Below, in pieces: positions 1 through 64,000 of a stretch of DNA of 64,000 bases. Position numbers and translations under genes: made by a program. Source of the stretch: Candidatus Aquabacterium excrementipullorum (GTDB lineage: Bacteria > Pseudomonadota > Gammaproteobacteria > Burkholderiales > Burkholderiaceae_C); the NCBI GenBank assembly GCA_019112875.1, contig DXIO01000082.1, forward strand, positions 62,001 to 126,000. Direction: 5' to 3'. How positions within the stretch are numbered: position 1 is the stretch's first letter; the number at the start of each line of letters is the position of its first letter. Below the pieces are notes generated by a model. It was not told where the DNA came from. It was given only the letters and a program-made list of their open reading frames with translations, and ran no database searches.

Positions 1-671
1 GTCTCCTGGCGCGGATCGACCTCGCCGGTGACCTTGCCGCCGCGCAGCACGGTGCAGCGGTGGCACAGCGCGCGGATCTCATCGAGCTTGTGGCTGATGT
101 AGAGGATCGAGCAGCCCTTGTCGGCCAGTTGACGCAAGGTGACAAACAGCTTCTCGACCGCCTGGGGCGTGAGCACCGAGGTCGGCTCATCGAGGATCAG
201 CACCTGCGGGTTCGTCATCAAGGCACGGACGATCTCGATGCGCTGGCGCTCGCCCACGGTCAGCGAATGCACGTGGCGCTGCGGATCGACCTCCAGTCCG
301 TATTCGCCCGAGACCTGCTTGATGCGCTCGGTGACCTCGGCCAGGCTGAGCGATTTATCAAGGCCCAGCCACACGTTCTCAGCCGCCGTGAGGGTGTCGA
401 ACAGCGAGAAGTGCTGAAACACCATGCTGATGCCCAGCGCACGCGCCTCCTGCGGCGACTTGATGTGAACGCGTGTACCGTTGAACAGGATCTCGCCGGC
501 GTCGGGCTTGACGGCGCCGAAGATGATCTTCATCAGCGTGGACTTGCCGGCGCCGTTCTCGCCCAGCACGGCGTGGATCTCGCCGGGTGCGACCTTGAGG
601 CTGACATCGTCGTTGGCTCTGACCGCCGGGTACTGCTTGGTGATGTGTTGGAGTTCGAGCCGCCAGGTCAT
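1..671 (-). CDS. ABC transporter ATP-binding protein, simple sugar/nucleoside (BmpA-associated, YufO/RbsA-like) type, 3' truncated by window edge
   Basis: Not in the ORF track (open at the edge). Reverse translation from ATG at 671 gives MTWRLELQHITKQYPAVRANDDVSLKVAPGEIHAVLGENGAGKSTLMKIIFGAVKPDAGEIL..., with Walker A GENGAGKST; the frame stays open to position 1. Confidence 0.85.
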   Translation of the reverse strand, partial: MTWRLELQHITKQYPAVRANDDVSLKVAPGEIHAVLGENGAGKSTLMKIIFGAVKPDAGEILFNGTRVHIKSPQEARALGISMVFQHFSLFDTLTAAENVWLGLDKSLSLAEVTERIKQVSGEYGLEVDPQRHVHSLTVGERQRIEIVRALMTNPQVLILDEPTSVLTPQAVEKLFVTLRQLADKGCSILYISHKLDEIRALCHRCTVLRGGKVTGEVDPRQE

Positions 672-744
672 GGTGTTGCGTTGATCATTCGGTGCGCTGG
701 ATCAGGGAACTGCGGGCCCCACGATACGACAAGCGATGCGGCCG

Positions 745-2106
745 TCAAGGGCGGACAAATCGGGGTTGCCCTGCCACCACGGTGGCCGCGAGGTTGCGCT
801 CATCGCCCAGGGTGATCCAGGCAAAGAGTCTCTCGTGCAAATCCCGGGCCAGCCCGTCGCGATGCAGGGCCACGGGGCCCACGGCGGTGTCCCAAATGGC
901 CAGATCGGCCATCAGGCCGGGCTCCACGCGGCCGATCTCGTCGTGCAGCCCCAGGTGCTGCGCCGCGCCGGCCGTGGCCGAGTGCAGCGCCTTCCAGGCG
1001 CTCAGGCGCACGCCCTGCATTGCCTGGATCTTGTAGGCATCGGCCATGTTGCGCAGCATGGACAGGCTGGTGCCGCCGCCCACGTCGCTGGCCAGGCTCA
1101 CGTTCACGCCCGATTGCTCGGCCAGGCGCCAATCGAACAGGCCGCTGCCCAGGAACAGGTTAGATGACGGGCTGTGGGCGATCTGGGCGCCGTGGTCGCG
1201 CAGCACGGCGCGGTCGTTGTCGTCCAGCCAGATGCCGTGGGCCAGCACGGCGCGCGGGCCGATCAGGCCGTCTCGGTCGTACACGTCGAGGTAGCTGCGG
1301 GCATCGGGGAAGAGCTCGGCCACCCAGCGCACTTCGTCGCGGTTCTCGGCCACGTGCGTCTGCATGTAGACGCCATGGTGGTGTTGCACCAGCTGGCCGG
1401 CCATGACGAGCTGCTCGGGCGTGCTGGTGGGCGCGAAGCGCACGGTGACGGCGTAGCTTTGCCGATCCTTGCCGTGCCAGCGCTGGATCAGATCGACGCA
1501 ATCGCGCTCGGCCTGGGCCACGTCGTCGCGCAGGCCGTCGGGGGCGTGGCGATCCATCAGCACCTTGCCGGTGACCAGGCGCATGCGGGCCTCGGAGCCC
1601 CGGCGGAACAGGGCCTCGGCGCTGGTCTTGTGCACGGTGGCGAAGATCACGGCGCTGGTGGTGCCGTGGGCCCACAGGGCCTCCAGGAAGCGCTCCGCGC
1701 CTTCGTCGGCCACGGAATCGTCCACATAGCGGCGCTCGGCCGGGAAGGTGTAGGTGTTGAGCCAGTCCAGCAGCTCGGTGCCGTAGCTGGCGATCACGTC
1801 CAGCTGCGGGCAGTGCACGTGGGTGTCGATGAAGCCGGACATGATCAGCCGGCCGCGGTGGTCGAGCTGCTCGGCGATCTGCCAGTCAGGGCTCAACGCC
1901 TCGCTGGCGGGCTGCACGGCGGCGATGCGCTCGCCTTCGATCAGCACCAGGTGGTCAGGCCGGAAACGCACGCCGGGCGATTCGCCGGGCGGGTTGAAAC
2001 CGGGGTCGGCCGTGAAATCCAGGACATCGCCCCGCAGCACGCGGCGGGGGGCGTTGGGCGCGGCGGCGGAAGCGGCGCTCGGGGCGGCGGAAGACGGCTG
2101 GGGCAT
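745..2106 (-). CDS. guaD: guanine deaminase
   Basis: Amidohydrolase with FIDTHVHCPQLDVIASYG, HVAENRDEV and SDVGGGTSLSM motifs. The ORF track starts at 2220; ATG at 2106 (MPQPSS) is the more likely start. Confidence 0.9.
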   Translation of the reverse strand: MPQPSSAAPSAASAAAPNAPRRVLRGDVLDFTADPGFNPPGESPGVRFRPDHLVLIEGERIAAVQPASEALSPDWQIAEQLDHRGRLIMSGFIDTHVHCPQLDVIASYGTELLDWLNTYTFPAERRYVDDSVADEGAERFLEALWAHGTTSAVIFATVHKTSAEALFRRGSEARMRLVTGKVLMDRHAPDGLRDDVAQAERDCVDLIQRWHGKDRQSYAVTVRFAPTSTPEQLVMAGQLVQHHHGVYMQTHVAENRDEVRWVAELFPDARSYLDVYDRDGLIGPRAVLAHGIWLDDNDRAVLRDHGAQIAHSPSSNLFLGSGLFDWRLAEQSGVNVSLASDVGGGTSLSMLRNMADAYKIQAMQGVRLSAWKALHSATAGAAQHLGLHDEIGRVEPGLMADLAIWDTAVGPVALHRDGLARDLHERLFAWITLGDERNLAATVVAGQPRFVRP

Positions 2107-2131
2107 ACGACGGGCGCGATTGTAGGGGTCT

Positions 2132-3136
2132 TCAAGGGGACCGGACCACCGGCAACGTCTCGGCGCGCCAGGGTGGGCGAACGTGCTGCAGATTGCGTAC
2201 CACCTCGCGCACTTGTTCACGCAGCCAGCGGCTGGCGGCGGAATGGTGCGTCAGGTCGTGCCAGAGCTGATAGTAGTTCATGGTAGGAAAGCTCACCGGG
2301 CACCGGATGATCTTCACCTGGAGCTGCTGGGCATAGCGCTCGCAGAAGCGCCGGCCGGTGGTGAGCACCAGCAGCGAGCCGGCCACCATGTAGGGCAGCT
2401 GCGCGAAATGCGGGTTGCGCACGACCACGTTGCGGCGCAGGCCCTGCATGGACAGGTGCTCGTCGATGATGCCGATGCCGCCTGGGTGCAGTGCCGGGGG
2501 CGACACGTGCTCGGCCGCCAGGTACTGCTCCACCGACCACGCGCGCTTGCCGTCACGCGGCAGGCGGGCCGCCGGGTGGTCTTCGGACACCATGCAGACC
2601 ACCTCGTCGCTCAGCAGGCGGCCCAGGTGCAGTTCATCCGACGGCTCCAGCCAGTTGCCGATGACCAGATCGACCTCGCCGCGCGCCAGGCTGCGGCGGT
2701 AGTCCAGATCCACCGACAAGGGCACGAATTCGATGCGCAGATTGGGGGCCAGCCGCTTGAGGTGCAGCGTGAGTTCTGGCAGAAAGAAGGGATCCAGGTA
2801 ATCGGTGGCCGCGATGCGGAAAGTGAGCGCCGTGGTCGACAGGTCGAAATCCCGCACGCTGTTCTTGTGGCCGAACATGGCCTGGGCGTTGTGCAGGATG
2901 ATCGAGGCGGGTTCAAGCAGGCTCAGGGCCACGTCGGTGGGCGCCATGGTCTGGCCGCAGCGCACCAGGAGTGGATCGCCGGTGATGTCACGCAGGCGCT
3001 TGAGTTGCGCGCTGACGGCGGGTTGGCTGGACTGCAGGCGGATGGCCGCCCGGGACACACTGCATTCGGTGATCACGGTGTGCAGGACACGGATGAGAGA
3101 AATGTCGATCTTGTCGAATACCGCTTGCTTGGTCAT
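2132..3136 (-). CDS. LysR family transcriptional regulator, divergent from xdhA
   Basis: N-terminal HTH (ISLIRVLHTVITECSVSRAAIRLQSSQPAVSAQLKRLRDITGDPLLVR) and a LysR substrate domain. ATG at 3136 preferred over 3157. Confidence 0.9.
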   Translation of the reverse strand: MTKQAVFDKIDISLIRVLHTVITECSVSRAAIRLQSSQPAVSAQLKRLRDITGDPLLVRCGQTMAPTDVALSLLEPASIILHNAQAMFGHKNSVRDFDLSTTALTFRIAATDYLDPFFLPELTLHLKRLAPNLRIEFVPLSVDLDYRRSLARGEVDLVIGNWLEPSDELHLGRLLSDEVVCMVSEDHPAARLPRDGKRAWSVEQYLAAEHVSPPALHPGGIGIIDEHLSMQGLRRNVVVRNPHFAQLPYMVAGSLLVLTTGRRFCERYAQQLQVKIIRCPVSFPTMNYYQLWHDLTHHSAASRWLREQVREVVRNLQHVRPPWRAETLPVVRSP

Positions 3137-3145
3137 ATGATCCCC

Positions 3146-3162
3146 CTGATACAACATATCAG
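3146..3162. promoter_or_regulatory. inverted repeat CTGATA-N5-TATCAG in the lysR/xdhA intergenic region, candidate LysR operator
   Basis: Perfect 6-bp arms read directly (CTGATACAACATATCAG), 10 bp upstream of the lysR start. Confidence 0.5.
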
Positions 3163-3265
3163 GCTGATGCTATACCGAAGCACCCAGGGGGCGATACCCT
3201 CCAAAGGGTGAAGCACCGCGCCCTGAACCGGCCTTTGCTGGAATGACGTTTGCTGGAGTTTCGCC

Positions 3266-4891
3266 ATGAGCGCCCCCACTCCCCTGCCCCCCACCGACAT
3301 CCCTGCCCGCCCCGTGCGCTTCATGCACCAGGGTGAACTGAAATCCGTCAACCATTTGCCGCCCACCACCACGGTGCTGCAATGGCTGCGCGAGCACGCC
3401 CACTGCACCGGCACCAAGGAAGGCTGCGCCGAAGGCGACTGTGGTGCCTGCACCGTGGTGCTGGGCCAGGCCGATGCCAGCGCACCCGGTGGCGTCGCCC
3501 TGAAGAGCGTCAACGCCTGCATCCAGTTCCTGCCCACGCTGGATGGCCAGGCGCTGTTCACCGTGGAAGACGTGGCGGCCACCAACGGGGGCCAGGCGCA
3601 CCCCTGCCAGCAGGCCTTGGTGGACTGCCATGGCTCGCAATGCGGCTTCTGCACGCCGGGCTTCGTGATGTCGCTGTGGAACCTGTACCAGCACCACGAC
3701 CATGCCGTCTCGCGCGAGGATGCGGCCGATGCGCTCAGCGGCAACCTGTGCCGCTGCACTGGCTACCGCCCCATCCTGGACGCGGCCGAGCAGATGTACA
3801 AACTGCCCCGCGTGGCGCCGGACCTGGCGCCCGTGGCCGAGGCCTTGCGGCGGCTGCAGACCGAGGACGCGGGCACCTTTATTTACGAGGCGCGCGACGC
3901 GGCTGATCCTTCGCGCACCGTGCGCTTCATCGCGCCGCGCACGCTGGACGAACTGGCGCGTTGGCGCGCCACCCTGCCCGAAGCCCGTCTGCTGGCCGGG
4001 GCCACCGACATCGGACTGTGGGTGACCAAGCAGTTCCGCGCCCTGGGCGACATCATCTACCTGGGCCGAGTGGATGAACTGAAATCGATCAAGCCGTGGG
4101 GGCCGGCTGAGGAAGCACCGGGCCGCCCCAAGCTTCCTCACCCCCCTCGGGGGGCGGCGGCACAGCCGCCGGGGGGCACCATTGAATCGCCCGAAGGCCT
4201 GGAGATCAACGCCGGCGCCTCGCTGGAAGAAGCCTGGGGCCTGCTTGCCAAGCATGTGCCCGCCCTGCGCGAGATCTGGTTGCGCTTCGCCTCGCCGCCC
4301 GTGCGCCATGCCGGCACGCTGGGCGGCAACATCGCCAACGGCTCGCCCATCGGCGACAGCGCCCCCGTGCTGCTGGCCATGGGCGCCGAGATCGTGCTGC
4401 GCCATGGCGAGGCCACGCGCACCCTGCACTTGTCCGAGTTCTACCTGGACTACATGAAGAACGCTATGCAACCCGGCGAATTCGTGCAGGCGCTGCGCGT
4501 GCCGCTGCCCGCCGCCGACTCCGCCTTGCGCGCCTACAAGATCAGCAAGCGCCGCGACAGCGACATCTCCGCCGTGTGCGCAGGCCTGTGGCTGCGCCTG
4601 GACGGCGACACCATCGCCGAGGCGCGCCTGGCCTTCGGCGGCATGGCCGCCACCGCGCGCCGTGCCGCGCAGGCCGAAGCCGCCCTGATCGGCCAGCCCT
4701 GGACGGAGGCCACGATGCGCGCCGCCCAGGCCGCGCTGGCCCAGGATTTCACCCCCTTGAGTGACATGCGCGCCACGGCGGCGTATCGTCAGCGTGTGGC
4801 GGCCAACCTGCTGGAACGCTGGTGGCTCGAAACCCGCCCGGCATCGCCTTTGAAGGCCGATGTCATCCAGGTCTGGCCGGCCACGGTCTGA
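3266..4891 (+). CDS. xdhA: xanthine dehydrogenase small subunit (2Fe-2S plus FAD domains)
   Basis: Plant-type ferredoxin cysteines (GCAEGDCGACT), CGFCTPGFVMS, LSGNLCRCTGYRPI, FAD domain LAGATDIGLWVTK and GGNIANGSPIGDS. Contains an atypical Pro/Gly-rich insert (see finding). Confidence 0.95.
   Translation: MSAPTPLPPTDIPARPVRFMHQGELKSVNHLPPTTTVLQWLREHAHCTGTKEGCAEGDCGACTVVLGQADASAPGGVALKSVNACIQFLPTLDGQALFTVEDVAATNGGQAHPCQQALVDCHGSQCGFCTPGFVMSLWNLYQHHDHAVSREDAADALSGNLCRCTGYRPILDAAEQMYKLPRVAPDLAPVAEALRRLQTEDAGTFIYEARDAADPSRTVRFIAPRTLDELARWRATLPEARLLAGATDIGLWVTKQFRALGDIIYLGRVDELKSIKPWGPAEEAPGRPKLPHPPRGAAAQPPGGTIESPEGLEINAGASLEEAWGLLAKHVPALREIWLRFASPPVRHAGTLGGNIANGSPIGDSAPVLLAMGAEIVLRHGEATRTLHLSEFYLDYMKNAMQPGEFVQALRVPLPAADSALRAYKISKRRDSDISAVCAGLWLRLDGDTIAEARLAFGGMAATARRAAQAEAALIGQPWTEATMRAAQAALAQDFTPLSDMRATAAYRQRVAANLLERWWLETRPASPLKADVIQVWPATV
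4108..4176. repeat. palindromic repeat-like element inserted in frame inside xdhA
   Basis: TGAGGAAGC (4108-4116) pairs with GCTTCCTCA (4132-4140); CCCCCC-TC-GGGGGG at 4141-4154; GGCGGC-ACA-GCCGCC at 4156-4170. About 69 nt, encoding low-complexity AEEAPGRPKLPHPPRGAAAQPPGG. Confidence 0.65.
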
Positions 4892-4917
4892 GCGTCCGAA
4901 CGCAAGAGGTACCCCCC

Positions 4918-7260
4918 ATGAACCAGACCGTCGAACCCTTTCTGAAGCAGGCCGCCAGCGCCGCCGGCCAGAGCAAGCCGCACGAATCCGCGCACCTGCA
5001 TGTCACCGGCAGCGCACCCTACACCGACGACATCCTCGAGCTGGCCGGCACGCTGCACTGCGCGCTGGGCCTGTCGCCCGTGGCCCATGGCCAGTTGCTC
5101 GGCATCGACCTGGACACCGTCAAGGCCATGCCCGGCGTGGTCGCCGTGATCACCGCCGCCGACATCCCCGGGCGCAACGATTGCGGCGCGATCATGCACG
5201 ACGACCCCATCCTGGCCGACGGCGAGCTGATGTACCTGGGCCAGCCCGTGTTCGCCGTGCTGTCCGCTGACCGCGAGGCCGCCCGCCGTGCCGCCGCGCG
5301 CGCTTCCAAGGTGATCAAGTTCAAGGAACTGCCCGCGCTGCTGACGCCCGAGCAAGGCCACGCCGCCCAGGACTACGTGGTGCCGCCCATGCACATGGTG
5401 CGCGGCGATGCCGCCACCGCGCTGGCCAAGGCACCGCACCGCCTGGACGTGCACGTGGACCTCGGTGGACAGGAGCAGTTCTACCTGGAAGGCCAGATCT
5501 CCTACGCCGTGCCGCGCGAGAACGACGGCATGCTGGTGTATTGCTCCACCCAGCACCCCAGCGAGATGCAGCACCACGTGGCCGTGGCCCTGGGCCTGCA
5601 TTCGCACCACGTGCAGATCGAATGCCGGCGCATGGGCGGCGGCTTTGGCGGCAAGGAATCGCAATCGGCTGTGTTCGCCTGCATCGCGGCGGTGGCGGCG
5701 CGCAAGCTCAAGCGCCCCGTGAAGCTGCGCCCTGACCGTGACGACGACTTCATGATCACTGGCCGGCGCCACTGCTTCTATCACGACATGGCCCTCGGCT
5801 ATGACGACGAAGGCCGCGTGCTGGGCACCGAGGTGAGCATGGTCTCGCGCTCCGGCTGCTCGGCGGATCTGTCCGCCCCCGTGATGGGCCGCGCGCTGTG
5901 CCATTTCGACAATGCCTACTGGCTGCCGCACGTGAGCATGCACGGCTACTGCGCGCGCACGCACACGCAGAGCAACACGGCCTTTCGCGGCTTCGGCGGC
6001 CCGCAAGGCGCGTTCGCCATCGAGTACGCGCTGGATTCGATCGCACGCCAATTGGGCAAGGACGCGCTGGATGTGCGCCTGGCCAACCTCTACGGCGTCG
6101 GCACCAACAACGTCACGCCCTACGGCCAGGTGGTCGAGGACAACGTGTTGCAGCCGCTGCTGGGCGAACTGATCGCCAGCAGCGACTACCGCGCGCGCCG
6201 CTCCAGCATCGAGGCGTTCAACGCCACCAGCCCCGTGCTCAAGAAGGGCCTGGCGCTCACGCCGTTGAAGTTCGGCATCTCCTTCAACGTGGTGCACCTG
6301 AACCAGGCGGGCGCACTGGTGCACGTGTACACCGACGGCAGCGTGCTGGTGAACCACGGTGGCACCGAAATGGGGCAAGGCCTGAACACCAAGGTGGCGC
6401 AGATGGTGGCGCACACGCTGGGTTTGAGCCTGGGCCGCGTGCGCGTGACGGCCACCGACACGCACAAGGTGGTCAACACCTCGGCCACGGCCGCGTCCAC
6501 CGGCACCGACCTGAATGGCAAGGCCGCGCAGGATGCCGCGCTGACCATCCGCAAGCGCCTCACACAGTTCCTGGCCGACAAACACCAGGTGCCGGCCGAG
6601 AGCATCCACTTCGCCAACGACCATGTCGAGGTGGCCGGCAGCCCGTTGCCCTTCGATGGCGTGGTGATGGAGGCTTACATGGCCCGGGTACAGTTGTGGT
6701 CCGATGGCTTCTATGCCACGCCCAAACTGCACTGGGACCGCGAGACCATGCAGGGCCACCCCTTCTACTACTTCGCCTACGGCGCGGCCTGCAGCGAGGT
6801 GCTGCTGGACACGCTCACCGGCGAATGGAAGCTGCTGCGTGCCGACGTGCTGCACGACGTCGGCCAATCGATCAACCCCGCGCTGGACATCGGCCAGGTC
6901 GAGGGCGCCTTCATCCAGGGCATGGGCTGGCTGACGACCGAAGAGCTGTACTGGCATCCCAAGAGCGGCAAGCTGCTCACGCATGCGCCCTCCACCTACA
7001 AGATCCCGACAGCGAGCGACTGCCCCGAGGACTTCCGCGTCAAGCTGTTCGACAACCGCAATGTGGAGGATACGGTCTACCGGTCCAAGGCCGTGGGCGA
7101 GCCGCCCTTGCTGCTGCCCTTCTCGGTGTTCTTCGCGTTGCGCGATGCGGTGTCGAGCGTGGGGGGGCACAAGGTGAATCCGCCGCTGCGGGCACCGGCC
7201 ACCTCCGAAGCTTTGCTGGATGCGATCGATGCGGTGAAGGCGGCGCAGGCGGGTACTTGA
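4918..7260 (+). CDS. xdhB: xanthine dehydrogenase molybdopterin-binding large subunit
   Basis: MNQTVEPFLKQ start at 4918; GGGFGGKESQ, FRGFGGPQG, GGTEMGQGLNTKVAQ and the C-terminal VGEPPLLLPFSVFFALRDAV motif. Confidence 0.95.
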   Translation: MNQTVEPFLKQAASAAGQSKPHESAHLHVTGSAPYTDDILELAGTLHCALGLSPVAHGQLLGIDLDTVKAMPGVVAVITAADIPGRNDCGAIMHDDPILADGELMYLGQPVFAVLSADREAARRAAARASKVIKFKELPALLTPEQGHAAQDYVVPPMHMVRGDAATALAKAPHRLDVHVDLGGQEQFYLEGQISYAVPRENDGMLVYCSTQHPSEMQHHVAVALGLHSHHVQIECRRMGGGFGGKESQSAVFACIAAVAARKLKRPVKLRPDRDDDFMITGRRHCFYHDMALGYDDEGRVLGTEVSMVSRSGCSADLSAPVMGRALCHFDNAYWLPHVSMHGYCARTHTQSNTAFRGFGGPQGAFAIEYALDSIARQLGKDALDVRLANLYGVGTNNVTPYGQVVEDNVLQPLLGELIASSDYRARRSSIEAFNATSPVLKKGLALTPLKFGISFNVVHLNQAGALVHVYTDGSVLVNHGGTEMGQGLNTKVAQMVAHTLGLSLGRVRVTATDTHKVVNTSATAASTGTDLNGKAAQDAALTIRKRLTQFLADKHQVPAESIHFANDHVEVAGSPLPFDGVVMEAYMARVQLWSDGFYATPKLHWDRETMQGHPFYYFAYGAACSEVLLDTLTGEWKLLRADVLHDVGQSINPALDIGQVEGAFIQGMGWLTTEELYWHPKSGKLLTHAPSTYKIPTASDCPEDFRVKLFDNRNVEDTVYRSKAVGEPPLLLPFSVFFALRDAVSSVGGHKVNPPLRAPATSEALLDAIDAVKAAQAGT

Positions 7261-7328
7261 GCGTATGTTGCCCAGGCATGCCAGCAGCATGAGCAACACG
7301 ACGCATCGGACGCCATGACAAGCACACC

Positions 7329-8303
7329 ATGAACGCCCTGAGCAACACCGCCCTGCACCAGGCCGCGCGCCAGTGGCTGGCCGATGGCGTACCTGCGCTC
7401 GTGGTGCAAGTGCGCGAGGTGCGGGGCTCTACGCCGCGCGAAGCCGATGCGCGCATGCTGGTGTGTCTGGATGAAGCGCAAGGCACCATCGGTGGTGGCC
7501 ACCTCGAGTGGCAGGCCATCGCCATGGCACGCCAAGCCTTGCGTGAACATGTTCAGGGCTTGACCACTGCGGAGCAAGACAGAAAGCTCGCCGCCTGGAC
7601 ACACACCTTCGCACTCGGCCCCACCCTTGGCCAATGCTGCGGTGGTGTCGTCGTCCTGGCCTTCGAGCCGCTGGATGCCACGGTGCTGGCCGACTGGCCC
7701 ATGATGGCCCCGCGCTTCCGGCTCGATTTGCATGGCGCCGGCCACGTCGGCCAGGCCATCGTCAAGCTGTTGGGCGACATTGACTGCGAGGTGCGCTGGA
7801 TTGACCAGCGTCTGGACGACTCACCGCAGGCTCTGCCCGGGGACGAAGCCACGCTCGGCCTGCCCATGGGGCACGAACTGGCTGCTTTGCCACCGCACAT
7901 TCATTGCATTCCCACCGAGGATGCCGCTGCCGAAGTGGCCTACGCGCCGCCAGCCAGCCTGCATCTGGTGCTCACGCACCGCCATGATCTGGACCTGGCC
8001 ATCGTCGATGCGCTGCTGCGCCGCGAGGATGTTCGCCAGGGCCGCGCCTGGGTGGGCCTGATCGGCTCGCGCACCAAGCGCGCCGCCTTCGAGCACCGCC
8101 TGCAGGCACGCGGCCACGCGCCCGAACTGATCGCCCGCATCGCCTGCCCCATCGGCCTGCCGGGCATCGTCGGCAAGGAACCGGTCGTGATCGCCGTGTC
8201 CGTGGTCGGCCAGCTGCTGCAACTGATGCCGCCGCCTGCCGAGCAGTCTTCCATTTCTCGCACGGCAAACACCGCTGCCGCCACAAGCACCTCTCCCGCA
8301 TGA
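7329..8303 (+). CDS. xdhC: xanthine dehydrogenase accessory protein
   Basis: VVQVREVRGSTPREADARMLV, GTIGGGHLEWQA, GPTLGQCCGG, and a C-terminal NAD-like domain ending GLPGIVGKEPVVIAVSV. Confidence 0.92.
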   Translation: MNALSNTALHQAARQWLADGVPALVVQVREVRGSTPREADARMLVCLDEAQGTIGGGHLEWQAIAMARQALREHVQGLTTAEQDRKLAAWTHTFALGPTLGQCCGGVVVLAFEPLDATVLADWPMMAPRFRLDLHGAGHVGQAIVKLLGDIDCEVRWIDQRLDDSPQALPGDEATLGLPMGHELAALPPHIHCIPTEDAAAEVAYAPPASLHLVLTHRHDLDLAIVDALLRREDVRQGRAWVGLIGSRTKRAAFEHRLQARGHAPELIARIACPIGLPGIVGKEPVVIAVSVVGQLLQLMPPPAEQSSISRTANTAAATSTSPA

Positions 8304-9718
8304 CCTCGCCCGACGACACCCCGACGCTGCTGATCAAAGACGCCGACTGCATCGCCACCATGGACGACCACGGCACCGAATGGCGCAACGCCAGCGTGCT
8401 GATCCGGGGTGGCGAGATCATCGCCGCAGGCCCCACCGACACCATCCCCGCCGAGCTGCTGGCCCGCGCCACACGCACCATCGACGCGCGCGGGCACGTC
8501 GTCATCCCCGGCCTGGTCAATACGCACCACCACATGTTCCAGAGCCTGACGCGCGCCATCCCGGCCGCGCAGAACGCGGAGCTGTTCAGCTGGCTGCGCA
8601 CGCTCTACCCGATCTGGTCGGGCCTGACACCGGACATGGTGCACACCTCCACCCAGCTGGCCATGGCCGAGCTGCTGCACAGCGGCTGCACCACCAGCAG
8701 CGATCACCTGTACATCTACCCCAATGGCGTGCGCCTGGACGACAGCATCGAGGCCGCCAAGGCCATCGGCATGCGCTTTCACGCCAGCCGCGGCTCGATG
8801 AGCGTGGGCGAAAGCGACGGCGGGCTGCCACCGGACCACCTGGTCGAGCGCGAGGCCGACATCCTGCGTGAATCTCAGCGCCTGATCGACACGCACCACG
8901 ACAGCGACCGCCTCGCGATGGTGCGCATCGCACTGGCACCGTGCTCGCCGTTTTCGGTGAGCCCCGATTTGATGCGTGAGTCCGCCGTGCTGGCGCGTGC
9001 GGCCAACCGGGGCGTGCGCCTGCACACCCACCTGGCCGAGAACGACCACGACGTGGCCTACAGCCTGGCGCGCTTCAAGCTCACGCCCACCGAGTACGCC
9101 GAATCACTGGGCTGGCTGGGCGACGACGTGTGGCATGCCCACTGCGTGAAGCTCGATGATCACGGCATCAGCCGTTTCGCCGCCACGCGCACGGGTGTGG
9201 CCCACTGCCCTTGCAGCAACATGCGCCTGGCTTCGGGCATCGCGCCCGTGCGCCGCATGGTGAACGCTGGCGTTCCGGTGGGTCTGGGTGTCGATGGATC
9301 CGCCAGCAACGATGCCGGCCACCTGATGGCAGAAGCCCGGCAAGCCATGCTGCTGGCCCGTGTGGGCCGCAGCCTGGAACCCTTCGGCTGTGACCACGGC
9401 CCCTCGGACATGAGCGCGCGCGATGCGCTGCGATTGGCCACGCGCGGCGGCGCCGAGGTGCTGGGCCGTGACGACATCGGGCAGATCAAGCCCGGCATGG
9501 CCGCTGACCTGGCCATCTTCGATCTGCGCACGCTGGCGATGGCGGGCGGTGCGGTGCACGACCCGGTCGCATCGCTGCTGTTCTGCCACAGCGTCAGCAC
9601 GGCGTGGACCATCGTCAACGGCCGCGTCGTGGCCGACCATGGTGAGCTCACCTTGATCGACCAAGGGCCGATGGTGGAGAAGCACAACAAGCTGGCGCGG
9701 CAGTTGGCTGGCATCTGA
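8300..9718 (+). CDS. 8-oxoguanine deaminase-like amidohydrolase (TrzA/AtzB-type)
   Basis: VIPGLVNTHHHMFQSLTRAIPAAQNAELFSWL, HTHLAENDHDVAY, GVDGSASNDAGHL. Overlaps the xdhC stop (ATGA). Confidence 0.85.
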   Translation: MTSPDDTPTLLIKDADCIATMDDHGTEWRNASVLIRGGEIIAAGPTDTIPAELLARATRTIDARGHVVIPGLVNTHHHMFQSLTRAIPAAQNAELFSWLRTLYPIWSGLTPDMVHTSTQLAMAELLHSGCTTSSDHLYIYPNGVRLDDSIEAAKAIGMRFHASRGSMSVGESDGGLPPDHLVEREADILRESQRLIDTHHDSDRLAMVRIALAPCSPFSVSPDLMRESAVLARAANRGVRLHTHLAENDHDVAYSLARFKLTPTEYAESLGWLGDDVWHAHCVKLDDHGISRFAATRTGVAHCPCSNMRLASGIAPVRRMVNAGVPVGLGVDGSASNDAGHLMAEARQAMLLARVGRSLEPFGCDHGPSDMSARDALRLATRGGAEVLGRDDIGQIKPGMAADLAIFDLRTLAMAGGAVHDPVASLLFCHSVSTAWTIVNGRVVADHGELTLIDQGPMVEKHNKLARQLAGI

Positions 9719-9738
9719 GGCATCAGATGCGCTCAGCC

Positions 9739-10191
9739 TCATTGGGCCTGAGGCTCAAGACCCGCCTCGTGATGCGGCGTGCCGTCCTCATCATCACCCC
9801 ACCAAGGCGCACGCGAGGCCCAGTGCATGTGCAACCCCACGCGGCTGCCGAAGTCGCCTTCCAGCAAGCCCGCGCGCAAGCGCAGCACACCCGGCAATGA
9901 GGCACGCCGGCTGAACAGCGGTGAACCACAGCGCTGGCAGAAGCAGCGCTGCTTGTCGTCGGACGAGTCGTAGACCTGGATCAGATCCTCGCCGCTCAGC
10001 CAACGCAGCTGGCTTTCCTGGATCGGCACATTGGTCGCGAACGGCCCGCCCTGTGCACGCCGGCACTGGCTGCAATGGCAGACCTGGATCGGCGGCAGCG
10101 TACCGCTCAGGGTGAAACGGATGCCGCCGCACAGGCAACTTCCCTGATGGATCGGCGCCAACTCAGGCGAGGGTGTGGGCTCGGTGCTCAT
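9739..10191 (-). CDS. GFA family (CENP-V/GFA, Gfa-like) zinc protein
   Basis: GSCLCGGIRFTLSG...VCHCSQCRRAQGGPFATNVPI...RCFCQRCGSPLFSR motif. Confidence 0.85.
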   Translation of the reverse strand: MSTEPTPSPELAPIHQGSCLCGGIRFTLSGTLPPIQVCHCSQCRRAQGGPFATNVPIQESQLRWLSGEDLIQVYDSSDDKQRCFCQRCGSPLFSRRASLPGVLRLRAGLLEGDFGSRVGLHMHWASRAPWWGDDEDGTPHHEAGLEPQAQ

Positions 10192-10218
10192 GCACCAAGC
10201 CTACCCCACATCAGACGA

Positions 10219-11562
10219 TCACTTCGGCGCGCCGGCCTGGTACCACTTGCCCAGCTCGGCCCGCTCCGCGTCGGTGATCTGCGTGGCGTTGTTCAGCGGC
10301 ATGGCCTTGAGCACCACGGCCTGCTGGTAGATCTGCTGCGCGTGCTGGCTGATCAACTCGGGCGTGTGCAGCATGACGCCCTTGTTGGCCAGGCCCGCGT
10401 TGTGGCACATCACGCAACGCTGAGACACGATGGCTTGCACCTGCTGGAACTGCGACAAAGGCGCCGCAGGTGCGGCAGCCGTCGTTGCGGCAGACGCGCC
10501 ATCGGCCGAAGCCGCCGACGACGCAGCATCTGCAGCCGAGGCGCCCGATGCCGCCTGCGCGGACACCATGGCGGGTGCAGCAGGCACCACGGCAGGCGCA
10601 GCCACTGGCGGCACCGGCTTGGGCGCCAGCCACACGGCCACACCCAACAGCACCACCACACCGGCCACGGCCCAGTGCCACGGCGCGGGCTTGCCAGCCA
10701 CTTCCGTCTTGTGCCGAGCCACGAAGAACTGGCGGATCAACGCCCCAGCCAGCATGATCAGCACCAGCACCACCCAGTTCTGCGGATGGCTGTAGGCCCA
10801 GCTGTAGTGGTTGCTCAGCATCGCGAACAGCACCGGCAGCGTGAAGTAGGTGTTGTGCACGCTGCGCTGCTTGCCGCGCTGGCCGTGCACAGGATCCACC
10901 GGCTGCCCGGCCTTCATCGACGCGATCACCTTGCGCTGGCCCGGGATGATCCAGAAGAACACGTTCGCGCTCATGCTCGTGGCCATCATCGCGCCCACCA
11001 GCAGGAAGGCCGCGCGCCCCGCGAACAGCTGGCAGGCCAGCCACGCCGCGAAGACCACGACGCCGAACAGCACCATGCCCACGACCTCGTCCCCCTTCGG
11101 GCCCTTGCCCAGGGTGCGGCAGACCAGGTCATAGATGATCCAGAACCCCGCCAGGAAGCCCAGCGCCGCGGCCACCGCCACACCGGCCGACCAGTCGTAC
11201 ACCGACTTGTCGATCAGGAAGGTGCCCGCGTTGAACAGGTAGATCACCGTGAACAATGCGAAGCCCGTGAGCCAGGTGGAATAGCTCTCCCAGTAGAACC
11301 AGTGCAGGTTGGCGGGCATGCTCCTGGGCGCGCCCAGGTACTTCTGCGGGTTGTAGAAGCCGCCACCGTGCACGGCCCACAGCTCACCGCCAACGCCTTT
11401 TTCCTTCAGTGCCGGATCGGCCGGCGGCACCAGGCTGTTGTCCAGCATCACGAAGTAGAACGACGAGCCGATCCACGCGACCGCCACGATCACGTGCGCC
11501 CATTTCAGCAGCAGGTTGGCCCAATCGAGCGCATAGCCAACCAGGGGGGACATCTCCATCAT
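10219..11562 (-). CDS. puuD: membrane urate hydroxylase (urate oxidase) with C-terminal cytochrome c domain
   Basis: N-terminal multi-TM DUF989-like region (WAHVIVAVAWIGSSFYFVMLDNSL) and C-terminal haem motif RCVMCH. Confidence 0.9.
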   Translation of the reverse strand: MMEMSPLVGYALDWANLLLKWAHVIVAVAWIGSSFYFVMLDNSLVPPADPALKEKGVGGELWAVHGGGFYNPQKYLGAPRSMPANLHWFYWESYSTWLTGFALFTVIYLFNAGTFLIDKSVYDWSAGVAVAAALGFLAGFWIIYDLVCRTLGKGPKGDEVVGMVLFGVVVFAAWLACQLFAGRAAFLLVGAMMATSMSANVFFWIIPGQRKVIASMKAGQPVDPVHGQRGKQRSVHNTYFTLPVLFAMLSNHYSWAYSHPQNWVVLVLIMLAGALIRQFFVARHKTEVAGKPAPWHWAVAGVVVLLGVAVWLAPKPVPPVAAPAVVPAAPAMVSAQAASGASAADAASSAASADGASAATTAAAPAAPLSQFQQVQAIVSQRCVMCHNAGLANKGVMLHTPELISQHAQQIYQQAVVLKAMPLNNATQITDAERAELGKWYQAGAPK

Positions 11563-11577
11563 CTCGAACGCTTCCGA

Positions 11578-12009
11578 TCAACTGCCACGGTAGGTGGAAT
11601 ACGACCACGGGCTCACCAGCAGGGGCACGTGGTAATGCGAGTGCGCATCGGCGATGCCGAAATCCAGCGGCACCTTGCCCAGGAAGGCCGGCGTGGGCAA
11701 CTGGGTGCCACGGGCGCGGAAATAACCCTCCACGTCGAAGACCAGACGGTAGCAACCGGGCTTGAAGTCATCGCCACTGAGCAGCGGGCCGTCGATGCGG
11801 CCGTCGTCGTTGGTGGTCACACTGCGCAAAGACAGCCAGCGGCCGTTGGCGCAACCGTCCGAAGTGGCCTCGCGCACGTACAGTTCGATGTGCATGCCCA
11901 CGGCGGGGCCGCCGAGCACGGTGTCGAGCACATGGGTCGTCAATCGACCAGAATGGGCCTCAGGCTTGCCGCCGGGCTGAGAATTTGCTTGAGACACGAA
12001 AGGATCCAA
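11578..12009 (-). CDS. uraH: 5-hydroxyisourate hydrolase
   Basis: LTTHVLDTVLGGPAVGMHIELY and C-terminal YSTYRGS, characteristic of the transthyretin-like HIUase family. Confidence 0.95.
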   Translation of the reverse strand: MDPFVSQANSQPGGKPEAHSGRLTTHVLDTVLGGPAVGMHIELYVREATSDGCANGRWLSLRSVTTNDDGRIDGPLLSGDDFKPGCYRLVFDVEGYFRARGTQLPTPAFLGKVPLDFGIADAHSHYHVPLLVSPWSYSTYRGS

Positions 12010-12034
12010 TCACTGGGTTGCAAGCGGTTCACAA

Positions 12035-12051
12035 AACTGTATACACTTTAC
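12035..12051. promoter_or_regulatory. candidate GntR operator (AACTGTATACACTTTAC)
   Basis: TGTATACA palindrome core between divergent uraH and gntR; near-identical sequence at 28910-28927. Confidence 0.6.
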
Positions 12052-12056
12052 CCACG

Positions 12057-12851
12057 ATGAGTGCCGCACGCAAGAAATCTGCCACAAAGGCCACCGACGA
12101 GGTGGCTCAAATAACACGCGCTTCCGTGCGGGCCGTGTCATCCCCATCCATGCCAGCCAACGATATCGACGACGACGCGCCCTCGGGCTCCAGCACCGAA
12201 CACATCGTGGTCGCCGTCACGCGCGCCATCGTCGAGCACCGCCTGCTGCCCGGCGCCAAGCTGGTCGAGCAGAAGCTGGGTGACCGCTTCGGCGTGTCGC
12301 GCACGATCGTGCGTCAGGCTCTGTTCAGGCTGTCGCAGTTGAAGTTGGTGAGGCTTGAACCTGCGCGGGGGGCGTTTGTCGCGGAGCCTTCGATTGAAGA
12401 AGCGCGCGAGGTGTTCGCCGTGCGCCGCATGGTCGAAGGCCAGATGGTGCGCCAGCTGATCGCGCAGCTCAAGCCGGCTGACCTGCGCCTGCTCAAGGCC
12501 CATGTGAAAGAAGAGCGCCAGGCGGTGGAGCGCATCGACGTGGCCACGCGCACCAAGCTGCTGTTCGACTTCCACGTGCGCATGGCCGAGGTGCTGGGCA
12601 ACCAGGTGCTGGTCGAACTGATTCAAGAATTGGTCTCGCGCTGTTCGCTGATCACGCTGATGTACCAGTCGGCCGACGACGCCGAGGCCTCCAACGCCGA
12701 ACACACCGACATCCTCGCCGCCATCGAGGCCCGCGACGCCGACAAGGCCGCGGCCCTGATCGACGAGCACCTGCTGACGGTGGAACGCCAGCTCACCGAG
12801 CGCCGCCGCGTGCCCAGCCTGCGCCTGGAAGATGCCCTCGGCTCGCCCTGA
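12057..12851 (+). CDS. GntR family (FCD-type) transcriptional regulator
   Basis: GAKLVEQKLGDRFGVSRTIVRQALFRLSQLKLVRLEPARGAFVAEPS wHTH followed by an FCD domain. ATG at 12057 (MSAARKK) preferred over 11985. Confidence 0.9.
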   Translation: MSAARKKSATKATDEVAQITRASVRAVSSPSMPANDIDDDAPSGSSTEHIVVAVTRAIVEHRLLPGAKLVEQKLGDRFGVSRTIVRQALFRLSQLKLVRLEPARGAFVAEPSIEEAREVFAVRRMVEGQMVRQLIAQLKPADLRLLKAHVKEERQAVERIDVATRTKLLFDFHVRMAEVLGNQVLVELIQELVSRCSLITLMYQSADDAEASNAEHTDILAAIEARDADKAAALIDEHLLTVERQLTERRRVPSLRLEDALGSP

Positions 12852-12865
12852 TCCCTTTTGCTTTC

Positions 12866-13806
12866 ATGACCACCTACGACAGCACCCAGCCCTACCCGCG
12901 TGACCTCGTCGGTTACGGCAACAACCCACCGCACGCCCGCTGGCCCGGTGGCGCGCGCATCGCCGTGCAGTTCGTGCTGAACTACGAAGAAGGCGGCGAG
13001 AACAACGTCCTGCATGGCGACCCGGGCTCCGAGCAGTTCCTCTCCGAGATCATCGGCGCGGCCAGCTTCCCGGCCCGCCACATGAGCATGGACGGCATCT
13101 ACGAATACGGCTCGCGCGCCGGCGTGTGGCGGCTGCTGCGCGAGTTCGAGCAGCGCGGCCTGCCGCTCACCGTGTTTGGCGTGTCGATGGCGCTGGAGCG
13201 TCACCCAGAACTCACCAAAGCCTTCGTCGACCTGGGCCACGAGATCGCCTGCCACTCCTGGCGCTGGATCCACTACCAGAACATGGACGAGGCCACCGAG
13301 CGCGAGCACATCGAGCGCGGCACCGCCATCATCAAGCAGATGACCGGCGGGCTGTGGCCCCATGGCTGGTACACCGGCCGCGACAGCCCCAACACGCGCC
13401 GCCTGCTGGTGGACCACGGCGGCTACGACTACGACAGCGACTACTACGGCGACGACCTGCCCTTCTGGATGACGGTCGACAAATCCGATGGCGGCAAGGC
13501 GCAGCAACTGGTGATCCCCTACACGCTGGACGCCAACGACATGCGTTTCGCCTCGCCGCAAGGCTTCAACACCGGCGACCACTTCTTCGAGTACCTGCGC
13601 GACAGCTTCGACGTGCTCTACGGAGAAGGTGATCCGCAGGGACTTGACCGCCCCAAGATGATGAGCATCGGCATGCACTGCCGCCTGCTGGGCCGGCCCG
13701 GCCGTTTCAAGGGCCTGCAGCGCTTCCTGGACCACGTGCAGTCGCACCGTGACGTCTGGGTCTGCCGCCGCATCGACATCGCCCGCCACTGGAAGACCAC
13801 GCACCC

Positions 13807-13825
<19 letters not shown>
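12866..13825 (+). CDS. puuE: allantoinase PuuE (polysaccharide-deacetylase fold)
   Basis: YPRDLVGYGNNPPHARWPGGARIAVQFVLNYEEGGENNVLHGD, typical of the PuuE family. Confidence 0.93.
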
Positions 13826-15596
<1,771 letters not shown>

Positions 15597-15600
<4 letters not shown>

Positions 15601-16853
15601 CCGCTGCTTCGCCTTTGAACTATCAAGCCCTGGACGCCTGGATCGACGCCCACTTCGACGAAGAGGTGCGCTTCCTGCAGGCCCTGGTGCAGGTGCCCAC
15701 GGACACACCGCCCGGCAACAACGCGCCACACGCCGAGCGCACCGCGGAGTTGGTGCAGAGCTTCGGCTGGCAGGCCGAGAAGCACGCCGTACCCGAGGCC
15801 GAGGTGCGCGACTACGGCCTGACCACGCTGACCAACCTGATCGTGCGCCGCCGCTTCAGCGAGCAAGGCCGTACCGTGGCGCTCAATGCCCATGGCGACG
15901 TGGTGCCCCCCGGCGAAGGCTGGACGCACCCGCCCTATGGCGGCGAGATCGATGACGGCAAGCTCTACGGCCGTGCCGCCGCCGTCAGCAAGAGCGACTT
16001 CGCCACCTTCAGCTTCGCATTGCGCGCACTGGAGGCACTGGCCCAGCAGGCCGATGCGCCCAAGCTCACGGGCGGTGTCGAACTGCACTTCACGTACGAC
16101 GAGGAGTTCGGCGGTGAACTGGGTCCCGGCTGGCTGCTCAAACAAGGCCTGACCAAGCCCGACCTGCTGATCGCCGCCGGCTTCAGCTACGAGGTCGTCA
16201 CCGCGCACAACGGCTGCCTGCAGATGGAAGTGACCGTGCATGGCGTGATGGCGCACGCGGCCATCCCGCACACGGGCGTCGATGCACTGCAAGGCGCCGT
16301 CACCATCCTCAACGCGCTGTACGCGCAGAACACCGCCTACAAGGCCATCACGTCCAAGGTGCCGGGCATCACCCACCCCTACCTCAACGTGGGCCGCATC
16401 GAAGGCGGCACCAACACCAACGTCGTGCCGGGCAAGGTCGTGCTCAAGCTCGACCGCCGCATGATCCCTGAAGAAGATCCCGTGGCCGTGGAGGCCGACA
16501 TCCGCCGCGTGATCGCCGATGCTGCCGCGAGTTTCCCGGGCATCAAGGTGGACATCAAGCGCCTGCTGCTGGCCAACTCGCTGCAGCCCCTGCCGGGCAA
16601 CCAGCCACTGGTCGATGCGCTGCAGAAGCATGGCGAGGCCGTCTTCGGCCAGCCCATTCCCACCATGGGCACGCCGCTCTACACCGATGTGCGCTTGTAT
16701 TGCGCCCAGGGCATCCCGGCGGTGATCTACGGCGCCGGGCCGCGCACGGTGTTCGAGTCCAACGCCAAGCGCGCGGACGAGCATCTGGTGCTCGACGACC
16801 TGCGCAAGGCGACCAAGGTGGTCGCGCGCACGCTGCTGGATCTGCTGAGTTGA
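15597..16853 (+). CDS. M20 family metallohydrolase (ArgE/DapE/ACY1-like)
   Basis: NAHGDVVPPGEGWTHPPYGGEIDDGKLYGRAA, YDEEFGGELG. The start overlaps the preceding stop (ATGA at 15597-15600). Confidence 0.85.
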
Positions 16854-16893
16854 GCGCTTGCGGCCTTCGGCAATTTGAGACAATCGGGCCACG

Positions 16894-17757
16894 ATGTCCC
16901 AGGCCCCTCTGTTCCACATTTCCTTCTACAAGTTCGTCCCCCTGTCCGATCCGGACGGCGTGGTGGCGCTGCTGCGCGAACTCGTCGCCCCGCTGACCGG
17001 CAGCGTGCTGGTCGCGCATGAGGGCATCAGCGGCGCGCTGGCCGCCACGACCGAGCAACTCGATGCCTTCGAACATGCCATGCACCACGATCCGCGCCTG
17101 CACGGCCTGTTCAGCGACATGCCCTTCAAGCGCAGTGCGTGCACCACACGACCCTTCTGGAAGGTGCGCGTGCACCGCAAGGACGAGATCGTGGCCCTGG
17201 GCGTGGATGGCGTTACCGGCGTCGTGCCCGAGCGCGCAGCCGGCAACCACTTGAGCCCGCAGGATTTTCGCGAGTTGATCAACCAGGACGACGTGGTGCT
17301 GCTGGACAACCGCAACCACTTCGAATACAGGCTAGGCCGCTTCAAGCGCGCCATCGATCCAGGTGTGGGCAACTTCCGCGACTTCCCGGCCTACCTGCGC
17401 GCGCAGGCCCCGCAGTGGAAAGCCGAAGGCAGGCGCGTGGCCATGTACTGCACCGGTGGCATCCGCTGCGAGAAGACCAGCGCCTGGATGCAGCGCGATC
17501 TGGGCCTGGACGTCTACCAGCTCGATGGCGGCATCGTGAACTTCCTGCACACGCTGCCCGATGCCGAGCGTGACTGGGACGGCGAGTGCTTCGTCTTCGA
17601 CAACCGCGTGGCGCTCGATGCGCACCTGCAGGAGACCGACACCACCGCGCACGAGGTGTATGACGACTCGCCCGACGAGGCCTGGCGCCTCGAACGCGCG
17701 CAGCGCCTGGATTCGGTGAACCCGAAGCCGCGCAAGCCCGGCAAACCGCAGCCGTGA
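16894..17757 (+). CDS. trhO: rhodanese-domain tRNA uridine hydroxylase
   Basis: FYKFVPLSDPDGV...GTVLVAHEGISG-like region, FKRSACTTRPFWKVRVHRKDEIVALG, CTGGIRCEKTSAWM. Confidence 0.9.
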   Translation: MSQAPLFHISFYKFVPLSDPDGVVALLRELVAPLTGSVLVAHEGISGALAATTEQLDAFEHAMHHDPRLHGLFSDMPFKRSACTTRPFWKVRVHRKDEIVALGVDGVTGVVPERAAGNHLSPQDFRELINQDDVVLLDNRNHFEYRLGRFKRAIDPGVGNFRDFPAYLRAQAPQWKAEGRRVAMYCTGGIRCEKTSAWMQRDLGLDVYQLDGGIVNFLHTLPDAERDWDGECFVFDNRVALDAHLQETDTTAHEVYDDSPDEAWRLERAQRLDSVNPKPRKPGKPQP

Positions 17758-17823
17758 CAGGGATCTTCGGGTGATGCTCGATGCGCGCAGCCACGTGATC
17801 ATCCGCCCCATGATCGCGCCACG

Positions 17824-18771
17824 ATGAGCCGCCCCCCGCGCCCGCCCCTGCCCACGCGTGATGGCGTCAGCCCGAGCAGCGTGGCCCTGCCCAGCGGCCC
17901 ATGGCCCACGGTGCTCGACTTCATGGCCGAGCGACTGCCCGCCGTCTCTCGCGTGGAATGGGCAACGCGCATGCAAGCCGGCGACGTGCTCGACGACGAC
18001 GGCCAGCCCGTGCCACCTGAGGCGGCCTATCGCCCGCAGACCCGCCTGCACTACTGGCGCGCCCTGCCCTTCGAGCACCCCATCCCTTTCCAGGAAGACA
18101 TCGTCTTCATGGACGAGCACCTGGTGATCGCCGACAAGCCGCACTTCCTGCCCATCACGCCCAAGGGCCGTTACGTGCAGGAGACATTGCTGGTGCGTCT
18201 CAAGCGCCGCCTGGGCATCGACACCCTGGTCCCCATCCACCGGCTGGACCGCGAGACCGCCGGCCTGATCGCCTTCACCGCGCGTCCGCACGAGCGCAAT
18301 GTCTACCAGGCACTGTTCCGCGAACGGGCCGTGCGCAAGGTGTACGAAGCCGTCGCGCCGTTGCGGGTGGATCTGGCGCTGCCCTTGACCCACCGCAGCC
18401 GCCTGCTCGAAAGCGCGCACTTCATGGCCATGGAAGAAGTGCCGGGCGAGCCCAATTCAGAGACGCTGATCGAACTGATCGAAGGCCGACCCGACCAAGG
18501 CCGGGGCCTGTACCGCCTGAGCCCGCACACAGGCAAGCGCCACCAGCTACGCGCGCACATGCACGCCTTGGGCATCCCCCTTGTCAATGACCGCATCTAC
18601 CCGGTGCTGCAGGCCGCAGATCCACTGGATACGCCGCCGGATTGGCGACAACCTCTGCAACTGCTGGCCCGTCACCTGGCCTTCGACGATCCGGTCACTG
18701 GCCAGCGCCGCAGCTTCACGAGCCGGCGCTCGCTGGACTGGCCACCCAGCCCGCCGCCAGATCCCGTGTGA
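17824..18771 (+). CDS. RluA-type pseudouridine synthase
   Basis: PIHRLDRETAGLIAFT and HQLRAHMHALGIPLVNDRIYP motifs. Confidence 0.9.
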   Translation: MSRPPRPPLPTRDGVSPSSVALPSGPWPTVLDFMAERLPAVSRVEWATRMQAGDVLDDDGQPVPPEAAYRPQTRLHYWRALPFEHPIPFQEDIVFMDEHLVIADKPHFLPITPKGRYVQETLLVRLKRRLGIDTLVPIHRLDRETAGLIAFTARPHERNVYQALFRERAVRKVYEAVAPLRVDLALPLTHRSRLLESAHFMAMEEVPGEPNSETLIELIEGRPDQGRGLYRLSPHTGKRHQLRAHMHALGIPLVNDRIYPVLQAADPLDTPPDWRQPLQLLARHLAFDDPVTGQRRSFTSRRSLDWPPSPPPDPV

Positions 18772-19789
18772 GCCGCGCGGCCGGAACCTCGCGGCAACCG
18801 CTCGCGTTCTGCCCCGACCACAGCGGCGAGAAATCCGACGAGCCGGCCGCCTCGGCCTTGGCGCGCAAGGGCGCGATCGCGGCCGTGGCCAGCGGGAAGG
18901 CCGGCGCCACCGCGCTGATCGGCCCCAGTTCGCGCATCGCGCGGTTGACGATGCCGCGCGCCGGCCGGCCACTGAACACATTGGTCAAGGCCGTCTCAGC
19001 CGCGCCTTCGCTGCGCAGCGCCGCGCGGTGCAAGGCGCTGGTCGTGGATTCCGGGCACAACAGGTAGGCAGTACCCACCTGCACGCCCGCCGCACCCAGT
19101 GCCTGCGCCGCCGCCACACCTTGCACATCGGCGATACCACCAGCCGCGATCACTGGCACCCGCACCTCACGCACGATCTGCGGCAGCAGCGCGAAGAGGC
19201 CCACCTGCGTGCCCACATCGTCGGACAGGAACAAACCCCGGTGGCCGCCAGCCTCCAGGCCCTGCGCGATGATGGCGTCCACGCCGCGATCGGCCAGCCA
19301 GCGCGCCTCGGCCACCGTGGTGGCCGACGACAGCACCTTCGCACCCCAGCTGCGTACACGCGCCAGCAACGCCTCGTCAGGCAAGCCGAAGTGAAAGCTG
19401 ATCACCGGGGGCCTGAAAGCCTCGATCACCTCGGCCACTTCCGCACTGAACGGGCGGCGTCCCGGGCCTTGCGGGATATCCGCTTCGTTGGCGCCGAACT
19501 CGGCGTAATAGGGGCGCAGCGCCTGCCTCCAGCCTGCGTCACGCGCCGCATCCGGCACCGGCGGCTGATGCGCAAAGAAGTTCACGTTGAAAGGCCTGGA
19601 CGTGGCCGCGCGGATGGCCGCCAGTTCCTTGCGCAGCGCATCGTCGCCCAGCATGGCCGCCGGCAGCGAACCCAGCCCTCCGGCCTCGCTCACCGCAATC
19701 GCCAAGGCACTGCCCTGCACCCCGGCCATCGGCGCCTGGATCACTGGCAGATCGATGCCCATCAGCTCGGTCAGGGAAGCGGCGCTCAT
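18716..19789 (-). CDS. nitronate monooxygenase (2-nitropropane dioxygenase family)
   Basis: LPVIQAPMAGVQGSALAIAVSEAGGLGSLPAAM, EAGGHRG, IAAGGIADVQGVAAAQALGAAGVQVGTAYL. ORF track start 19825; ATG at 19789 preferred. Confidence 0.9.
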   Translation of the reverse strand: MSAASLTELMGIDLPVIQAPMAGVQGSALAIAVSEAGGLGSLPAAMLGDDALRKELAAIRAATSRPFNVNFFAHQPPVPDAARDAGWRQALRPYYAEFGANEADIPQGPGRRPFSAEVAEVIEAFRPPVISFHFGLPDEALLARVRSWGAKVLSSATTVAEARWLADRGVDAIIAQGLEAGGHRGLFLSDDVGTQVGLFALLPQIVREVRVPVIAAGGIADVQGVAAAQALGAAGVQVGTAYLLCPESTTSALHRAALRSEGAAETALTNVFSGRPARGIVNRAMRELGPISAVAPAFPLATAAIAPLRAKAEAAGSSDFSPLWSGQNASGCREVPAARLTRDLAAGWVASPASAGS

Positions 19790-19995
19790 GATGGATCCTT
19801 GTGCGTGTTCAGCGGGATGCTTCATTGTGATCCTCCAGCCCCGAACAAGCTGGCCAAGGGGCTTGTCATGCCACCGCTCAAGCGCGCAGCAATAGCATTC
19901 CCTTCAGGGCCATCGCCACAGGCCCTAAGATGCCCGGCAGACACCCGGCGCCATCCCGCGGCGCCACCGCACCGGGTACGTACCAGGAGACACCC

Positions 19996-20994
19996 ATGTT
20001 CAACGCCCTCGTCCTCGACAAGAACCCCGACTTCAGCGCCGAACTGCGCGAGGTGGACGACAGCTTCCTGCCCACCTTCGCGGACGGCGGCGGCGTCACC
20101 GTCGCCATCGAGCACTCCACGCTCAACTACAAGGATGGTCTGGCCATCACCAACAAGTCGCCCGTGGTGCGCAGCTGGCCCATGGTCGCCGGCATCGACG
20201 GCGCCGGCACCGTGCTGGACAGCGAGCACGCCGCGTGGAAGGCCGGCGATCGCGTCATCCTCAATGGCTACGGCGTGGGCGAGACACACAAGGGCTGCCT
20301 GGCCGCCAAGGCCCGCCTGCACGGCGACTGGCTGGTCCGCCTGCCCGAGGCCTTCACCACCCGCCAGGCCATGGCCATCGGCACGGCCGGCTATACCGCG
20401 ATGCTGTGCGTGATGGCGCTGGAGCGCCATGGCGTGCTGAACCAGCCCGGCGATGGCGAGGTGCTGGTCACCGGCGCCACGGGCGGCGTGGGCTCGGTGG
20501 CCGTGGCCTTGCTGTCACGCCTGGGGCACACCGTGGTGGCCGCCACCGGCAAGGCCAGCGAAGAGGCCTACCTGAAGCAACTGGGCGCCAAGAGCATCAT
20601 CGACCGCGCCGAGCTGGGCAGCCCGGGCAAGCCCCTGCAGAAGGAGCGCTGGAAGGCAGTGGTCGATGCCGTGGGTAGCCACACCTTGGTCAACGCCTGC
20701 GCGCAGACGCGCTACGGTGGCGCCGTGGCCGCCTGCGGCCTGGCCCAGGGCTTCGACCTGCCGGCCACCGTGATGCCCTTCATCTTGCGGGGCGTGGCCC
20801 TGCTGGGCGTGGACAGCGTGATGGCCCCGCTCGCCAAGCGCCAGGAAGCCTGGACACGCCTGGCGCGCGACCTGGATCCCACCTTGCTCGAACAGATCAC
20901 CTCGGAAGCACCGCTCAGCGGCGCGATCCAGGCTGCGCGGGAACTGATGGACGGCCACGTGCGCGGCCGCGTCGTGATCCGCACGACCGCCTGA
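19996..20994 (+). CDS. acuI: acrylyl-CoA reductase (NADPH)-type MDR oxidoreductase (YhdH/AcuI)
   Basis: MFNALVLDK start, HSTLNYKDGLAITNKSPVVRSWPMVAGIDGAGTV, VTGATGGVGSVAVALLSRLGH. Confidence 0.9.
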   Translation: MFNALVLDKNPDFSAELREVDDSFLPTFADGGGVTVAIEHSTLNYKDGLAITNKSPVVRSWPMVAGIDGAGTVLDSEHAAWKAGDRVILNGYGVGETHKGCLAAKARLHGDWLVRLPEAFTTRQAMAIGTAGYTAMLCVMALERHGVLNQPGDGEVLVTGATGGVGSVAVALLSRLGHTVVAATGKASEEAYLKQLGAKSIIDRAELGSPGKPLQKERWKAVVDAVGSHTLVNACAQTRYGGAVAACGLAQGFDLPATVMPFILRGVALLGVDSVMAPLAKRQEAWTRLARDLDPTLLEQITSEAPLSGAIQAARELMDGHVRGRVVIRTTA

Positions 20995-21025
20995 GCACAC
21001 CCGGGCTCACCGTGGTCTCAACGCC

Positions 21026-22066
21026 TCAGAGCGGCATCGGCCGCGATGCGCCTGCACCCGGGCCCGTTCCCGGCGCCGACGGGAAACCGGACCGTGGCGC
21101 ACCGGGCTTCGCGCCATCGGTCGCACGGCGCTTGAACATGCCCGCCAAGGTCAGCCCCACCACGCCCAGCCCGGCCACTGCCGCGCCCGCGAAGGCCAAC
21201 CAAGCCTTGCCTGGCAGGCCATCGCTCAGCAGCGTATAGGTATCTGGCACCGGCACGGTCACGCTGATCACGCCGGCAGGCTTGCCGGCCACGTAGCCGA
21301 ACCCACCACCGCCGTTGAACTGGTTGTTCACGCGCAGGAACTCGGGCGCCTTGGCGGCCGAGTCATGGCATTTCAGGCAGCTCTTCTGGGCGACCACGGC
21401 GCGGGCGTACAGCAGACGACCGCCCTCCACCTTCCAGTACTCCAGCGGCTCGCCAGCGGCTTGCGCGGTCGCCTGGTTCGCCGGCTGATGCACCGCCACG
21501 CGTGCGGCACTGGCGGCTGTCTGGCGCTCGGCCGAGGCCTGCATGGCCGTCAGCGCTTCGAGCTCGAAGGCGTTGGGCGCGTTGCTCTCGTTGAGCACCG
21601 TGCGCGCGGTCAGGCGGTACTGGGCCTTGCTGCCAGCGGCCAGCAGCACGTCGGCCAGCTCGCGCTGGATCAGCGCCGGGTTCTTCCAGTGGTAAGCCTC
21701 GACACGCTGCATCACTTCCTTCTCGGAGGGCTTCGCATCGGCCTTGTCGGTGGCCTTGGCGCCCTGCAGGAAGGCGGCATCGTCACCGCTCACGGCGTAC
21801 ACGGACCGGGTCAGGAAGGTGCCGGGCAGCGCCGCCTTGGTCCCTTCGGTGCGCACATGCACGCCGCCGTACTGCGAGGCCCAGCGCCCCACGTTCTCGG
21901 CCATGTCGGCCACCGTGCGGCCCTCGCTCACCGTGCGGGAAACAACCAGGGCCTCGGCGGCCCACCACGCGCCCGTGCCCAAGGCCAGCACCAGGATCGC
22001 GGACAACAAAAGAACCAGGAATCCAGACAGGCGCGGCACAGCAAAACCTTTCGGCGACCACTGCAA
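21026..22066 (-). CDS. membrane-anchored DUF3365 (Tll0287-like) haem protein
   Basis: N-terminal TM, a single c-type haem motif SCLKCH, C-terminal GLPGKAWLAFAGAAVAGLGVVGLTLAGMF TM. Confidence 0.75.
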   Translation of the reverse strand: MQWSPKGFAVPRLSGFLVLLLSAILVLALGTGAWWAAEALVVSRTVSEGRTVADMAENVGRWASQYGGVHVRTEGTKAALPGTFLTRSVYAVSGDDAAFLQGAKATDKADAKPSEKEVMQRVEAYHWKNPALIQRELADVLLAAGSKAQYRLTARTVLNESNAPNAFELEALTAMQASAERQTAASAARVAVHQPANQATAQAAGEPLEYWKVEGGRLLYARAVVAQKSCLKCHDSAAKAPEFLRVNNQFNGGGGFGYVAGKPAGVISVTVPVPDTYTLLSDGLPGKAWLAFAGAAVAGLGVVGLTLAGMFKRRATDGAKPGAPRSGFPSAPGTGPGAGASRPMPL

Positions 22067-22195
22067 GCGCCGCGCGGGCCTCGTCAGTAGGGGGTGAATC
22101 TCATGTGGCGGGAATTATCTCCGCCCATCTGCCCATAATTGAGGACAAATGTCTCCACCCCCCATATCCCGGGGGTAACCCTTAATTCGCCACCA

Positions 22196-23044
22196 TCAAA
22201 CGCGCGCCATTTCCTCGCCCAGGCGCACCGCCCCAGCCGGTTGCCAGCCCGGGTTGAAGGCCAGCGGCCCTTGCGGGAACAGCAACACCACGGTGGAGCC
22301 GAGCAGGAAACGCCCCATCTCCTCGCCTTTTCGCAGCACGATCTGCTGATCGTCGTAGCGCCATTCCCGCACTTGGCGCGAACGCGGCGGGTTGACCACG
22401 CCATGCCACACCGTGCCCATGCTGCCCACGATGGTGGCGCCCACCAGGGTCAGCACGAACGGCCCCGTCGGCCCTTCGAACACGCAGACCACGCGTTCGT
22501 TGCGCGCGAACAAACCGGGCACACCGCGCGCCGTGGCCGGGTTCACCGAGAACAGATCGCCCGGCACGTAGATCATGCGCAGCAGGCGCCCGTCGCAAGG
22601 CATGTGGATGCGGTGGTAGTCGCGCGGGCTGAGGTAGATCGTGGCGAAGCTGCCGTTCTCGAACTGCTTGGCCAGCGTGCTGTCGCCGCCCACCAGCGCG
22701 GTGGTGCTGTAGCTGTGGCCCTTGGCCTGGAAGATCTGGTCGCGCTCGATGCGGCCGAACTGGCTGATGGCGCCATCGACCGGGCAGACCAGGTCGGCGT
22801 TCGCGATTGGCCGCACACCGGGCTTCAAAGGCCGTGTGAAGAACTCGTTGAAGGTGGGGTAGACGGTGATGTCCGGGTTGGCCGCCTCGCCCATGTTCAC
22901 GCTGTAGCGCTTGACGAACCAGCGGATCACCGCCGTGGTCAGCGCGCCGCCCTTGGCGGATGCGGCCTTGCCCGCCAGGGCCGTCAGGGCCTGCTTGGGC
23001 AGGACGTATTGCGACAGCACGAAGAGACGGTCAGACACAGGCAC
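22196..23044 (-). CDS. psd: phosphatidylserine decarboxylase
   Basis: FNEFFTRPLKPGVRPI, DYHRIHMPCDGRL, VVCVFEGPTGPFVLTLVGATIVGSM, FLLGSTVVLLFP (LGST pyruvoyl site). Confidence 0.93.
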   Translation of the reverse strand: MPVSDRLFVLSQYVLPKQALTALAGKAASAKGGALTTAVIRWFVKRYSVNMGEAANPDITVYPTFNEFFTRPLKPGVRPIANADLVCPVDGAISQFGRIERDQIFQAKGHSYSTTALVGGDSTLAKQFENGSFATIYLSPRDYHRIHMPCDGRLLRMIYVPGDLFSVNPATARGVPGLFARNERVVCVFEGPTGPFVLTLVGATIVGSMGTVWHGVVNPPRSRQVREWRYDDQQIVLRKGEEMGRFLLGSTVVLLFPQGPLAFNPGWQPAGAVRLGEEMARV

Positions 23045-23077
23045 ACCCCGGTTGATTGGCGAAGGGCGCCATTCTAG

Positions 23078-23983
23078 CTACGGGGCCTTGGCCCTGTAGG
23101 CAGCGAAGCGATCGACCAGGAAATCGATGAACACGCGCACCTTGGCCGACAGGTGGTGGCGCTGCGGGTACAGCGCGTGGATGTCGGCCGACACGTCGGC
23201 CCAGTCGGGCAGCACCTGGCGCAGCTCGCCGGCCTTGAGCATGGGCGCGATGTCCCACTCCGAGCGCAGCAGGATGCCGTGGCCGGCCACGGCCCAGTCC
23301 ACCGCCACCTCGCCGTGGTTGGTGCTGAGCGGGCCGCGCACCTTCACCAGTGTCTGCTGGCGTCCATCCGAGAGTTGCCAGTTGTTGAAGGCGCTGGTGT
23401 TCTCGCGGATGACGATGCATTGGTGATCGGCCAGATCGCGCGGCATGGCCGGCTCGCCATGCGCGGCCAGGTAGCTGGGCGCGGCGCACAGCAGGCGGCG
23501 GTTGTCGACGATCTTGCGCGCCAGCACGCGGCGGTCGGGCGGCTCGCCGAAGCGGATGCCGATGTCCATGGCGTGGGCGGTCAAATCCAGCGGCTTGTCG
23601 GTGAGCTCCAGCAGCACCTCCACCTCTGGATATCGCCAGGCGAAATCTGAGATGGCCGGTGCCAGGTGGCGGCGCCCGAAGCCGAAGGTGGCGTTGATGC
23701 GCAGCAGGCCACGCGGCTGCTCGCGGCTGGCGGCCAGCGAGCGCTCCAGCGTGTCGATCTCGCGCAGGATGCGGCTGCCCTCTTCCAGGTAGCGCTCGCC
23801 CTCGGGGGTGAGACTGAGGCGCCGCGTGGTGCGGTGGAACAGGCGCACGCCCAGGCGTTTTTCGAGCGCGGCCAGGCGGCGGCTCACGGCTGGGGGCGTG
23901 ACGCCCAACTCAGGCGCGGCGGAGGCCAGGCTGGGATGGCGGGCCAGCAGGGCGAAGAAGGCGAGGTCTTGGGCGTCGCTCAT
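23078..23983 (-). CDS. LysR family transcriptional regulator
   Basis: HTH ...GVTPPAVSRRLAALEKRLGVRLFHRTTRRLSLTPEGERYLE. ATG at 23983 (MSDAQDLAFF) preferred over 24070. Confidence 0.9.
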   Translation of the reverse strand: MSDAQDLAFFALLARHPSLASAAPELGVTPPAVSRRLAALEKRLGVRLFHRTTRRLSLTPEGERYLEEGSRILREIDTLERSLAASREQPRGLLRINATFGFGRRHLAPAISDFAWRYPEVEVLLELTDKPLDLTAHAMDIGIRFGEPPDRRVLARKIVDNRRLLCAAPSYLAAHGEPAMPRDLADHQCIVIRENTSAFNNWQLSDGRQQTLVKVRGPLSTNHGEVAVDWAVAGHGILLRSEWDIAPMLKAGELRQVLPDWADVSADIHALYPQRHHLSAKVRVFIDFLVDRFAAYRAKAP

Positions 23984-24046
23984 GGGCTTGGTCGGCAAGG
24001 CACGGCAATTGATGCGTTTGAGTAACGAATCAAATGATTTCACCAC

Positions 24047-24072
24047 CATTGATGAAATGCAAGTCATCAATG
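24047..24072. promoter_or_regulatory. inverted repeat CATTGATGA-N8-TCATCAATG, candidate operator between lysR and the TSUP gene
   Basis: Perfect 9-bp arms read directly; implies the TSUP start is downstream of the dyad. Confidence 0.55.
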
Positions 24073-24075
24073 ATC

Positions 24076-24900
24076 ATGGGCGCCATGCTGTCCCTGTCCG
24101 CAATGTCGATCCTGCACTTCCTGCCCGCCCTGGCGCTGGGCGCCCTGCTGGGCTTCTTCGGGGGGCTGTTCGGCATCGGCGGCGGCATCATCGCCATCCC
24201 GCTGCTGGTGCTGGCCTACGGCATGGACCAGCCCATGGCCCAAGGCACCGCCCTGGTGATGATGGTGCCCAACCTGCTGATCGGCTGGTGGCGCTACACC
24301 CGGCACCAGCCCGTGCCCTGGCGGCGCGCGCTGGCCCTGGGCGTGATCGCCGCGGCCACCACCTGGGTCGTCGCGCACGTGGCCACGCGCATGCCGCCGC
24401 ACTGGCTGCGGCAGGTATTCAGCCTGTTTCTGCTGGGCCTGTCATTGCACCTGTTGCACCAGCAGCGGCGTGCACGCCAAGAAGATGAGCAGGCCGCTGC
24501 ACAGGGGCCCGCGCCCCATGCCCCGACGGCACGCATGCCTCAACGCTATCTGCCGCTGGTGGGCCTGGTCGGCGGCAGCAGCATGGGCCTGCTGGGCATC
24601 GGTGGCGGCCTGGTGGCCACGCCCATCTTCACCAGCCTGTTCGGGCAGCGCCAGACCATGGCGCAGAGCTTCGCCCTGGCCTTGGTCGCGCCCAGTTCGG
24701 TCATCGCGCTGAGCACCTACGCCACCGCACACCAGGTGGACTGGTCCATGGGTCTGCCACTGGCCGCGGCCGGCATGTTCACCGTGTCGGCCGGGGTGGC
24801 CCTGGCGCAGCGCCTGCCTGAGCGGAAGCTGCGCGCGGCCTTCGCATGGATGCTGCTGCTCACCTCACTGTGGCTGCTGGCGGGGCCCACCGGCCGATAG
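24076..24900 (+). CDS. TSUP (TauE/SafE) family anion/sulfite exporter
   Basis: LGFFGGLFGIGGGIIAIPLLV and VGGSSMGLLGIGGGLVATPIFT duplicated motif. ORF track start 24034; 24076 or 24103 more plausible. Confidence 0.88.
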   Translation: MGAMLSLSAMSILHFLPALALGALLGFFGGLFGIGGGIIAIPLLVLAYGMDQPMAQGTALVMMVPNLLIGWWRYTRHQPVPWRRALALGVIAAATTWVVAHVATRMPPHWLRQVFSLFLLGLSLHLLHQQRRARQEDEQAAAQGPAPHAPTARMPQRYLPLVGLVGGSSMGLLGIGGGLVATPIFTSLFGQRQTMAQSFALALVAPSSVIALSTYATAHQVDWSMGLPLAAAGMFTVSAGVALAQRLPERKLRAAFAWMLLLTSLWLLAGPTGR

Positions 24901-24917
24901 CCCCGCATGCCCTCAGC

Positions 24918-26531
24918 TCATGAGGGATCGAACAAGACGCACTGGTGGTCCTGCCTGTAGGCCGCCGAGCCAAACACGGTCGTGCCGCCGCTGTTGATGT
25001 TCAAGGAACTCGCTCGCTGGGCGTTGAATGCCGGCCACTGAGGCAGCAAAGGCCCGTTGGGATTACCCGTCGCGGCGAAGCGCCCCCACTGGCCGATCAA
25101 CTGCTCGGACAACTGCTTCTGAGCCTTGTTCCAGAACAGCATGGGCCAGGTCTGTTGGCTGCCCTGGAACAGGAAGATCAGCTCGGCCCCATGCACGGAG
25201 CCCAGGCGCATCAGCGGATCAGGGAAGAGGAAAGGCAAGCCAGTCTCGGAGAACTCATAGCTGTAGGTCGGCGTCTGGCGGGCAAAGGCTTCTGTCTCGC
25301 GCATGGCGTCGCACGAGAAGAAGTAGTCGGTCAGCAGCGCGCTGAAAGCCCGGTCGAGCGAGCCATAGGCCTGCTTGGTGTAGGTGCCTCGCAGTTGAGC
25401 AGCCCGGTTGGGGTCACTGCCCGCCATCTGCCCGATGTAGAACTCCACATCCGACTGGCGCACCGTTCTGAACAAGGCCATGTGGTATTCCAAGCCCACG
25501 AACAGATCGCCTTCATCGTGGGTGGTGCCGATCATCATGGGCACGCGCTGGAACTGCCCTTGCTGCACCTGCTGGCCAGGATCGCCCGTGAGCGTGACGC
25601 CATCGCGCACCGGCGTCCAGCGGAGGGTCACATCCCGAACTTCGTTGCCATTGGGAACGGAGGCCGTCACCACGTCGGCAGCGGGCTTGTCGCGCATGCA
25701 CGCCAGTTGCCCGGGCCCGCTGGGGCAGCCCAACTGAATACCCAGGTTGGCCGACTGCGCTTCCATGACTTCAGGCGGCGTCGTGGTCAACAGACTGCAG
25801 GTGCCGCTTTGCATGATGGCGCGGTGGAACAGGCCCTTAGAGCCAGGCGACACGGTGTGCAGGCAGACGCTGGCGCCGCCTGCTGACTGGCCGAACAGCG
25901 TCACGCGCGATGCATCGCCGCCGAAGCGCCCGATCTGCGACTGCACCCAGCGCAACGCGGCCTGCTGATCCTGCAGCCCGAGGTTGGACGACTGGTGCTG
26001 CGCCGCCAGCTCCGGCGCGCGGAAGAAGCCAAACGCGCCCAGGCGGTAGTTGATCGACACCACGACCACGTGCGCCTTGTTGGCCAGCTTGGTCATGTCG
26101 TAATCGGCCGCCGAGCCAGACAGGAAGGCCCCGCCATGGATCCACACCATCACGGGCAGCTTGCCGTTGCCGATGTCGTCGGGCACATGCACGTTGAGGT
26201 AGAGGCAATCCTCATTGGCCGACTTGGGTGACAGGAAACTCGCGGGCTGTGCACAGCGATCGCTGAAAGCCCGAGCATCGCGGGTCCCGCTCCAGCCCGC
26301 GGGCGGTTGGGGCGGCTGCCATCGCAGCTCGCCGACGGGCGGCGCCGCATACGGAATGCCCAGGTAGGCGCGCACGCCATCGACCAGCTTGCCGCTGATC
26401 TCGCCCTGGCTGGTCTGGACCCTCGGCGGCGCCGGGGTGAACAATGTGGCATGCGCCGAAGCCATCAGCAGTGCGCCTAAAGCACACGAGGATGCGAAAC
26501 GGGCCGCCGGCCTTGTCCATGGATGAGTCAT
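24918..26531 (-). CDS. type B carboxylesterase with signal peptide
   Basis: GIPYAAPPVGELRW, SANEDCLYLNVHVPDD, VMVWIHGGAF, TLFGQSAGGASVCLH. Confidence 0.92.
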   Translation of the reverse strand: MTHPWTRPAARFASSCALGALLMASAHATLFTPAPPRVQTSQGEISGKLVDGVRAYLGIPYAAPPVGELRWQPPQPPAGWSGTRDARAFSDRCAQPASFLSPKSANEDCLYLNVHVPDDIGNGKLPVMVWIHGGAFLSGSAADYDMTKLANKAHVVVVSINYRLGAFGFFRAPELAAQHQSSNLGLQDQQAALRWVQSQIGRFGGDASRVTLFGQSAGGASVCLHTVSPGSKGLFHRAIMQSGTCSLLTTTPPEVMEAQSANLGIQLGCPSGPGQLACMRDKPAADVVTASVPNGNEVRDVTLRWTPVRDGVTLTGDPGQQVQQGQFQRVPMMIGTTHDEGDLFVGLEYHMALFRTVRQSDVEFYIGQMAGSDPNRAAQLRGTYTKQAYGSLDRAFSALLTDYFFSCDAMRETEAFARQTPTYSYEFSETGLPFLFPDPLMRLGSVHGAELIFLFQGSQQTWPMLFWNKAQKQLSEQLIGQWGRFAATGNPNGPLLPQWPAFNAQRASSLNINSGGTTVFGSAAYRQDHQCVLFDPS

Positions 26532-26812
26532 GTGGGTGTCCTTGCGTTTGTCCGGGGTGATGAAGCCCGTGTGGCATCGCGGGCCAATCTAGGTGGACAT
26601 CTCGCGACAGCCCAGCGGCATCGGACAAAGGGGCACAGCCATGAGACGGACAGGCTGACAACAGCCCTGGATGGCATGCAAGTCATGGCATGGGCCCTGG
26701 CTGCATTTCGCACAGGCAAGGCTGCCATTCAAGGCCGCCAATCCGCGTTTCGCACCATCGCCCCTGTCCGAATCCCTGGGGCATGCATTAGGCTCGCCCA
26801 TCCGGACTCACG

Positions 26813-28018
26813 ATGCTGTTCCCCATGATCCGCCTCGCGGTACCCCATCCGTTTCACCAGACCCATGCGCCCTACCCGCCCCGGCTGACATGGCGCGGCT
26901 TCGGGCTGCGGCAGCTTGTCTTCAACCAGGTCATCGGCAACATGGGGGCCACGACCTTCCTGACGCTCGAAGTGATGTACCGGCCCCCCGCGACACACGG
27001 CGGACTGGACTTCTTCCTGTGGATGCAGCTCATCGTGCTGTTCGGCCTGCTGATCAACGGCTCTTGCGGGCTACTCGTCATGCGGGCCGGCTGGCGGCGC
27101 CTGCCCGATGCACAGGGACGCTACAAGCAGGTCGGGCTGTTCAAGGCCCTGCCGGCCGCGACCATCGGGGGGCTGATCCTCCTGAGCATGGCCTTGTGCC
27201 CACTCTTGAGCGCATGGGCCGCACAACTGGCCTTCGTCACCCTTCAGCAGTCGGACTGGGGCCAGGCTCATCTGGCGCAGATCCCACCGGCGGGCTCGGC
27301 CACCTTGGTCAACATGTACTTCGGCGTGGTGTCGTCCTACGTCTTCGAGTACCTGCATGACCGCTGGACCCACCGCGATGCCCGCGAGCGCATGGCGCAC
27401 AGGCTCACCACCGACGCGCAACTGCAGCTGCTGCGCGCCCAACTCGATCCGCACATGCTGTTCAACACGCTGTCCAACCTCTACGAGTTGATCGATGAAA
27501 GCCCTCAGCAGGCGCGCACCATGCTGCTGCACCTGATCGGCTTCCTGCGCTCGACGCTCGATGGCAGCCGCAGCGCGCACCACGCTTTGGGCGACGAGTT
27601 CAAACTCGCATCAGACTACCTGGCCCTGATGCAGATCCGCATGGGTGAACGCCTGCAGACCACCCTGAGCCTGCCCGAGGCCCTGCGTGCGACGCCCGTG
27701 CCCGCCATGCTGCTGCAGCCCTTGATCGAGAACGCCATCCGGCATGGCCTGGAGCAGCGCCGGCACGGCGGCGAACTGAGCGTGGCCGCCGTGCAGGAAG
27801 CCGACCAGCTGGTGCTGCGAGTACGCAACTCGGGATCACAGCACCCCCGCCACCCGCAAGAGGCCCCCAGGCCAGGTTTCGGCCTGCACAGCGTGAAGGA
27901 ACGCCTGGCCATGCTGTGCGGCCCTGGCGATCATGTCGAGTTGCGCCACCTGCGCGAGCTGGATGCCACAGAGGTCACCGTGCGCCTGCCCATGCCACTT
28001 CAGAAAGGTGCCGCATGA
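26813..28018 (+). CDS. LytS/YehU-type sensor histidine kinase
   Basis: LRAQLDPHMLFNTLSNLYELI (His_kinase), PAMLLQPLIENAIRHGLEQ, GFGLHSVKERL. Confidence 0.9.
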   Translation: MLFPMIRLAVPHPFHQTHAPYPPRLTWRGFGLRQLVFNQVIGNMGATTFLTLEVMYRPPATHGGLDFFLWMQLIVLFGLLINGSCGLLVMRAGWRRLPDAQGRYKQVGLFKALPAATIGGLILLSMALCPLLSAWAAQLAFVTLQQSDWGQAHLAQIPPAGSATLVNMYFGVVSSYVFEYLHDRWTHRDARERMAHRLTTDAQLQLLRAQLDPHMLFNTLSNLYELIDESPQQARTMLLHLIGFLRSTLDGSRSAHHALGDEFKLASDYLALMQIRMGERLQTTLSLPEALRATPVPAMLLQPLIENAIRHGLEQRRHGGELSVAAVQEADQLVLRVRNSGSQHPRHPQEAPRPGFGLHSVKERLAMLCGPGDHVELRHLRELDATEVTVRLPMPLQKGAA

Positions 28019-28815
28019 GCGCGAACACCCCGACCGCGCTGATCGCCGAAGACGAACCACTGCTGGCCAGAGCCTTGGCCAAGACCCTGGGCAAGCTGTG
28101 GCCAGGCCTGCAGATCCAGGCCATCGTGCACGACGGCGTCTCGGCCATCGACGCTGCGCATCAGCACTTGCCCGACATCCTCTTCATGGACATCCAGATG
28201 CCCGAGCGCAATGGCCTGGACGCCGTGGAAGACATCGTCGATGGCTGGCCCGCTGATCGCCCTGCTCCTTTGATCGTCTTCGTGACGGCCTTCGACCGTT
28301 TCGCCATCGATGCCTTCGAGCGTGCCGCCGTGGACTACGTGCTCAAACCAGTGGAGTCCGAGCGCCTGGGCCTGACCTGCGAGCGCCTGCAAGCGCGCTT
28401 GACGGAGCGCCACGGCACTGCCCATGGCAACGACACCGCGGCCCTGGCCTCGTTCCACGCGCTGCGCCTGGCATCGGCCGCGCAGGAGCCGCCGCTCACG
28501 ATGATCCAGGCCGGTATCGGCACCACCCTGCACATGATCGCCACGGCCGACATCCATTACTTCGAGGCCGACAACAAGTACGTGCGCGTCGTCACGCAAC
28601 ACCGCGCCCTGCTGATCCGCACACCCCTGCGCGACCTGATGCCCCGGCTGGACACCCGCCAGTTCACGCAGATCCACCGCGGCATCGTGGTATGCACCGC
28701 GCTGATCGACAAGGTCGTTCGGGAAGACGCGGGCAAGATCCATCTGTACCTCAAAGGGCGCAGCGAACGTTTGACGGTGAGTCGCAGCTACGCGCATCTG
28801 TTCAAGCCGATGTGA
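28015..28815 (+). CDS. LytTR response regulator
   Basis: ALIAEDEPLLARAL...DILFMDIQMPERNGLDAVE REC domain; C-terminal HYFEADNKYVRV...FTQIHRGIVV LytTR. ATGA overlap with the kinase. Confidence 0.92.
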   Translation: MSANTPTALIAEDEPLLARALAKTLGKLWPGLQIQAIVHDGVSAIDAAHQHLPDILFMDIQMPERNGLDAVEDIVDGWPADRPAPLIVFVTAFDRFAIDAFERAAVDYVLKPVESERLGLTCERLQARLTERHGTAHGNDTAALASFHALRLASAAQEPPLTMIQAGIGTTLHMIATADIHYFEADNKYVRVVTQHRALLIRTPLRDLMPRLDTRQFTQIHRGIVVCTALIDKVVREDAGKIHLYLKGRSERLTVSRSYAHLFKPM

Positions 28816-28883
28816 GCGCGTGGCCTTGAACGTCTTCCACGAGATGACCTGATTTCCCATCGTCACGAGCACGGCTCCAGAGG

Positions 28884-28907
28884 GTGTGCATGCTTCTTGC
28901 TGCACAC
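28884..28907 (+). promoter_or_regulatory. leader hairpin GTGTGCA-N10-TGCACAC immediately upstream of the candidate GntR operator
   Basis: Perfect 7-bp arms read directly. Confidence 0.4.
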
Positions 28908-28909
28908 AG

Positions 28910-28927
28910 AACTGTATACAGTTTTAC
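28910..28927. promoter_or_regulatory. candidate GntR operator (AACTGTATACAGTTTTAC; 14-bp perfect palindrome AACTGTATACAGTT)
   Basis: Perfect palindrome 22 bp upstream of the ABC SBP start; shares AACTGTATACA and TTTACCC with 12035-12053. Confidence 0.6.
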
Positions 28928-28945
28928 CCCCCGGAGCCTTTCGAC

Positions 28946-29998
28946 ATGACCGTGATGAAGTCCACCCGCCGCGCCCTGCTCAGCACTGCCCTTTCCGCCG
29001 CCGCACTGACTTTGGGCATCGTGAGCCCCACCATGGTGCGCGCCGACACCCCCGTCAAGTTCCAGCTGGACTGGCGCTTCGAAGGCCCCGCCGCCTTGTT
29101 CCTGCAGCCTGCCGCCAAGGGCTATTTCAAGCAGGCTGGCCTGGACGTGAGCATCGACGCCGGCAACGGCTCGGGCGGCACCGTGACCCGCGTGGCCTCG
29201 GGCACCTACGACATGGGCTTCGCCGACCTGGCCGCCCTGATGGAGTTCCACGCCAACAACCCCGACGTGCCCAACAAGCCCGTGGCCATCATGATGGTCT
29301 ACAACAACACGCCGGCCGCCGCTTTCATGCTGAAGAAGTCCGGCATGAAGACACCGGCCGACCTGGTAGGCAAGAAGCTGGGCGCGCCGGTGTTCGACTC
29401 GGGCCGCAAGTCGTGGCCGATTTTCGCCAAAGCGAACAAACTTGGTGCGGTCACCTGGATCAGCATGGACCCGCCGCTGCGTGAAACCATGTTGGTGCGT
29501 GGCGATGTGGACGCCATCACCGGCTTCACCTTCACCTCGCTGCTGAACCTGGAAGCCCGCGGCGTGAAAGCCGAAGACGTGATCGTGCTGCCCTACGCCC
29601 AATACGGCGTGAAGCTCTACGGCAACGTGATCATCGCCTCGCCCAAGTTCCTGAAGGAGAACCCGGAAGCCGCCAAGGCCTTCCTGAAGGCCTTCGCCAA
29701 GGGCGTGAAGGAAGTGCTGGCCAACCCCGACGCCGCCATCGACAGCGTCAAGGCCCGCGACGGCATCATCAACGTGGGACTTGAGCAGCGCCGCCTGAAG
29801 ATGGCCATCAACGACGTGGTCAACAGCCCGGACGCCCGCGCCGAAGGCTTCGGCCAGGTCAAGCTGCCGCGCTTGTCGCTGATGGCCTCGCAAGTGGGTG
29901 ACGCCTTCGCCACCAAGACCCGCGTGAACCCCGACGCCGTGTGGACGCCGGCCTACCTGCCCCCGGCCGCCGACCTGAACGTGCTGCCCAAGAAGTGA
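28946..29998 (+). CDS. ABC transporter substrate-binding protein, NMT1/THI5/SsuA-like
   Basis: Signal peptide then TPVKFQLDWRFEGPAALFLQPAAKGYFKQAGLDVSI...GTYDMGFADLAALMEF. ATG at 28946 preferred over 28886. Confidence 0.9.
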   Translation: MTVMKSTRRALLSTALSAAALTLGIVSPTMVRADTPVKFQLDWRFEGPAALFLQPAAKGYFKQAGLDVSIDAGNGSGGTVTRVASGTYDMGFADLAALMEFHANNPDVPNKPVAIMMVYNNTPAAAFMLKKSGMKTPADLVGKKLGAPVFDSGRKSWPIFAKANKLGAVTWISMDPPLRETMLVRGDVDAITGFTFTSLLNLEARGVKAEDVIVLPYAQYGVKLYGNVIIASPKFLKENPEAAKAFLKAFAKGVKEVLANPDAAIDSVKARDGIINVGLEQRRLKMAINDVVNSPDARAEGFGQVKLPRLSLMASQVGDAFATKTRVNPDAVWTPAYLPPAADLNVLPKK

Positions 29999-30073
29999 TC
30001 AGCGCCTGAACAACGACAACAACGATCCCCGCTGAGAACACCCCATGCGCAACACGAACGAGGTACCCCACCG

Positions 30074-30913
30074 ATGAGCACCTTCGTCGATTTCCAGAAC
30101 GTCTGGCTGGCCTACAACGACGAGCTGCTGGCCAACGGCCAGTTCGCGGTCGAGGACATCAGCCTGAAGATGGCCGAAGGCGAGTTCATCGCCATCGTCG
30201 GCCCGTCGGGCTGTGGCAAATCCACCTTCATGAAGCTGACCACCGGGCTCAAGATGCCGTCCAAGGGGCACATCCTGATCGATGGCAAGCACGTGAACGG
30301 CCCGCTCAAGATCACCGGCATGGCCTTCCAGGCCCCATCGCTGCTGCCTTGGCGCACGGTGGTCAGCAATGTGATGCTGCCCCTGGAGATCGTGGAGCCC
30401 TACCGCTCCACCTTCAAGGCCAAGCGCAAGGAATACGAGGCCAAGGCCCGTGCCCTGCTGCAGAGCGTGGGCCTGGGCGGCTACGAGGACAAGTTCCCGT
30501 GGCAGCTCTCGGGCGGCATGCAGCAGCGCGCCAGCATCTGCCGCGCGCTGATCCACGAGCCCAAGATGCTGCTGCTGGACGAGCCCTTCGGCGCGCTCGA
30601 CGCCTTCACGCGCGAAGAGCTGTGGTGCGCCCTGCGCGACCTGCAGGCCGCGCAGAAGTTCAACGTGATCCTGGTGACGCACGACCTGCGCGAGGCCGTG
30701 TTCCTGGCCGACACCGTGTATGTGATGAGCCGAAGCCCCGGCCGCATCGTGGCCCAGCGCGAGATCGAGCTGCCGCGCCCGCGTGACCTGGAGGTGACCT
30801 ACACCCCCGAGTTCACCGCCATCGTGCACGAACTGCGCGGCCACATCGGCGCGCTGCGCAAGCCGACCAACCTGGCGGCTTCCTCCAACAGCACCACGGA
30901 CATCGCCCAATGA
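30074..30913 (+). CDS. ABC transporter ATP-binding protein, SsuB/TauB-like
   Basis: VGPSGCGKSTFMKL, LSGGMQQRASICRALIHEPKMLLLDEPFGALD. Confidence 0.95.
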   Translation: MSTFVDFQNVWLAYNDELLANGQFAVEDISLKMAEGEFIAIVGPSGCGKSTFMKLTTGLKMPSKGHILIDGKHVNGPLKITGMAFQAPSLLPWRTVVSNVMLPLEIVEPYRSTFKAKRKEYEAKARALLQSVGLGGYEDKFPWQLSGGMQQRASICRALIHEPKMLLLDEPFGALDAFTREELWCALRDLQAAQKFNVILVTHDLREAVFLADTVYVMSRSPGRIVAQREIELPRPRDLEVTYTPEFTAIVHELRGHIGALRKPTNLAASSNSTTDIAQ

Positions 30914-31683
30914 AGCTCAGCCAGAAACAAACCGAACGCTGGTCCCCCTGGGTGCTGCTGCTGGCCGTGCTACTGGTGTGGCAGTTCATTTGCGTGGCCT
31001 TCGACGTGCCGGAGTACCTCTTCCCCAGCCCCAGCCGCATCGCGCACCAGTTCCTGGAGTTCCGCGACGAGATCCTGCGGCACGCCTGGCGCACCTTCTG
31101 GGTGACGATGGTGGGCTTCGGCCTCTCCATCGTGGTGGGCGTGCTGCTGGGCTTCCTGATCGGCAGCTCGCGCGCGGCCTATGCGGCCATCTACCCCTTG
31201 ATGACGGCCTTCAACGCGCTGCCCAAGGCGGCCTTCATCCCCATCCTGGTGGTGTGGCTGGGCATCGGCGTGGGCCCTGCGGTGCTCACGGCCTTTTTGA
31301 TCAGCTTCTTCCCGATCACGGTGAACATCGCCACGGGACTGGCCACGCTGGAGCCCGAGCTGGAGGATGTGCTGCGCGTGCTCGGCGCCAAGCGCTGGGA
31401 TGTGCTGGTCAAGGTCGGACTGCCGCGCTCGATGCCCTACTTCTACGGCTCGCTCAAGGTGGCGATCACGCTGGCCTTCGTCGGCACCACGGTGTCGGAG
31501 ATGACAGCGGCCAACGAGGGCATCGGCTACCTGCTGATCAGCGCCGGCTCGTCGATGCAGATGGCGCTGGCCTTCGCGGGCCTGGTCGTCGTCGGCGCGA
31601 TGGCGATGGTGATGTACGAGCTGTTCTCGGTGGTCGAGAAGCGCACCACGGCGTGGGCGCATCGCGGCAGCCAGGGGCACTGA
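30910..31683 (+). CDS. ABC transporter permease, SsuC/TauC-like
   Basis: BPD-type permease; AFNALPKAAFIPILVVWLGIGVGPAVLTAFLISFFPI; ATGA overlap with the ATPase gene. Confidence 0.92.
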   Translation: MKLSQKQTERWSPWVLLLAVLLVWQFICVAFDVPEYLFPSPSRIAHQFLEFRDEILRHAWRTFWVTMVGFGLSIVVGVLLGFLIGSSRAAYAAIYPLMTAFNALPKAAFIPILVVWLGIGVGPAVLTAFLISFFPITVNIATGLATLEPELEDVLRVLGAKRWDVLVKVGLPRSMPYFYGSLKVAITLAFVGTTVSEMTAANEGIGYLLISAGSSMQMALAFAGLVVVGAMAMVMYELFSVVEKRTTAWAHRGSQGH

Positions 31684-31755
31684 TTGAGTTTGATCAGGAT
31701 CAACAAGCTGGCCCGCAGTTTGCATTGATCTGAAGGCAAGAGTAGAAGCGTTCAC

Positions 31756-31780
31756 CAGTGGCACCTCCCCGGTGCCACTG
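31756..31780. other. strong hairpin CAGTGGCACC-TCCCC-GGTGCCACTG after the first ABC operon
   Basis: Perfect 10-bp stem, 5-nt loop, no following T tract. Confidence 0.5.
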
Positions 31781-31951
31781 ACCGGAAATTGCTCTTGAGA
31801 TGGTTCACCAAAGGTTCTGCCGCCGTGTTGTGCGGCAGGGCCGCCATGTCAAGCATGCACACACCGCCATGAACGCCTTGCCCGGCTTTCAGCCACCGCA
31901 GCCATCTGAGCTGCGCCGCCCACAGCCCGCTACACGGGAGGCCCGTTCGTC

Positions 31952-32548
31952 ATGAAGTGCCTCGTCGTGTTCGCCCACCCGGATCCGCACAGCTTCAACG
32001 CCGCGCTGCATCAGGCGGCCGTGGACACGCTGCGCGCGGCCGGGCACGAGGTGCGCGATCTGGATCTGTACGGGCTGGGCTTCGATCCTGTACTGGGCGC
32101 GGCCGAGAAAGTCACCTACCTCGGTGACACGCAGGTCAACATCGATGCGCTCAACGCGCACGTCGAGCCACTGCAATGGGCCGATGCACTCATTGTGATC
32201 TACCCCACCTGGATGTACGGCCCGCCCGCCATCCTCAAGGGCTGGCTGGACCGCGTGATGCTGCCGGGCGTCGCCTTCCGCCTGGGCGGCCATCCGTTGC
32301 GCCCGATCCGTGGCTGCCTGGACAACATCCGCCACTTCGTCGGCATCACCACCTCGGGTTCGCCATGGTGGTGGCTGCGCGTGATCGGCGATCCGGGCCG
32401 CAGCCTGTTCATGCGCGGCCTGCGCCCCTTGTTCGCGCGCCGCTGCCGTGCGCAGTGGCTGCAGCTGCATTCGATGAACTACGCCACGCGCGCGCAACGC
32501 CACCGTTTCCTGACCAAGGTGCGGGCCCGCCTGGGCGGTCTGCGCTGA
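31952..32548 (+). CDS. NAD(P)H-dependent oxidoreductase, flavodoxin-like fold
   Basis: CLVVFAHPDPHSFNAALHQAAVDTLRAAGHEVRDLDLY...ADALIVIYPTWMYGPPAILKGWLDRVMLPGVAF. Confidence 0.9.
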   Translation: MKCLVVFAHPDPHSFNAALHQAAVDTLRAAGHEVRDLDLYGLGFDPVLGAAEKVTYLGDTQVNIDALNAHVEPLQWADALIVIYPTWMYGPPAILKGWLDRVMLPGVAFRLGGHPLRPIRGCLDNIRHFVGITTSGSPWWWLRVIGDPGRSLFMRGLRPLFARRCRAQWLQLHSMNYATRAQRHRFLTKVRARLGGLR

Positions 32549-32612
32549 GCCTTCCGCATCGACTGAGATACCAACCCACTTCAACCGACTTCACCCCACC
32601 GGAGCCTTGACG

Positions 32613-33629
32613 ATGACCCGACGCCAACCCCTGTCGCTGAGCAAGTTCACAAAGCTGGCACTGTCCACTGCGGCCAGTGCCGCCGTGCTGGCATCGGCCC
32701 TGCCCGCGCAGGCCGCCGACAAGTTCACCTTCCTGACCAACTGGTACGCGCAGGCCGAGCACGGCGGTTTCTACCAGGCGCAGGCCACGGGCCTGTACGG
32801 CAAGGCCGGCCTGGACGTGACGATCAAGATGGGCGGCCCGCAGGTCAACCTGATGCAGCTGCTGGTGGCCGGCCAGGCCGACTGCATCATGGGCTACGAC
32901 GTACAGACCATCAAGGCCTGGGAGCAGGGCATCCCCGCCGTCACCGTGGCCGCGGCCTTCCAGAAGGATCCGGCCGTGATCATCGCGCACCCGCAGGTCA
33001 AGAAATTCGAAGAGCTCAAGGGCAAGACCATCCTGGTGGGCAGCGCAGGCCTGGTCACCTACTGGCCCTGGGTCAAGAGCAAGTATGGCTTCACCGACAG
33101 CCAGGTGCGCCCCTACACCTTCAACATCCAGCCCTTCCTGGCCGACAAGGACATCGCGCAGCAAGGCTACCTGGCCTCCGAGCCCTACAGCATCGAGAAG
33201 GAAGGCAAGCTCAAGCCGAGCGTGTTCCTGCTGTCCGACCTGGGCTGGCCGCCGTACGCCACCACCGTGGTGTGCACGGCCGACACCGTGAAGAACAAGC
33301 CCAAGATCGTGGCCGCCTTCGTGAAGGCCTCGATGGAAGGCTGGAAGAGCTACCTCAGCGCCGACCCCACGCCAGGCAATGCCCTCATCAAGAAGGACAA
33401 CCCCAACATGACGGACGACCTGATCGCCAATGGCATCAGCAAGATGAAGTCCGAGGGCATGGTCTTCGGCGGCGATGCGGCCAAGCTGGGCATCGGCATC
33501 CTGACGGATGAGCGCATGAAGAAGACCTTCGACATGATGGTGGCCAACAAGCTGGTGGATCCCGGCAAGGTCGACCTGAAGAAGACCTACACCACCCAGT
33601 TCGTCAAGGACCTCAAGGTTCTGCCATGA
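32613..33629 (+). CDS. ABC transporter substrate-binding protein, NMT1-like (second system)
   Basis: Signal peptide; ADKFTFLTNWYAQAEHGGFYQAQATGLYGKAGLDVTIKMGGPQVN. Confidence 0.9.
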   Translation: MTRRQPLSLSKFTKLALSTAASAAVLASALPAQAADKFTFLTNWYAQAEHGGFYQAQATGLYGKAGLDVTIKMGGPQVNLMQLLVAGQADCIMGYDVQTIKAWEQGIPAVTVAAAFQKDPAVIIAHPQVKKFEELKGKTILVGSAGLVTYWPWVKSKYGFTDSQVRPYTFNIQPFLADKDIAQQGYLASEPYSIEKEGKLKPSVFLLSDLGWPPYATTVVCTADTVKNKPKIVAAFVKASMEGWKSYLSADPTPGNALIKKDNPNMTDDLIANGISKMKSEGMVFGGDAAKLGIGILTDERMKKTFDMMVANKLVDPGKVDLKKTYTTQFVKDLKVLP

Positions 33630-34561
33630 GCCTGCCCATCATCGACCTGCGCCAAACCGAAGGCCTGGCGGGGCGCATCGACCAGGCCTGCCGCGACCGC
33701 GGGTTCTTCTACCTCGTGGGCCACGGCATGGACTCTGCCCTGCGCGCGGCTGCCTTCGATGCGGCACAGCGCTTCTTCGCGCTGAGCGAGCCTGACAAGG
33801 CCCGCTGGCACATCGAGCGCAGCGGCATCCACCGGGGCTTCGACCCCATCGGGTGGCAGGCGCTGGAGCCCGGCCAGCCGGGGGATCTGAAGGAGAGCTT
33901 CTATCTCGGCGTGGACCGGGATGAGGACGATCCGCTGGTGAAGGCCGGCACGCCCAACCAGGGCCCCAATCAGTGGCCCGATGAGGCCCTGGTGCCGGGC
34001 TTCAAACAGGCTGTGCAGGCCTATGAGCAGGCGCTCAATGCGCTGTCGCACAGGCTGCTTTCACTGATGGCGGCAGGCCTGGGCTTGCCGCCCGACCACT
34101 TCGAGCGCTACCTGCTCGATCCGATGCCCGTGCTGCGCCTGCTGCACTACCCAGAGCAGCCGCCCTCGGAGGCACTGCTGCCCGGCCAGCTCGGCTGCGG
34201 CGCCCACACCGACTGGGGCAGCGTGACCCTGCTGGCACAGGACGACGCCGGCGGCCTGCAGGTGCAGGCGGCCGATGGCAGCTGGTTCGATGCGCCACCG
34301 GTGAAAGGCAGCTTCGTGGTCAACCTCGGCGACATGATGGCCCGCTGGACCAACGATCGCTACCGCTCCACGCCGCACCGCGTCTTCAACCCGCAGGGGC
34401 GCGAGCGCTATTCCATCGCCTACTTCTTCGACATCGACTACCACGCCGAGGTCAGCGCCCTGCCCGGCTGCTTCAGCGATGCCAACCCACCCCGCTACCC
34501 GCCCACCACGGCAGGCCAGCACATCATCGAGATGTATGAACGCACCCGTGCCAGCCATTGA
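33626..34561 (+). CDS. isopenicillin N synthase family 2-oxoglutarate/Fe(II) oxygenase
   Basis: CRDRGFFYLVGHGMD, GCGAHTDWGSVTLLAQDDAGGLQVQ, NLGDMMARWTNDRYRSTPHRVFNPQGRERYSIAYFFDIDY (HxD...H, RxS). ATGA overlap with the SBP gene. Confidence 0.9.
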   Translation: MSLPIIDLRQTEGLAGRIDQACRDRGFFYLVGHGMDSALRAAAFDAAQRFFALSEPDKARWHIERSGIHRGFDPIGWQALEPGQPGDLKESFYLGVDRDEDDPLVKAGTPNQGPNQWPDEALVPGFKQAVQAYEQALNALSHRLLSLMAAGLGLPPDHFERYLLDPMPVLRLLHYPEQPPSEALLPGQLGCGAHTDWGSVTLLAQDDAGGLQVQAADGSWFDAPPVKGSFVVNLGDMMARWTNDRYRSTPHRVFNPQGRERYSIAYFFDIDYHAEVSALPGCFSDANPPRYPPTTAGQHIIEMYERTRASH

Positions 34562-35306
34562 AGTCCTGTCGGCCGAACAGGTCTACCCCAACGGCACCCG
34601 CGCGCTGACGCCGGTGTCGCTGGCGATCCAGCCCGGCGAGTTCGTGACGCTGCTGGGGCCTTCGGGCTGCGGCAAGAGCACGCTGCTCAAGATGGTCGCC
34701 GGCCTGCTGGCGCCCAGCGATGGCCGCATCCTGCTCTCGCGCAAGCCCGTGCAAGATGCGAACGCCGAGCACCAACTCTCGTTCGTCTTCCAGGAAGCGA
34801 CGCTGATGCCCTGGTCCACCGTGGAAGCCAATGTGCGCCTGCCGCTGGACCTGGCCGGCGTGTCCAAGGCCGAGGCCGCGCCGCGCGTGGCCCAGGCACT
34901 GGAGATGGTTGGTCTGGGCGCCTTCGGCCAGCACCGCCCGCGTGAGCTGTCGGGCGGCATGCAGATGCGCGTGTCGATCGCGCGCGGCCTGGTCACGCAA
35001 CCCAAGCTGCTGCTGATGGACGAGCCCTTCGGCGCGCTCGACGAGTTCACCCGCAACAAGCTGGACACCGACCTGCTGGACCTGTGGCGCCGCCAGGGCC
35101 TCACGGTGGTGTTCGTGACGCACAGCATCAGCGAGGCCGTGTTCCTGTCCACCCGCGTGATCGTGATGGCCGCTCGCCCCGGCCGCGTGGTGGAGGACAT
35201 CGCCATCGACGCCAGCATCCCGCGCAACGACGATTTCCGCACCAGCCCGCGCTTCAACGAGCTGGTGCGCCATCTGCAGCACAGCCTGTCGGAGGCCCAC
35301 GCATGA
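34536..35306 (+). CDS. ABC transporter ATP-binding protein (second system)
   Basis: LGPSGCGKSTLLKMVAG, LSGGMQMRVSIARGLVTQPKLLLMDEPFGALDE. Starts inside the 3' end of the oxygenase gene. Confidence 0.93.
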   Translation: MNAPVPAIEVLSAEQVYPNGTRALTPVSLAIQPGEFVTLLGPSGCGKSTLLKMVAGLLAPSDGRILLSRKPVQDANAEHQLSFVFQEATLMPWSTVEANVRLPLDLAGVSKAEAAPRVAQALEMVGLGAFGQHRPRELSGGMQMRVSIARGLVTQPKLLLMDEPFGALDEFTRNKLDTDLLDLWRRQGLTVVFVTHSISEAVFLSTRVIVMAARPGRVVEDIAIDASIPRNDDFRTSPRFNELVRHLQHSLSEAHA

Positions 35307-36100
35307 GCCGCCCGTTGATCCAGAACGAACGCGCCCGCCAGTGGCTGCTGCCGCTGATCGTGGCCGCGCTGCTGCTGGGCCTGTGGCAAGGCTGGACGGT
35401 CGTCGCCGACGTGCCCGCCTACCTCGTGCCCTCGCCATGGGCCATCGCCAAGACACTGATCGCCGACTGGGTGCTGCTCAGCGGCTCACTGTGGGTCACC
35501 GTGAAGATCACTGTGCTGGCCTTCCTGGTGTCGGTGATGCTGGGCTCGCTGGTGGCTTTCGCCTTCGTGCAGAGCCGCTGGATCGAATCGGCCTTCTTTC
35601 CGTATGCCGTGCTGCTGCAGGTGACACCGGTGGTGGCCATCGCCCCGCTGATCATCATCTGGGTGAAGGACCCGACCGCGTCGCTGGTGGTCTGCGCCAC
35701 GCTGGTCGCGCTGTTTCCCATCATCAGCAACACCACCGTGGGCCTGCGCAGCGTGAACCCCGGCCTGGCAGCCTACTTCAAGCTGCAGCGCGCTAGCCGT
35801 TGGCAGACCCTGGTGCGCCTGCGCATACCCTCGGCCCTGCCCTATTTCTTCGCGGGCCTGCGCATCTCCGGCGGCCTGGCGCTGATCGGTGCCGTGGTGG
35901 CCGAGTTCGTGGCCGGCACCGGCGGCACAGGCACGGGCCTGGCTTACCAGATCCTGCAATCGGGCTACCAGCTCAACATCCCGCGCCTGTTCGCGGCCCT
36001 GGTGCTGATCTCGCTGACCGGCGTGGCCGTGTTCGCCGTGCTGTCGGCCATCTCGCGCTGGGCGCTGGGCGGCTGGCACGAGAGCGAGATGAACCGCTGA
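35303..36100 (+). CDS. ABC transporter permease (second system)
   Basis: MSRPLIQNERARQWLLPLIVAALLLGLWQGWTV; BPD permease; ATGA overlap with the ATPase gene. Confidence 0.92.
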   Translation: MSRPLIQNERARQWLLPLIVAALLLGLWQGWTVVADVPAYLVPSPWAIAKTLIADWVLLSGSLWVTVKITVLAFLVSVMLGSLVAFAFVQSRWIESAFFPYAVLLQVTPVVAIAPLIIIWVKDPTASLVVCATLVALFPIISNTTVGLRSVNPGLAAYFKLQRASRWQTLVRLRIPSALPYFFAGLRISGGLALIGAVVAEFVAGTGGTGTGLAYQILQSGYQLNIPRLFAALVLISLTGVAVFAVLSAISRWALGGWHESEMNR

Positions 36101-36107
36101 CCGAACC

Positions 36108-37523
36108 TTGATGCCATTCGACATGACGACGCCCTCCTCCATCCTGATCCGCAACGCCCGCGCCATCCTCACCGGCCTGCCGGGCGATGCGATGCGCCAC
36201 GACGTGACCACGCATGGCGCCGACATCCGCGTGCGCGGCGACGTGATCGAGGCCATCGGCACCTTGACGCCCCAACCCGATGAGCGCGTGATCGACGCCG
36301 AAGGCTGCGTTGTCATGCCCGGCTGGGTCAACACCCACCACCACCTGTTCCAGAGCCTGCTCAAGGGCATCCCGGCCGGCATCAACGAAGGATTGATGGG
36401 CTGGCTCAGCGCCGTGCCCGTGTCCTACCGCCGCCACTTCGACCACGACGAGGTGATGCGCATCGCCGCGCGCCTCGGCATGGTCGAGCTGCTGCTGTCG
36501 GGCTGCACCACCGTGGCCGACCACCAGTACCACTACTACCCGGGCATGCCCTTCGATGCCTCCGCCGCCGTGTTCGACGAGGCCGAAGCGCTGGGCCTGC
36601 GCTTCGTGCTGTGCCGGGGCGGGCAGACCATCGTGCGCGCCATCGACGTGAACCCGCCGCCCCAGGTGCGTCCCGAAACGCTGGAGCAGTTCTTCACCGC
36701 CGTGGAGCGCGATGTGCACCGCTACCACCAGCGCGGCCCGCGCCCGATTCGCCAGGTGGTCAGCGCGCCCACCACGCCCACGTGGTCCGTGCCGGTGGAT
36801 CACCTCAAGCCCATGGCGCAGGAGGCCCGCCGCCTGGGCATCCGCCTGCACAGCCACTTGAGCGAGACGGTGGAGTACGTCACCTACTGCCGCGAAGTGC
36901 ACGGCTGCTCGCCGGTCGAGTTCGTCGGCAAGCACGGCTGGCTGGGCGAAGACGTCTGGTATGCCCACCTGGTGCACCTGACACCCGAGGAGATCCAGAC
37001 CCTGGCCGAGACCGGCACCGGCATGGCCCACTGCCCGCAGAGCAATGGTCGACTGGGCTCGGGCGTGGCACCCGCACCTGAACTGATGCGCGCCGGTGGC
37101 CGCGTCTCTTTGGCCGTGGACGGCGCCGCATCGAACGAAGCCGCCGACATGTTCCACGAAGCGCACACTGCGTGGATGGTGCACCGCGCCGTCAAGGGCC
37201 CTGGCGCACTGGGCACCGATGAGGTCGTCCGCATGGGCACGGCTGGCGGAGCGCAGGTGCTGGGCCTGGATGGCGTCGGCACGCTGGCTCCTGGCCAGGC
37301 CGCCGATCTGATCGTGCTGCCGCTCAACGAGCCGCGCCAATGGGGCCTGCACGACCCGGCCGTGGCGCCCGTGGCCTGCGGTGCCGCAAGGCCCAGCCAC
37401 GTGCTGTGCGCCGGCCGACTGGTCGTGGATAGCGGCGTCATCCCCGGCCTGGACCTTGACAAACTCCATGCCCAGGCCGACGAGGCCGTCCAACACATGC
37501 GGCAAGCTGTCTCAAAACCCTGA
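36108..37523 (+). CDS. 8-oxoguanine deaminase-like amidohydrolase (second paralogue)
   Basis: VMPGWVNTHHHLFQSLLKGIPAGINEGLMGWLSAVP, LHSHLSETVEYV, AVDGAASNEAADMFHEAH. Confidence 0.85.
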   Translation: MMPFDMTTPSSILIRNARAILTGLPGDAMRHDVTTHGADIRVRGDVIEAIGTLTPQPDERVIDAEGCVVMPGWVNTHHHLFQSLLKGIPAGINEGLMGWLSAVPVSYRRHFDHDEVMRIAARLGMVELLLSGCTTVADHQYHYYPGMPFDASAAVFDEAEALGLRFVLCRGGQTIVRAIDVNPPPQVRPETLEQFFTAVERDVHRYHQRGPRPIRQVVSAPTTPTWSVPVDHLKPMAQEARRLGIRLHSHLSETVEYVTYCREVHGCSPVEFVGKHGWLGEDVWYAHLVHLTPEEIQTLAETGTGMAHCPQSNGRLGSGVAPAPELMRAGGRVSLAVDGAASNEAADMFHEAHTAWMVHRAVKGPGALGTDEVVRMGTAGGAQVLGLDGVGTLAPGQAADLIVLPLNEPRQWGLHDPAVAPVACGAARPSHVLCAGRLVVDSGVIPGLDLDKLHAQADEAVQHMRQAVSKP

Positions 37524-37656
37524 TGCACGCATGCCATCAGCCCCTTACACATCTATCGGCACGGGCCGACTAGCGCGCCCCGGCGATGAGGCGCACAGTC
37601 GAACCCATGGATACAGCATCCATGTCTTCCCACCCGATGACAAAAGGAGCAAGATC

Positions 37657-37839
37657 ATGAACAAGGACCAAGTGAAGGGCCGCGCCCACCAAGCCGTCGG
37701 CAAGGCCAAGGAAGTCGCCGGCGATGCCACCGACAATTCCAAGCTGCAAGCCAAGGGCGTTGCCCAGCAAGCCAAGGGCAAGGCTCAGGCCAACTACGGT
37801 GACGCGAAAAACGCCGTCGCCAAGAAGATCGACCGTTGA
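37657..37839 (+). CDS. CsbD family stress protein
   Basis: MNKDQVKGRAHQAVGKAKEVAGDATDNSKLQAKGVAQQAKGKAQANYGDAK. Confidence 0.92.
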   Translation: MNKDQVKGRAHQAVGKAKEVAGDATDNSKLQAKGVAQQAKGKAQANYGDAKNAVAKKIDR

Positions 37840-38105
37840 GTTCAACCGTTGACGGAGCGAGGGCAATGCGAGAACACCTGAGCACGTTTGGCGTTTTCGC
37901 CGCCCCGCCCAACCCGCCGGATGCGCCGCCGCACCATCGACCGGTGCCCGGCACGCCTCCCATGACGGATCCGGAAGATACCCCGACTCCTCTCCACAGA
38001 CCCTCCGACGGAGAGCCGGTGCAGGAGCCGGTCGAGCCGGACACCCTCTGAGGTGTGACGTTCGCGACGCGCCCCGCAGGCCACCGCCCTACAGCGGTGA
38101 CCTTC

Positions 38106-38149
38106 AGGCCCGCCGAGGAACTGCTTGCGAGCAGCACCCCGGCGGGCCT
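38106..38149. other. nested hairpin (10-bp outer arms AGGCCCGCCG/CGGCGGGCCT, inner CTGCT-TGCG-AGCAG)
   Basis: Both stems read directly; lies just downstream of the mscL stop on the minus strand. Confidence 0.45.
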
Positions 38150-38180
38150 CCTCACGCCTGAAGCTTTTCAACGCCGCACA

Positions 38181-38732
38181 TCAGGCTGCTTGCTTGTCCC
38201 TGGCCGTGCCCTCGCCCGGCGGCGGCGGTGCCGGATTGTCGGGCTCATCAGGCACCGTCAGATGCGACGTACAGTTGGGACAACGACAAGCCTTGATCGG
38301 GATGATGCTGCGGCAATACGGGCACTTCTTTTCCGTCGGCTCGCCTGGTGGCGGCGGTGGTTCCTGGAAGTGCGCGTCCATTTGCGCTTCGGCACGGCTC
38401 ATCAGCCGGCTGACCACGAACATCGCCAGTCCCACCAGCAGGAAGGCCAGCATTGCATTGATGAACATGCCGTAGTTCAAGGTCACCGCACCAGCCGCCT
38501 TGGCCTGGGCCAGCGTCAAATAGGGCCCGCCCACGGTCGGGCCTTCCCGCAGCACCACGAAGAAGTCCTTGAAATCCGTGCGACCCATCAGCAGGCCCAC
38601 GGGCGGCATGATGATGTCGTCCACCAGGCTGCGCGCGATGGTCGTGAAGGCCGCGCCCACGGTGAAACCCACGGCCAGGTCCACCAGGTTGCCGCGCGTC
38701 ACGAACTTGCGAAAGTCTCTCCAGAAATGCAT
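38181..38732 (-). CDS. mscL: large-conductance mechanosensitive channel with C-terminal zinc-ribbon-like CPYC..CPNC extension
   Basis: MHFWRDFRKFVTRGNLVDLAVGFTVGAAFTTIARSLVDDIIMPPVGLLMG; C-terminus KKCPYCRSIIPIKACRCPNCTSHL. ATG at 38732 preferred. Confidence 0.92.
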   Translation of the reverse strand: MHFWRDFRKFVTRGNLVDLAVGFTVGAAFTTIARSLVDDIIMPPVGLLMGRTDFKDFFVVLREGPTVGGPYLTLAQAKAAGAVTLNYGMFINAMLAFLLVGLAMFVVSRLMSRAEAQMDAHFQEPPPPPGEPTEKKCPYCRSIIPIKACRCPNCTSHLTVPDEPDNPAPPPPGEGTARDKQAA

Positions 38733-38863
38733 GGCGATGTCGTCAAGAGAATGATCCTCGCATTGCACCGTCTTTGCGCTGATGTCGCTGTCGGCCTGGG
38801 CCGATGCACGATGTAGGCATCGGCCGGCACCCGTTTCCTTCTCTCTCAACAGCAGTAAGCACC

Positions 38864-39364
38864 ATGAGCATCCACGCCCCCCTGCCCCCCCTGAGCCAGG
38901 CTCAGATCGTCAAGCACCTGCACCGCGCCAACGAGGTCGCGCGCCGCGCCATGGGCCTGGGCAAGCATCCCTTTGGTGCCATCCTGGTGGGGCCCGATGG
39001 CGAGACCGTGCTGGCCGAGCAAGGCAACGTCGATACCGTGAACCACGCCGAATCTGTGCTGGCCCGCACCGCCGCACTGAACTTCAGCCCCGAGGTGCTG
39101 TGGCAATGCACGCTCGTGACCACGGCCGAGCCCTGCGTGATGTGTGCTGGCACGCAGTACTGGGCCAACATCGGCCGCGTGGTCTACGGCATGACCGAGC
39201 ACCGCCTGCTGGAACTCACAGGCAACGCCGAAGAGAACCCCACGATGAGCCTGCCCTGCCGCGAGGTGTTCGCGCGCGGCCAGAAACCCATCGAGGTGAT
39301 CGGCCCGGTGCCTGAAGTGGAAGATGCCATGGCCGCCCTGCACAAGGGCTTCTGGCAATCCTGA
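38864..39364 (+). CDS. nucleoside/guanine deaminase, cytidine-deaminase fold
   Basis: NHAESVLAR and TTAEPCVMCAGTQYWANIGRVVYGMTEHRL (HAE...PCxxC). Confidence 0.88.
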   Translation: MSIHAPLPPLSQAQIVKHLHRANEVARRAMGLGKHPFGAILVGPDGETVLAEQGNVDTVNHAESVLARTAALNFSPEVLWQCTLVTTAEPCVMCAGTQYWANIGRVVYGMTEHRLLELTGNAEENPTMSLPCREVFARGQKPIEVIGPVPEVEDAMAALHKGFWQS

Positions 39365-39451
39365 ACATTCAATGGCGGCCGTGCAGTCCTGATTCCTCAT
39401 TGGGAATCCCCTGCCTGCACGTGGCGCAAGGCGCGCGGCACAATCGTTCGC

Positions 39452-41461
39452 ATGACGAAGACCTCTGCCGCGCCCTACATTCCCCAGATCCGCCTGTACC
39501 AGCAATGGCTTGCGCAACGCCACGGCCTGCGCTTCGATGATTTCGAAGCGCTGTGGCGTTGGTCGGTCGATGAGCCAGAAGCTTTCTGGATGAGCCTGTG
39601 GGAACACGACGCGATCGATTCGCCCGTGCCCGCCACCGTGGCACTGGAAGACGCCACCATGCCCGGCGCCAAATGGTTCCCCGGCACGCAGGTCAACTAC
39701 GCGCAGCGCGTGCTGCGCCACGCCGAGGCGGCCCACCGTGCGGGCCAGCCCGCCATCATCAGCGACAACGAACTGGACGAGGTGCGCGAGCTGTCATGGC
39801 CCGAACTGCAGCGCCAGGTCGCGTCCTTCGCGCTCACCTTGCGTGAGCTGGGCGTTGGCCGTGGCGACCGCGTGGCCGCCTACCTGCCCAACGTGCCCGA
39901 AACCATCGTGGCCTTCCTGGCCTGCGCCAGCATCGGCGCCATCTGGAGCGTGTGCGCGCCGGACATGGGTGCGCAGGCCGTGACCGATCGCTTCCAGCAG
40001 ATCGAGCCCAAGGTGCTGATCGCCGCCGACGGTGTCTACTACGCCGGCAAGTCCATCGACCGTGCCGACACGGTGACGGCCCTGCGCACGGCGCTGCCCA
40101 CGGTCGAGCAACTCATCGTGCTGCAATCGGCCCACTCGCGCGGCGTGCGCAGCGCCGACCTCATCTTCGCGCAGGCCATCGCCCGCGATGACGAGGCCAC
40201 GCGCAGCTTCGAGCCCGAATGGCTACCCTTCGACCAGCCACTGTGGGTGGTCTATTCCAGCGGTACCACGGGCCTGCCCAAGCCGCTGGTGCACGGCCAC
40301 GGCGGCATCATCATGATCGTGGCGGCCATCGGCAAGCACAACGATGTCGGCCCGAGCTACGCGCCCAACAGCTTCGGCGAGCGCTTCCACTGGTACAGCT
40401 CCACCGGCTGGATCATGTGGAACACGCAGATCAGCGGACTGCTCGACGGCGCCACCATCTGCCTGTTCGACGGCAGCCCCGGCGGCAGCAAGGAAGCGCC
40501 CGACTGGACCGTGCTGTGGCGCTTCGCGGCCCGCCACAAAGTCACCTACTTCGGCGCCGGCGCGGCCTTCTACGCCAACTGCATGAAGGCCGGCGTGGAC
40601 ATCTCGGCTTGCGGTGATCTGAGCCGCATCCGCGCCCTGGGCTCCACAGGCTCGCCCCTGTCGGAAGACGTGCAGCGCTGGGGCACCGAGCAGTTCGAGC
40701 GCATCGGCACGCCCGCCATCTGGTGGAACAACCTCTCGGGCGGCACCGACTTCGCCGGCATCTTCGTGGGCGGCAACCGCGAGCTGCCCAACGAGCCCGG
40801 CGTGATGCAGTGCCGTGCCATCGGCCATGCCGTCGAGGCCTGGAACGAGCAAGGCCAGGCCGTCACCGGCGAGGTGGGCGAGCTGGTCTGCGCCAAGCCC
40901 GTGCCCTCGATGCCCCTGTTCTTCTGGGGCGACCAGGGCAATGCGCGCTACCTCTCAAGCTACTTCGATGTCTATCCCGGCGTCTGGCGCCATGGCGACT
41001 GGATCAAGGTCAATGAAGACGGCAGCTGCGTCATCTACGGTCGCAGCGACGCCACCATCAACCGCCACGGCCTGCGCATGGGCACCAGCGAGATCTACGC
41101 CGCCGTCGAGGCCCTGCCCGAAGTGCTGGATTCGATGGTGATCGATCTGGAGTACCTGGGCCGCCCCAGCCGCATGGTGCTGTTCGTGGTGCTGCGCGAG
41201 GGCTTCACGCTCGATGCCGCACTCACCGCGCGCATCCAGGGCGCGATCAAGACGGCCCTGTCGCCGCGCTTCATCCCCGACGACATCCTGCAGGCGCCCG
41301 AGATCCCGCGCACCCTCTCAGGCAAGAAGCAGGAAGTGCCGATCAAGAAGCTCTTCCTGGGGCAGCCCATCGACAAGGTCGTCAACCGCGATGCCATGGC
41401 CAATGCGCATTGTCTGCAGTGGTATGTCGAGCAGGCCGCCCAGCCCACGCCACAAGCCTGA
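39452..41461 (+). CDS. acetoacetyl-CoA synthetase
   Basis: ANL-family synthetase: PGAKWFPGTQVNYAQ, VYSSGTTGLPKPLVHGHGG, YSSTGWIMWN, YGRSDATINRHGLRMGTSEIY, LSGKKQEVPIKKL. Confidence 0.88.
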   Translation: MTKTSAAPYIPQIRLYQQWLAQRHGLRFDDFEALWRWSVDEPEAFWMSLWEHDAIDSPVPATVALEDATMPGAKWFPGTQVNYAQRVLRHAEAAHRAGQPAIISDNELDEVRELSWPELQRQVASFALTLRELGVGRGDRVAAYLPNVPETIVAFLACASIGAIWSVCAPDMGAQAVTDRFQQIEPKVLIAADGVYYAGKSIDRADTVTALRTALPTVEQLIVLQSAHSRGVRSADLIFAQAIARDDEATRSFEPEWLPFDQPLWVVYSSGTTGLPKPLVHGHGGIIMIVAAIGKHNDVGPSYAPNSFGERFHWYSSTGWIMWNTQISGLLDGATICLFDGSPGGSKEAPDWTVLWRFAARHKVTYFGAGAAFYANCMKAGVDISACGDLSRIRALGSTGSPLSEDVQRWGTEQFERIGTPAIWWNNLSGGTDFAGIFVGGNRELPNEPGVMQCRAIGHAVEAWNEQGQAVTGEVGELVCAKPVPSMPLFFWGDQGNARYLSSYFDVYPGVWRHGDWIKVNEDGSCVIYGRSDATINRHGLRMGTSEIYAAVEALPEVLDSMVIDLEYLGRPSRMVLFVVLREGFTLDAALTARIQGAIKTALSPRFIPDDILQAPEIPRTLSGKKQEVPIKKLFLGQPIDKVVNRDAMANAHCLQWYVEQAAQPTPQA

Positions 41462-41518
41462 AACACGGGACTTGAATCCTGCGAAAGCAAATCCACCAAG
41501 CTTTCGTAGAATTCAAGC

Positions 41519-42430
41519 ATGATCGAAATCCGTCACCTGCGCTCCCTGCAGGCCATCGCCGATACCGGCAAGCTGGCCAGCGCGGCCGAGCGCGTGCATG
41601 TCAGCCAGTCCGCCCTGTCGCACCAGATCCGCGGGCTGGAAGAGCACTACGGCCAGACTTTGTTCGAGCGCACTCGCCAGGGGCTGCGCTTCACCTCGGC
41701 CGGCCAGCGCCTGCTGGCGTTGGCTCGTCAGGTGCTTGCGCAGGTCAGCGAGGCCGAGCGTGACCTGGAGCGACTCAAGGGCGACACGCGCGGCGAACTG
41801 CGCATCGTGCTGGAGTGCCACACCTGTTTCGACTGGCTGATGCCCGTAATGGACGAATTCCGCCACCGCTGGCCCGAGGTCGAGGTCGATCTGGTCGCGG
41901 GCTTCCACGCCGATCCCATGGCCCTGCTGACTGAAGGCCGTGCCGATCTGGTCATCGGAACGCCCCCCACCAGCAAACGCGGCTGGTTCGTGGCACCCTT
42001 GTTTCGCTTCGAGATCCTGGCCGTGGTCGCCAATGAGCACCGCCTGCGCGGCAAGCGCCGCATCGATGCGCAGGACCTGGTGGGCGAAACCTTGATCACC
42101 TACCCCGTGCCTGAACAGCGCATCGACCTGATCCGTGAGGTGCTCACGCCCGCCGGCATCGAACTGCCGCGCCGCACGGCCGAACTCACGGTGGCCGTGC
42201 TGCAACTGGTCGCCAGCCGGCGTGGTGTGGCCGCCCTGCCCAATTGGGGCGTCAAGAACTATGTGGACCACGACTACGTGCTGGCCAAGCGCATCGGCAC
42301 CCAGGGTCTGTGGAGCGAACTGCACGCCGTGGCGCCCAAGTCGCTGTCCGAAAGGCCCTACCTGGCCGACTTCATCCACATCGTGCGCGACACCTGCGCG
42401 GCCACGCTGGACGGCATCGAATTGCTGTGA
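41519..42430 (+). CDS. LysR family regulator, MetR-like
   Basis: MIEIRHLRSLQAIADTGKLASAAERVHVSQSALSHQIRGLEEHYGQTLFER and ECHTCFDWLMPVMDEFRHRWPEVEVDL. Confidence 0.85.
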   Translation: MIEIRHLRSLQAIADTGKLASAAERVHVSQSALSHQIRGLEEHYGQTLFERTRQGLRFTSAGQRLLALARQVLAQVSEAERDLERLKGDTRGELRIVLECHTCFDWLMPVMDEFRHRWPEVEVDLVAGFHADPMALLTEGRADLVIGTPPTSKRGWFVAPLFRFEILAVVANEHRLRGKRRIDAQDLVGETLITYPVPEQRIDLIREVLTPAGIELPRRTAELTVAVLQLVASRRGVAALPNWGVKNYVDHDYVLAKRIGTQGLWSELHAVAPKSLSERPYLADFIHIVRDTCAATLDGIELL

Positions 42431-42562
42431 TGTGGAACGCCGAAGCGTTGACGATTACCGCTTCCATGGCGTGGTGCGCCCATGCGTCCGGATTCGGGGG
42501 TAGTTCCTCGGCATTGGCGCCGCTTTTCAGGCCAGAATGCTTGAAACCCATAGACCAGAGTC

Positions 42563-43105
42563 ATGCCTGCAAGCCACACATTGATGTCGGAGTTGCGCGC
42601 GGCTGCGGATGTTCTGGCCAGCCCCGAAGGCCTGCTCAAATACCGTCAGCTCGTCGCCGAAGCGCTGTACAAGCGCTTTCAGTGCTCCATGTCGAGCCTT
42701 TGGCTGCTGCGTGAGTCGCAGGCTGGTCGCTTCCTGGAATGCGTGGCCGCTTTTTCTGAAGACCCGGAACTCAGCGCTGCCGGCACGGAGCTGCATGAGA
42801 AGGACTTCCAGGTCTACTTCGACACATTGATCCGCACCAAGGTTTACAGTTCGCCCAACGCGCAGGAAGATCCTCATCTGGCCGGCCTGAAAGAGAGCTA
42901 TCTGGTGCCCCAAGGCGTGCAAGCTTTGCTGGATGTGGCCTTTCAGATCAACGGTCAGCCCCTGGGCGTGCTCTGCATCGAGCAGCGCGAAACCCCGCGC
43001 ATCTGGAGCAAGCTCGACGAGCTGGACCTGCGCAACGCAGCCTCCACCATCGGCATCAGCATCGCGCGCCACCGCCACGGTGGTGAACAAAGCTCGGTCG
43101 CCTGA
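42563..43105 (+). CDS. GAF domain protein
   Basis: Short GAF-like protein: RFQCSMSSLWLLRESQAGRFLECVAAF...LDVAFQINGQPLGVLCIEQ. Confidence 0.75.
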   Translation: MPASHTLMSELRAAADVLASPEGLLKYRQLVAEALYKRFQCSMSSLWLLRESQAGRFLECVAAFSEDPELSAAGTELHEKDFQVYFDTLIRTKVYSSPNAQEDPHLAGLKESYLVPQGVQALLDVAFQINGQPLGVLCIEQRETPRIWSKLDELDLRNAASTIGISIARHRHGGEQSSVA

Positions 43106-43109
43106 GGCC

Positions 43110-43523
43110 TCAGACCTGGTCCAAGGGCACCAGGTGCAACTGACCTTGGCGCACACCCCGCTCGGCCAGCACCGCGTTCGCGAATGACCGCACCGCGCCG
43201 GCCGGGCCTTTGAGAATCACCGTCTCCACGCACAGATCGTGCTCCAGGTGCGCATGCATGGCCGACACCGTCAGGTCGTGGTGATCATGTTGCATATCCA
43301 TCAAGCGCAATGACAAGGTGCGCTCATGGTGGTCGTACAGATACGTCAAGGTCGCCACGCAGGGACTCTGGGGATCGGACTGGATCTGCTCGTCACCCAG
43401 TTCGCGGCGCAGCAGGTCGCGAAAGGCCTCAGAGCGGTTGTCGTAGCCCTTGCGCCCGGACCAGCGCTCGAAGCGCTCGGCCAATTCATCGTCAATCGAA
43501 ATCGTCAGGCGTTGCATGCGCAC
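43110..43523 (-). CDS. nikR: nickel-responsive transcriptional regulator
   Basis: RHH RLTISIDDELAERFERWSGRKGYDNRSEAFRDLLR and ACT-like domain with DMQHDHHDLTVSAMHAHLEHDLCVETVILKG. Confidence 0.92.
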   Translation of the reverse strand: MRMQRLTISIDDELAERFERWSGRKGYDNRSEAFRDLLRRELGDEQIQSDPQSPCVATLTYLYDHHERTLSLRLMDMQHDHHDLTVSAMHAHLEHDLCVETVILKGPAGAVRSFANAVLAERGVRQGQLHLVPLDQV

Positions 43524-43595
43524 CTCCAGGCAGGAGTGTGCCGCAGCACGCCGCCGGTGCGTGGCGCCGATACGTCGATACGCCGTTCAGCGTAT

Positions 43596-43622
43596 GTATG
43601 AAGTATTTCATATTCTTCATAC
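43596..43622. promoter_or_regulatory. NikR-type operator GTATGA-N15-TCATAC between nikR and the TonB receptor gene
   Basis: Dyad read directly (GTATGAAGTATTTCATATTCTTCATAC); close to the E. coli-type GTATGA-N16-TCATAC. Confidence 0.65.
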
Positions 43623-43661
43623 TTCAAAACAGAACACCGGTCCTCACAGAACACGCACGCC

Positions 43662-45782
43662 ATGCCATCCCGCGCTCGACACCCTCTGCCGCCCACCACG
43701 CCACGTCTTGCCGTGAACACCACCGTCACGCTGGCGATCGCGCTGTTGTCTATGCAGGCACGCGCACAGGCACAGGATGCCCCTGCACAGCCCGTGTCGG
43801 ACCTGGGCAATGTGGTGGTGCGCTCCCATTACGACAATGCCGTCGGGTCCTCCGATGCCGCCAGCGAAGGTGCGGTCACCGCACGGCTGCTGGCCAACCG
43901 CCCCACATTGCGCCCGGCCGAAGTGCTCGAGTTCGTGCCCGGCCTGATCGTCACGCAGCACAGCGGCGGCGGCAAGGCCAACCAGTATTTCCTGCGCGGC
44001 TTCAACCTGGACCACGGCACGGATTTCGCCACCTATGTCGATGGCATGCCCATCAACATGCCCACGCACGCGCACGGCCATGGCTACAGCGACCTGAACT
44101 GGCTCATCCCGGAGCTGGTGCAGCGCATCAATTACCGCAAAGGCCCCTACTACGCGGAGGATGGTGACTTCTCTTCCGCCGGATCGGCCCGCATCCGCCT
44201 GATGGACAGCCTGCCCAAGGGCTTGTTCAACACCACCATCGGCCAGGATGGCTACCGCCGTGCGCTGGTGGCCAACAGCACTGCCCTCACCGAAGGCCAA
44301 CTGCTCTACGCCGTCGAGGCCCTGCACAACGATGGCCCGTGGGATCACCCTGAAGATCTGCGCAAGCTCAACGGTCTGCTGCGCTACAGCATGGGCACAC
44401 CGCCCCACCGCACCAGCCTCACGGCCATGGCCTACGACGCCCGCTGGAACTCCACCGACCAGATTCCGTTGCGCGCCATCGAAAGCGGCTTGGTCGGCCG
44501 CTACGGCGCGATCGACCCCAGCGATGGCGGACGCACCGCGCGCCAGAGCCTGTCGCTCGATACCCAGCACGCCAACGACTGGGGCACCTTCAAGCTCAAC
44601 GCCTACGCGATCCACTCGCGGCTGAAGCTGTTCTCCAACTTCGAGTTCGCCAACGACGACGAGCCCGGCAATGCGGGCGCCAGCCAGTTCGAGCAAGCCG
44701 AACGACGCAACGTGCTGGGCCTGGCCATGAGCCAGCAATGGGGAGTCCACTTCGGCGACATCGAGACCACCAACACCGTCGGCCTGCAGGCGCGCCATGA
44801 TCGGCTGCGCCCCGTGGGCCTGTACACCGCGCAAGGCGGCGAGCGTACCGGCGTGATCCAGGAAAGCCGCGTGCGCCAGAGCAGCATCGGCCTGTACGCC
44901 GAGAACAACACGCGCTGGCTGCCCTGGCTGCGCAGCGTGGTGGGCCTGCGCACCGATCATTACGACTTCGATGTCAGCAGCTCCATCGCCGCCAACAGCG
45001 GCCAGGCGAGCGCCAACCTCACATCGCCCAAACTCTCGCTGATCTTCGGCCCCTGGGCCAAGACAGAGTACTTCTTCAACGCCGGCCAGGGCTTCCACAG
45101 CAATGACGCACGCGGTGCCACCGCCACGGTCGATGCAGCATCACCCACCACCGCCGTGGACCGTGTCGATCCGCTGGTGCGCAGCAAGGGCCTGGAAGCA
45201 GGCCTGCGCACCGAGATCATCCCTGGCTTGCAAAGCTCGCTGGCGTGGTGGCAACTCGAACTGGGGTCGGAGCTGGTGTTCGTGGGCGATGCGGGTACCA
45301 CCGAAGCCAATCGCGCCAGCAAACGCCAGGGCATCGAGTGGAACAACCACTACGTGGCCAACGACTGGCTTCAGTTCGACTTGGACCTGGCGGCCTCACA
45401 AGCCCACTTCACGCAGCCAGCCGATGAGGGCAACCACATCCCTGGTGCGCTTGAAAAGGTGGCCTCGCTGGGCGTGACGGTGACGGACCTCAAGGGCTGG
45501 AACGGCGCCTTTCAACTCCGCTACTTCGGGCCGCGCCCGCTGATCGAAGACAACAGCGTGCGCTCCAAGTCCACGATGCTGGCCTATGCCCGCGTGGGCT
45601 ACCGCTTCAGCCCCGCGCTCAAGCTCGATGTGGACGTGTTCAACCTGTTCAACCGCAAGGCCAACGACATCGAGTACTACTACGCCTCGCGCCTGCCGGG
45701 CGAGGCCGCGGCGGTGGACGACCGGCACATTCACCCGGTCGAGCCCCGCAACTTGCGCGTGACGCTGAGCGCCTCGTTCTGA
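43662..45782 (+). CDS. TonB-dependent outer-membrane receptor, predicted NikR-controlled
   Basis: Signal peptide, plug (VLEFVPGLIVTQHSGGGKANQYFLRGFNLDHGTDFATYVDGMPINMPTHAHGHGYSDLNWLIPELV), C-terminal beta-strand ending RNLRVTLSASF. Confidence 0.92.
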   Translation: MPSRARHPLPPTTPRLAVNTTVTLAIALLSMQARAQAQDAPAQPVSDLGNVVVRSHYDNAVGSSDAASEGAVTARLLANRPTLRPAEVLEFVPGLIVTQHSGGGKANQYFLRGFNLDHGTDFATYVDGMPINMPTHAHGHGYSDLNWLIPELVQRINYRKGPYYAEDGDFSSAGSARIRLMDSLPKGLFNTTIGQDGYRRALVANSTALTEGQLLYAVEALHNDGPWDHPEDLRKLNGLLRYSMGTPPHRTSLTAMAYDARWNSTDQIPLRAIESGLVGRYGAIDPSDGGRTARQSLSLDTQHANDWGTFKLNAYAIHSRLKLFSNFEFANDDEPGNAGASQFEQAERRNVLGLAMSQQWGVHFGDIETTNTVGLQARHDRLRPVGLYTAQGGERTGVIQESRVRQSSIGLYAENNTRWLPWLRSVVGLRTDHYDFDVSSSIAANSGQASANLTSPKLSLIFGPWAKTEYFFNAGQGFHSNDARGATATVDAASPTTAVDRVDPLVRSKGLEAGLRTEIIPGLQSSLAWWQLELGSELVFVGDAGTTEANRASKRQGIEWNNHYVANDWLQFDLDLAASQAHFTQPADEGNHIPGALEKVASLGVTVTDLKGWNGAFQLRYFGPRPLIEDNSVRSKSTMLAYARVGYRFSPALKLDVDVFNLFNRKANDIEYYYASRLPGEAAAVDDRHIHPVEPRNLRVTLSASF

Positions 45783-45802
45783 GCTGGCGCCAGAGGACTG
45801 GC

Positions 45803-46492
45803 TCAGCCCATCACCACCGGCCCGCCCTTGGCCAGCGCGCGCTGGTAGGCGGGCCGCGCCACCATGCGCGTCTTGTAGGCCAGCAGGTGCGGGCATTGCT
45901 GCGCGGCTTGCGAGCTGCGCGCCAGCAGGGCCTCCACCGCGAAGCTCATCTGGAAATCGGCCAGCGTGAGACGGTCACCTGCGAACCAGGTGTGGGTGCT
46001 CAGGTGGTTCTCGATGAAGCCCTGGCTGCTGCTCAGGTTCGGGTCGACCAGTTTGGCCTGCACCTGGGCGCACAACTGCCGCGCGATGGGCTTGACGAAG
46101 AAAGGCATGGGCTGCCCCGGGATGCTCATGAATACCAGCTTCATCACCAGCCAGTTCATCAGCGAGCCTTCGGCGAAATGCATCCAGAAGCGCCATTGCA
46201 GTTGCTCGGGCGTGCCGGGTTGCGGCAGCAGCTGGGCGGCTTCGCCCTGCGTCTGCGCACCGTAGCGGTCCACCAGGTACTCCAGGATCGCGGCCGATTC
46301 GGCCACCACCAGGTCGCCATCGGTGATCACCGGCGACTTGCCCAGCGGGTGGATCTTCTTGAGCTCGGGCGGGGCCAGCCTGGTGCGCGGATCGCGCTTG
46401 TAGAACTTGATCTCGTAAGGCACGCCAAGCTCTTCGAGCAGCCACAGCACGCGCTGCGAACGGGAGGTTTCCAGGTGATGGACGGTGATCAT
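45803..46492 (-). CDS. glutathione S-transferase
   Basis: MITVHHLETSRSQRVLWLLEELGVPYEIKFYKRD...LGKSPVITDGDLVVAESAAILEYL. True start 46492; the 435-aa ORF in the track is an N-terminal overextension. Confidence 0.92.
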   Translation of the reverse strand: MITVHHLETSRSQRVLWLLEELGVPYEIKFYKRDPRTRLAPPELKKIHPLGKSPVITDGDLVVAESAAILEYLVDRYGAQTQGEAAQLLPQPGTPEQLQWRFWMHFAEGSLMNWLVMKLVFMSIPGQPMPFFVKPIARQLCAQVQAKLVDPNLSSSQGFIENHLSTHTWFAGDRLTLADFQMSFAVEALLARSSQAAQQCPHLLAYKTRMVARPAYQRALAKGGPVVMG

Positions 46493-47943
46493 GAGGGGGC
46501 TTTCTCGGCAGGTGGGGTCGTGCCACCGCCCAGGGCCTGCACCAGGGTCACCCAATTGTCGAGCTGGTTGTAGCGCACCTGGGCCGCGGCCAGTTCGGCC
46601 TGGCGGCGCGATTCCTGCGCGTCCAGCCAGGTCTTGAGCGGTTCGGCCCCGGAACGATAGCGCATCTCGGTGAGCTGCTCGACCTTGCGCGCCTGCGCCA
46701 GCCGTTCGTTCTGCGACTGGGCCTGCCGCTGCAGCTGCGTCTGCGCCGACAAGGCCGTGTCCACATCGGCCAGGGCCTGGTAGAGCGTCTTGCGGAAGTT
46801 CAACACCGCGGCATCCGCATCGGCCTGCGAGATGGCCACGTTGCGCTGCATGGTGCCCCAGTTCAGGAAGGGCAAGGCCAGGGCGGCGCCCAGCGTGCCC
46901 ACCGGGTTGGCCAGCACATTGCTCAGCGCCTGGCTGCTGCCGCCCACGCTGCCATTGAGTGTCAGCGAGGGATAGTAGGAGGTGCGCGTCACGTCCACGT
47001 TGGCGAACGAGCCGCGCAGGCGGGACTCGGCCGCGCGCAGATCGGGGCGACGGGCCAGCACATCGGCGGGCAAGCCGGGCGCCAGTTCGGGCCAGGGCGT
47101 GGCGGGCCACTGGGGCTTGAGGGGCACGGCCTCGGAGTTCTGCGAAGGCTCGTCCAGCAGCAGGGCCAGCGATTGGCGCACCACCACGCGCTGCTGCACC
47201 AGCTGCGACACGGCCGCCTCCTGGGCCAGCAGGGATTGGCGCGATTGCGCTTCTTCAAGCCCCGACACGCTGCCGGCCTTGCGCTGGGCCAGGATCAGGT
47301 CCAGCGTCTTGCGGGCATAGGCCAGGCTCTGCTCGGCGCTCTCGACCTGCTCGTCCAGGTAGGCCAGTTGCCAGTACAGCGTGGCGGTGGTGCCCACCAG
47401 GCTCAGGGCCACGGCGCGGCGGTCTTCTTCGGTGGCGGTGGCCTCCCATTGCGCGGCATCACGCTGGGCGGCCAGGCGGCCCCACAGGTCGAGCTCCCAG
47501 CTGGCGCCCACGCTGGCCGAGGCCGTGCGCGTGGTGGGCCTGGATTCGCCGATGCGGCGCGAGGCGTTGGCGCTCACGTTGCCAGAGAAGCTGGGCAGGC
47601 GGTCGCTCTCGGCCTGGTCCAGCGACAACTGGGCCTGGCGCACGCGCAGGGCGGCCACGGCCAGGTCGGTGTTGCGGGCCAGGGCGCGGTCGATCAGGCT
47701 GTCGAGCACCGGGTCGTTGAAGCGCTTCCACCAGGCTTCGTCCAGCGACACGGGCTGGGCCGTGCCGGTGGCTGCCGTGGCGTACCGGAACTGATCCGGG
47801 ACCTGGGCGTTGCCGGCCTGAGGCGCGTTCATGCCGGCCTGTTGCGTGGCGCAGGCGGTCAGCAGCAGGCAAGTCAGCGCCGTGGCCGCCACCAAGGTGC
47901 GCCGCATCAAAGGGCTTTGCAGAGCTGTGCTCATCTTGTTCAT
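46489..47943 (-). CDS. efflux outer-membrane lipoprotein, NodT family
   Basis: Lipobox LTCLLLTAC, LAARRPDLRAAE-type motif (LARRPDLRAAESRLRGSFANVDVTRTSYYPSLTLNGSVG). Confidence 0.92.
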   Translation of the reverse strand: MNKMSTALQSPLMRRTLVAATALTCLLLTACATQQAGMNAPQAGNAQVPDQFRYATAATGTAQPVSLDEAWWKRFNDPVLDSLIDRALARNTDLAVAALRVRQAQLSLDQAESDRLPSFSGNVSANASRRIGESRPTTRTASASVGASWELDLWGRLAAQRDAAQWEATATEEDRRAVALSLVGTTATLYWQLAYLDEQVESAEQSLAYARKTLDLILAQRKAGSVSGLEEAQSRQSLLAQEAAVSQLVQQRVVVRQSLALLLDEPSQNSEAVPLKPQWPATPWPELAPGLPADVLARRPDLRAAESRLRGSFANVDVTRTSYYPSLTLNGSVGGSSQALSNVLANPVGTLGAALALPFLNWGTMQRNVAISQADADAAVLNFRKTLYQALADVDTALSAQTQLQRQAQSQNERLAQARKVEQLTEMRYRSGAEPLKTWLDAQESRRQAELAAAQVRYNQLDNWVTLVQALGGGTTPPAEKAPS

Positions 47944-47990
47944 GTCCTCAATGTGTCTTGATGCCGTTCCTGCCGATGCCTGCGCGAGCC

Positions 47991-50018
47991 TCAAGGCCGC
48001 GCCAGCGCCTCCACCGGGTCCAGCTGGGCCGCGTTGCGCGCCGGCAGGTAGCCGAACACCACGCCGATCAGGCTGGACACGCCGAAGGCCGTCACGATGG
48101 AGGTGGTGGAGTACACCATGCGGAAGTTGCCGCCCACCTGGTCGAAGATCACGCCGATGCCCAGCGACAGCAACACCCCGAGGATGCCGCCCAGCAGGCA
48201 CACCAGCACCGCTTCGATCAGGAACTGACGAAGGATATCGCTTTGCCGCGCGCCGACGGCCATGCGCACGCCGATTTCCTGCGTCCGTTCAGTGACTGAC
48301 ACGAGCATGATGTTCATCACGCCGATGCCGCCCACGATCAGCGAGATCACCGCGATCGACGAGATCAGCAGGGTCAGCGTCTGCGTGGTGGTCTCGATCG
48401 TCTGGCGGATGCTGTCGCTGTTGCGCACGAAGAAATCCTGCGAACCGTGGCGCTGCGTCAGCAAACGGGTGATGCCCTTCTCGGCCGCCACCGACGACAC
48501 GTTGTCGCTGATGCGCACCGTCACGTTGCGCAGGTAGTTCTGCCCCACCACCCGGCGCATGGCCGTGGTGTAGGGCACCCACACGTTCAGGCTGTCGCTG
48601 GCGAACATGCTGTCCTGCGCCTTGGTCACGCCGGTCACGCGCACGGGCACGCTGCCCAGGAAGATCACCTGCCCCACCGGGTCTTCACCGGCCTTGAACA
48701 GCGCATCGCGCGTGTTCGGATCGATCACGGCCTCCTGCGACTGGCGGCGCACGCTCTCGGCGTTGAAGGCCAGGCCCCGGTCGATGGTGTAACCCTTGAC
48801 GCGGAAGAACTGGTCGCCCACGCCGGTCACGCTGGCCGTGGCCTCGGCGTTGCCGCGGCGCAAGGTCAGGCTGGTGCTCACGGAGGGCGTCACGCTGTCC
48901 ACGTAGTTCAACTGCGCCAAGGCATCGGCATCGGCCGGCACCAGGGTGCGGATGCGGCCGGCCTGCCGGTCGCCGAAGCCCTTGCCCGGGAAGATGTCGA
49001 TGGTGTTGGTGCCCATGGCGCTGATGTCGGCCAGCACGCGCTGGCGCGAGCCCTCGCCGAGGGCCACCATCGACACCACCGAGGCGATGCCGATGATGAT
49101 GCCCAGCATGGTCAGCAAGGTGCGCAGCCGGTGGCCGGCCATGGCGCGCAGCGCCATGCTGGTAGCCTCGCCCAGGCGGCCCCAGTGCGACGCCAGTGTG
49201 GCGGCCCAGCCCGGGGCCTGCGGCTTGGGCTGGCGGATGGCGCCGTGCCCGTCGGTGGCAGCATCGGCCTGCGCCACGGCCGCATCGTCATGCGGTGCCT
49301 CCGCATTGGCATGGTCGGCCACGATCACGCCATCGCTGATCTCGATGATGCGCTGCGCGTTGCGGGCCACCAGCGGGTCGTGCGTCACGATGATGACGGT
49401 GTGCCCTTCGGCGTGCAGCTCGCGCAGGATCTTCATCACCTCCTGGCCGGAGGTCTTGTCCAGCGCGCCGGTGGGCTCGTCCGCCAGGATCACGTCACCG
49501 CCATTGACCAGCGCCCGCGCGATGCTCACGCGCTGCTGCTGGCCGCCCGACAGCTGCCCCGGCCGGTTGGCCAGGCGATCGGCCAGGCCCAGCCGGCCCA
49601 GGATGTGGCGCGCCCGTTCACGTCGTGCATCGCGCGGCGTGCCGGCGTAGATCGACGGGATCTCCGCGTTGCCCACGGCAGACAGATCGCCCAGCAGGTG
49701 GTAACGCTGGAAGATGAAGCCGAAGTGCTCTCGCCGCAGCCGGGCCAGCTCATCGGGCTCCAGCGTGGCGGTGCTCTGGCCATTGACGCGGTAGTGGCCG
49801 CGCGTGGGCCGGTCCAGGCAGCCCAGGATGTTCATCAGGGTGGACTTGCCCGAACCGGACGCGCCGATGATGGCCACCATCTCGCCCGCGTCGATGCGCA
49901 GGTTCACGTCCTTGAGCACGGCCACCGTGCCATCGCCCGAGGGGTATTCGCGCCACAGCCCGCTCACCTCCAGCAGAGGCTGCGGCGTGGTCTGCTGATC
50001 AGGCCTTGCCGATGTCAT
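47991..50018 (-). CDS. macB: MacB-type ABC transporter ATPase/permease
   Basis: [88 protein letters not shown]. Confidence 0.95.
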
Positions 50019-50032
50019 GCAGTGCCTTCCGC

Positions 50033-51265
50033 TCAGAACATCGGCGGACCGCCACGGCGACCGGTGCTGCCGGATTCACCGGCCTGCGCCTCGCCCACCA
50101 CGACCTTGTCGCCTTCGTTCAGGCCTTCGAGCACCTGGGCCTGCACGCGGTTGTTCAGGCCGATGCGCACCTTGCGCGGATTGATGCGCGGGTGCTTCTC
50201 GTCACCCTCCAGCACGCGCACCTCGTAGCGGCCCTCCTTGTCGCGCCGATCGCTCAGCGCGGCCGACGGGATCACCAGCGCATCATTGGCACGCGCCAGC
50301 ACGATGGACACCTGCGCCGTCATCGACACGCGCAGCTTGTCTTCCGGGTTGGGTACATCGAACAGGCCGTTGTAGTACACGGCCGTGGTCGTCGACGAAC
50401 TGCTGCTGGTCGACGAGGTCGACGTGGTCGAATCCGTCTGTTCCGATTCGGGCACCGGCTCGATCGCACGCAGCTTGGCCTCGTAGCGCTTGTCCGATTC
50501 GCCCAGGATGGTGAAGTACACCGGCAGGCCGGGCTTGACGCGCACCACGTCGGCCTCGGAGATCTGCGCCTTCACCGTCACGGTGTCCAGCTTGGCCAGC
50601 TTGATGATGGTCGGCGCCGATTGCGTGGCGTTCACGGTGCGGCCTTCTTCGGTCACCACCGCCACCACGCGGCCGTCCATCGGCGCCAGGATGCGCGTGT
50701 AGCCCAGCGTCACGCGGGCCGTGTCGGCGCTGATGCGGTTCTGCTCGATCTGCGCCTCCTGTGCGGCGATCTCGGCCTTCAGCGTGTCCAGGCTGGCCTT
50801 GGCCGCTTCATACGTCTCGCGCGAGGTGGCGTCCTGGGTCAGCAGCTCCTGCTCGCGCTTGAAGGTCAGCTCGGCCTGCACCAGCGCGGCCTGCTTGGCC
50901 AGGCGGGTGGCCTGCGCATTGCGCAGCGCGGCCTCGGCATTGCGCAGCGTGTTGGTCTGCGTGTCGGCATCGATCTCGGCGATCAGCTGCCCCTGCTTGA
51001 CCTGGTCACCCAGCGCCACATAGAGCTTCTTGACCTGACCGGACACCTGGGCACCCACGCTCACCTGCTTGATGGCCTTGACGGTACCACTGGCCAGCAC
51101 GTTGTCTTCCAGATCGGCCTTGCGGACCTCGGCCGTGATCACCTTGGGCATCGGCGGCGGACTGAACCACCTGCTCTTGACGAACCACGCGACGCCGGCC
51201 AGCACCAGCAGCCCCACGACGCCCTTCCAACCCAACCACCAGCGCTTCGATTTCAATGCGTTCAT
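50033..51265 (-). CDS. macA: MacA-type periplasmic adaptor
   Basis: [44 protein letters not shown]...[13 protein letters not shown]. Confidence 0.92.
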
Positions 51266-51366
51266 GCGACAAAGTGTGAATCATTCGTGTTGTCGCCCGG
51301 TTGCGCCCGGGTAAAAAGAATGTAAAGCAAGCGGGGCAACCCTGTGGAATCAGGACGTATTCATGC

Positions 51367-51392
51367 AAAAGGCCGCACAGTGGCGGCCTTTT
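51367..51392. terminator. bidirectional intrinsic terminator AAAAGGCCGC-ACAGTG-GCGGCCTTTT
   Basis: Perfect 10-bp arms with flanking A4/T4; 3' of the DUF3034 gene (minus strand), upstream of macA. Confidence 0.75.
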
Positions 51393-51466
51393 GAGCGGAG
51401 ATCGCGGTGTTTGTGGCTGTTGTCTGCCTGGGCGGATCAGGCCCTGGCGTCATGCGGTCTCACGCG

Positions 51467-52453
51467 TCAGAACGTCAGCTGACCTGACAGGTACCAGCCG
51501 CGCTGGTTCTTCTTGGTCGCGATGTTGCCCAGGTCCACCCAGGCGGCGGTCAGGCTCACGTTGCGCTGCGGAAACCACGCCAGGAACACGTCATAAGCAT
51601 CGTCTTCCTTGAACGTGGACAGGCCCGGCACGCTGCCGAAGTTGTCAGGCTTGCTGCGGAACTCGCCGCCCAGCACCAGGTCATCGCGCAGCATCACGCC
51701 CAGGCTGCCTTCCACCTTCAGATGATGGTCCGGCTCGGTCTCGCTGCCAAAGCCCAGCAGGCCGAACTGGTTGGCGCGCGTCCAGCGCACGGTGACATTG
51801 CCCAGCACGTTGTAGCCGGCCAATGCACCCAGCCACAGTTTGGTCGCGGCGATGTACAGCTCCACATCCTCATCGGCACGGATGGGCAGGCCCACGACCT
51901 TCAGGAAATCGACATCATCGGCGCGCTTGTACTGCGCACCCACGCTGATCTGCGGCAGCCAGGTGTCCTGGTCGTACACGGCATTGCCGGCCACCTTGAC
52001 CTTGGCACCCAGCACGCTCATCTCCAGCGACTTGCCACCGGGGATCACATCCTCGCTGACCTTGAAGCTCCAGCGGGCCATGCTCAGCTCGACACGGTCA
52101 CGGATGCCCACGGCGGCCGAGGCCACGCGCAGGCGATGGTCCTTGGTCTTGACCTCGGTGACGGCCACCGAGCCGCCAGCCTGGTCACTGGCCCCCGTGC
52201 CGCTGATGACGGCCCAGGGTGTCAGGCCACCACCGGCAGCGCCCTCCACCTGGGTCACGCCCCAGGTCGCGGGGAGGCGGTCGCCTGCATGGGCCTGGTC
52301 AGCCCACCAGCAAGTCGCCGCACCAGCCAACAGGACAGCGCCTTGCCAAGCCAGTCGCCGGCTGTCCCGGCGTGCGGCCGCCACCCTTGCCAGGCGAGGC
52401 CTGAGAGGATCATGATCCACGCGGGACGGCGACGGTGTGTGCGGCTTGTTCAT
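51467..52453 (-). CDS. DUF3034-like predicted outer-membrane beta-barrel protein
   Basis: Signal-like N-terminus ending QAHAGDRLPATWGVTQVEGAAGGGLTPWAVISG; repeated amphipathic strands; C-terminal GWYLSGQLTF. Confidence 0.7.
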   Translation of the reverse strand: MNKPHTPSPSRVDHDPLRPRLARVAAARRDSRRLAWQGAVLLAGAATCWWADQAHAGDRLPATWGVTQVEGAAGGGLTPWAVISGTGASDQAGGSVAVTEVKTKDHRLRVASAAVGIRDRVELSMARWSFKVSEDVIPGGKSLEMSVLGAKVKVAGNAVYDQDTWLPQISVGAQYKRADDVDFLKVVGLPIRADEDVELYIAATKLWLGALAGYNVLGNVTVRWTRANQFGLLGFGSETEPDHHLKVEGSLGVMLRDDLVLGGEFRSKPDNFGSVPGLSTFKEDDAYDVFLAWFPQRNVSLTAAWVDLGNIATKKNQRGWYLSGQLTF

Positions 52454-52560
52454 ATCCGGGTTCCTCGGAAAGGGTCGCTCAATCGAGTCGGAATGCACAA
52501 ACAACCGCCATCCGGCCCTCAATTACTGGGATCGTCTTCGGCAGATCGCCGTGAAAATTA

Positions 52561-53049
52561 ATGCCTGACAGCCCAACCATGGAGAAAGCCATGCCTGCTC
52601 GCCATTCCCCTCGCCTGCTGTCCTTGCATACCTTGCTCGCCGCCGCCCTGGTCACCCTGCTGTGGACGGGCTGCTCCACGATCTACAGCACCGATCGGCC
52701 CCTCTACCAGCAGCTCGGCGGGCCCGACAACATCAAGGTGTTCACCGGCAAGGCCTTGAGCCGCGTGGCGGCCGACCCGAAGGCGGGCCGCAGCTTCCAG
52801 GGCATCAAGATGCCGTTTCTGATCGAGAGCGTGTCCAGCTACATCTGCAAGGTCGCCGACGGCCCGTGTGTCTATGAAGGCCAGGACATGCAGAAGAGCC
52901 ATGCCGACCTGAACCTGGGCGGTGCGGAGTTCGATGTCCTCGTGCAGGCCTTGCGCGAGGAAATGGACGCCACAGGCGTGCCCAACGGCGCCAAGAACGA
53001 ACTGCTCAGGCGCCTGGCCCCCAGCCGCCGGGACATCGTCACGCACTGA
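52561..53049 (+). CDS. group 1 truncated haemoglobin-like exported protein
   Basis: N-terminal export signal with Cys (LLWTGCSTIYS), then LYQQLGGPDNIKVFTGKALSRVAADPKAGRSFQ...DMQKSHADLNLGGAEFDVLVQALREEMDATGV. Confidence 0.78.
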   Translation: MPDSPTMEKAMPARHSPRLLSLHTLLAAALVTLLWTGCSTIYSTDRPLYQQLGGPDNIKVFTGKALSRVAADPKAGRSFQGIKMPFLIESVSSYICKVADGPCVYEGQDMQKSHADLNLGGAEFDVLVQALREEMDATGVPNGAKNELLRRLAPSRRDIVTH

Positions 53050-53130
53050 GCGACGACGCTCGCCACACCCCAAAGCCCCAGGCCTCGCCGCCGGCCTCCA
53101 CGCAGCGGCACTTGCGCGAACGGAACTGCC

Positions 53131-53730
53131 ATGACCATCCGATCCAACATCCCCGCCACGCACCAACTGCTCATCGGCGCGCTTGCCCTGATGGCGGCCC
53201 CTGTGATGGCCGCACCCCAGGCTTTCACCGTGACGGATGCGGCGGGACAGCCGATCCCGTCAGCGGCCGTCTCCGTGATCGTGAAGGGCGCCAAGACCAC
53301 CGCCGCGCCCGGCACCGTGGTGGACATGATCCAGAAGAACCGGCGCTTCACGCCGACGGTGCTGCCCGTGCAGACGGGCACGGCGGTGAACTTCCCGAAC
53401 CTGGACACTGTGCGGCACCACGTCTATTCCTTCTCGCCCGCCAAGAAGTTCGAGATCAAGCTCTATGCGGGCACGCCGGCCGCGCCCGTCGTGTTCGACA
53501 AGCCAGGCACGGCCACGCTGGGCTGCAACATCCACGACACCATGGTCGGCTACATCCACGTTGTCGACACGCCTTACTTCGGCACGACCGATGCGGCGGG
53601 CAAGGTCACCATCGACATCCCCGCCGGCGAGCACAAGGCACAACTCTGGTATCCCGCGCTGGGTGAGGCCACACCGCCCATCGAGATCCCGATCAAGACG
53701 GGCGGTGCCGTGACACTCAAGGGCAAGTAA
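53131..53730 (+). CDS. exported cupredoxin-like ('methylamine utilization protein'-type) protein
   Basis: Signal peptide ending APVMAAPQA; NFPNLDTVRHHVYSFSPAKKFEIKLY...GTATLGCNIHDTMVGYIHVVDTP (type 1 copper-like H...C..H..M). Confidence 0.8.
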   Translation: MTIRSNIPATHQLLIGALALMAAPVMAAPQAFTVTDAAGQPIPSAAVSVIVKGAKTTAAPGTVVDMIQKNRRFTPTVLPVQTGTAVNFPNLDTVRHHVYSFSPAKKFEIKLYAGTPAAPVVFDKPGTATLGCNIHDTMVGYIHVVDTPYFGTTDAAGKVTIDIPAGEHKAQLWYPALGEATPPIEIPIKTGGAVTLKGK

Positions 53731-53744
53731 GCCTCAAGAGCTCA

Positions 53745-54734
53745 TCAGGCCGTGTCGCGCAGGGCGAGCGTCACGGTCAGGGCTACACGGGCCTGCGCAG
53801 GCGTCAGGCGGCCCGCCACCGGCCAGGTTTCGCCCGGCTGAGATTCGATGCCGCCCCGGGCCACCCGGGAAGCGCGCCACACGACCACGCCCGCACGGCG
53901 AGCCTTCAGCAAGGCAGCTTCGAGGTCCTGGTGCCAAGTACCGTGCCCTGTGCAGGCCACCACGATGCCGCGCAGGGGCTTGGCGCCTTCACGGTTCGAG
54001 GCGGCCAGCAGCGCCTCCACCAGCGAGCCATCGGCATCGGCATGGCTGGTGATGATCTCCACGCGCGGCAAGGCCTCCAGCCCGATCAGTGCGGCCGACA
54101 ATTGCCCGCGTGGCTCGGCCCAGACGGCGTCAGGCGTTGGCAGCACCTGATCGCCCTCCACCAAAGCCAGCGGCGGCACGCCACCGCCATCGAAGGCATC
54201 GATGTGCCAGCTGTGCGCCTTGCGCACCTCCGTGCCGGCCCACACACGCCCGTTCAGCACGGCCAGGACAGCGTCTTCCTCGGCGGCGGCGGCCCAACGC
54301 ACCACGCGGACGGCATCGGCCAGATTGCGCGGCCCATCGGCCTCGCTCGAGGTGGCCGGGCGCATCGCCGCCGTCAGCACCACCGGCTTGCCTGGCGGCA
54401 ACAGCAGGTGCAGCAGCCAGGCGGTTTCCTCCAGCGTGTCGGTGCCATGGGTCACCACCACGCCCGCCACATCGGGCCGGGCCAACGCCTCGTCAAGCGC
54501 GATCAGCAAGGCGCGCCACACGGGCCAGCCCATGTCTTTGCTGTCCACCTGGGCCACTTGGTAGGCCTCCAGCGGCTGGCCGGCCAATGAAGGCACCGCC
54601 GCCACCAGTTGATCGACCCCCAGCTGTGCTGCCTGGTAATCCCGATCGTGACCCGTATCGGACACCCCGGCGATCGTGCCGCCCGTGCCCAGGACCACCA
54701 CCACCCCCGATACCGCCCGTACGTTGTCATTCAT
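53745..54734 (-). CDS. L-asparaginase
   Basis: VVLGTGGTIAGVSDT and VVTHGTDTLEETAWLL. ATG at 54734 (MNDNVRA) preferred over 54851. Confidence 0.93.
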   Translation of the reverse strand: MNDNVRAVSGVVVVLGTGGTIAGVSDTGHDRDYQAAQLGVDQLVAAVPSLAGQPLEAYQVAQVDSKDMGWPVWRALLIALDEALARPDVAGVVVTHGTDTLEETAWLLHLLLPPGKPVVLTAAMRPATSSEADGPRNLADAVRVVRWAAAAEEDAVLAVLNGRVWAGTEVRKAHSWHIDAFDGGGVPPLALVEGDQVLPTPDAVWAEPRGQLSAALIGLEALPRVEIITSHADADGSLVEALLAASNREGAKPLRGIVVACTGHGTWHQDLEAALLKARRAGVVVWRASRVARGGIESQPGETWPVAGRLTPAQARVALTVTLALRDTA

Positions 54735-54763
54735 AGGTTCGTATCCCTCAAGCCACGAAAGTA

Positions 54764-54779
54764 CTGGACAAAGCGACAG
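54764..54779. promoter_or_regulatory. second, degenerate LexA box CTGG-N8-ACAG
   Basis: CTGGACAAAGCGACAG, one mismatch from CTGT-N8-ACAG, 18 bp upstream of the perfect box. Confidence 0.45.
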
Positions 54780-54781
54780 CC

Positions 54782-54797
54782 CTGTATAAAATGACAG
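54782..54797. promoter_or_regulatory. LexA (SOS) box CTGT-ATAAAATG-ACAG
   Basis: Exact CTGT-N8-ACAG, 19 bp upstream of the lexA ATG and overlapping a TATAAAAT -10-like sequence. Confidence 0.85.
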
Positions 54798-54815
54798 CAA
54801 ACCAAGGGCGTTGCC

Positions 54816-55532
54816 ATGAACGATAAACCCAAACTCACACCGCGTCAGCAACAGATTTTCGAGCTCATCCAGCGTGCCATCGCGCGCACCGGCGCACCGC
54901 CCACCCGGGCAGAGATCGCGGCCGAGCTGGGTTTCCGCTCAGCCAACGCCGCCGAGGAACATCTTCAAGCCCTGGCACGCAAGGGCGTCATCGAACTGGT
55001 GGGGGGCACCTCGCGCGGCATCCGCCTCAAGGCCGGCACCCTGCGCACCGTCAACGAAGCCCGCAAGCGCTCCGGCGATGAGCCCAGTCTTGTCAGCAAG
55101 GTGCTCGGCGGCCTCAGCCTGCCCCTGCCCGGCCTGGAACAACTGGCCCTGCCCTTGGTGGGCCGCGTGGCCGCCGGCAGCCCGATTCTGGCGCAGGAAT
55201 CCATCGAGCGCACTTACAACGTCGAAGCCGGCATGTTCGCCAAGCGCCCTGACTACCTGCTGCGCGTCAAGGGCATGAGCATGAAGGACATCGGCATCCT
55301 CGATGGCGATCTGCTGGCCGTGGCCCGCACGCGCGAGGCCCGCAACGGGCAGATCGTGGTGGCCCGCCTGGGCGATGAAGTCACCGTCAAGCGCTTCCAG
55401 CGCACCTCGCAAGGCATCTCGCTCTTGCCCGAGAACCCTGATTTCGAACCCATCATCGTGCCCCCCAACCACCCCGAGTTCGAACTCGAAGGGCTGGCCG
55501 TCGGGCTGATCCGCAACCACATGCTGCTGTAG
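54816..55532 (+). CDS. lexA: LexA repressor
   Basis: [55 protein letters not shown]; cleavage region [12 protein letters not shown]; catalytic [19 protein letters not shown]. Confidence 0.97.
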
Positions 55533-55671
55533 GCACAAGCCTCGTCAGCGCCCCGTTGATGCGCGGGTGGCGGGCATTTGCTCTGGTGGCGTTTCGGCCA
55601 CAAAGAGTGATCCCACGCCTCAACGGCCCTGTTGGAATCCTGCCGAACTTCAAGATTGATCGGAGTTCACC

Positions 55672-55917
55672 ATGATTCATCACTTCGCACGCGCCCTGGC
55701 CGTTCGTGAACAGGCCCGCGTTCAGTCGCCCATGGCCCATCGGGCCCCTGCGGGCGGCGCCACAGCACCTGCCAATGTGCAGGTCCTGCCGCTGGCCAAT
55801 CGCCTGCGCATCCGCCGCGATCCGACCGATGCCCGCCGCACCGTGATCGCTGGCCGCTTCGCCGATGTCTGCGCCGCGCTGGATCGGATGGCGGCCGAGC
55901 TTGAAACAGCAGCCTGA
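55672..55917 (+). CDS. small conserved-looking hypothetical protein (81 aa)
   Basis: ATG-initiated ORF in an otherwise unoccupied gap between lexA and phaB; no recognised family. Confidence 0.5.
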   Translation: MIHHFARALAVREQARVQSPMAHRAPAGGATAPANVQVLPLANRLRIRRDPTDARRTVIAGRFADVCAALDRMAAELETAA

Positions 55918-55990
55918 GCCGCCCAAGCATTCCAGGCCACGGCGCGCCGCATCCGGCTCCCCCTCCTGCATCCCGGCTGCCCCAAGAAAA

Positions 55991-56023
55991 ATCCCCATCC
56001 GCCGGGCGCCGGCGGATGGGGAT
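55991..56023 (-). terminator. intrinsic terminator of the phaC-phaA-phaB genes
   Basis: ATCCCCATCCGCC-GGGCGCC-GGCGGATGGGGAT, perfect 13-bp stem, followed on the minus strand by a T tract (plus-strand AAAAA). Confidence 0.85.
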
Positions 56024-56059
56024 GTGGGTCAGCAAGCTGGCCGATCAGCCAGCTGGTCA

Positions 56060-56797
56060 TCAACCCATGTGCAGGCCGCCGTTGATCGAGAAGTCGGCGC
56101 CCGTGGCGAAACCGGCTTCATCACTGGACACCCAGGACACCATGGAGGCGATTTCCTCGGGCGTGCCCAGGCGCTTGACGGGGATGGTGGCCACGATCTT
56201 GTCGAGCACGTCCTGGCGGATGGCACGGACCATGTCGGTACCGATGTAACCCGGCGACACGGTGTTCACCGTCACACCCTTGTTGGCCACTTCCTGGGCC
56301 AGGGCCATCGTGAAGCCGTGCATGCCAGCCTTGGCGGCCGAGTAGTTGGTCTGGCCGAACTGGCCCTTCTCGCCGTTGACCGAGCTGATGTTGACGATGC
56401 GGCCCCAGCCACGGTCCACCATGTCGTCGATGACCTGCTTGGTCACGTTGAACAGGCTGTTGAGGTTGGTGTCCATCACCGCATCCCAATCGGCCTTGGT
56501 CATCTTGCGGAACATGCCGTCGCGGGTGATGCCGGCGTTGTTCACCAGCACGTCGATGGGGCCAAACTCGGCGCGGGCCTTCTTGAAGGCCTCGACGGTG
56601 GACTCCCAATCGGCCACGTTGCCCACGGAGGCGTAGAAGGTGTAACCCAGGGCCTTCTGCTCGTCCAGCCACTTCACGTGGTCACGGCTGGGGCCGCAGC
56701 CGGCGATGACGATCAGGCCGTCGCGATGCAAGCGCTGGCAGATCGACGTGCCGATGCCGCCCATGCCGCCGGTCACGTAAGCCACTTTTTGAGCCAT
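56060..56797 (-). CDS. phaB: acetoacetyl-CoA reductase
   Basis: AYVTGGMGGIGTSICQRLHRDG, VNNAGITRDGMFRKMTKADWDAVMDTNLNSLFN, YSAAKAGMHGFTMALAQEVA. Confidence 0.95.
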   Translation of the reverse strand: MAQKVAYVTGGMGGIGTSICQRLHRDGLIVIAGCGPSRDHVKWLDEQKALGYTFYASVGNVADWESTVEAFKKARAEFGPIDVLVNNAGITRDGMFRKMTKADWDAVMDTNLNSLFNVTKQVIDDMVDRGWGRIVNISSVNGEKGQFGQTNYSAAKAGMHGFTMALAQEVANKGVTVNTVSPGYIGTDMVRAIRQDVLDKIVATIPVKRLGTPEEIASMVSWVSSDEAGFATGADFSINGGLHMG

Positions 56798-56927
56798 TTT
56801 GAAATACTCCTCGTTGGGGTAGAGATAACGCTGTCGTTGGTGATGCGAGGCCGGCCGCGTGGTGCTCCCTCAGCGGTGGGCCATCCAGGTCAAAAGAGCG
56901 AATTGGTGGTCAAAGGTTCAATGGGCA

Positions 56928-58109
56928 TCAACGTTCCACGGTCAGGGCCACGCCCATGCCACCACCGATGCACAGCGAGGCGATGCCCTTCTTGGCATCG
57001 CGCTTTTGCATCTCGTGCAGCAGCGTGACCAGGATGCGGCAACCCGAGGCCCCGATGGGGTGCCCGATGGCGATGGCGCCACCGTTGACGTTGACCTTGC
57101 TGGTGTCCCAGCCCATTTCCTTGTGCACGGCGCAGGCCTGCGCGGCGAAGGCTTCGTTGATCTCCAGCAGGTCCAGATCGGCGGCCTTCCAGCCGGCACG
57201 CTCCAGCGCGCGGCGCGAGGCCGGCACCGGGCCCATGCCCATGTAGGCCGGGTCCAGCGCGGCGCTGGCGTACGAGGCGATGCGCGCCAGTGGCGTCAGG
57301 CCCAACTGCTCGGCCTTCTTGGCCGTCATCACGACCACGCCGGCTGCGCCGTCGTTCAGGCCGGAAGCGTTGCCCGCAGTCACGCTGCCCGCCTTGTCGA
57401 AGGCGGGGCGCAAACCGGCCAGCGCTTCAGCGTTGGTCTTGCGATTGATGTATTCATCGGCCTCGAACACGATGGGATCGCCCTTCTTCTGCGCGATGCT
57501 CACCGGAACGATCTCGTCCTTGAAGCGGCCAGCCTCTTGCGCGGCCGCGGCCTTCTGCTGTGAGGCCAGTGCCAGCGCGTCCTGCTCGGCACGGCTGATG
57601 CCGTACTGCTTGGCCACGTTTTCTGCCGTGATGCCCATGTGGTACTGGTTGTAGACGTCCCACAAGCCGTCGGTGATCATGGAATCGATCAGCGACCAGT
57701 TGCCCATGCGCTGCCCATCGCGCGAGCCGGGCAGCACGTGCGGCGCCAGACTCATGCTTTCCTGGCCGCCCGCGATGATGATCTCGGCATCGCCATCGCG
57801 GATGGCCTGCACGCCCAGCATCACGGCCTTCAGGCCCGAGCCGCATACCTTGTTGATGGTGTAGGCCGGCACGCCCTGCGGCAGGCCCGACTTGATCACG
57901 GCCTGGCGCGCGGGGTTCTGGCCGCAGCCGGCCTGCAGCACCTGGCCGAGGATGACTTCGCTGACCTGCTCGCCGGTCAGGCCCGAGCGCCGGAGCAGAT
58001 CCTGGATGACGACGGCGCCCAGTTCGGCAGCCGGCGTCTTGGCCAGCGTGCCGCCGAACTTGCCCACGGCGGTGCGGGCGGCGGCAACGATCACGATGTC
58101 GGTGGTCAT
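56928..58109 (-). CDS. phaA: acetyl-CoA acetyltransferase
   Basis: MTTDIVIVAAARTAVGKFGG, NKVCGSGLKAVMLG, GGAIAIGHPIGASGCRIL, CIGGGMGVAL. ATG at 58109 preferred. Confidence 0.96.
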   Translation of the reverse strand: MTTDIVIVAAARTAVGKFGGTLAKTPAAELGAVVIQDLLRRSGLTGEQVSEVILGQVLQAGCGQNPARQAVIKSGLPQGVPAYTINKVCGSGLKAVMLGVQAIRDGDAEIIIAGGQESMSLAPHVLPGSRDGQRMGNWSLIDSMITDGLWDVYNQYHMGITAENVAKQYGISRAEQDALALASQQKAAAAQEAGRFKDEIVPVSIAQKKGDPIVFEADEYINRKTNAEALAGLRPAFDKAGSVTAGNASGLNDGAAGVVVMTAKKAEQLGLTPLARIASYASAALDPAYMGMGPVPASRRALERAGWKAADLDLLEINEAFAAQACAVHKEMGWDTSKVNVNGGAIAIGHPIGASGCRILVTLLHEMQKRDAKKGIASLCIGGGMGVALTVER

Positions 58110-58179
58110 GGGTTTCTCCTTCAGGGTGTCAGGCAGGCCTGGCCACGCGGGCCAACCATAGCAGGGCAACTCGCAAAAA

Positions 58180-59958
58180 TCACGCCCGGCGTTTCACATA
58201 GCGCCCTGGCGCGGGCTCGATCGCGGGATAGTCCTTATGCCCCGGTGCGCTCGGGGCCTTGATCCACTTGCCGCCGTGCCCATCGAGCCAGGCCGACCAC
58301 GTGGGCCACCAGCTGCCGGGCTGCTCATCGGCTGTTTTAAGCCAATCGGCGGCCGTGGCCGGCAATGCCTTGGTGCCCGCACGGGTTTGCCAGAAGCTGC
58401 GCTTCTTCTTTTCGGGCGGGTTGATCACGCCGGCGATGTGGCCGGAGGCGCCCAGCACGAAGGTGGTGGGGCCCGACACCAGTTGCGTGGAGGCGTAGGC
58501 GCTGTCCCACGGCACGATGTGGTCCTCGCGCGAACCGTAGACGAAGGTGGGCATCTTCAGGCGGCGCAGGTCCAGCGGCGTGCCGCAGACCTTCAGCGCA
58601 TTGGGCACCTTGAGCTTGTTCTCGAGGTAGGTGTTGCGCAGGTACCAGCAGTACATGGGCCCCGGCAGGTTGGTGCTGTCGCTGTTCCAGTACAGCAGGT
58701 CGAAGGGCGGTGGTGTCTCGCCCTTGAGGTAATTGCCCACGACGTAGTTCCACACCAGGTCGTTGGCGCGCAGGAACGAGAAGGTGGTGGCCAGCTCGCT
58801 GCCCTTCATCAGGCCGCCGCCCTGCGGGCTCTTGTCACCGATGGTCAACTCGCGCATGTGCACCAGGCCCTCATCGACGAAGACATCGATGGTGCCGGTG
58901 TTGACGAAATCCAGGAAAGAGGTGAGCAGGGTCAGGCTGGCGACGGGATGTTCACCGCGCGCATCGAGCACGGCCAGCGCCGCAGCCAGCAAGGTGCCGC
59001 CGATGCAGAAGCCCAGCGCGTTGATCTGCTCGGCGCCGGTGATGTCCTGCACGGCCTGGATGGCGCGCATCACGCCCTGCTCGGTGTAGTCATCCCAGGT
59101 GGCCTGGGCCAGGCTCTCGTCGGCATTGACCCAGCTGACGATGAACACGCGCTGCCCTTGCGACAGGGCATAGCGCACCAGCGAGTTCTCGGGTTGCAGA
59201 TCGAGGATGTAGTACTTGTTGATGCACGGGGGCACCAGCAGGAAGGGCCGCTCGCGCACCTTCTCGGTCAGCGGCTTGTACTCAATCAGCTGGAAGAAGG
59301 GGTTCTCGAAGACCACGGTGCCTTCGGTGGTGGCCACGTTGCGGCCCACCTCGAACACGGATTCGTCGGTCTGCGACATGTGGCCCTGGCGGATGTCGCC
59401 CAGCAGGTGCTGCATGCCCTGCTTGAGGCTTTCGCCCTGTGTATCGAGGGCCAGCTTCTGGGCCTCGGGGTTGAGCGCCAGGAAGTTGGCGGGCGATGCG
59501 GCATCCACCCACTGCTGCACGGCGAAGCGCACGCGCTCACGGGTCTTGTCGTCGCCCTGCAGGCTGTCGGCCAGTTGCTTGAGCGTGCTGGCGTTGAGCA
59601 GGTACATCGAGGCCATGAAGGCCGAGCCGGGCTGGCGCGTCCATTCAGGCGAGGCGAAACGGCGGTCCTTCAGCGCGATGGTGTCGGGCTGGGTCAAGGC
59701 GCGGTTCCACAGATCGGTGGCCTGCTGCAGGTAGTCCTGCTGGATCTGCGTCAGGCGATCGGGGGCCAGACTCAGGCTGGCGACCGACTGGGCCAGCGCG
59801 CCAACTTCCTGGGCCACGGTTTCAACCGCCTCGACAGCGGGGGCCACCGGCGGCACGGCCTTCAGGGGCACGCTTTCGCTGGCCGAGGGCCCGGTCTTGT
59901 CGGACGAAACAGGCTTGTTGACCGCAGCGGATGCGCGGCGCCGAGGTGTGGCGGCCAT
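58180..59958 (-). CDS. phaC: class I polyhydroxyalkanoate synthase
   Basis: FLLVPPCINKYYILDLQPENSLVRYALSQGQRVFIVSWVNADES, GFCIGGTLLAAAL (lipase-box-like Cys), SGHIAGVINPP. Confidence 0.95.
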   Translation of the reverse strand: MAATPRRRASAAVNKPVSSDKTGPSASESVPLKAVPPVAPAVEAVETVAQEVGALAQSVASLSLAPDRLTQIQQDYLQQATDLWNRALTQPDTIALKDRRFASPEWTRQPGSAFMASMYLLNASTLKQLADSLQGDDKTRERVRFAVQQWVDAASPANFLALNPEAQKLALDTQGESLKQGMQHLLGDIRQGHMSQTDESVFEVGRNVATTEGTVVFENPFFQLIEYKPLTEKVRERPFLLVPPCINKYYILDLQPENSLVRYALSQGQRVFIVSWVNADESLAQATWDDYTEQGVMRAIQAVQDITGAEQINALGFCIGGTLLAAALAVLDARGEHPVASLTLLTSFLDFVNTGTIDVFVDEGLVHMRELTIGDKSPQGGGLMKGSELATTFSFLRANDLVWNYVVGNYLKGETPPPFDLLYWNSDSTNLPGPMYCWYLRNTYLENKLKVPNALKVCGTPLDLRRLKMPTFVYGSREDHIVPWDSAYASTQLVSGPTTFVLGASGHIAGVINPPEKKKRSFWQTRAGTKALPATAADWLKTADEQPGSWWPTWSAWLDGHGGKWIKAPSAPGHKDYPAIEPAPGRYVKRRA

Positions 59959-60123
59959 AGGTCTCCTCTTATGGGCTCTTCAACGGTTGACAGCGTCGTT
60001 GAGAGACGCGTTGTGCCTGCCTATTCTGGGCTGTTTTTTCCAGACGGCGTGGCACACACCTTGTTTTTACGCGGTTTTGCCAGACGGTTTGATGACCACC
60101 GACAACAGTCAACAACAGTCACA

Positions 60124-60414
60124 ATGGCCGCCATGTGGATCGTGGTGATTGCATGGATGTACGTGGCCGTGATGATGGCCGTGGCGGAGGCCTTCGGCCC
60201 GCAAGGCTCCATCCTGGGCGGCGTGGTCACCCTGCTGCTGTACGGGGTGGCACCGCTGTCGCTGGTGGTCTATCTGATCAACACGCCGATGCGCAGACGC
60301 AAGTTGCGTGACCAGGAGGCGGCGGAGCGCTCAGCGGCTGCCGCGCCCCTCGATCCAGATGCAGGCGGCCTGCCGGCCGGTGACCCCGTCGCGACGGAAA
60401 GAAAAGAACCGTGA
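60124..60414 (+). CDS. small membrane protein (96 aa), function unknown
   Basis: MAAMWIVVIAWMYVAVMMAVAEAFGPQGSILGGVVTLLLYGVAPLSLVVYLINTPMRRRK; two TM segments. The 725-aa ORF in the track is an antisense readthrough extension. Confidence 0.65.
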   Translation: MAAMWIVVIAWMYVAVMMAVAEAFGPQGSILGGVVTLLLYGVAPLSLVVYLINTPMRRRKLRDQEAAERSAAAAPLDPDAGGLPAGDPVATERKEP

Positions 60415-61245
60415 GGCGTCGCTCACGGTGCACCAGCGGCCACCGGCCACGAGCTTGAGGCCCAAACCAGCCAGACGTTCACGGGCCAGGCCCGGCAGGT
60501 TGGCCAGCCATTTGCGCGGGGTAACAGCATCTTCCGCCCCCGCCTGGCCGGTCGGTGCACCCAAGGGCTGGAAATGCAGATGAGCGCCGTCGGCATCCGG
60601 ATCGACGCCGAAGCCACGCAGCACGTCATCCCCGACCTCGAAGGCCTGCGGGCCGATGCACGGGCCGAGCCAGGCCTGGAGTTCGGCGGGCTCACAGCCC
60701 GCACCTTCGCACAGCGCCGCCACACCGGTTTCCAGCACGCCCTGCCCCGCCATGCAGCCAGCGCCAGCCAGGCCGCGCCATCCGGCGTGCAAGGCGGCCA
60801 CACCGCGTCCTTGCGGCGCGGCCAGCAGCACCGGCAGGCAATCGGCCACCATCACCGTGCAGGCCACGCCAGGCTCGGTGGTCCAGCTGCCATCGGCTTG
60901 CACGGGACCGTCAGTCGGGGACCAAGCCTGGCCATCGACCTGCCAGGCGCCGCCCGTTCGGCCCAGCCGCGCCACGCGTTGGCCATGCACCTGGCTCAGC
61001 CAGAACGGCTCGGCCTGCATGGCCTTGGCAAGGGCTTGGCGGTGGGCCTCGACGGCGTTCGGATCATCCTTGACGTGGTCGCCTAAATTAAAATCGTCAT
61101 AAGGGGGCAGGCTGGGCCGCACGGGCACGGCATCGGCCAGCGCGACTGGCCAGCGCCGGGTGCTCATCCAGGCGCGCACCCCGGCCTGCATGGGCCATTG
61201 CAGGGGGCCCAGGGCGTCATCAGGTGGATCGAGGTGTGCGGTCAT
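60331..61245 (-). CDS. pgeF: peptidoglycan editing factor / multicopper polyphenol oxidoreductase (YfiH/LACC1 family)
   Basis: SLPPYDDFNLGDHVKDDPNAVEAHRQAL, QVHGQRV, VMVADCLPVLLA, AALHAGWRGLAGA. Confidence 0.93.
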   Translation of the reverse strand: MTAHLDPPDDALGPLQWPMQAGVRAWMSTRRWPVALADAVPVRPSLPPYDDFNLGDHVKDDPNAVEAHRQALAKAMQAEPFWLSQVHGQRVARLGRTGGAWQVDGQAWSPTDGPVQADGSWTTEPGVACTVMVADCLPVLLAAPQGRGVAALHAGWRGLAGAGCMAGQGVLETGVAALCEGAGCEPAELQAWLGPCIGPQAFEVGDDVLRGFGVDPDADGAHLHFQPLGAPTGQAGAEDAVTPRKWLANLPGLARERLAGLGLKLVAGGRWCTVSDASRFFSFRRDGVTGRQAACIWIEGRGSR

Positions 61246-61352
61246 TCGGCAAGGCGGTGTCAAAGCGTGCGTCGGGGCGGACGTGAACGGCACCATGACG
61301 TCGCCGGAAACCGGACAGCCCGCACCAGGCACAGGGCTATGATGCCGCCGCC

Positions 61353-61958
61353 ATGCTACCCCGTTCCATCTCCCAGGTTTCCCACGTTTCCGCCGCCCGG
61401 GCACGCCAGGCCCGCGCGCTGCGATGGCCCGTGCAACCTGTGTCGCCAGCGATGCGCCGGTGGTTGAAGGCCCCCGGTTCGCTCACCGCGCGCCTGCGTG
61501 CCCTGGGCACGGTGCATGTCGAAGTCATGAGCCAGGGGACGCGCCGCCTCTGGCCGGCCGAGCGCCGGCTGTTGAAGCAGGCCAGCGGCCATGTGCGCGA
61601 AGTGATCCTGTGCCTGGACGGCCAGCCGGTGGTCTGGGCGCGCAGCATCACCTCGCAACGGGCGCTCAAGGGCCCCTGGAAGGCGCTCAAGGGCCTGGGT
61701 TCCCGCCCGCTGGCCGAGTTGCTGTTCAGCCACGCGCGCGTGCGGCGTGGCCGCCTGGCGCAACACCCCTGGCAGCGCACCGGCCCCGAGCAGGCTCGGG
61801 CACGCCGCGATTGGCATCGTGTCGGCCAGCGCCTGCCTTCGGCCAAACCCAGCGCGGCACCGGGTTGGGCGCGCCAATCGGTGTTCTGGCACCACGGCCT
61901 GCCGCTGCGGGTGATGGAGTCCTTCACGCCCGGGATGCGCGCGCGTTTCACCCCCTGA
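61353..61958 (+). CDS. ubiC: chorismate--pyruvate lyase
   Basis: WLKAPGSLTARLRALGT...VREVILCLDGQPVVWARSITS...LGSRPLAELLFSH. Confidence 0.9.
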   Translation: MLPRSISQVSHVSAARARQARALRWPVQPVSPAMRRWLKAPGSLTARLRALGTVHVEVMSQGTRRLWPAERRLLKQASGHVREVILCLDGQPVVWARSITSQRALKGPWKALKGLGSRPLAELLFSHARVRRGRLAQHPWQRTGPEQARARRDWHRVGQRLPSAKPSAAPGWARQSVFWHHGLPLRVMESFTPGMRARFTP

Positions 61959-62000
61959 GCTTGCGCGAGGCTGACATGGGCATGCTCTACACTCGACACC

Positions 62001-62546
62001 ATGCATTTTTCACGGCGCATCGAGCACTGCCCCATGTGCGGCACCCGGGTCGACCATCGCATCCCTGATGACGACAATCGGGAAAGAGCCGTCTGCCCCT
62101 CCTGCGGGCACATCCAGTATGTGAACCCGCTGAACGTGGTGGGCACCCTGCCCGTCTGGGGCGACAAGGTGCTGCTGTGCCGCCGAAACATCGAGCCGCG
62201 CAAGGGGTATTGGACCCTGCCTGCAGGCTTCATGGAATTGGGCGAGACTGCCGAGGAAGGCGCCCGCCGGGAAACCGACGAGGAAGCCGGCGCCCGCATC
62301 GAGATGCAGGGCCTGTACTGCGTGCTCGACGTGGTGAGCGCCGGCCAGGTGCACCTGTTCTACCGCGCCCGTCTGCTGGACACCGATTTCAACCCGGGGC
62401 CCGAGACCATCGAGGCCCAGCTATTCGACGAGGCCGACATCCCCTGGCAGGAGCTGGCTTTCCGGACGGTGAAGCTGACGCTGGAACGCTTTTTCGCCGA
62501 CCGCCGTGCGGGTCAATTCGGCGTGCATTGTGCCGATATCCGCTGA
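62001..62546 (+). CDS. NUDIX hydrolase with N-terminal zinc ribbon
   Basis: CPMCGTRVDHRIPDDDNRERAVCPSCGHIQYVNP and Nudix box GFMELGETAEEGARRETDEEAGA. Confidence 0.94.
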   Translation: MHFSRRIEHCPMCGTRVDHRIPDDDNRERAVCPSCGHIQYVNPLNVVGTLPVWGDKVLLCRRNIEPRKGYWTLPAGFMELGETAEEGARRETDEEAGARIEMQGLYCVLDVVSAGQVHLFYRARLLDTDFNPGPETIEAQLFDEADIPWQELAFRTVKLTLERFFADRRAGQFGVHCADIR

Positions 62547-62600
62547 CGTACCCGTTGACTCTCAGCGCGTGGGCCGGTCACCGGCCTGTGCTCCAGGCTC

Positions 62601-64000
62601 ATGAACGCACCCGATAAACCGCAGGCCGGCCCTCTGGCGCCATCCGACGCCAACTCCCCTCAACCCGTTGCGCCTGGTGATGCCACCACCGCCTTGCGCC
62701 TGCGCGAAGATCTGATCGCCCCGGATCCCCTGCTCGATTGCCTGATCGAGGTCTGCCGCCTGCATGGCCTGGGCGCGTCGCGCGCCTCGCTGTCGGCCGG
62801 ACTGCCGCTGGACAAAGGCCCGCTCACGCTGACGCTGGCCGAACGGGCCGCCGCCCGCGCCGGCCTGGCCACGCGCGTGCAGCGCCTGTCGATCGACCAG
62901 ATCGATCCGTTGACGCTGCCGGCGATCCTGCTGCTGCAGGGCAACCATGCCTGTGTGCTGCTGGGCCGCGAGAGCGATGGCCGCCTGCGCGTGCTCTTCC
63001 CGGAGACGGGCCAGGGTGCCGTCACGCTGAGCCCTGCGGACCTGTCGCCCCGCTACAGCGGCGTGGTGCTGTTCGCCCGGCCGCATTTCCGTTTCGACGA
63101 ACGCACGCCCGAGGTGCGCGCCACGCGCTCGGGCCACTGGTTCTGGGGCGCGGTGCTGGCCCAGCGCTTCGTCTACAAGGATGTGCTGTGGGCCGCGCTG
63201 CTGGTCAACCTGTTCGCGCTGGCCTTCCCGCTGTTCTCGATGAACGTGTACGACCGGGTCGTGCCCAACCATGCGGTCGAGACGCTGTGGGCCCTGGCCG
63301 TGGGCGTGGTGCTGGTGCTGGGCAGCGACCTGTTCATGCGCCTTTTGCGCAGCCATTTCGTCGACGAGGCCAGCGCCCGCATCGACGTGAAGATCTCCGC
63401 CCGCCTGATGGAGAGCGTGCTGGGCATGAAGCTGGAGAACCGGCCGCAGTCGGTCGGCTCCTTCGCTTCCAACCTGCGTGGCTTCGAGCAGGTGCGTGAT
63501 TTCATCGCGTCCAGCACCGTCACGGCGCTGATCGACCTGCCCTTCGGCCTGCTGTTCGTGAGCGTGATCGCGTGGATCTCGCCCTGGCTGGTGATCCCGG
63601 TGGTCACCGTGTTCCTGATCGTGCTGGTGGCCGGCTACGTGCTGCAGCACCGCCTGCACGAGTTGTCGCAGACCACCTACCAGGCCTCGGCCCAGCGCAA
63701 CGCCACGCTGGTCGAGAGCCTGACCGGCATCGAGACCATCAAGGCCCAGGGCGCCGAGAGCGTGATCCAGTCGCGCTGGGAGCGCGCCAACGAGTTCCTG
63801 GCCGCCACCAACGTGAAGATGCGCGGGCTGTCGTCCAGCGCGATGTACAGCACCTCGACGCTGCAGCAGCTGGTGTCCGTCACCATCGTGATCATCGGTG
63901 TCTACCTGATCACCGACAAGAACCTGACCATGGGTGGCCTGATCGCCGCCAACATGCTGGCCGGCCGCGCGCTGGCGCCCGCCGGGCAGATCGTGGGCCT
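62601..64000 (+). CDS. type I secretion system ATPase/permease, LapB/LssB-like, 3' truncated by window edge
   Basis: Open to the window edge (absent from the ORF track). Degenerate peptidase-C39-like N-terminus, then LFSMNVYDRVVPNHAVETLWALAVGVVLVLGSDLFMRLLRSHFVDEASARIDVKISARLMESVLGMK. Confidence 0.88.
   Translation, partial: MNAPDKPQAGPLAPSDANSPQPVAPGDATTALRLREDLIAPDPLLDCLIEVCRLHGLGASRASLSAGLPLDKGPLTLTLAERAAARAGLATRVQRLSIDQIDPLTLPAILLLQGNHACVLLGRESDGRLRVLFPETGQGAVTLSPADLSPRYSGVVLFARPHFRFDERTPEVRATRSGHWFWGAVLAQRFVYKDVLWAALLVNLFALAFPLFSMNVYDRVVPNHAVETLWALAVGVVLVLGSDLFMRLLRSHFVDEASARIDVKISARLMESVLGMKLENRPQSVGSFASNLRGFEQVRDFIASSTVTALIDLPFGLLFVSVIAWISPWLVIPVVTVFLIVLVAGYVLQHRLHELSQTTYQASAQRNATLVESLTGIETIKAQGAESVIQSRWERANEFLAATNVKMRGLSSSAMYSTSTLQQLVSVTIVIIGVYLITDKNLTMGGLIAANMLAGRALAPAGQIVG

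Follow-up and report, generated by a model that had tools for sequence, protein, structure and literature searches.

In-frame insertion of a palindromic BRE-like repeat into xdhA and into other protein genes of the same bacterial family

How does a GC-rich palindrome come to lie inside the reading frame of an enzyme gene? The question is raised by xdhA in the window, i.e., the whole 64-kb stretch of DNA analysed here. A first-pass annotation had described the palindrome as an element of 69 nt (4108-4176), carried in frame and resembling REP or MITE repeats. Its hairpin arms, the two further hairpins and their in-frame placement agree with both the sequence and the ORF (Table 1). These bounds are slightly narrow: The repeat extends to 4177, and the net gain over the empty site is 78 nt. 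The junctions are ambiguous by a few nt due to an imperfect short direct repeat (GAAGCACCGG / GAATCGCCCG). Our reading, to which we assign a probability of about 0.86, is that a non-autonomous repeat of the BRE (Beta-proteobacterial Repeat Element) family inserted in frame into xdhA and is tolerated there as a loop.

Table 1. Features of the xdhA insert and loci with empty-site relatives in genus g86
Feature	Position in window	Strand	Remark
xdhA (xanthine dehydrogenase small subunit, 2Fe-2S and FAD domains)	3266..4891	+	single 541-aa ORF, insert in frame
Net 78-nt (26-aa) gain over empty site	region 4105..4192	+	comparison with L165 (G339) and L164 (G310)
Repeat copy in xdhA	4108-4177	+	palindromic, dispersed family
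Hairpin 1, left arm TGAGGAAG plus C of the constant part; read as TGAGGAAGC	4108..4116	+	pairs with 4133-4140
Constant loop/core ACCGGGCCGCCCCAAG; family consensus GCCGGGCCGCCCCAAG	4117..4132	+	shared core of the copies
Hairpin 1, right arm CTTCCTCA; 4132-4140 reads GCTTCCTCA	4133..4140	+	
Hairpin 2, CCCCCC-TC-GGGGGG (CCCCCCTCGGGGGG)	4141..4154	+	conserved among copies
Hairpin 3, GGCGGC-ACA-GCCGCC (GGCGGCACAGCCGCC)	4156..4170	+	differs between copies
3' end motif of the repeat, GGGGGGC	4171..4177	+	
Predicted loop peptide in XdhA: LPHPPRGAAAQPPGG region			
Empty-site loci of g86: two sugar ABC ATPases, RecJ, RecG, biotin carboxylase, acyl-CoA dehydrogenase			alignment gaps of 84 or 87 nt

Taken by itself, the palindrome is within chance for such GC-rich DNA. 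Its fold z-score is -0.94, and the window contains 30 inverted repeats of at least 9 bp compared to 19-37 in simulations. It becomes significant because copies are present elsewhere and relatives carry empty sites. The closest XdhA relatives, from G339 and G310, are 94% and 88-91% identical to the window XdhA. At the insert site they read IKPWGPADAPEGLEI and INPWGPPEAPQGLEI, respectively, and the window XdhA reads IKPWGPAEEAPGRPKLPHPPRGAAAQPPGGTIESPEGLEI. Since both carry the empty site, the window gene has gained 26 aa (78 nt) in frame. XdhA is present in 37 of 42 congeneric genomes, and the insert was found in none of 29 other congeneric loci, comprising the two closest and 27 further ones. 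The alignment to most other genera is interrupted precisely at the insert. The Rhodobacter capsulatus XdhA (PDB relatives 2w3r/1jro) has no counterpart of the segment: Query positions 276-306 fall between chain residues 234/235 and 236. An ancestral loop that was lost in the relatives, with a palindromic look as by-product of high GC, would fit the ordinary fold energy and arm length. However, its absence from the two closest relatives, the 27 further congeneric loci and the R. capsulatus protein, together with the occurrence of the same sequence at unrelated loci, makes it extremely improbable. The xdhA insertion is real, lineage-specific, in frame and derived from a BRE-like repeat.

The insert site is a turn of varying length among XdhA orthologues, so that, judged by the alignment to solved XdhA structures, the insert is likely a surface loop. 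The product matches Pfam Fer2_2, FAD_binding_5 and CO_deh_flav_C, the FAD_binding_5 match being split into two stretches at the insert. That the gene is a decaying pseudogene is highly improbable. Although the hrpA copy of the repeat in one genome (G004, see below) coincides with a frameshift, the 541-aa ORF of xdhA is uninterrupted, its Pfam domains are complete, and an intact large-subunit ORF follows just downstream. The loop is presumably translated, surface-exposed and near neutral.

The xdhA copy is, as stated in the first-pass annotation, the only one within the 64-kb window, and the adjoining intergenic stretch 3158-3265 has no second copy in the genome. In the whole genome (G000; 4.75 Mb, 147 contigs), pattern and BLAST searches yielded at least 8-9 copies. 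A lack of further genomic copies or the same insert in distant XdhA proteins had been named as evidence against a mobile repeat; the other XdhA proteins inspected are free of it, and further copies exist. The best match to the xdhA copy shares 87% identity over 70 nt (G000:C115), and several other places match partially. The core GCCGGGCCGCCCCAAG occurs six times exactly in this genome and is mismatched in the window copy and in at least one other; the reversed control gave zero. Across the bacterial family, the exact 16-nt core is found in 237 of 301 genomes, with a maximum of 124 in one of them; the reversed-pattern control is almost nil. The repeat is present in plasmid records of Acidovorax, Rhodoferax, Variovorax, Azoarcus and Paraburkholderia. 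Genome records hold it in Achromobacter veterisilvae and, as tandem copies spaced at 75-77 nt, in Bordetella genomosp. 2. Phage records contained no match, and a literature search with the core sequence retrieved no paper.

Several copies deserve separate mention. In the Rhodoferax antarcticus plasmid NZ_CP019241.1, a copy (L328, 2001-2070) lies inside an annotated Fic family protein. In Azoarcus sp. KH32C, a further match (replicon NC_020548.1) overlaps the annotation of a chemotaxis protein-glutamate methylesterase. Four tandem minus-strand cores (~1270-1670 of L142, Bordetella genomosp. 2) are located at the 5' side of a cAMP phosphodiesterase-like ORF; from its long start, this ORF runs through the repeats, and its start annotation may be wrong. 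A subfamily at L269, L278, L283 and L063, from different genera, has the left arm CGCCGCAGC or a similar one, CAAGGC on the right side and imperfect pairing, in contrast to copies with perfect arms. It is possibly the ancestral form. The repeat is also found in intergenic regions, at times at convergent gene ends. In genus g79 (L247-L262), many copies apparently lie between converging genes, within a few bases of the stop codons; such a position would be suitable for a bidirectional terminator. Intergenic before/after pairs of this genus are heavily diverged.

Is xdhA an isolated case? In the window's genome, further in-frame copies reside in metG and hemW. For metG, empty relatives from G339, G304, G305 and G160 were aligned, and the insertion is common to G310 and G034. 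Its distribution (L008, L190, L079, L189) is uneven: The insertion is present in G000, G310 and the more distant G034 and missing from G339, whose XdhA is nearer to that of G000. It may have been lost precisely, exchanged by recombination or acquired more than once at the same site. In hrpA, several genera have a 28-aa insert (35 aa in place of 7), most others a 7-aa turn, and the insert is eroding in some. In the complete genome G004 (C1:1311718-1311733; L068 ~1500), the hrpA frame shifts inside the repeat, either because the gene is broken or because the G-run was misread in sequencing. Genus g86 provides empty-site relatives for six coding loci (Table 1); the best-matching relatives are 85-89% identical. 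L278, the seventh copy, lies at the end of a gene. Genes that Pfam did not match were named from their translations. Where Pfam domains were assigned, the insert lies within single domains, namely FAD_binding_5, Radical_SAM, ABC_tran and 2OG-Fe_Oxy_2. In addition, tandem units remain in frame: An RND-transporter-like ORF contains units of 84 nt (28 codons), an SNF2-like helicase ORF units of 87 nt.

The sequence of the repeat itself favours such events. All six frames are stop-free in 65 of 110 copies and at least four in 107 of 110, so that read-through is the default if the length is a multiple of three. As the loci were picked as open ORFs, these examples give no rate of gene breakage. The claim that a repeat family in this genome can insert in frame into an enzyme is borne out by the empty XdhA sites and by the other genes with the same event. 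Judged from these alignments, in-frame insertion by the repeat is general, with ~26-29 aa added per event.

A second property of the repeat concerns hairpin 1. In 70 of 117 distinct copies, the arms flanking the core are complementary over at least 6 bp in a fixed register; with shuffled right arms, the mean is 4 and the maximum 10. In an alignment of 72 rows, 84.8% of the stem cells pair compared to 45.4% after shuffling, and the stem covariation is 0.973 versus 0.221 shuffled and at most 0.345 when slid by one column. Every stem position changes on both sides, and 15 loop columns are invariant, which is in part due to selection of the rows, some of them having come from the exact-core search; the stem was not selected on. 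Except for the outermost position, each stem position shows all four Watson-Crick pair types.

Where do the arms come from? The arm TGAGGAA is common to the xdhA and C115 copies of the same genome; the same arms at several loci mean that arms travel with the repeat. In L276, L278 and L279 (among them RecG, the carboxylase and L278), the left arm arrived with the insert. In metG, the four empty alleles shown all contain the left arm ATGTCCTCGCC, and the right arm GCGAGG is confined to occupied alleles; from this comparison, the left arm appears to be older host sequence. In the metG orthologue of G034, both arms differ together. Host origin of the left arm is not universal: It holds in metG and largely in L066 and L267, not in L276, L278 and L279. 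In L267, the empty-site CTTGC is a better fit to the right arm GCGGCAAG than is the left arm now present. The matching arms of metG and their joint difference in another species allow the suggestion, tentative and rather doubtful at present, that the repeat re-writes one arm as reverse complement of adjoining host sequence, thereby adapting the stem to each target. If true, the target itself would act as the template for inserting, or later maintaining, a small mobile element.

Two accounts of the kept pairing are conceivable. The hairpin with its invariant loop might be a functional RNA or DNA structure, such as a terminator, an mRNA stabiliser or a protein site, with pairing kept by selection. 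The presence of all four pair types at every stem position but the outermost, around an invariant 15-nt stretch, as well as a double change with retained pairing between the orthologous copies L005/L196 (G000/G310), agree with this. By contrast, many copies lie inside coding sequences, where a terminator would be harmful, several hrpA copies and the G310 orthologue L197 show decayed pairing, and no Rfam family is matched (the sole match in the scan, to a snoRNA, is far below threshold and elsewhere in a locus). Selection is possible, but not favoured. Template switching can make perfect hairpins and repair arms (PMC8794818), and hairpin-templated correction is the most economical account.

How the repeat moves was approached from its flanks and from candidate movers. 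A first, simpler test found flanking direct repeats not clearly above chance. The gapped test yielded a weak excess (mean score 10.61 versus 9.83, sd 0.20). The clearest example is a direct repeat of ~10 bp at hrpA (CCGGCGCCGG). With regard to MITEs, these direct repeats bear on target-site duplication, for which they give a clear case in hrpA and a weak overall excess. The 15-30 bp terminal inverted repeats of MITEs are absent, the ends being CGCCGGGCC... and ...GGGGGC. If a RAYT (Y1 tyrosine) transposase moved the repeat as a REP, the intragenic copies would be strays of an active REP/RAYT system. The richness of the repeat in hairpins, the intergenic copies including those at convergent gene ends, the precedent of intragenic REPs (PMC3733652) and a Y1 transposase-like gene in 112 of 151 sampled family genomes would all suit this. 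However, the units comprise 75-87 nt instead of 20-40 nt, the invariant part CGCCGGGCCGCCCCAAG contains neither a GTAG nor a CGTC tag, and Y1_Tnp (PF01797) has no match in the window's genome or in G079 with its 27 exact cores, both of which hold copies. A REP/RAYT origin is hence unlikely, and a resident RAYT as mover is unsupported. Family genome G016 has twenty Y1 transposase matches, several near-identical and full-length, others repeatedly split. This looks like an active IS200/IS605-type element unrelated to the repeat.

Altogether, insertion of a BRE-family repeat explains the xdhA locus best. A copy of this non-autonomous, hairpin-rich repeat would have entered xdhA after the split from the closest sampled relatives. 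It would have survived because its length is a multiple of three, the frame used is free of stops and the site is a length-variable turn of the FAD domain, which may tolerate the Pro/Gly/Ala-rich loop of 26 aa. Template switching might then copy one hairpin arm from the other, including host sequence beside the core as in metG. Membership in a repeat family, empty sites, in-frame insertion in many genes and near-complete openness of six frames are demonstrated.

In-frame gain of repeat-derived protein segments is best known from Rickettsia. Here, a gene-dense bacterial family repeatedly gains segments of 26-29 aa in core enzymes (RecG, RecJ, MetG, HrpA, a carboxylase, XdhA) from one repeat, whose units of 84/87 nt, stop-free in nearly any frame, are predisposed to in-frame insertion. 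Since before/after pairs exist, tolerance or use of the segments and complementarity of the arms are directly testable. Furthermore, low-complexity GRPK, PSGGS or GLGRPG segments in such proteins should be annotated as repeat-derived. The xdhA case is a further example of a type of event that is already known. The family-wide extent and the stem-loop behaviour were not found in the literature searched, in which both the near-six-frame openness and the invariant loop on an almost freely varying paired stem appear to be undescribed.

Other small repeats that enter genes differ from the one studied here. Enterobacterial RU-1, RU-2 and RU-3 are also small mobile ORF-carrying repeats within annotated genes (PMC2759123, 2007), but comprise 103-168 bp, and their author likens them to MITEs. 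Intragenic GTAG/CGTC REPs are ORF palindromes, too, and affect repair and tRNA synthetase genes, comparable to recG, recJ and metG here; they are, however, tagged units of 20-40 bp, the GTAG type often being near RAYT genes (PMC3733652, 2013). Rickettsia palindromic elements likewise reside in frame in many protein genes, and proteins decorated with RPE-1 are expressed (PMC3733652). As the organism is different, only the insertion mode can be compared: The parallel drawn in the first-pass annotation is apt as analogy, not as kinship, and the sequence fits the beta-proteobacterial BRE family. In the available part of their description from 2011, BREs are 75-91 bp long, GC-rich, mostly intergenic and often in tandem, with some copies entirely within coding sequences, and occur in Bordetella, Comamonadaceae and Azoarcus (PMC3110155). 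The repeat has the same hosts, copies inside coding sequences, net inserts of 78, 84 and 87 nt and tandem periods of 75-77 (Bordetella genomosp. 2) and 84/87 nt (Comamonadaceae). The mean GC content of BREs in Bordetella is 69% (63.7-78.9%) (PMC3110155); that of the repeat is 79% for 110 copies of mixed genera with our own bounds. Variable arms around a constant loop, empty sites and an analysis of the encoded peptides are found here and not in the available part of the BRE description (PMC3110155). Judged by this description, i.e., by length, tandem habit, hosts and intragenic copies, the repeat very probably belongs to the BRE family.
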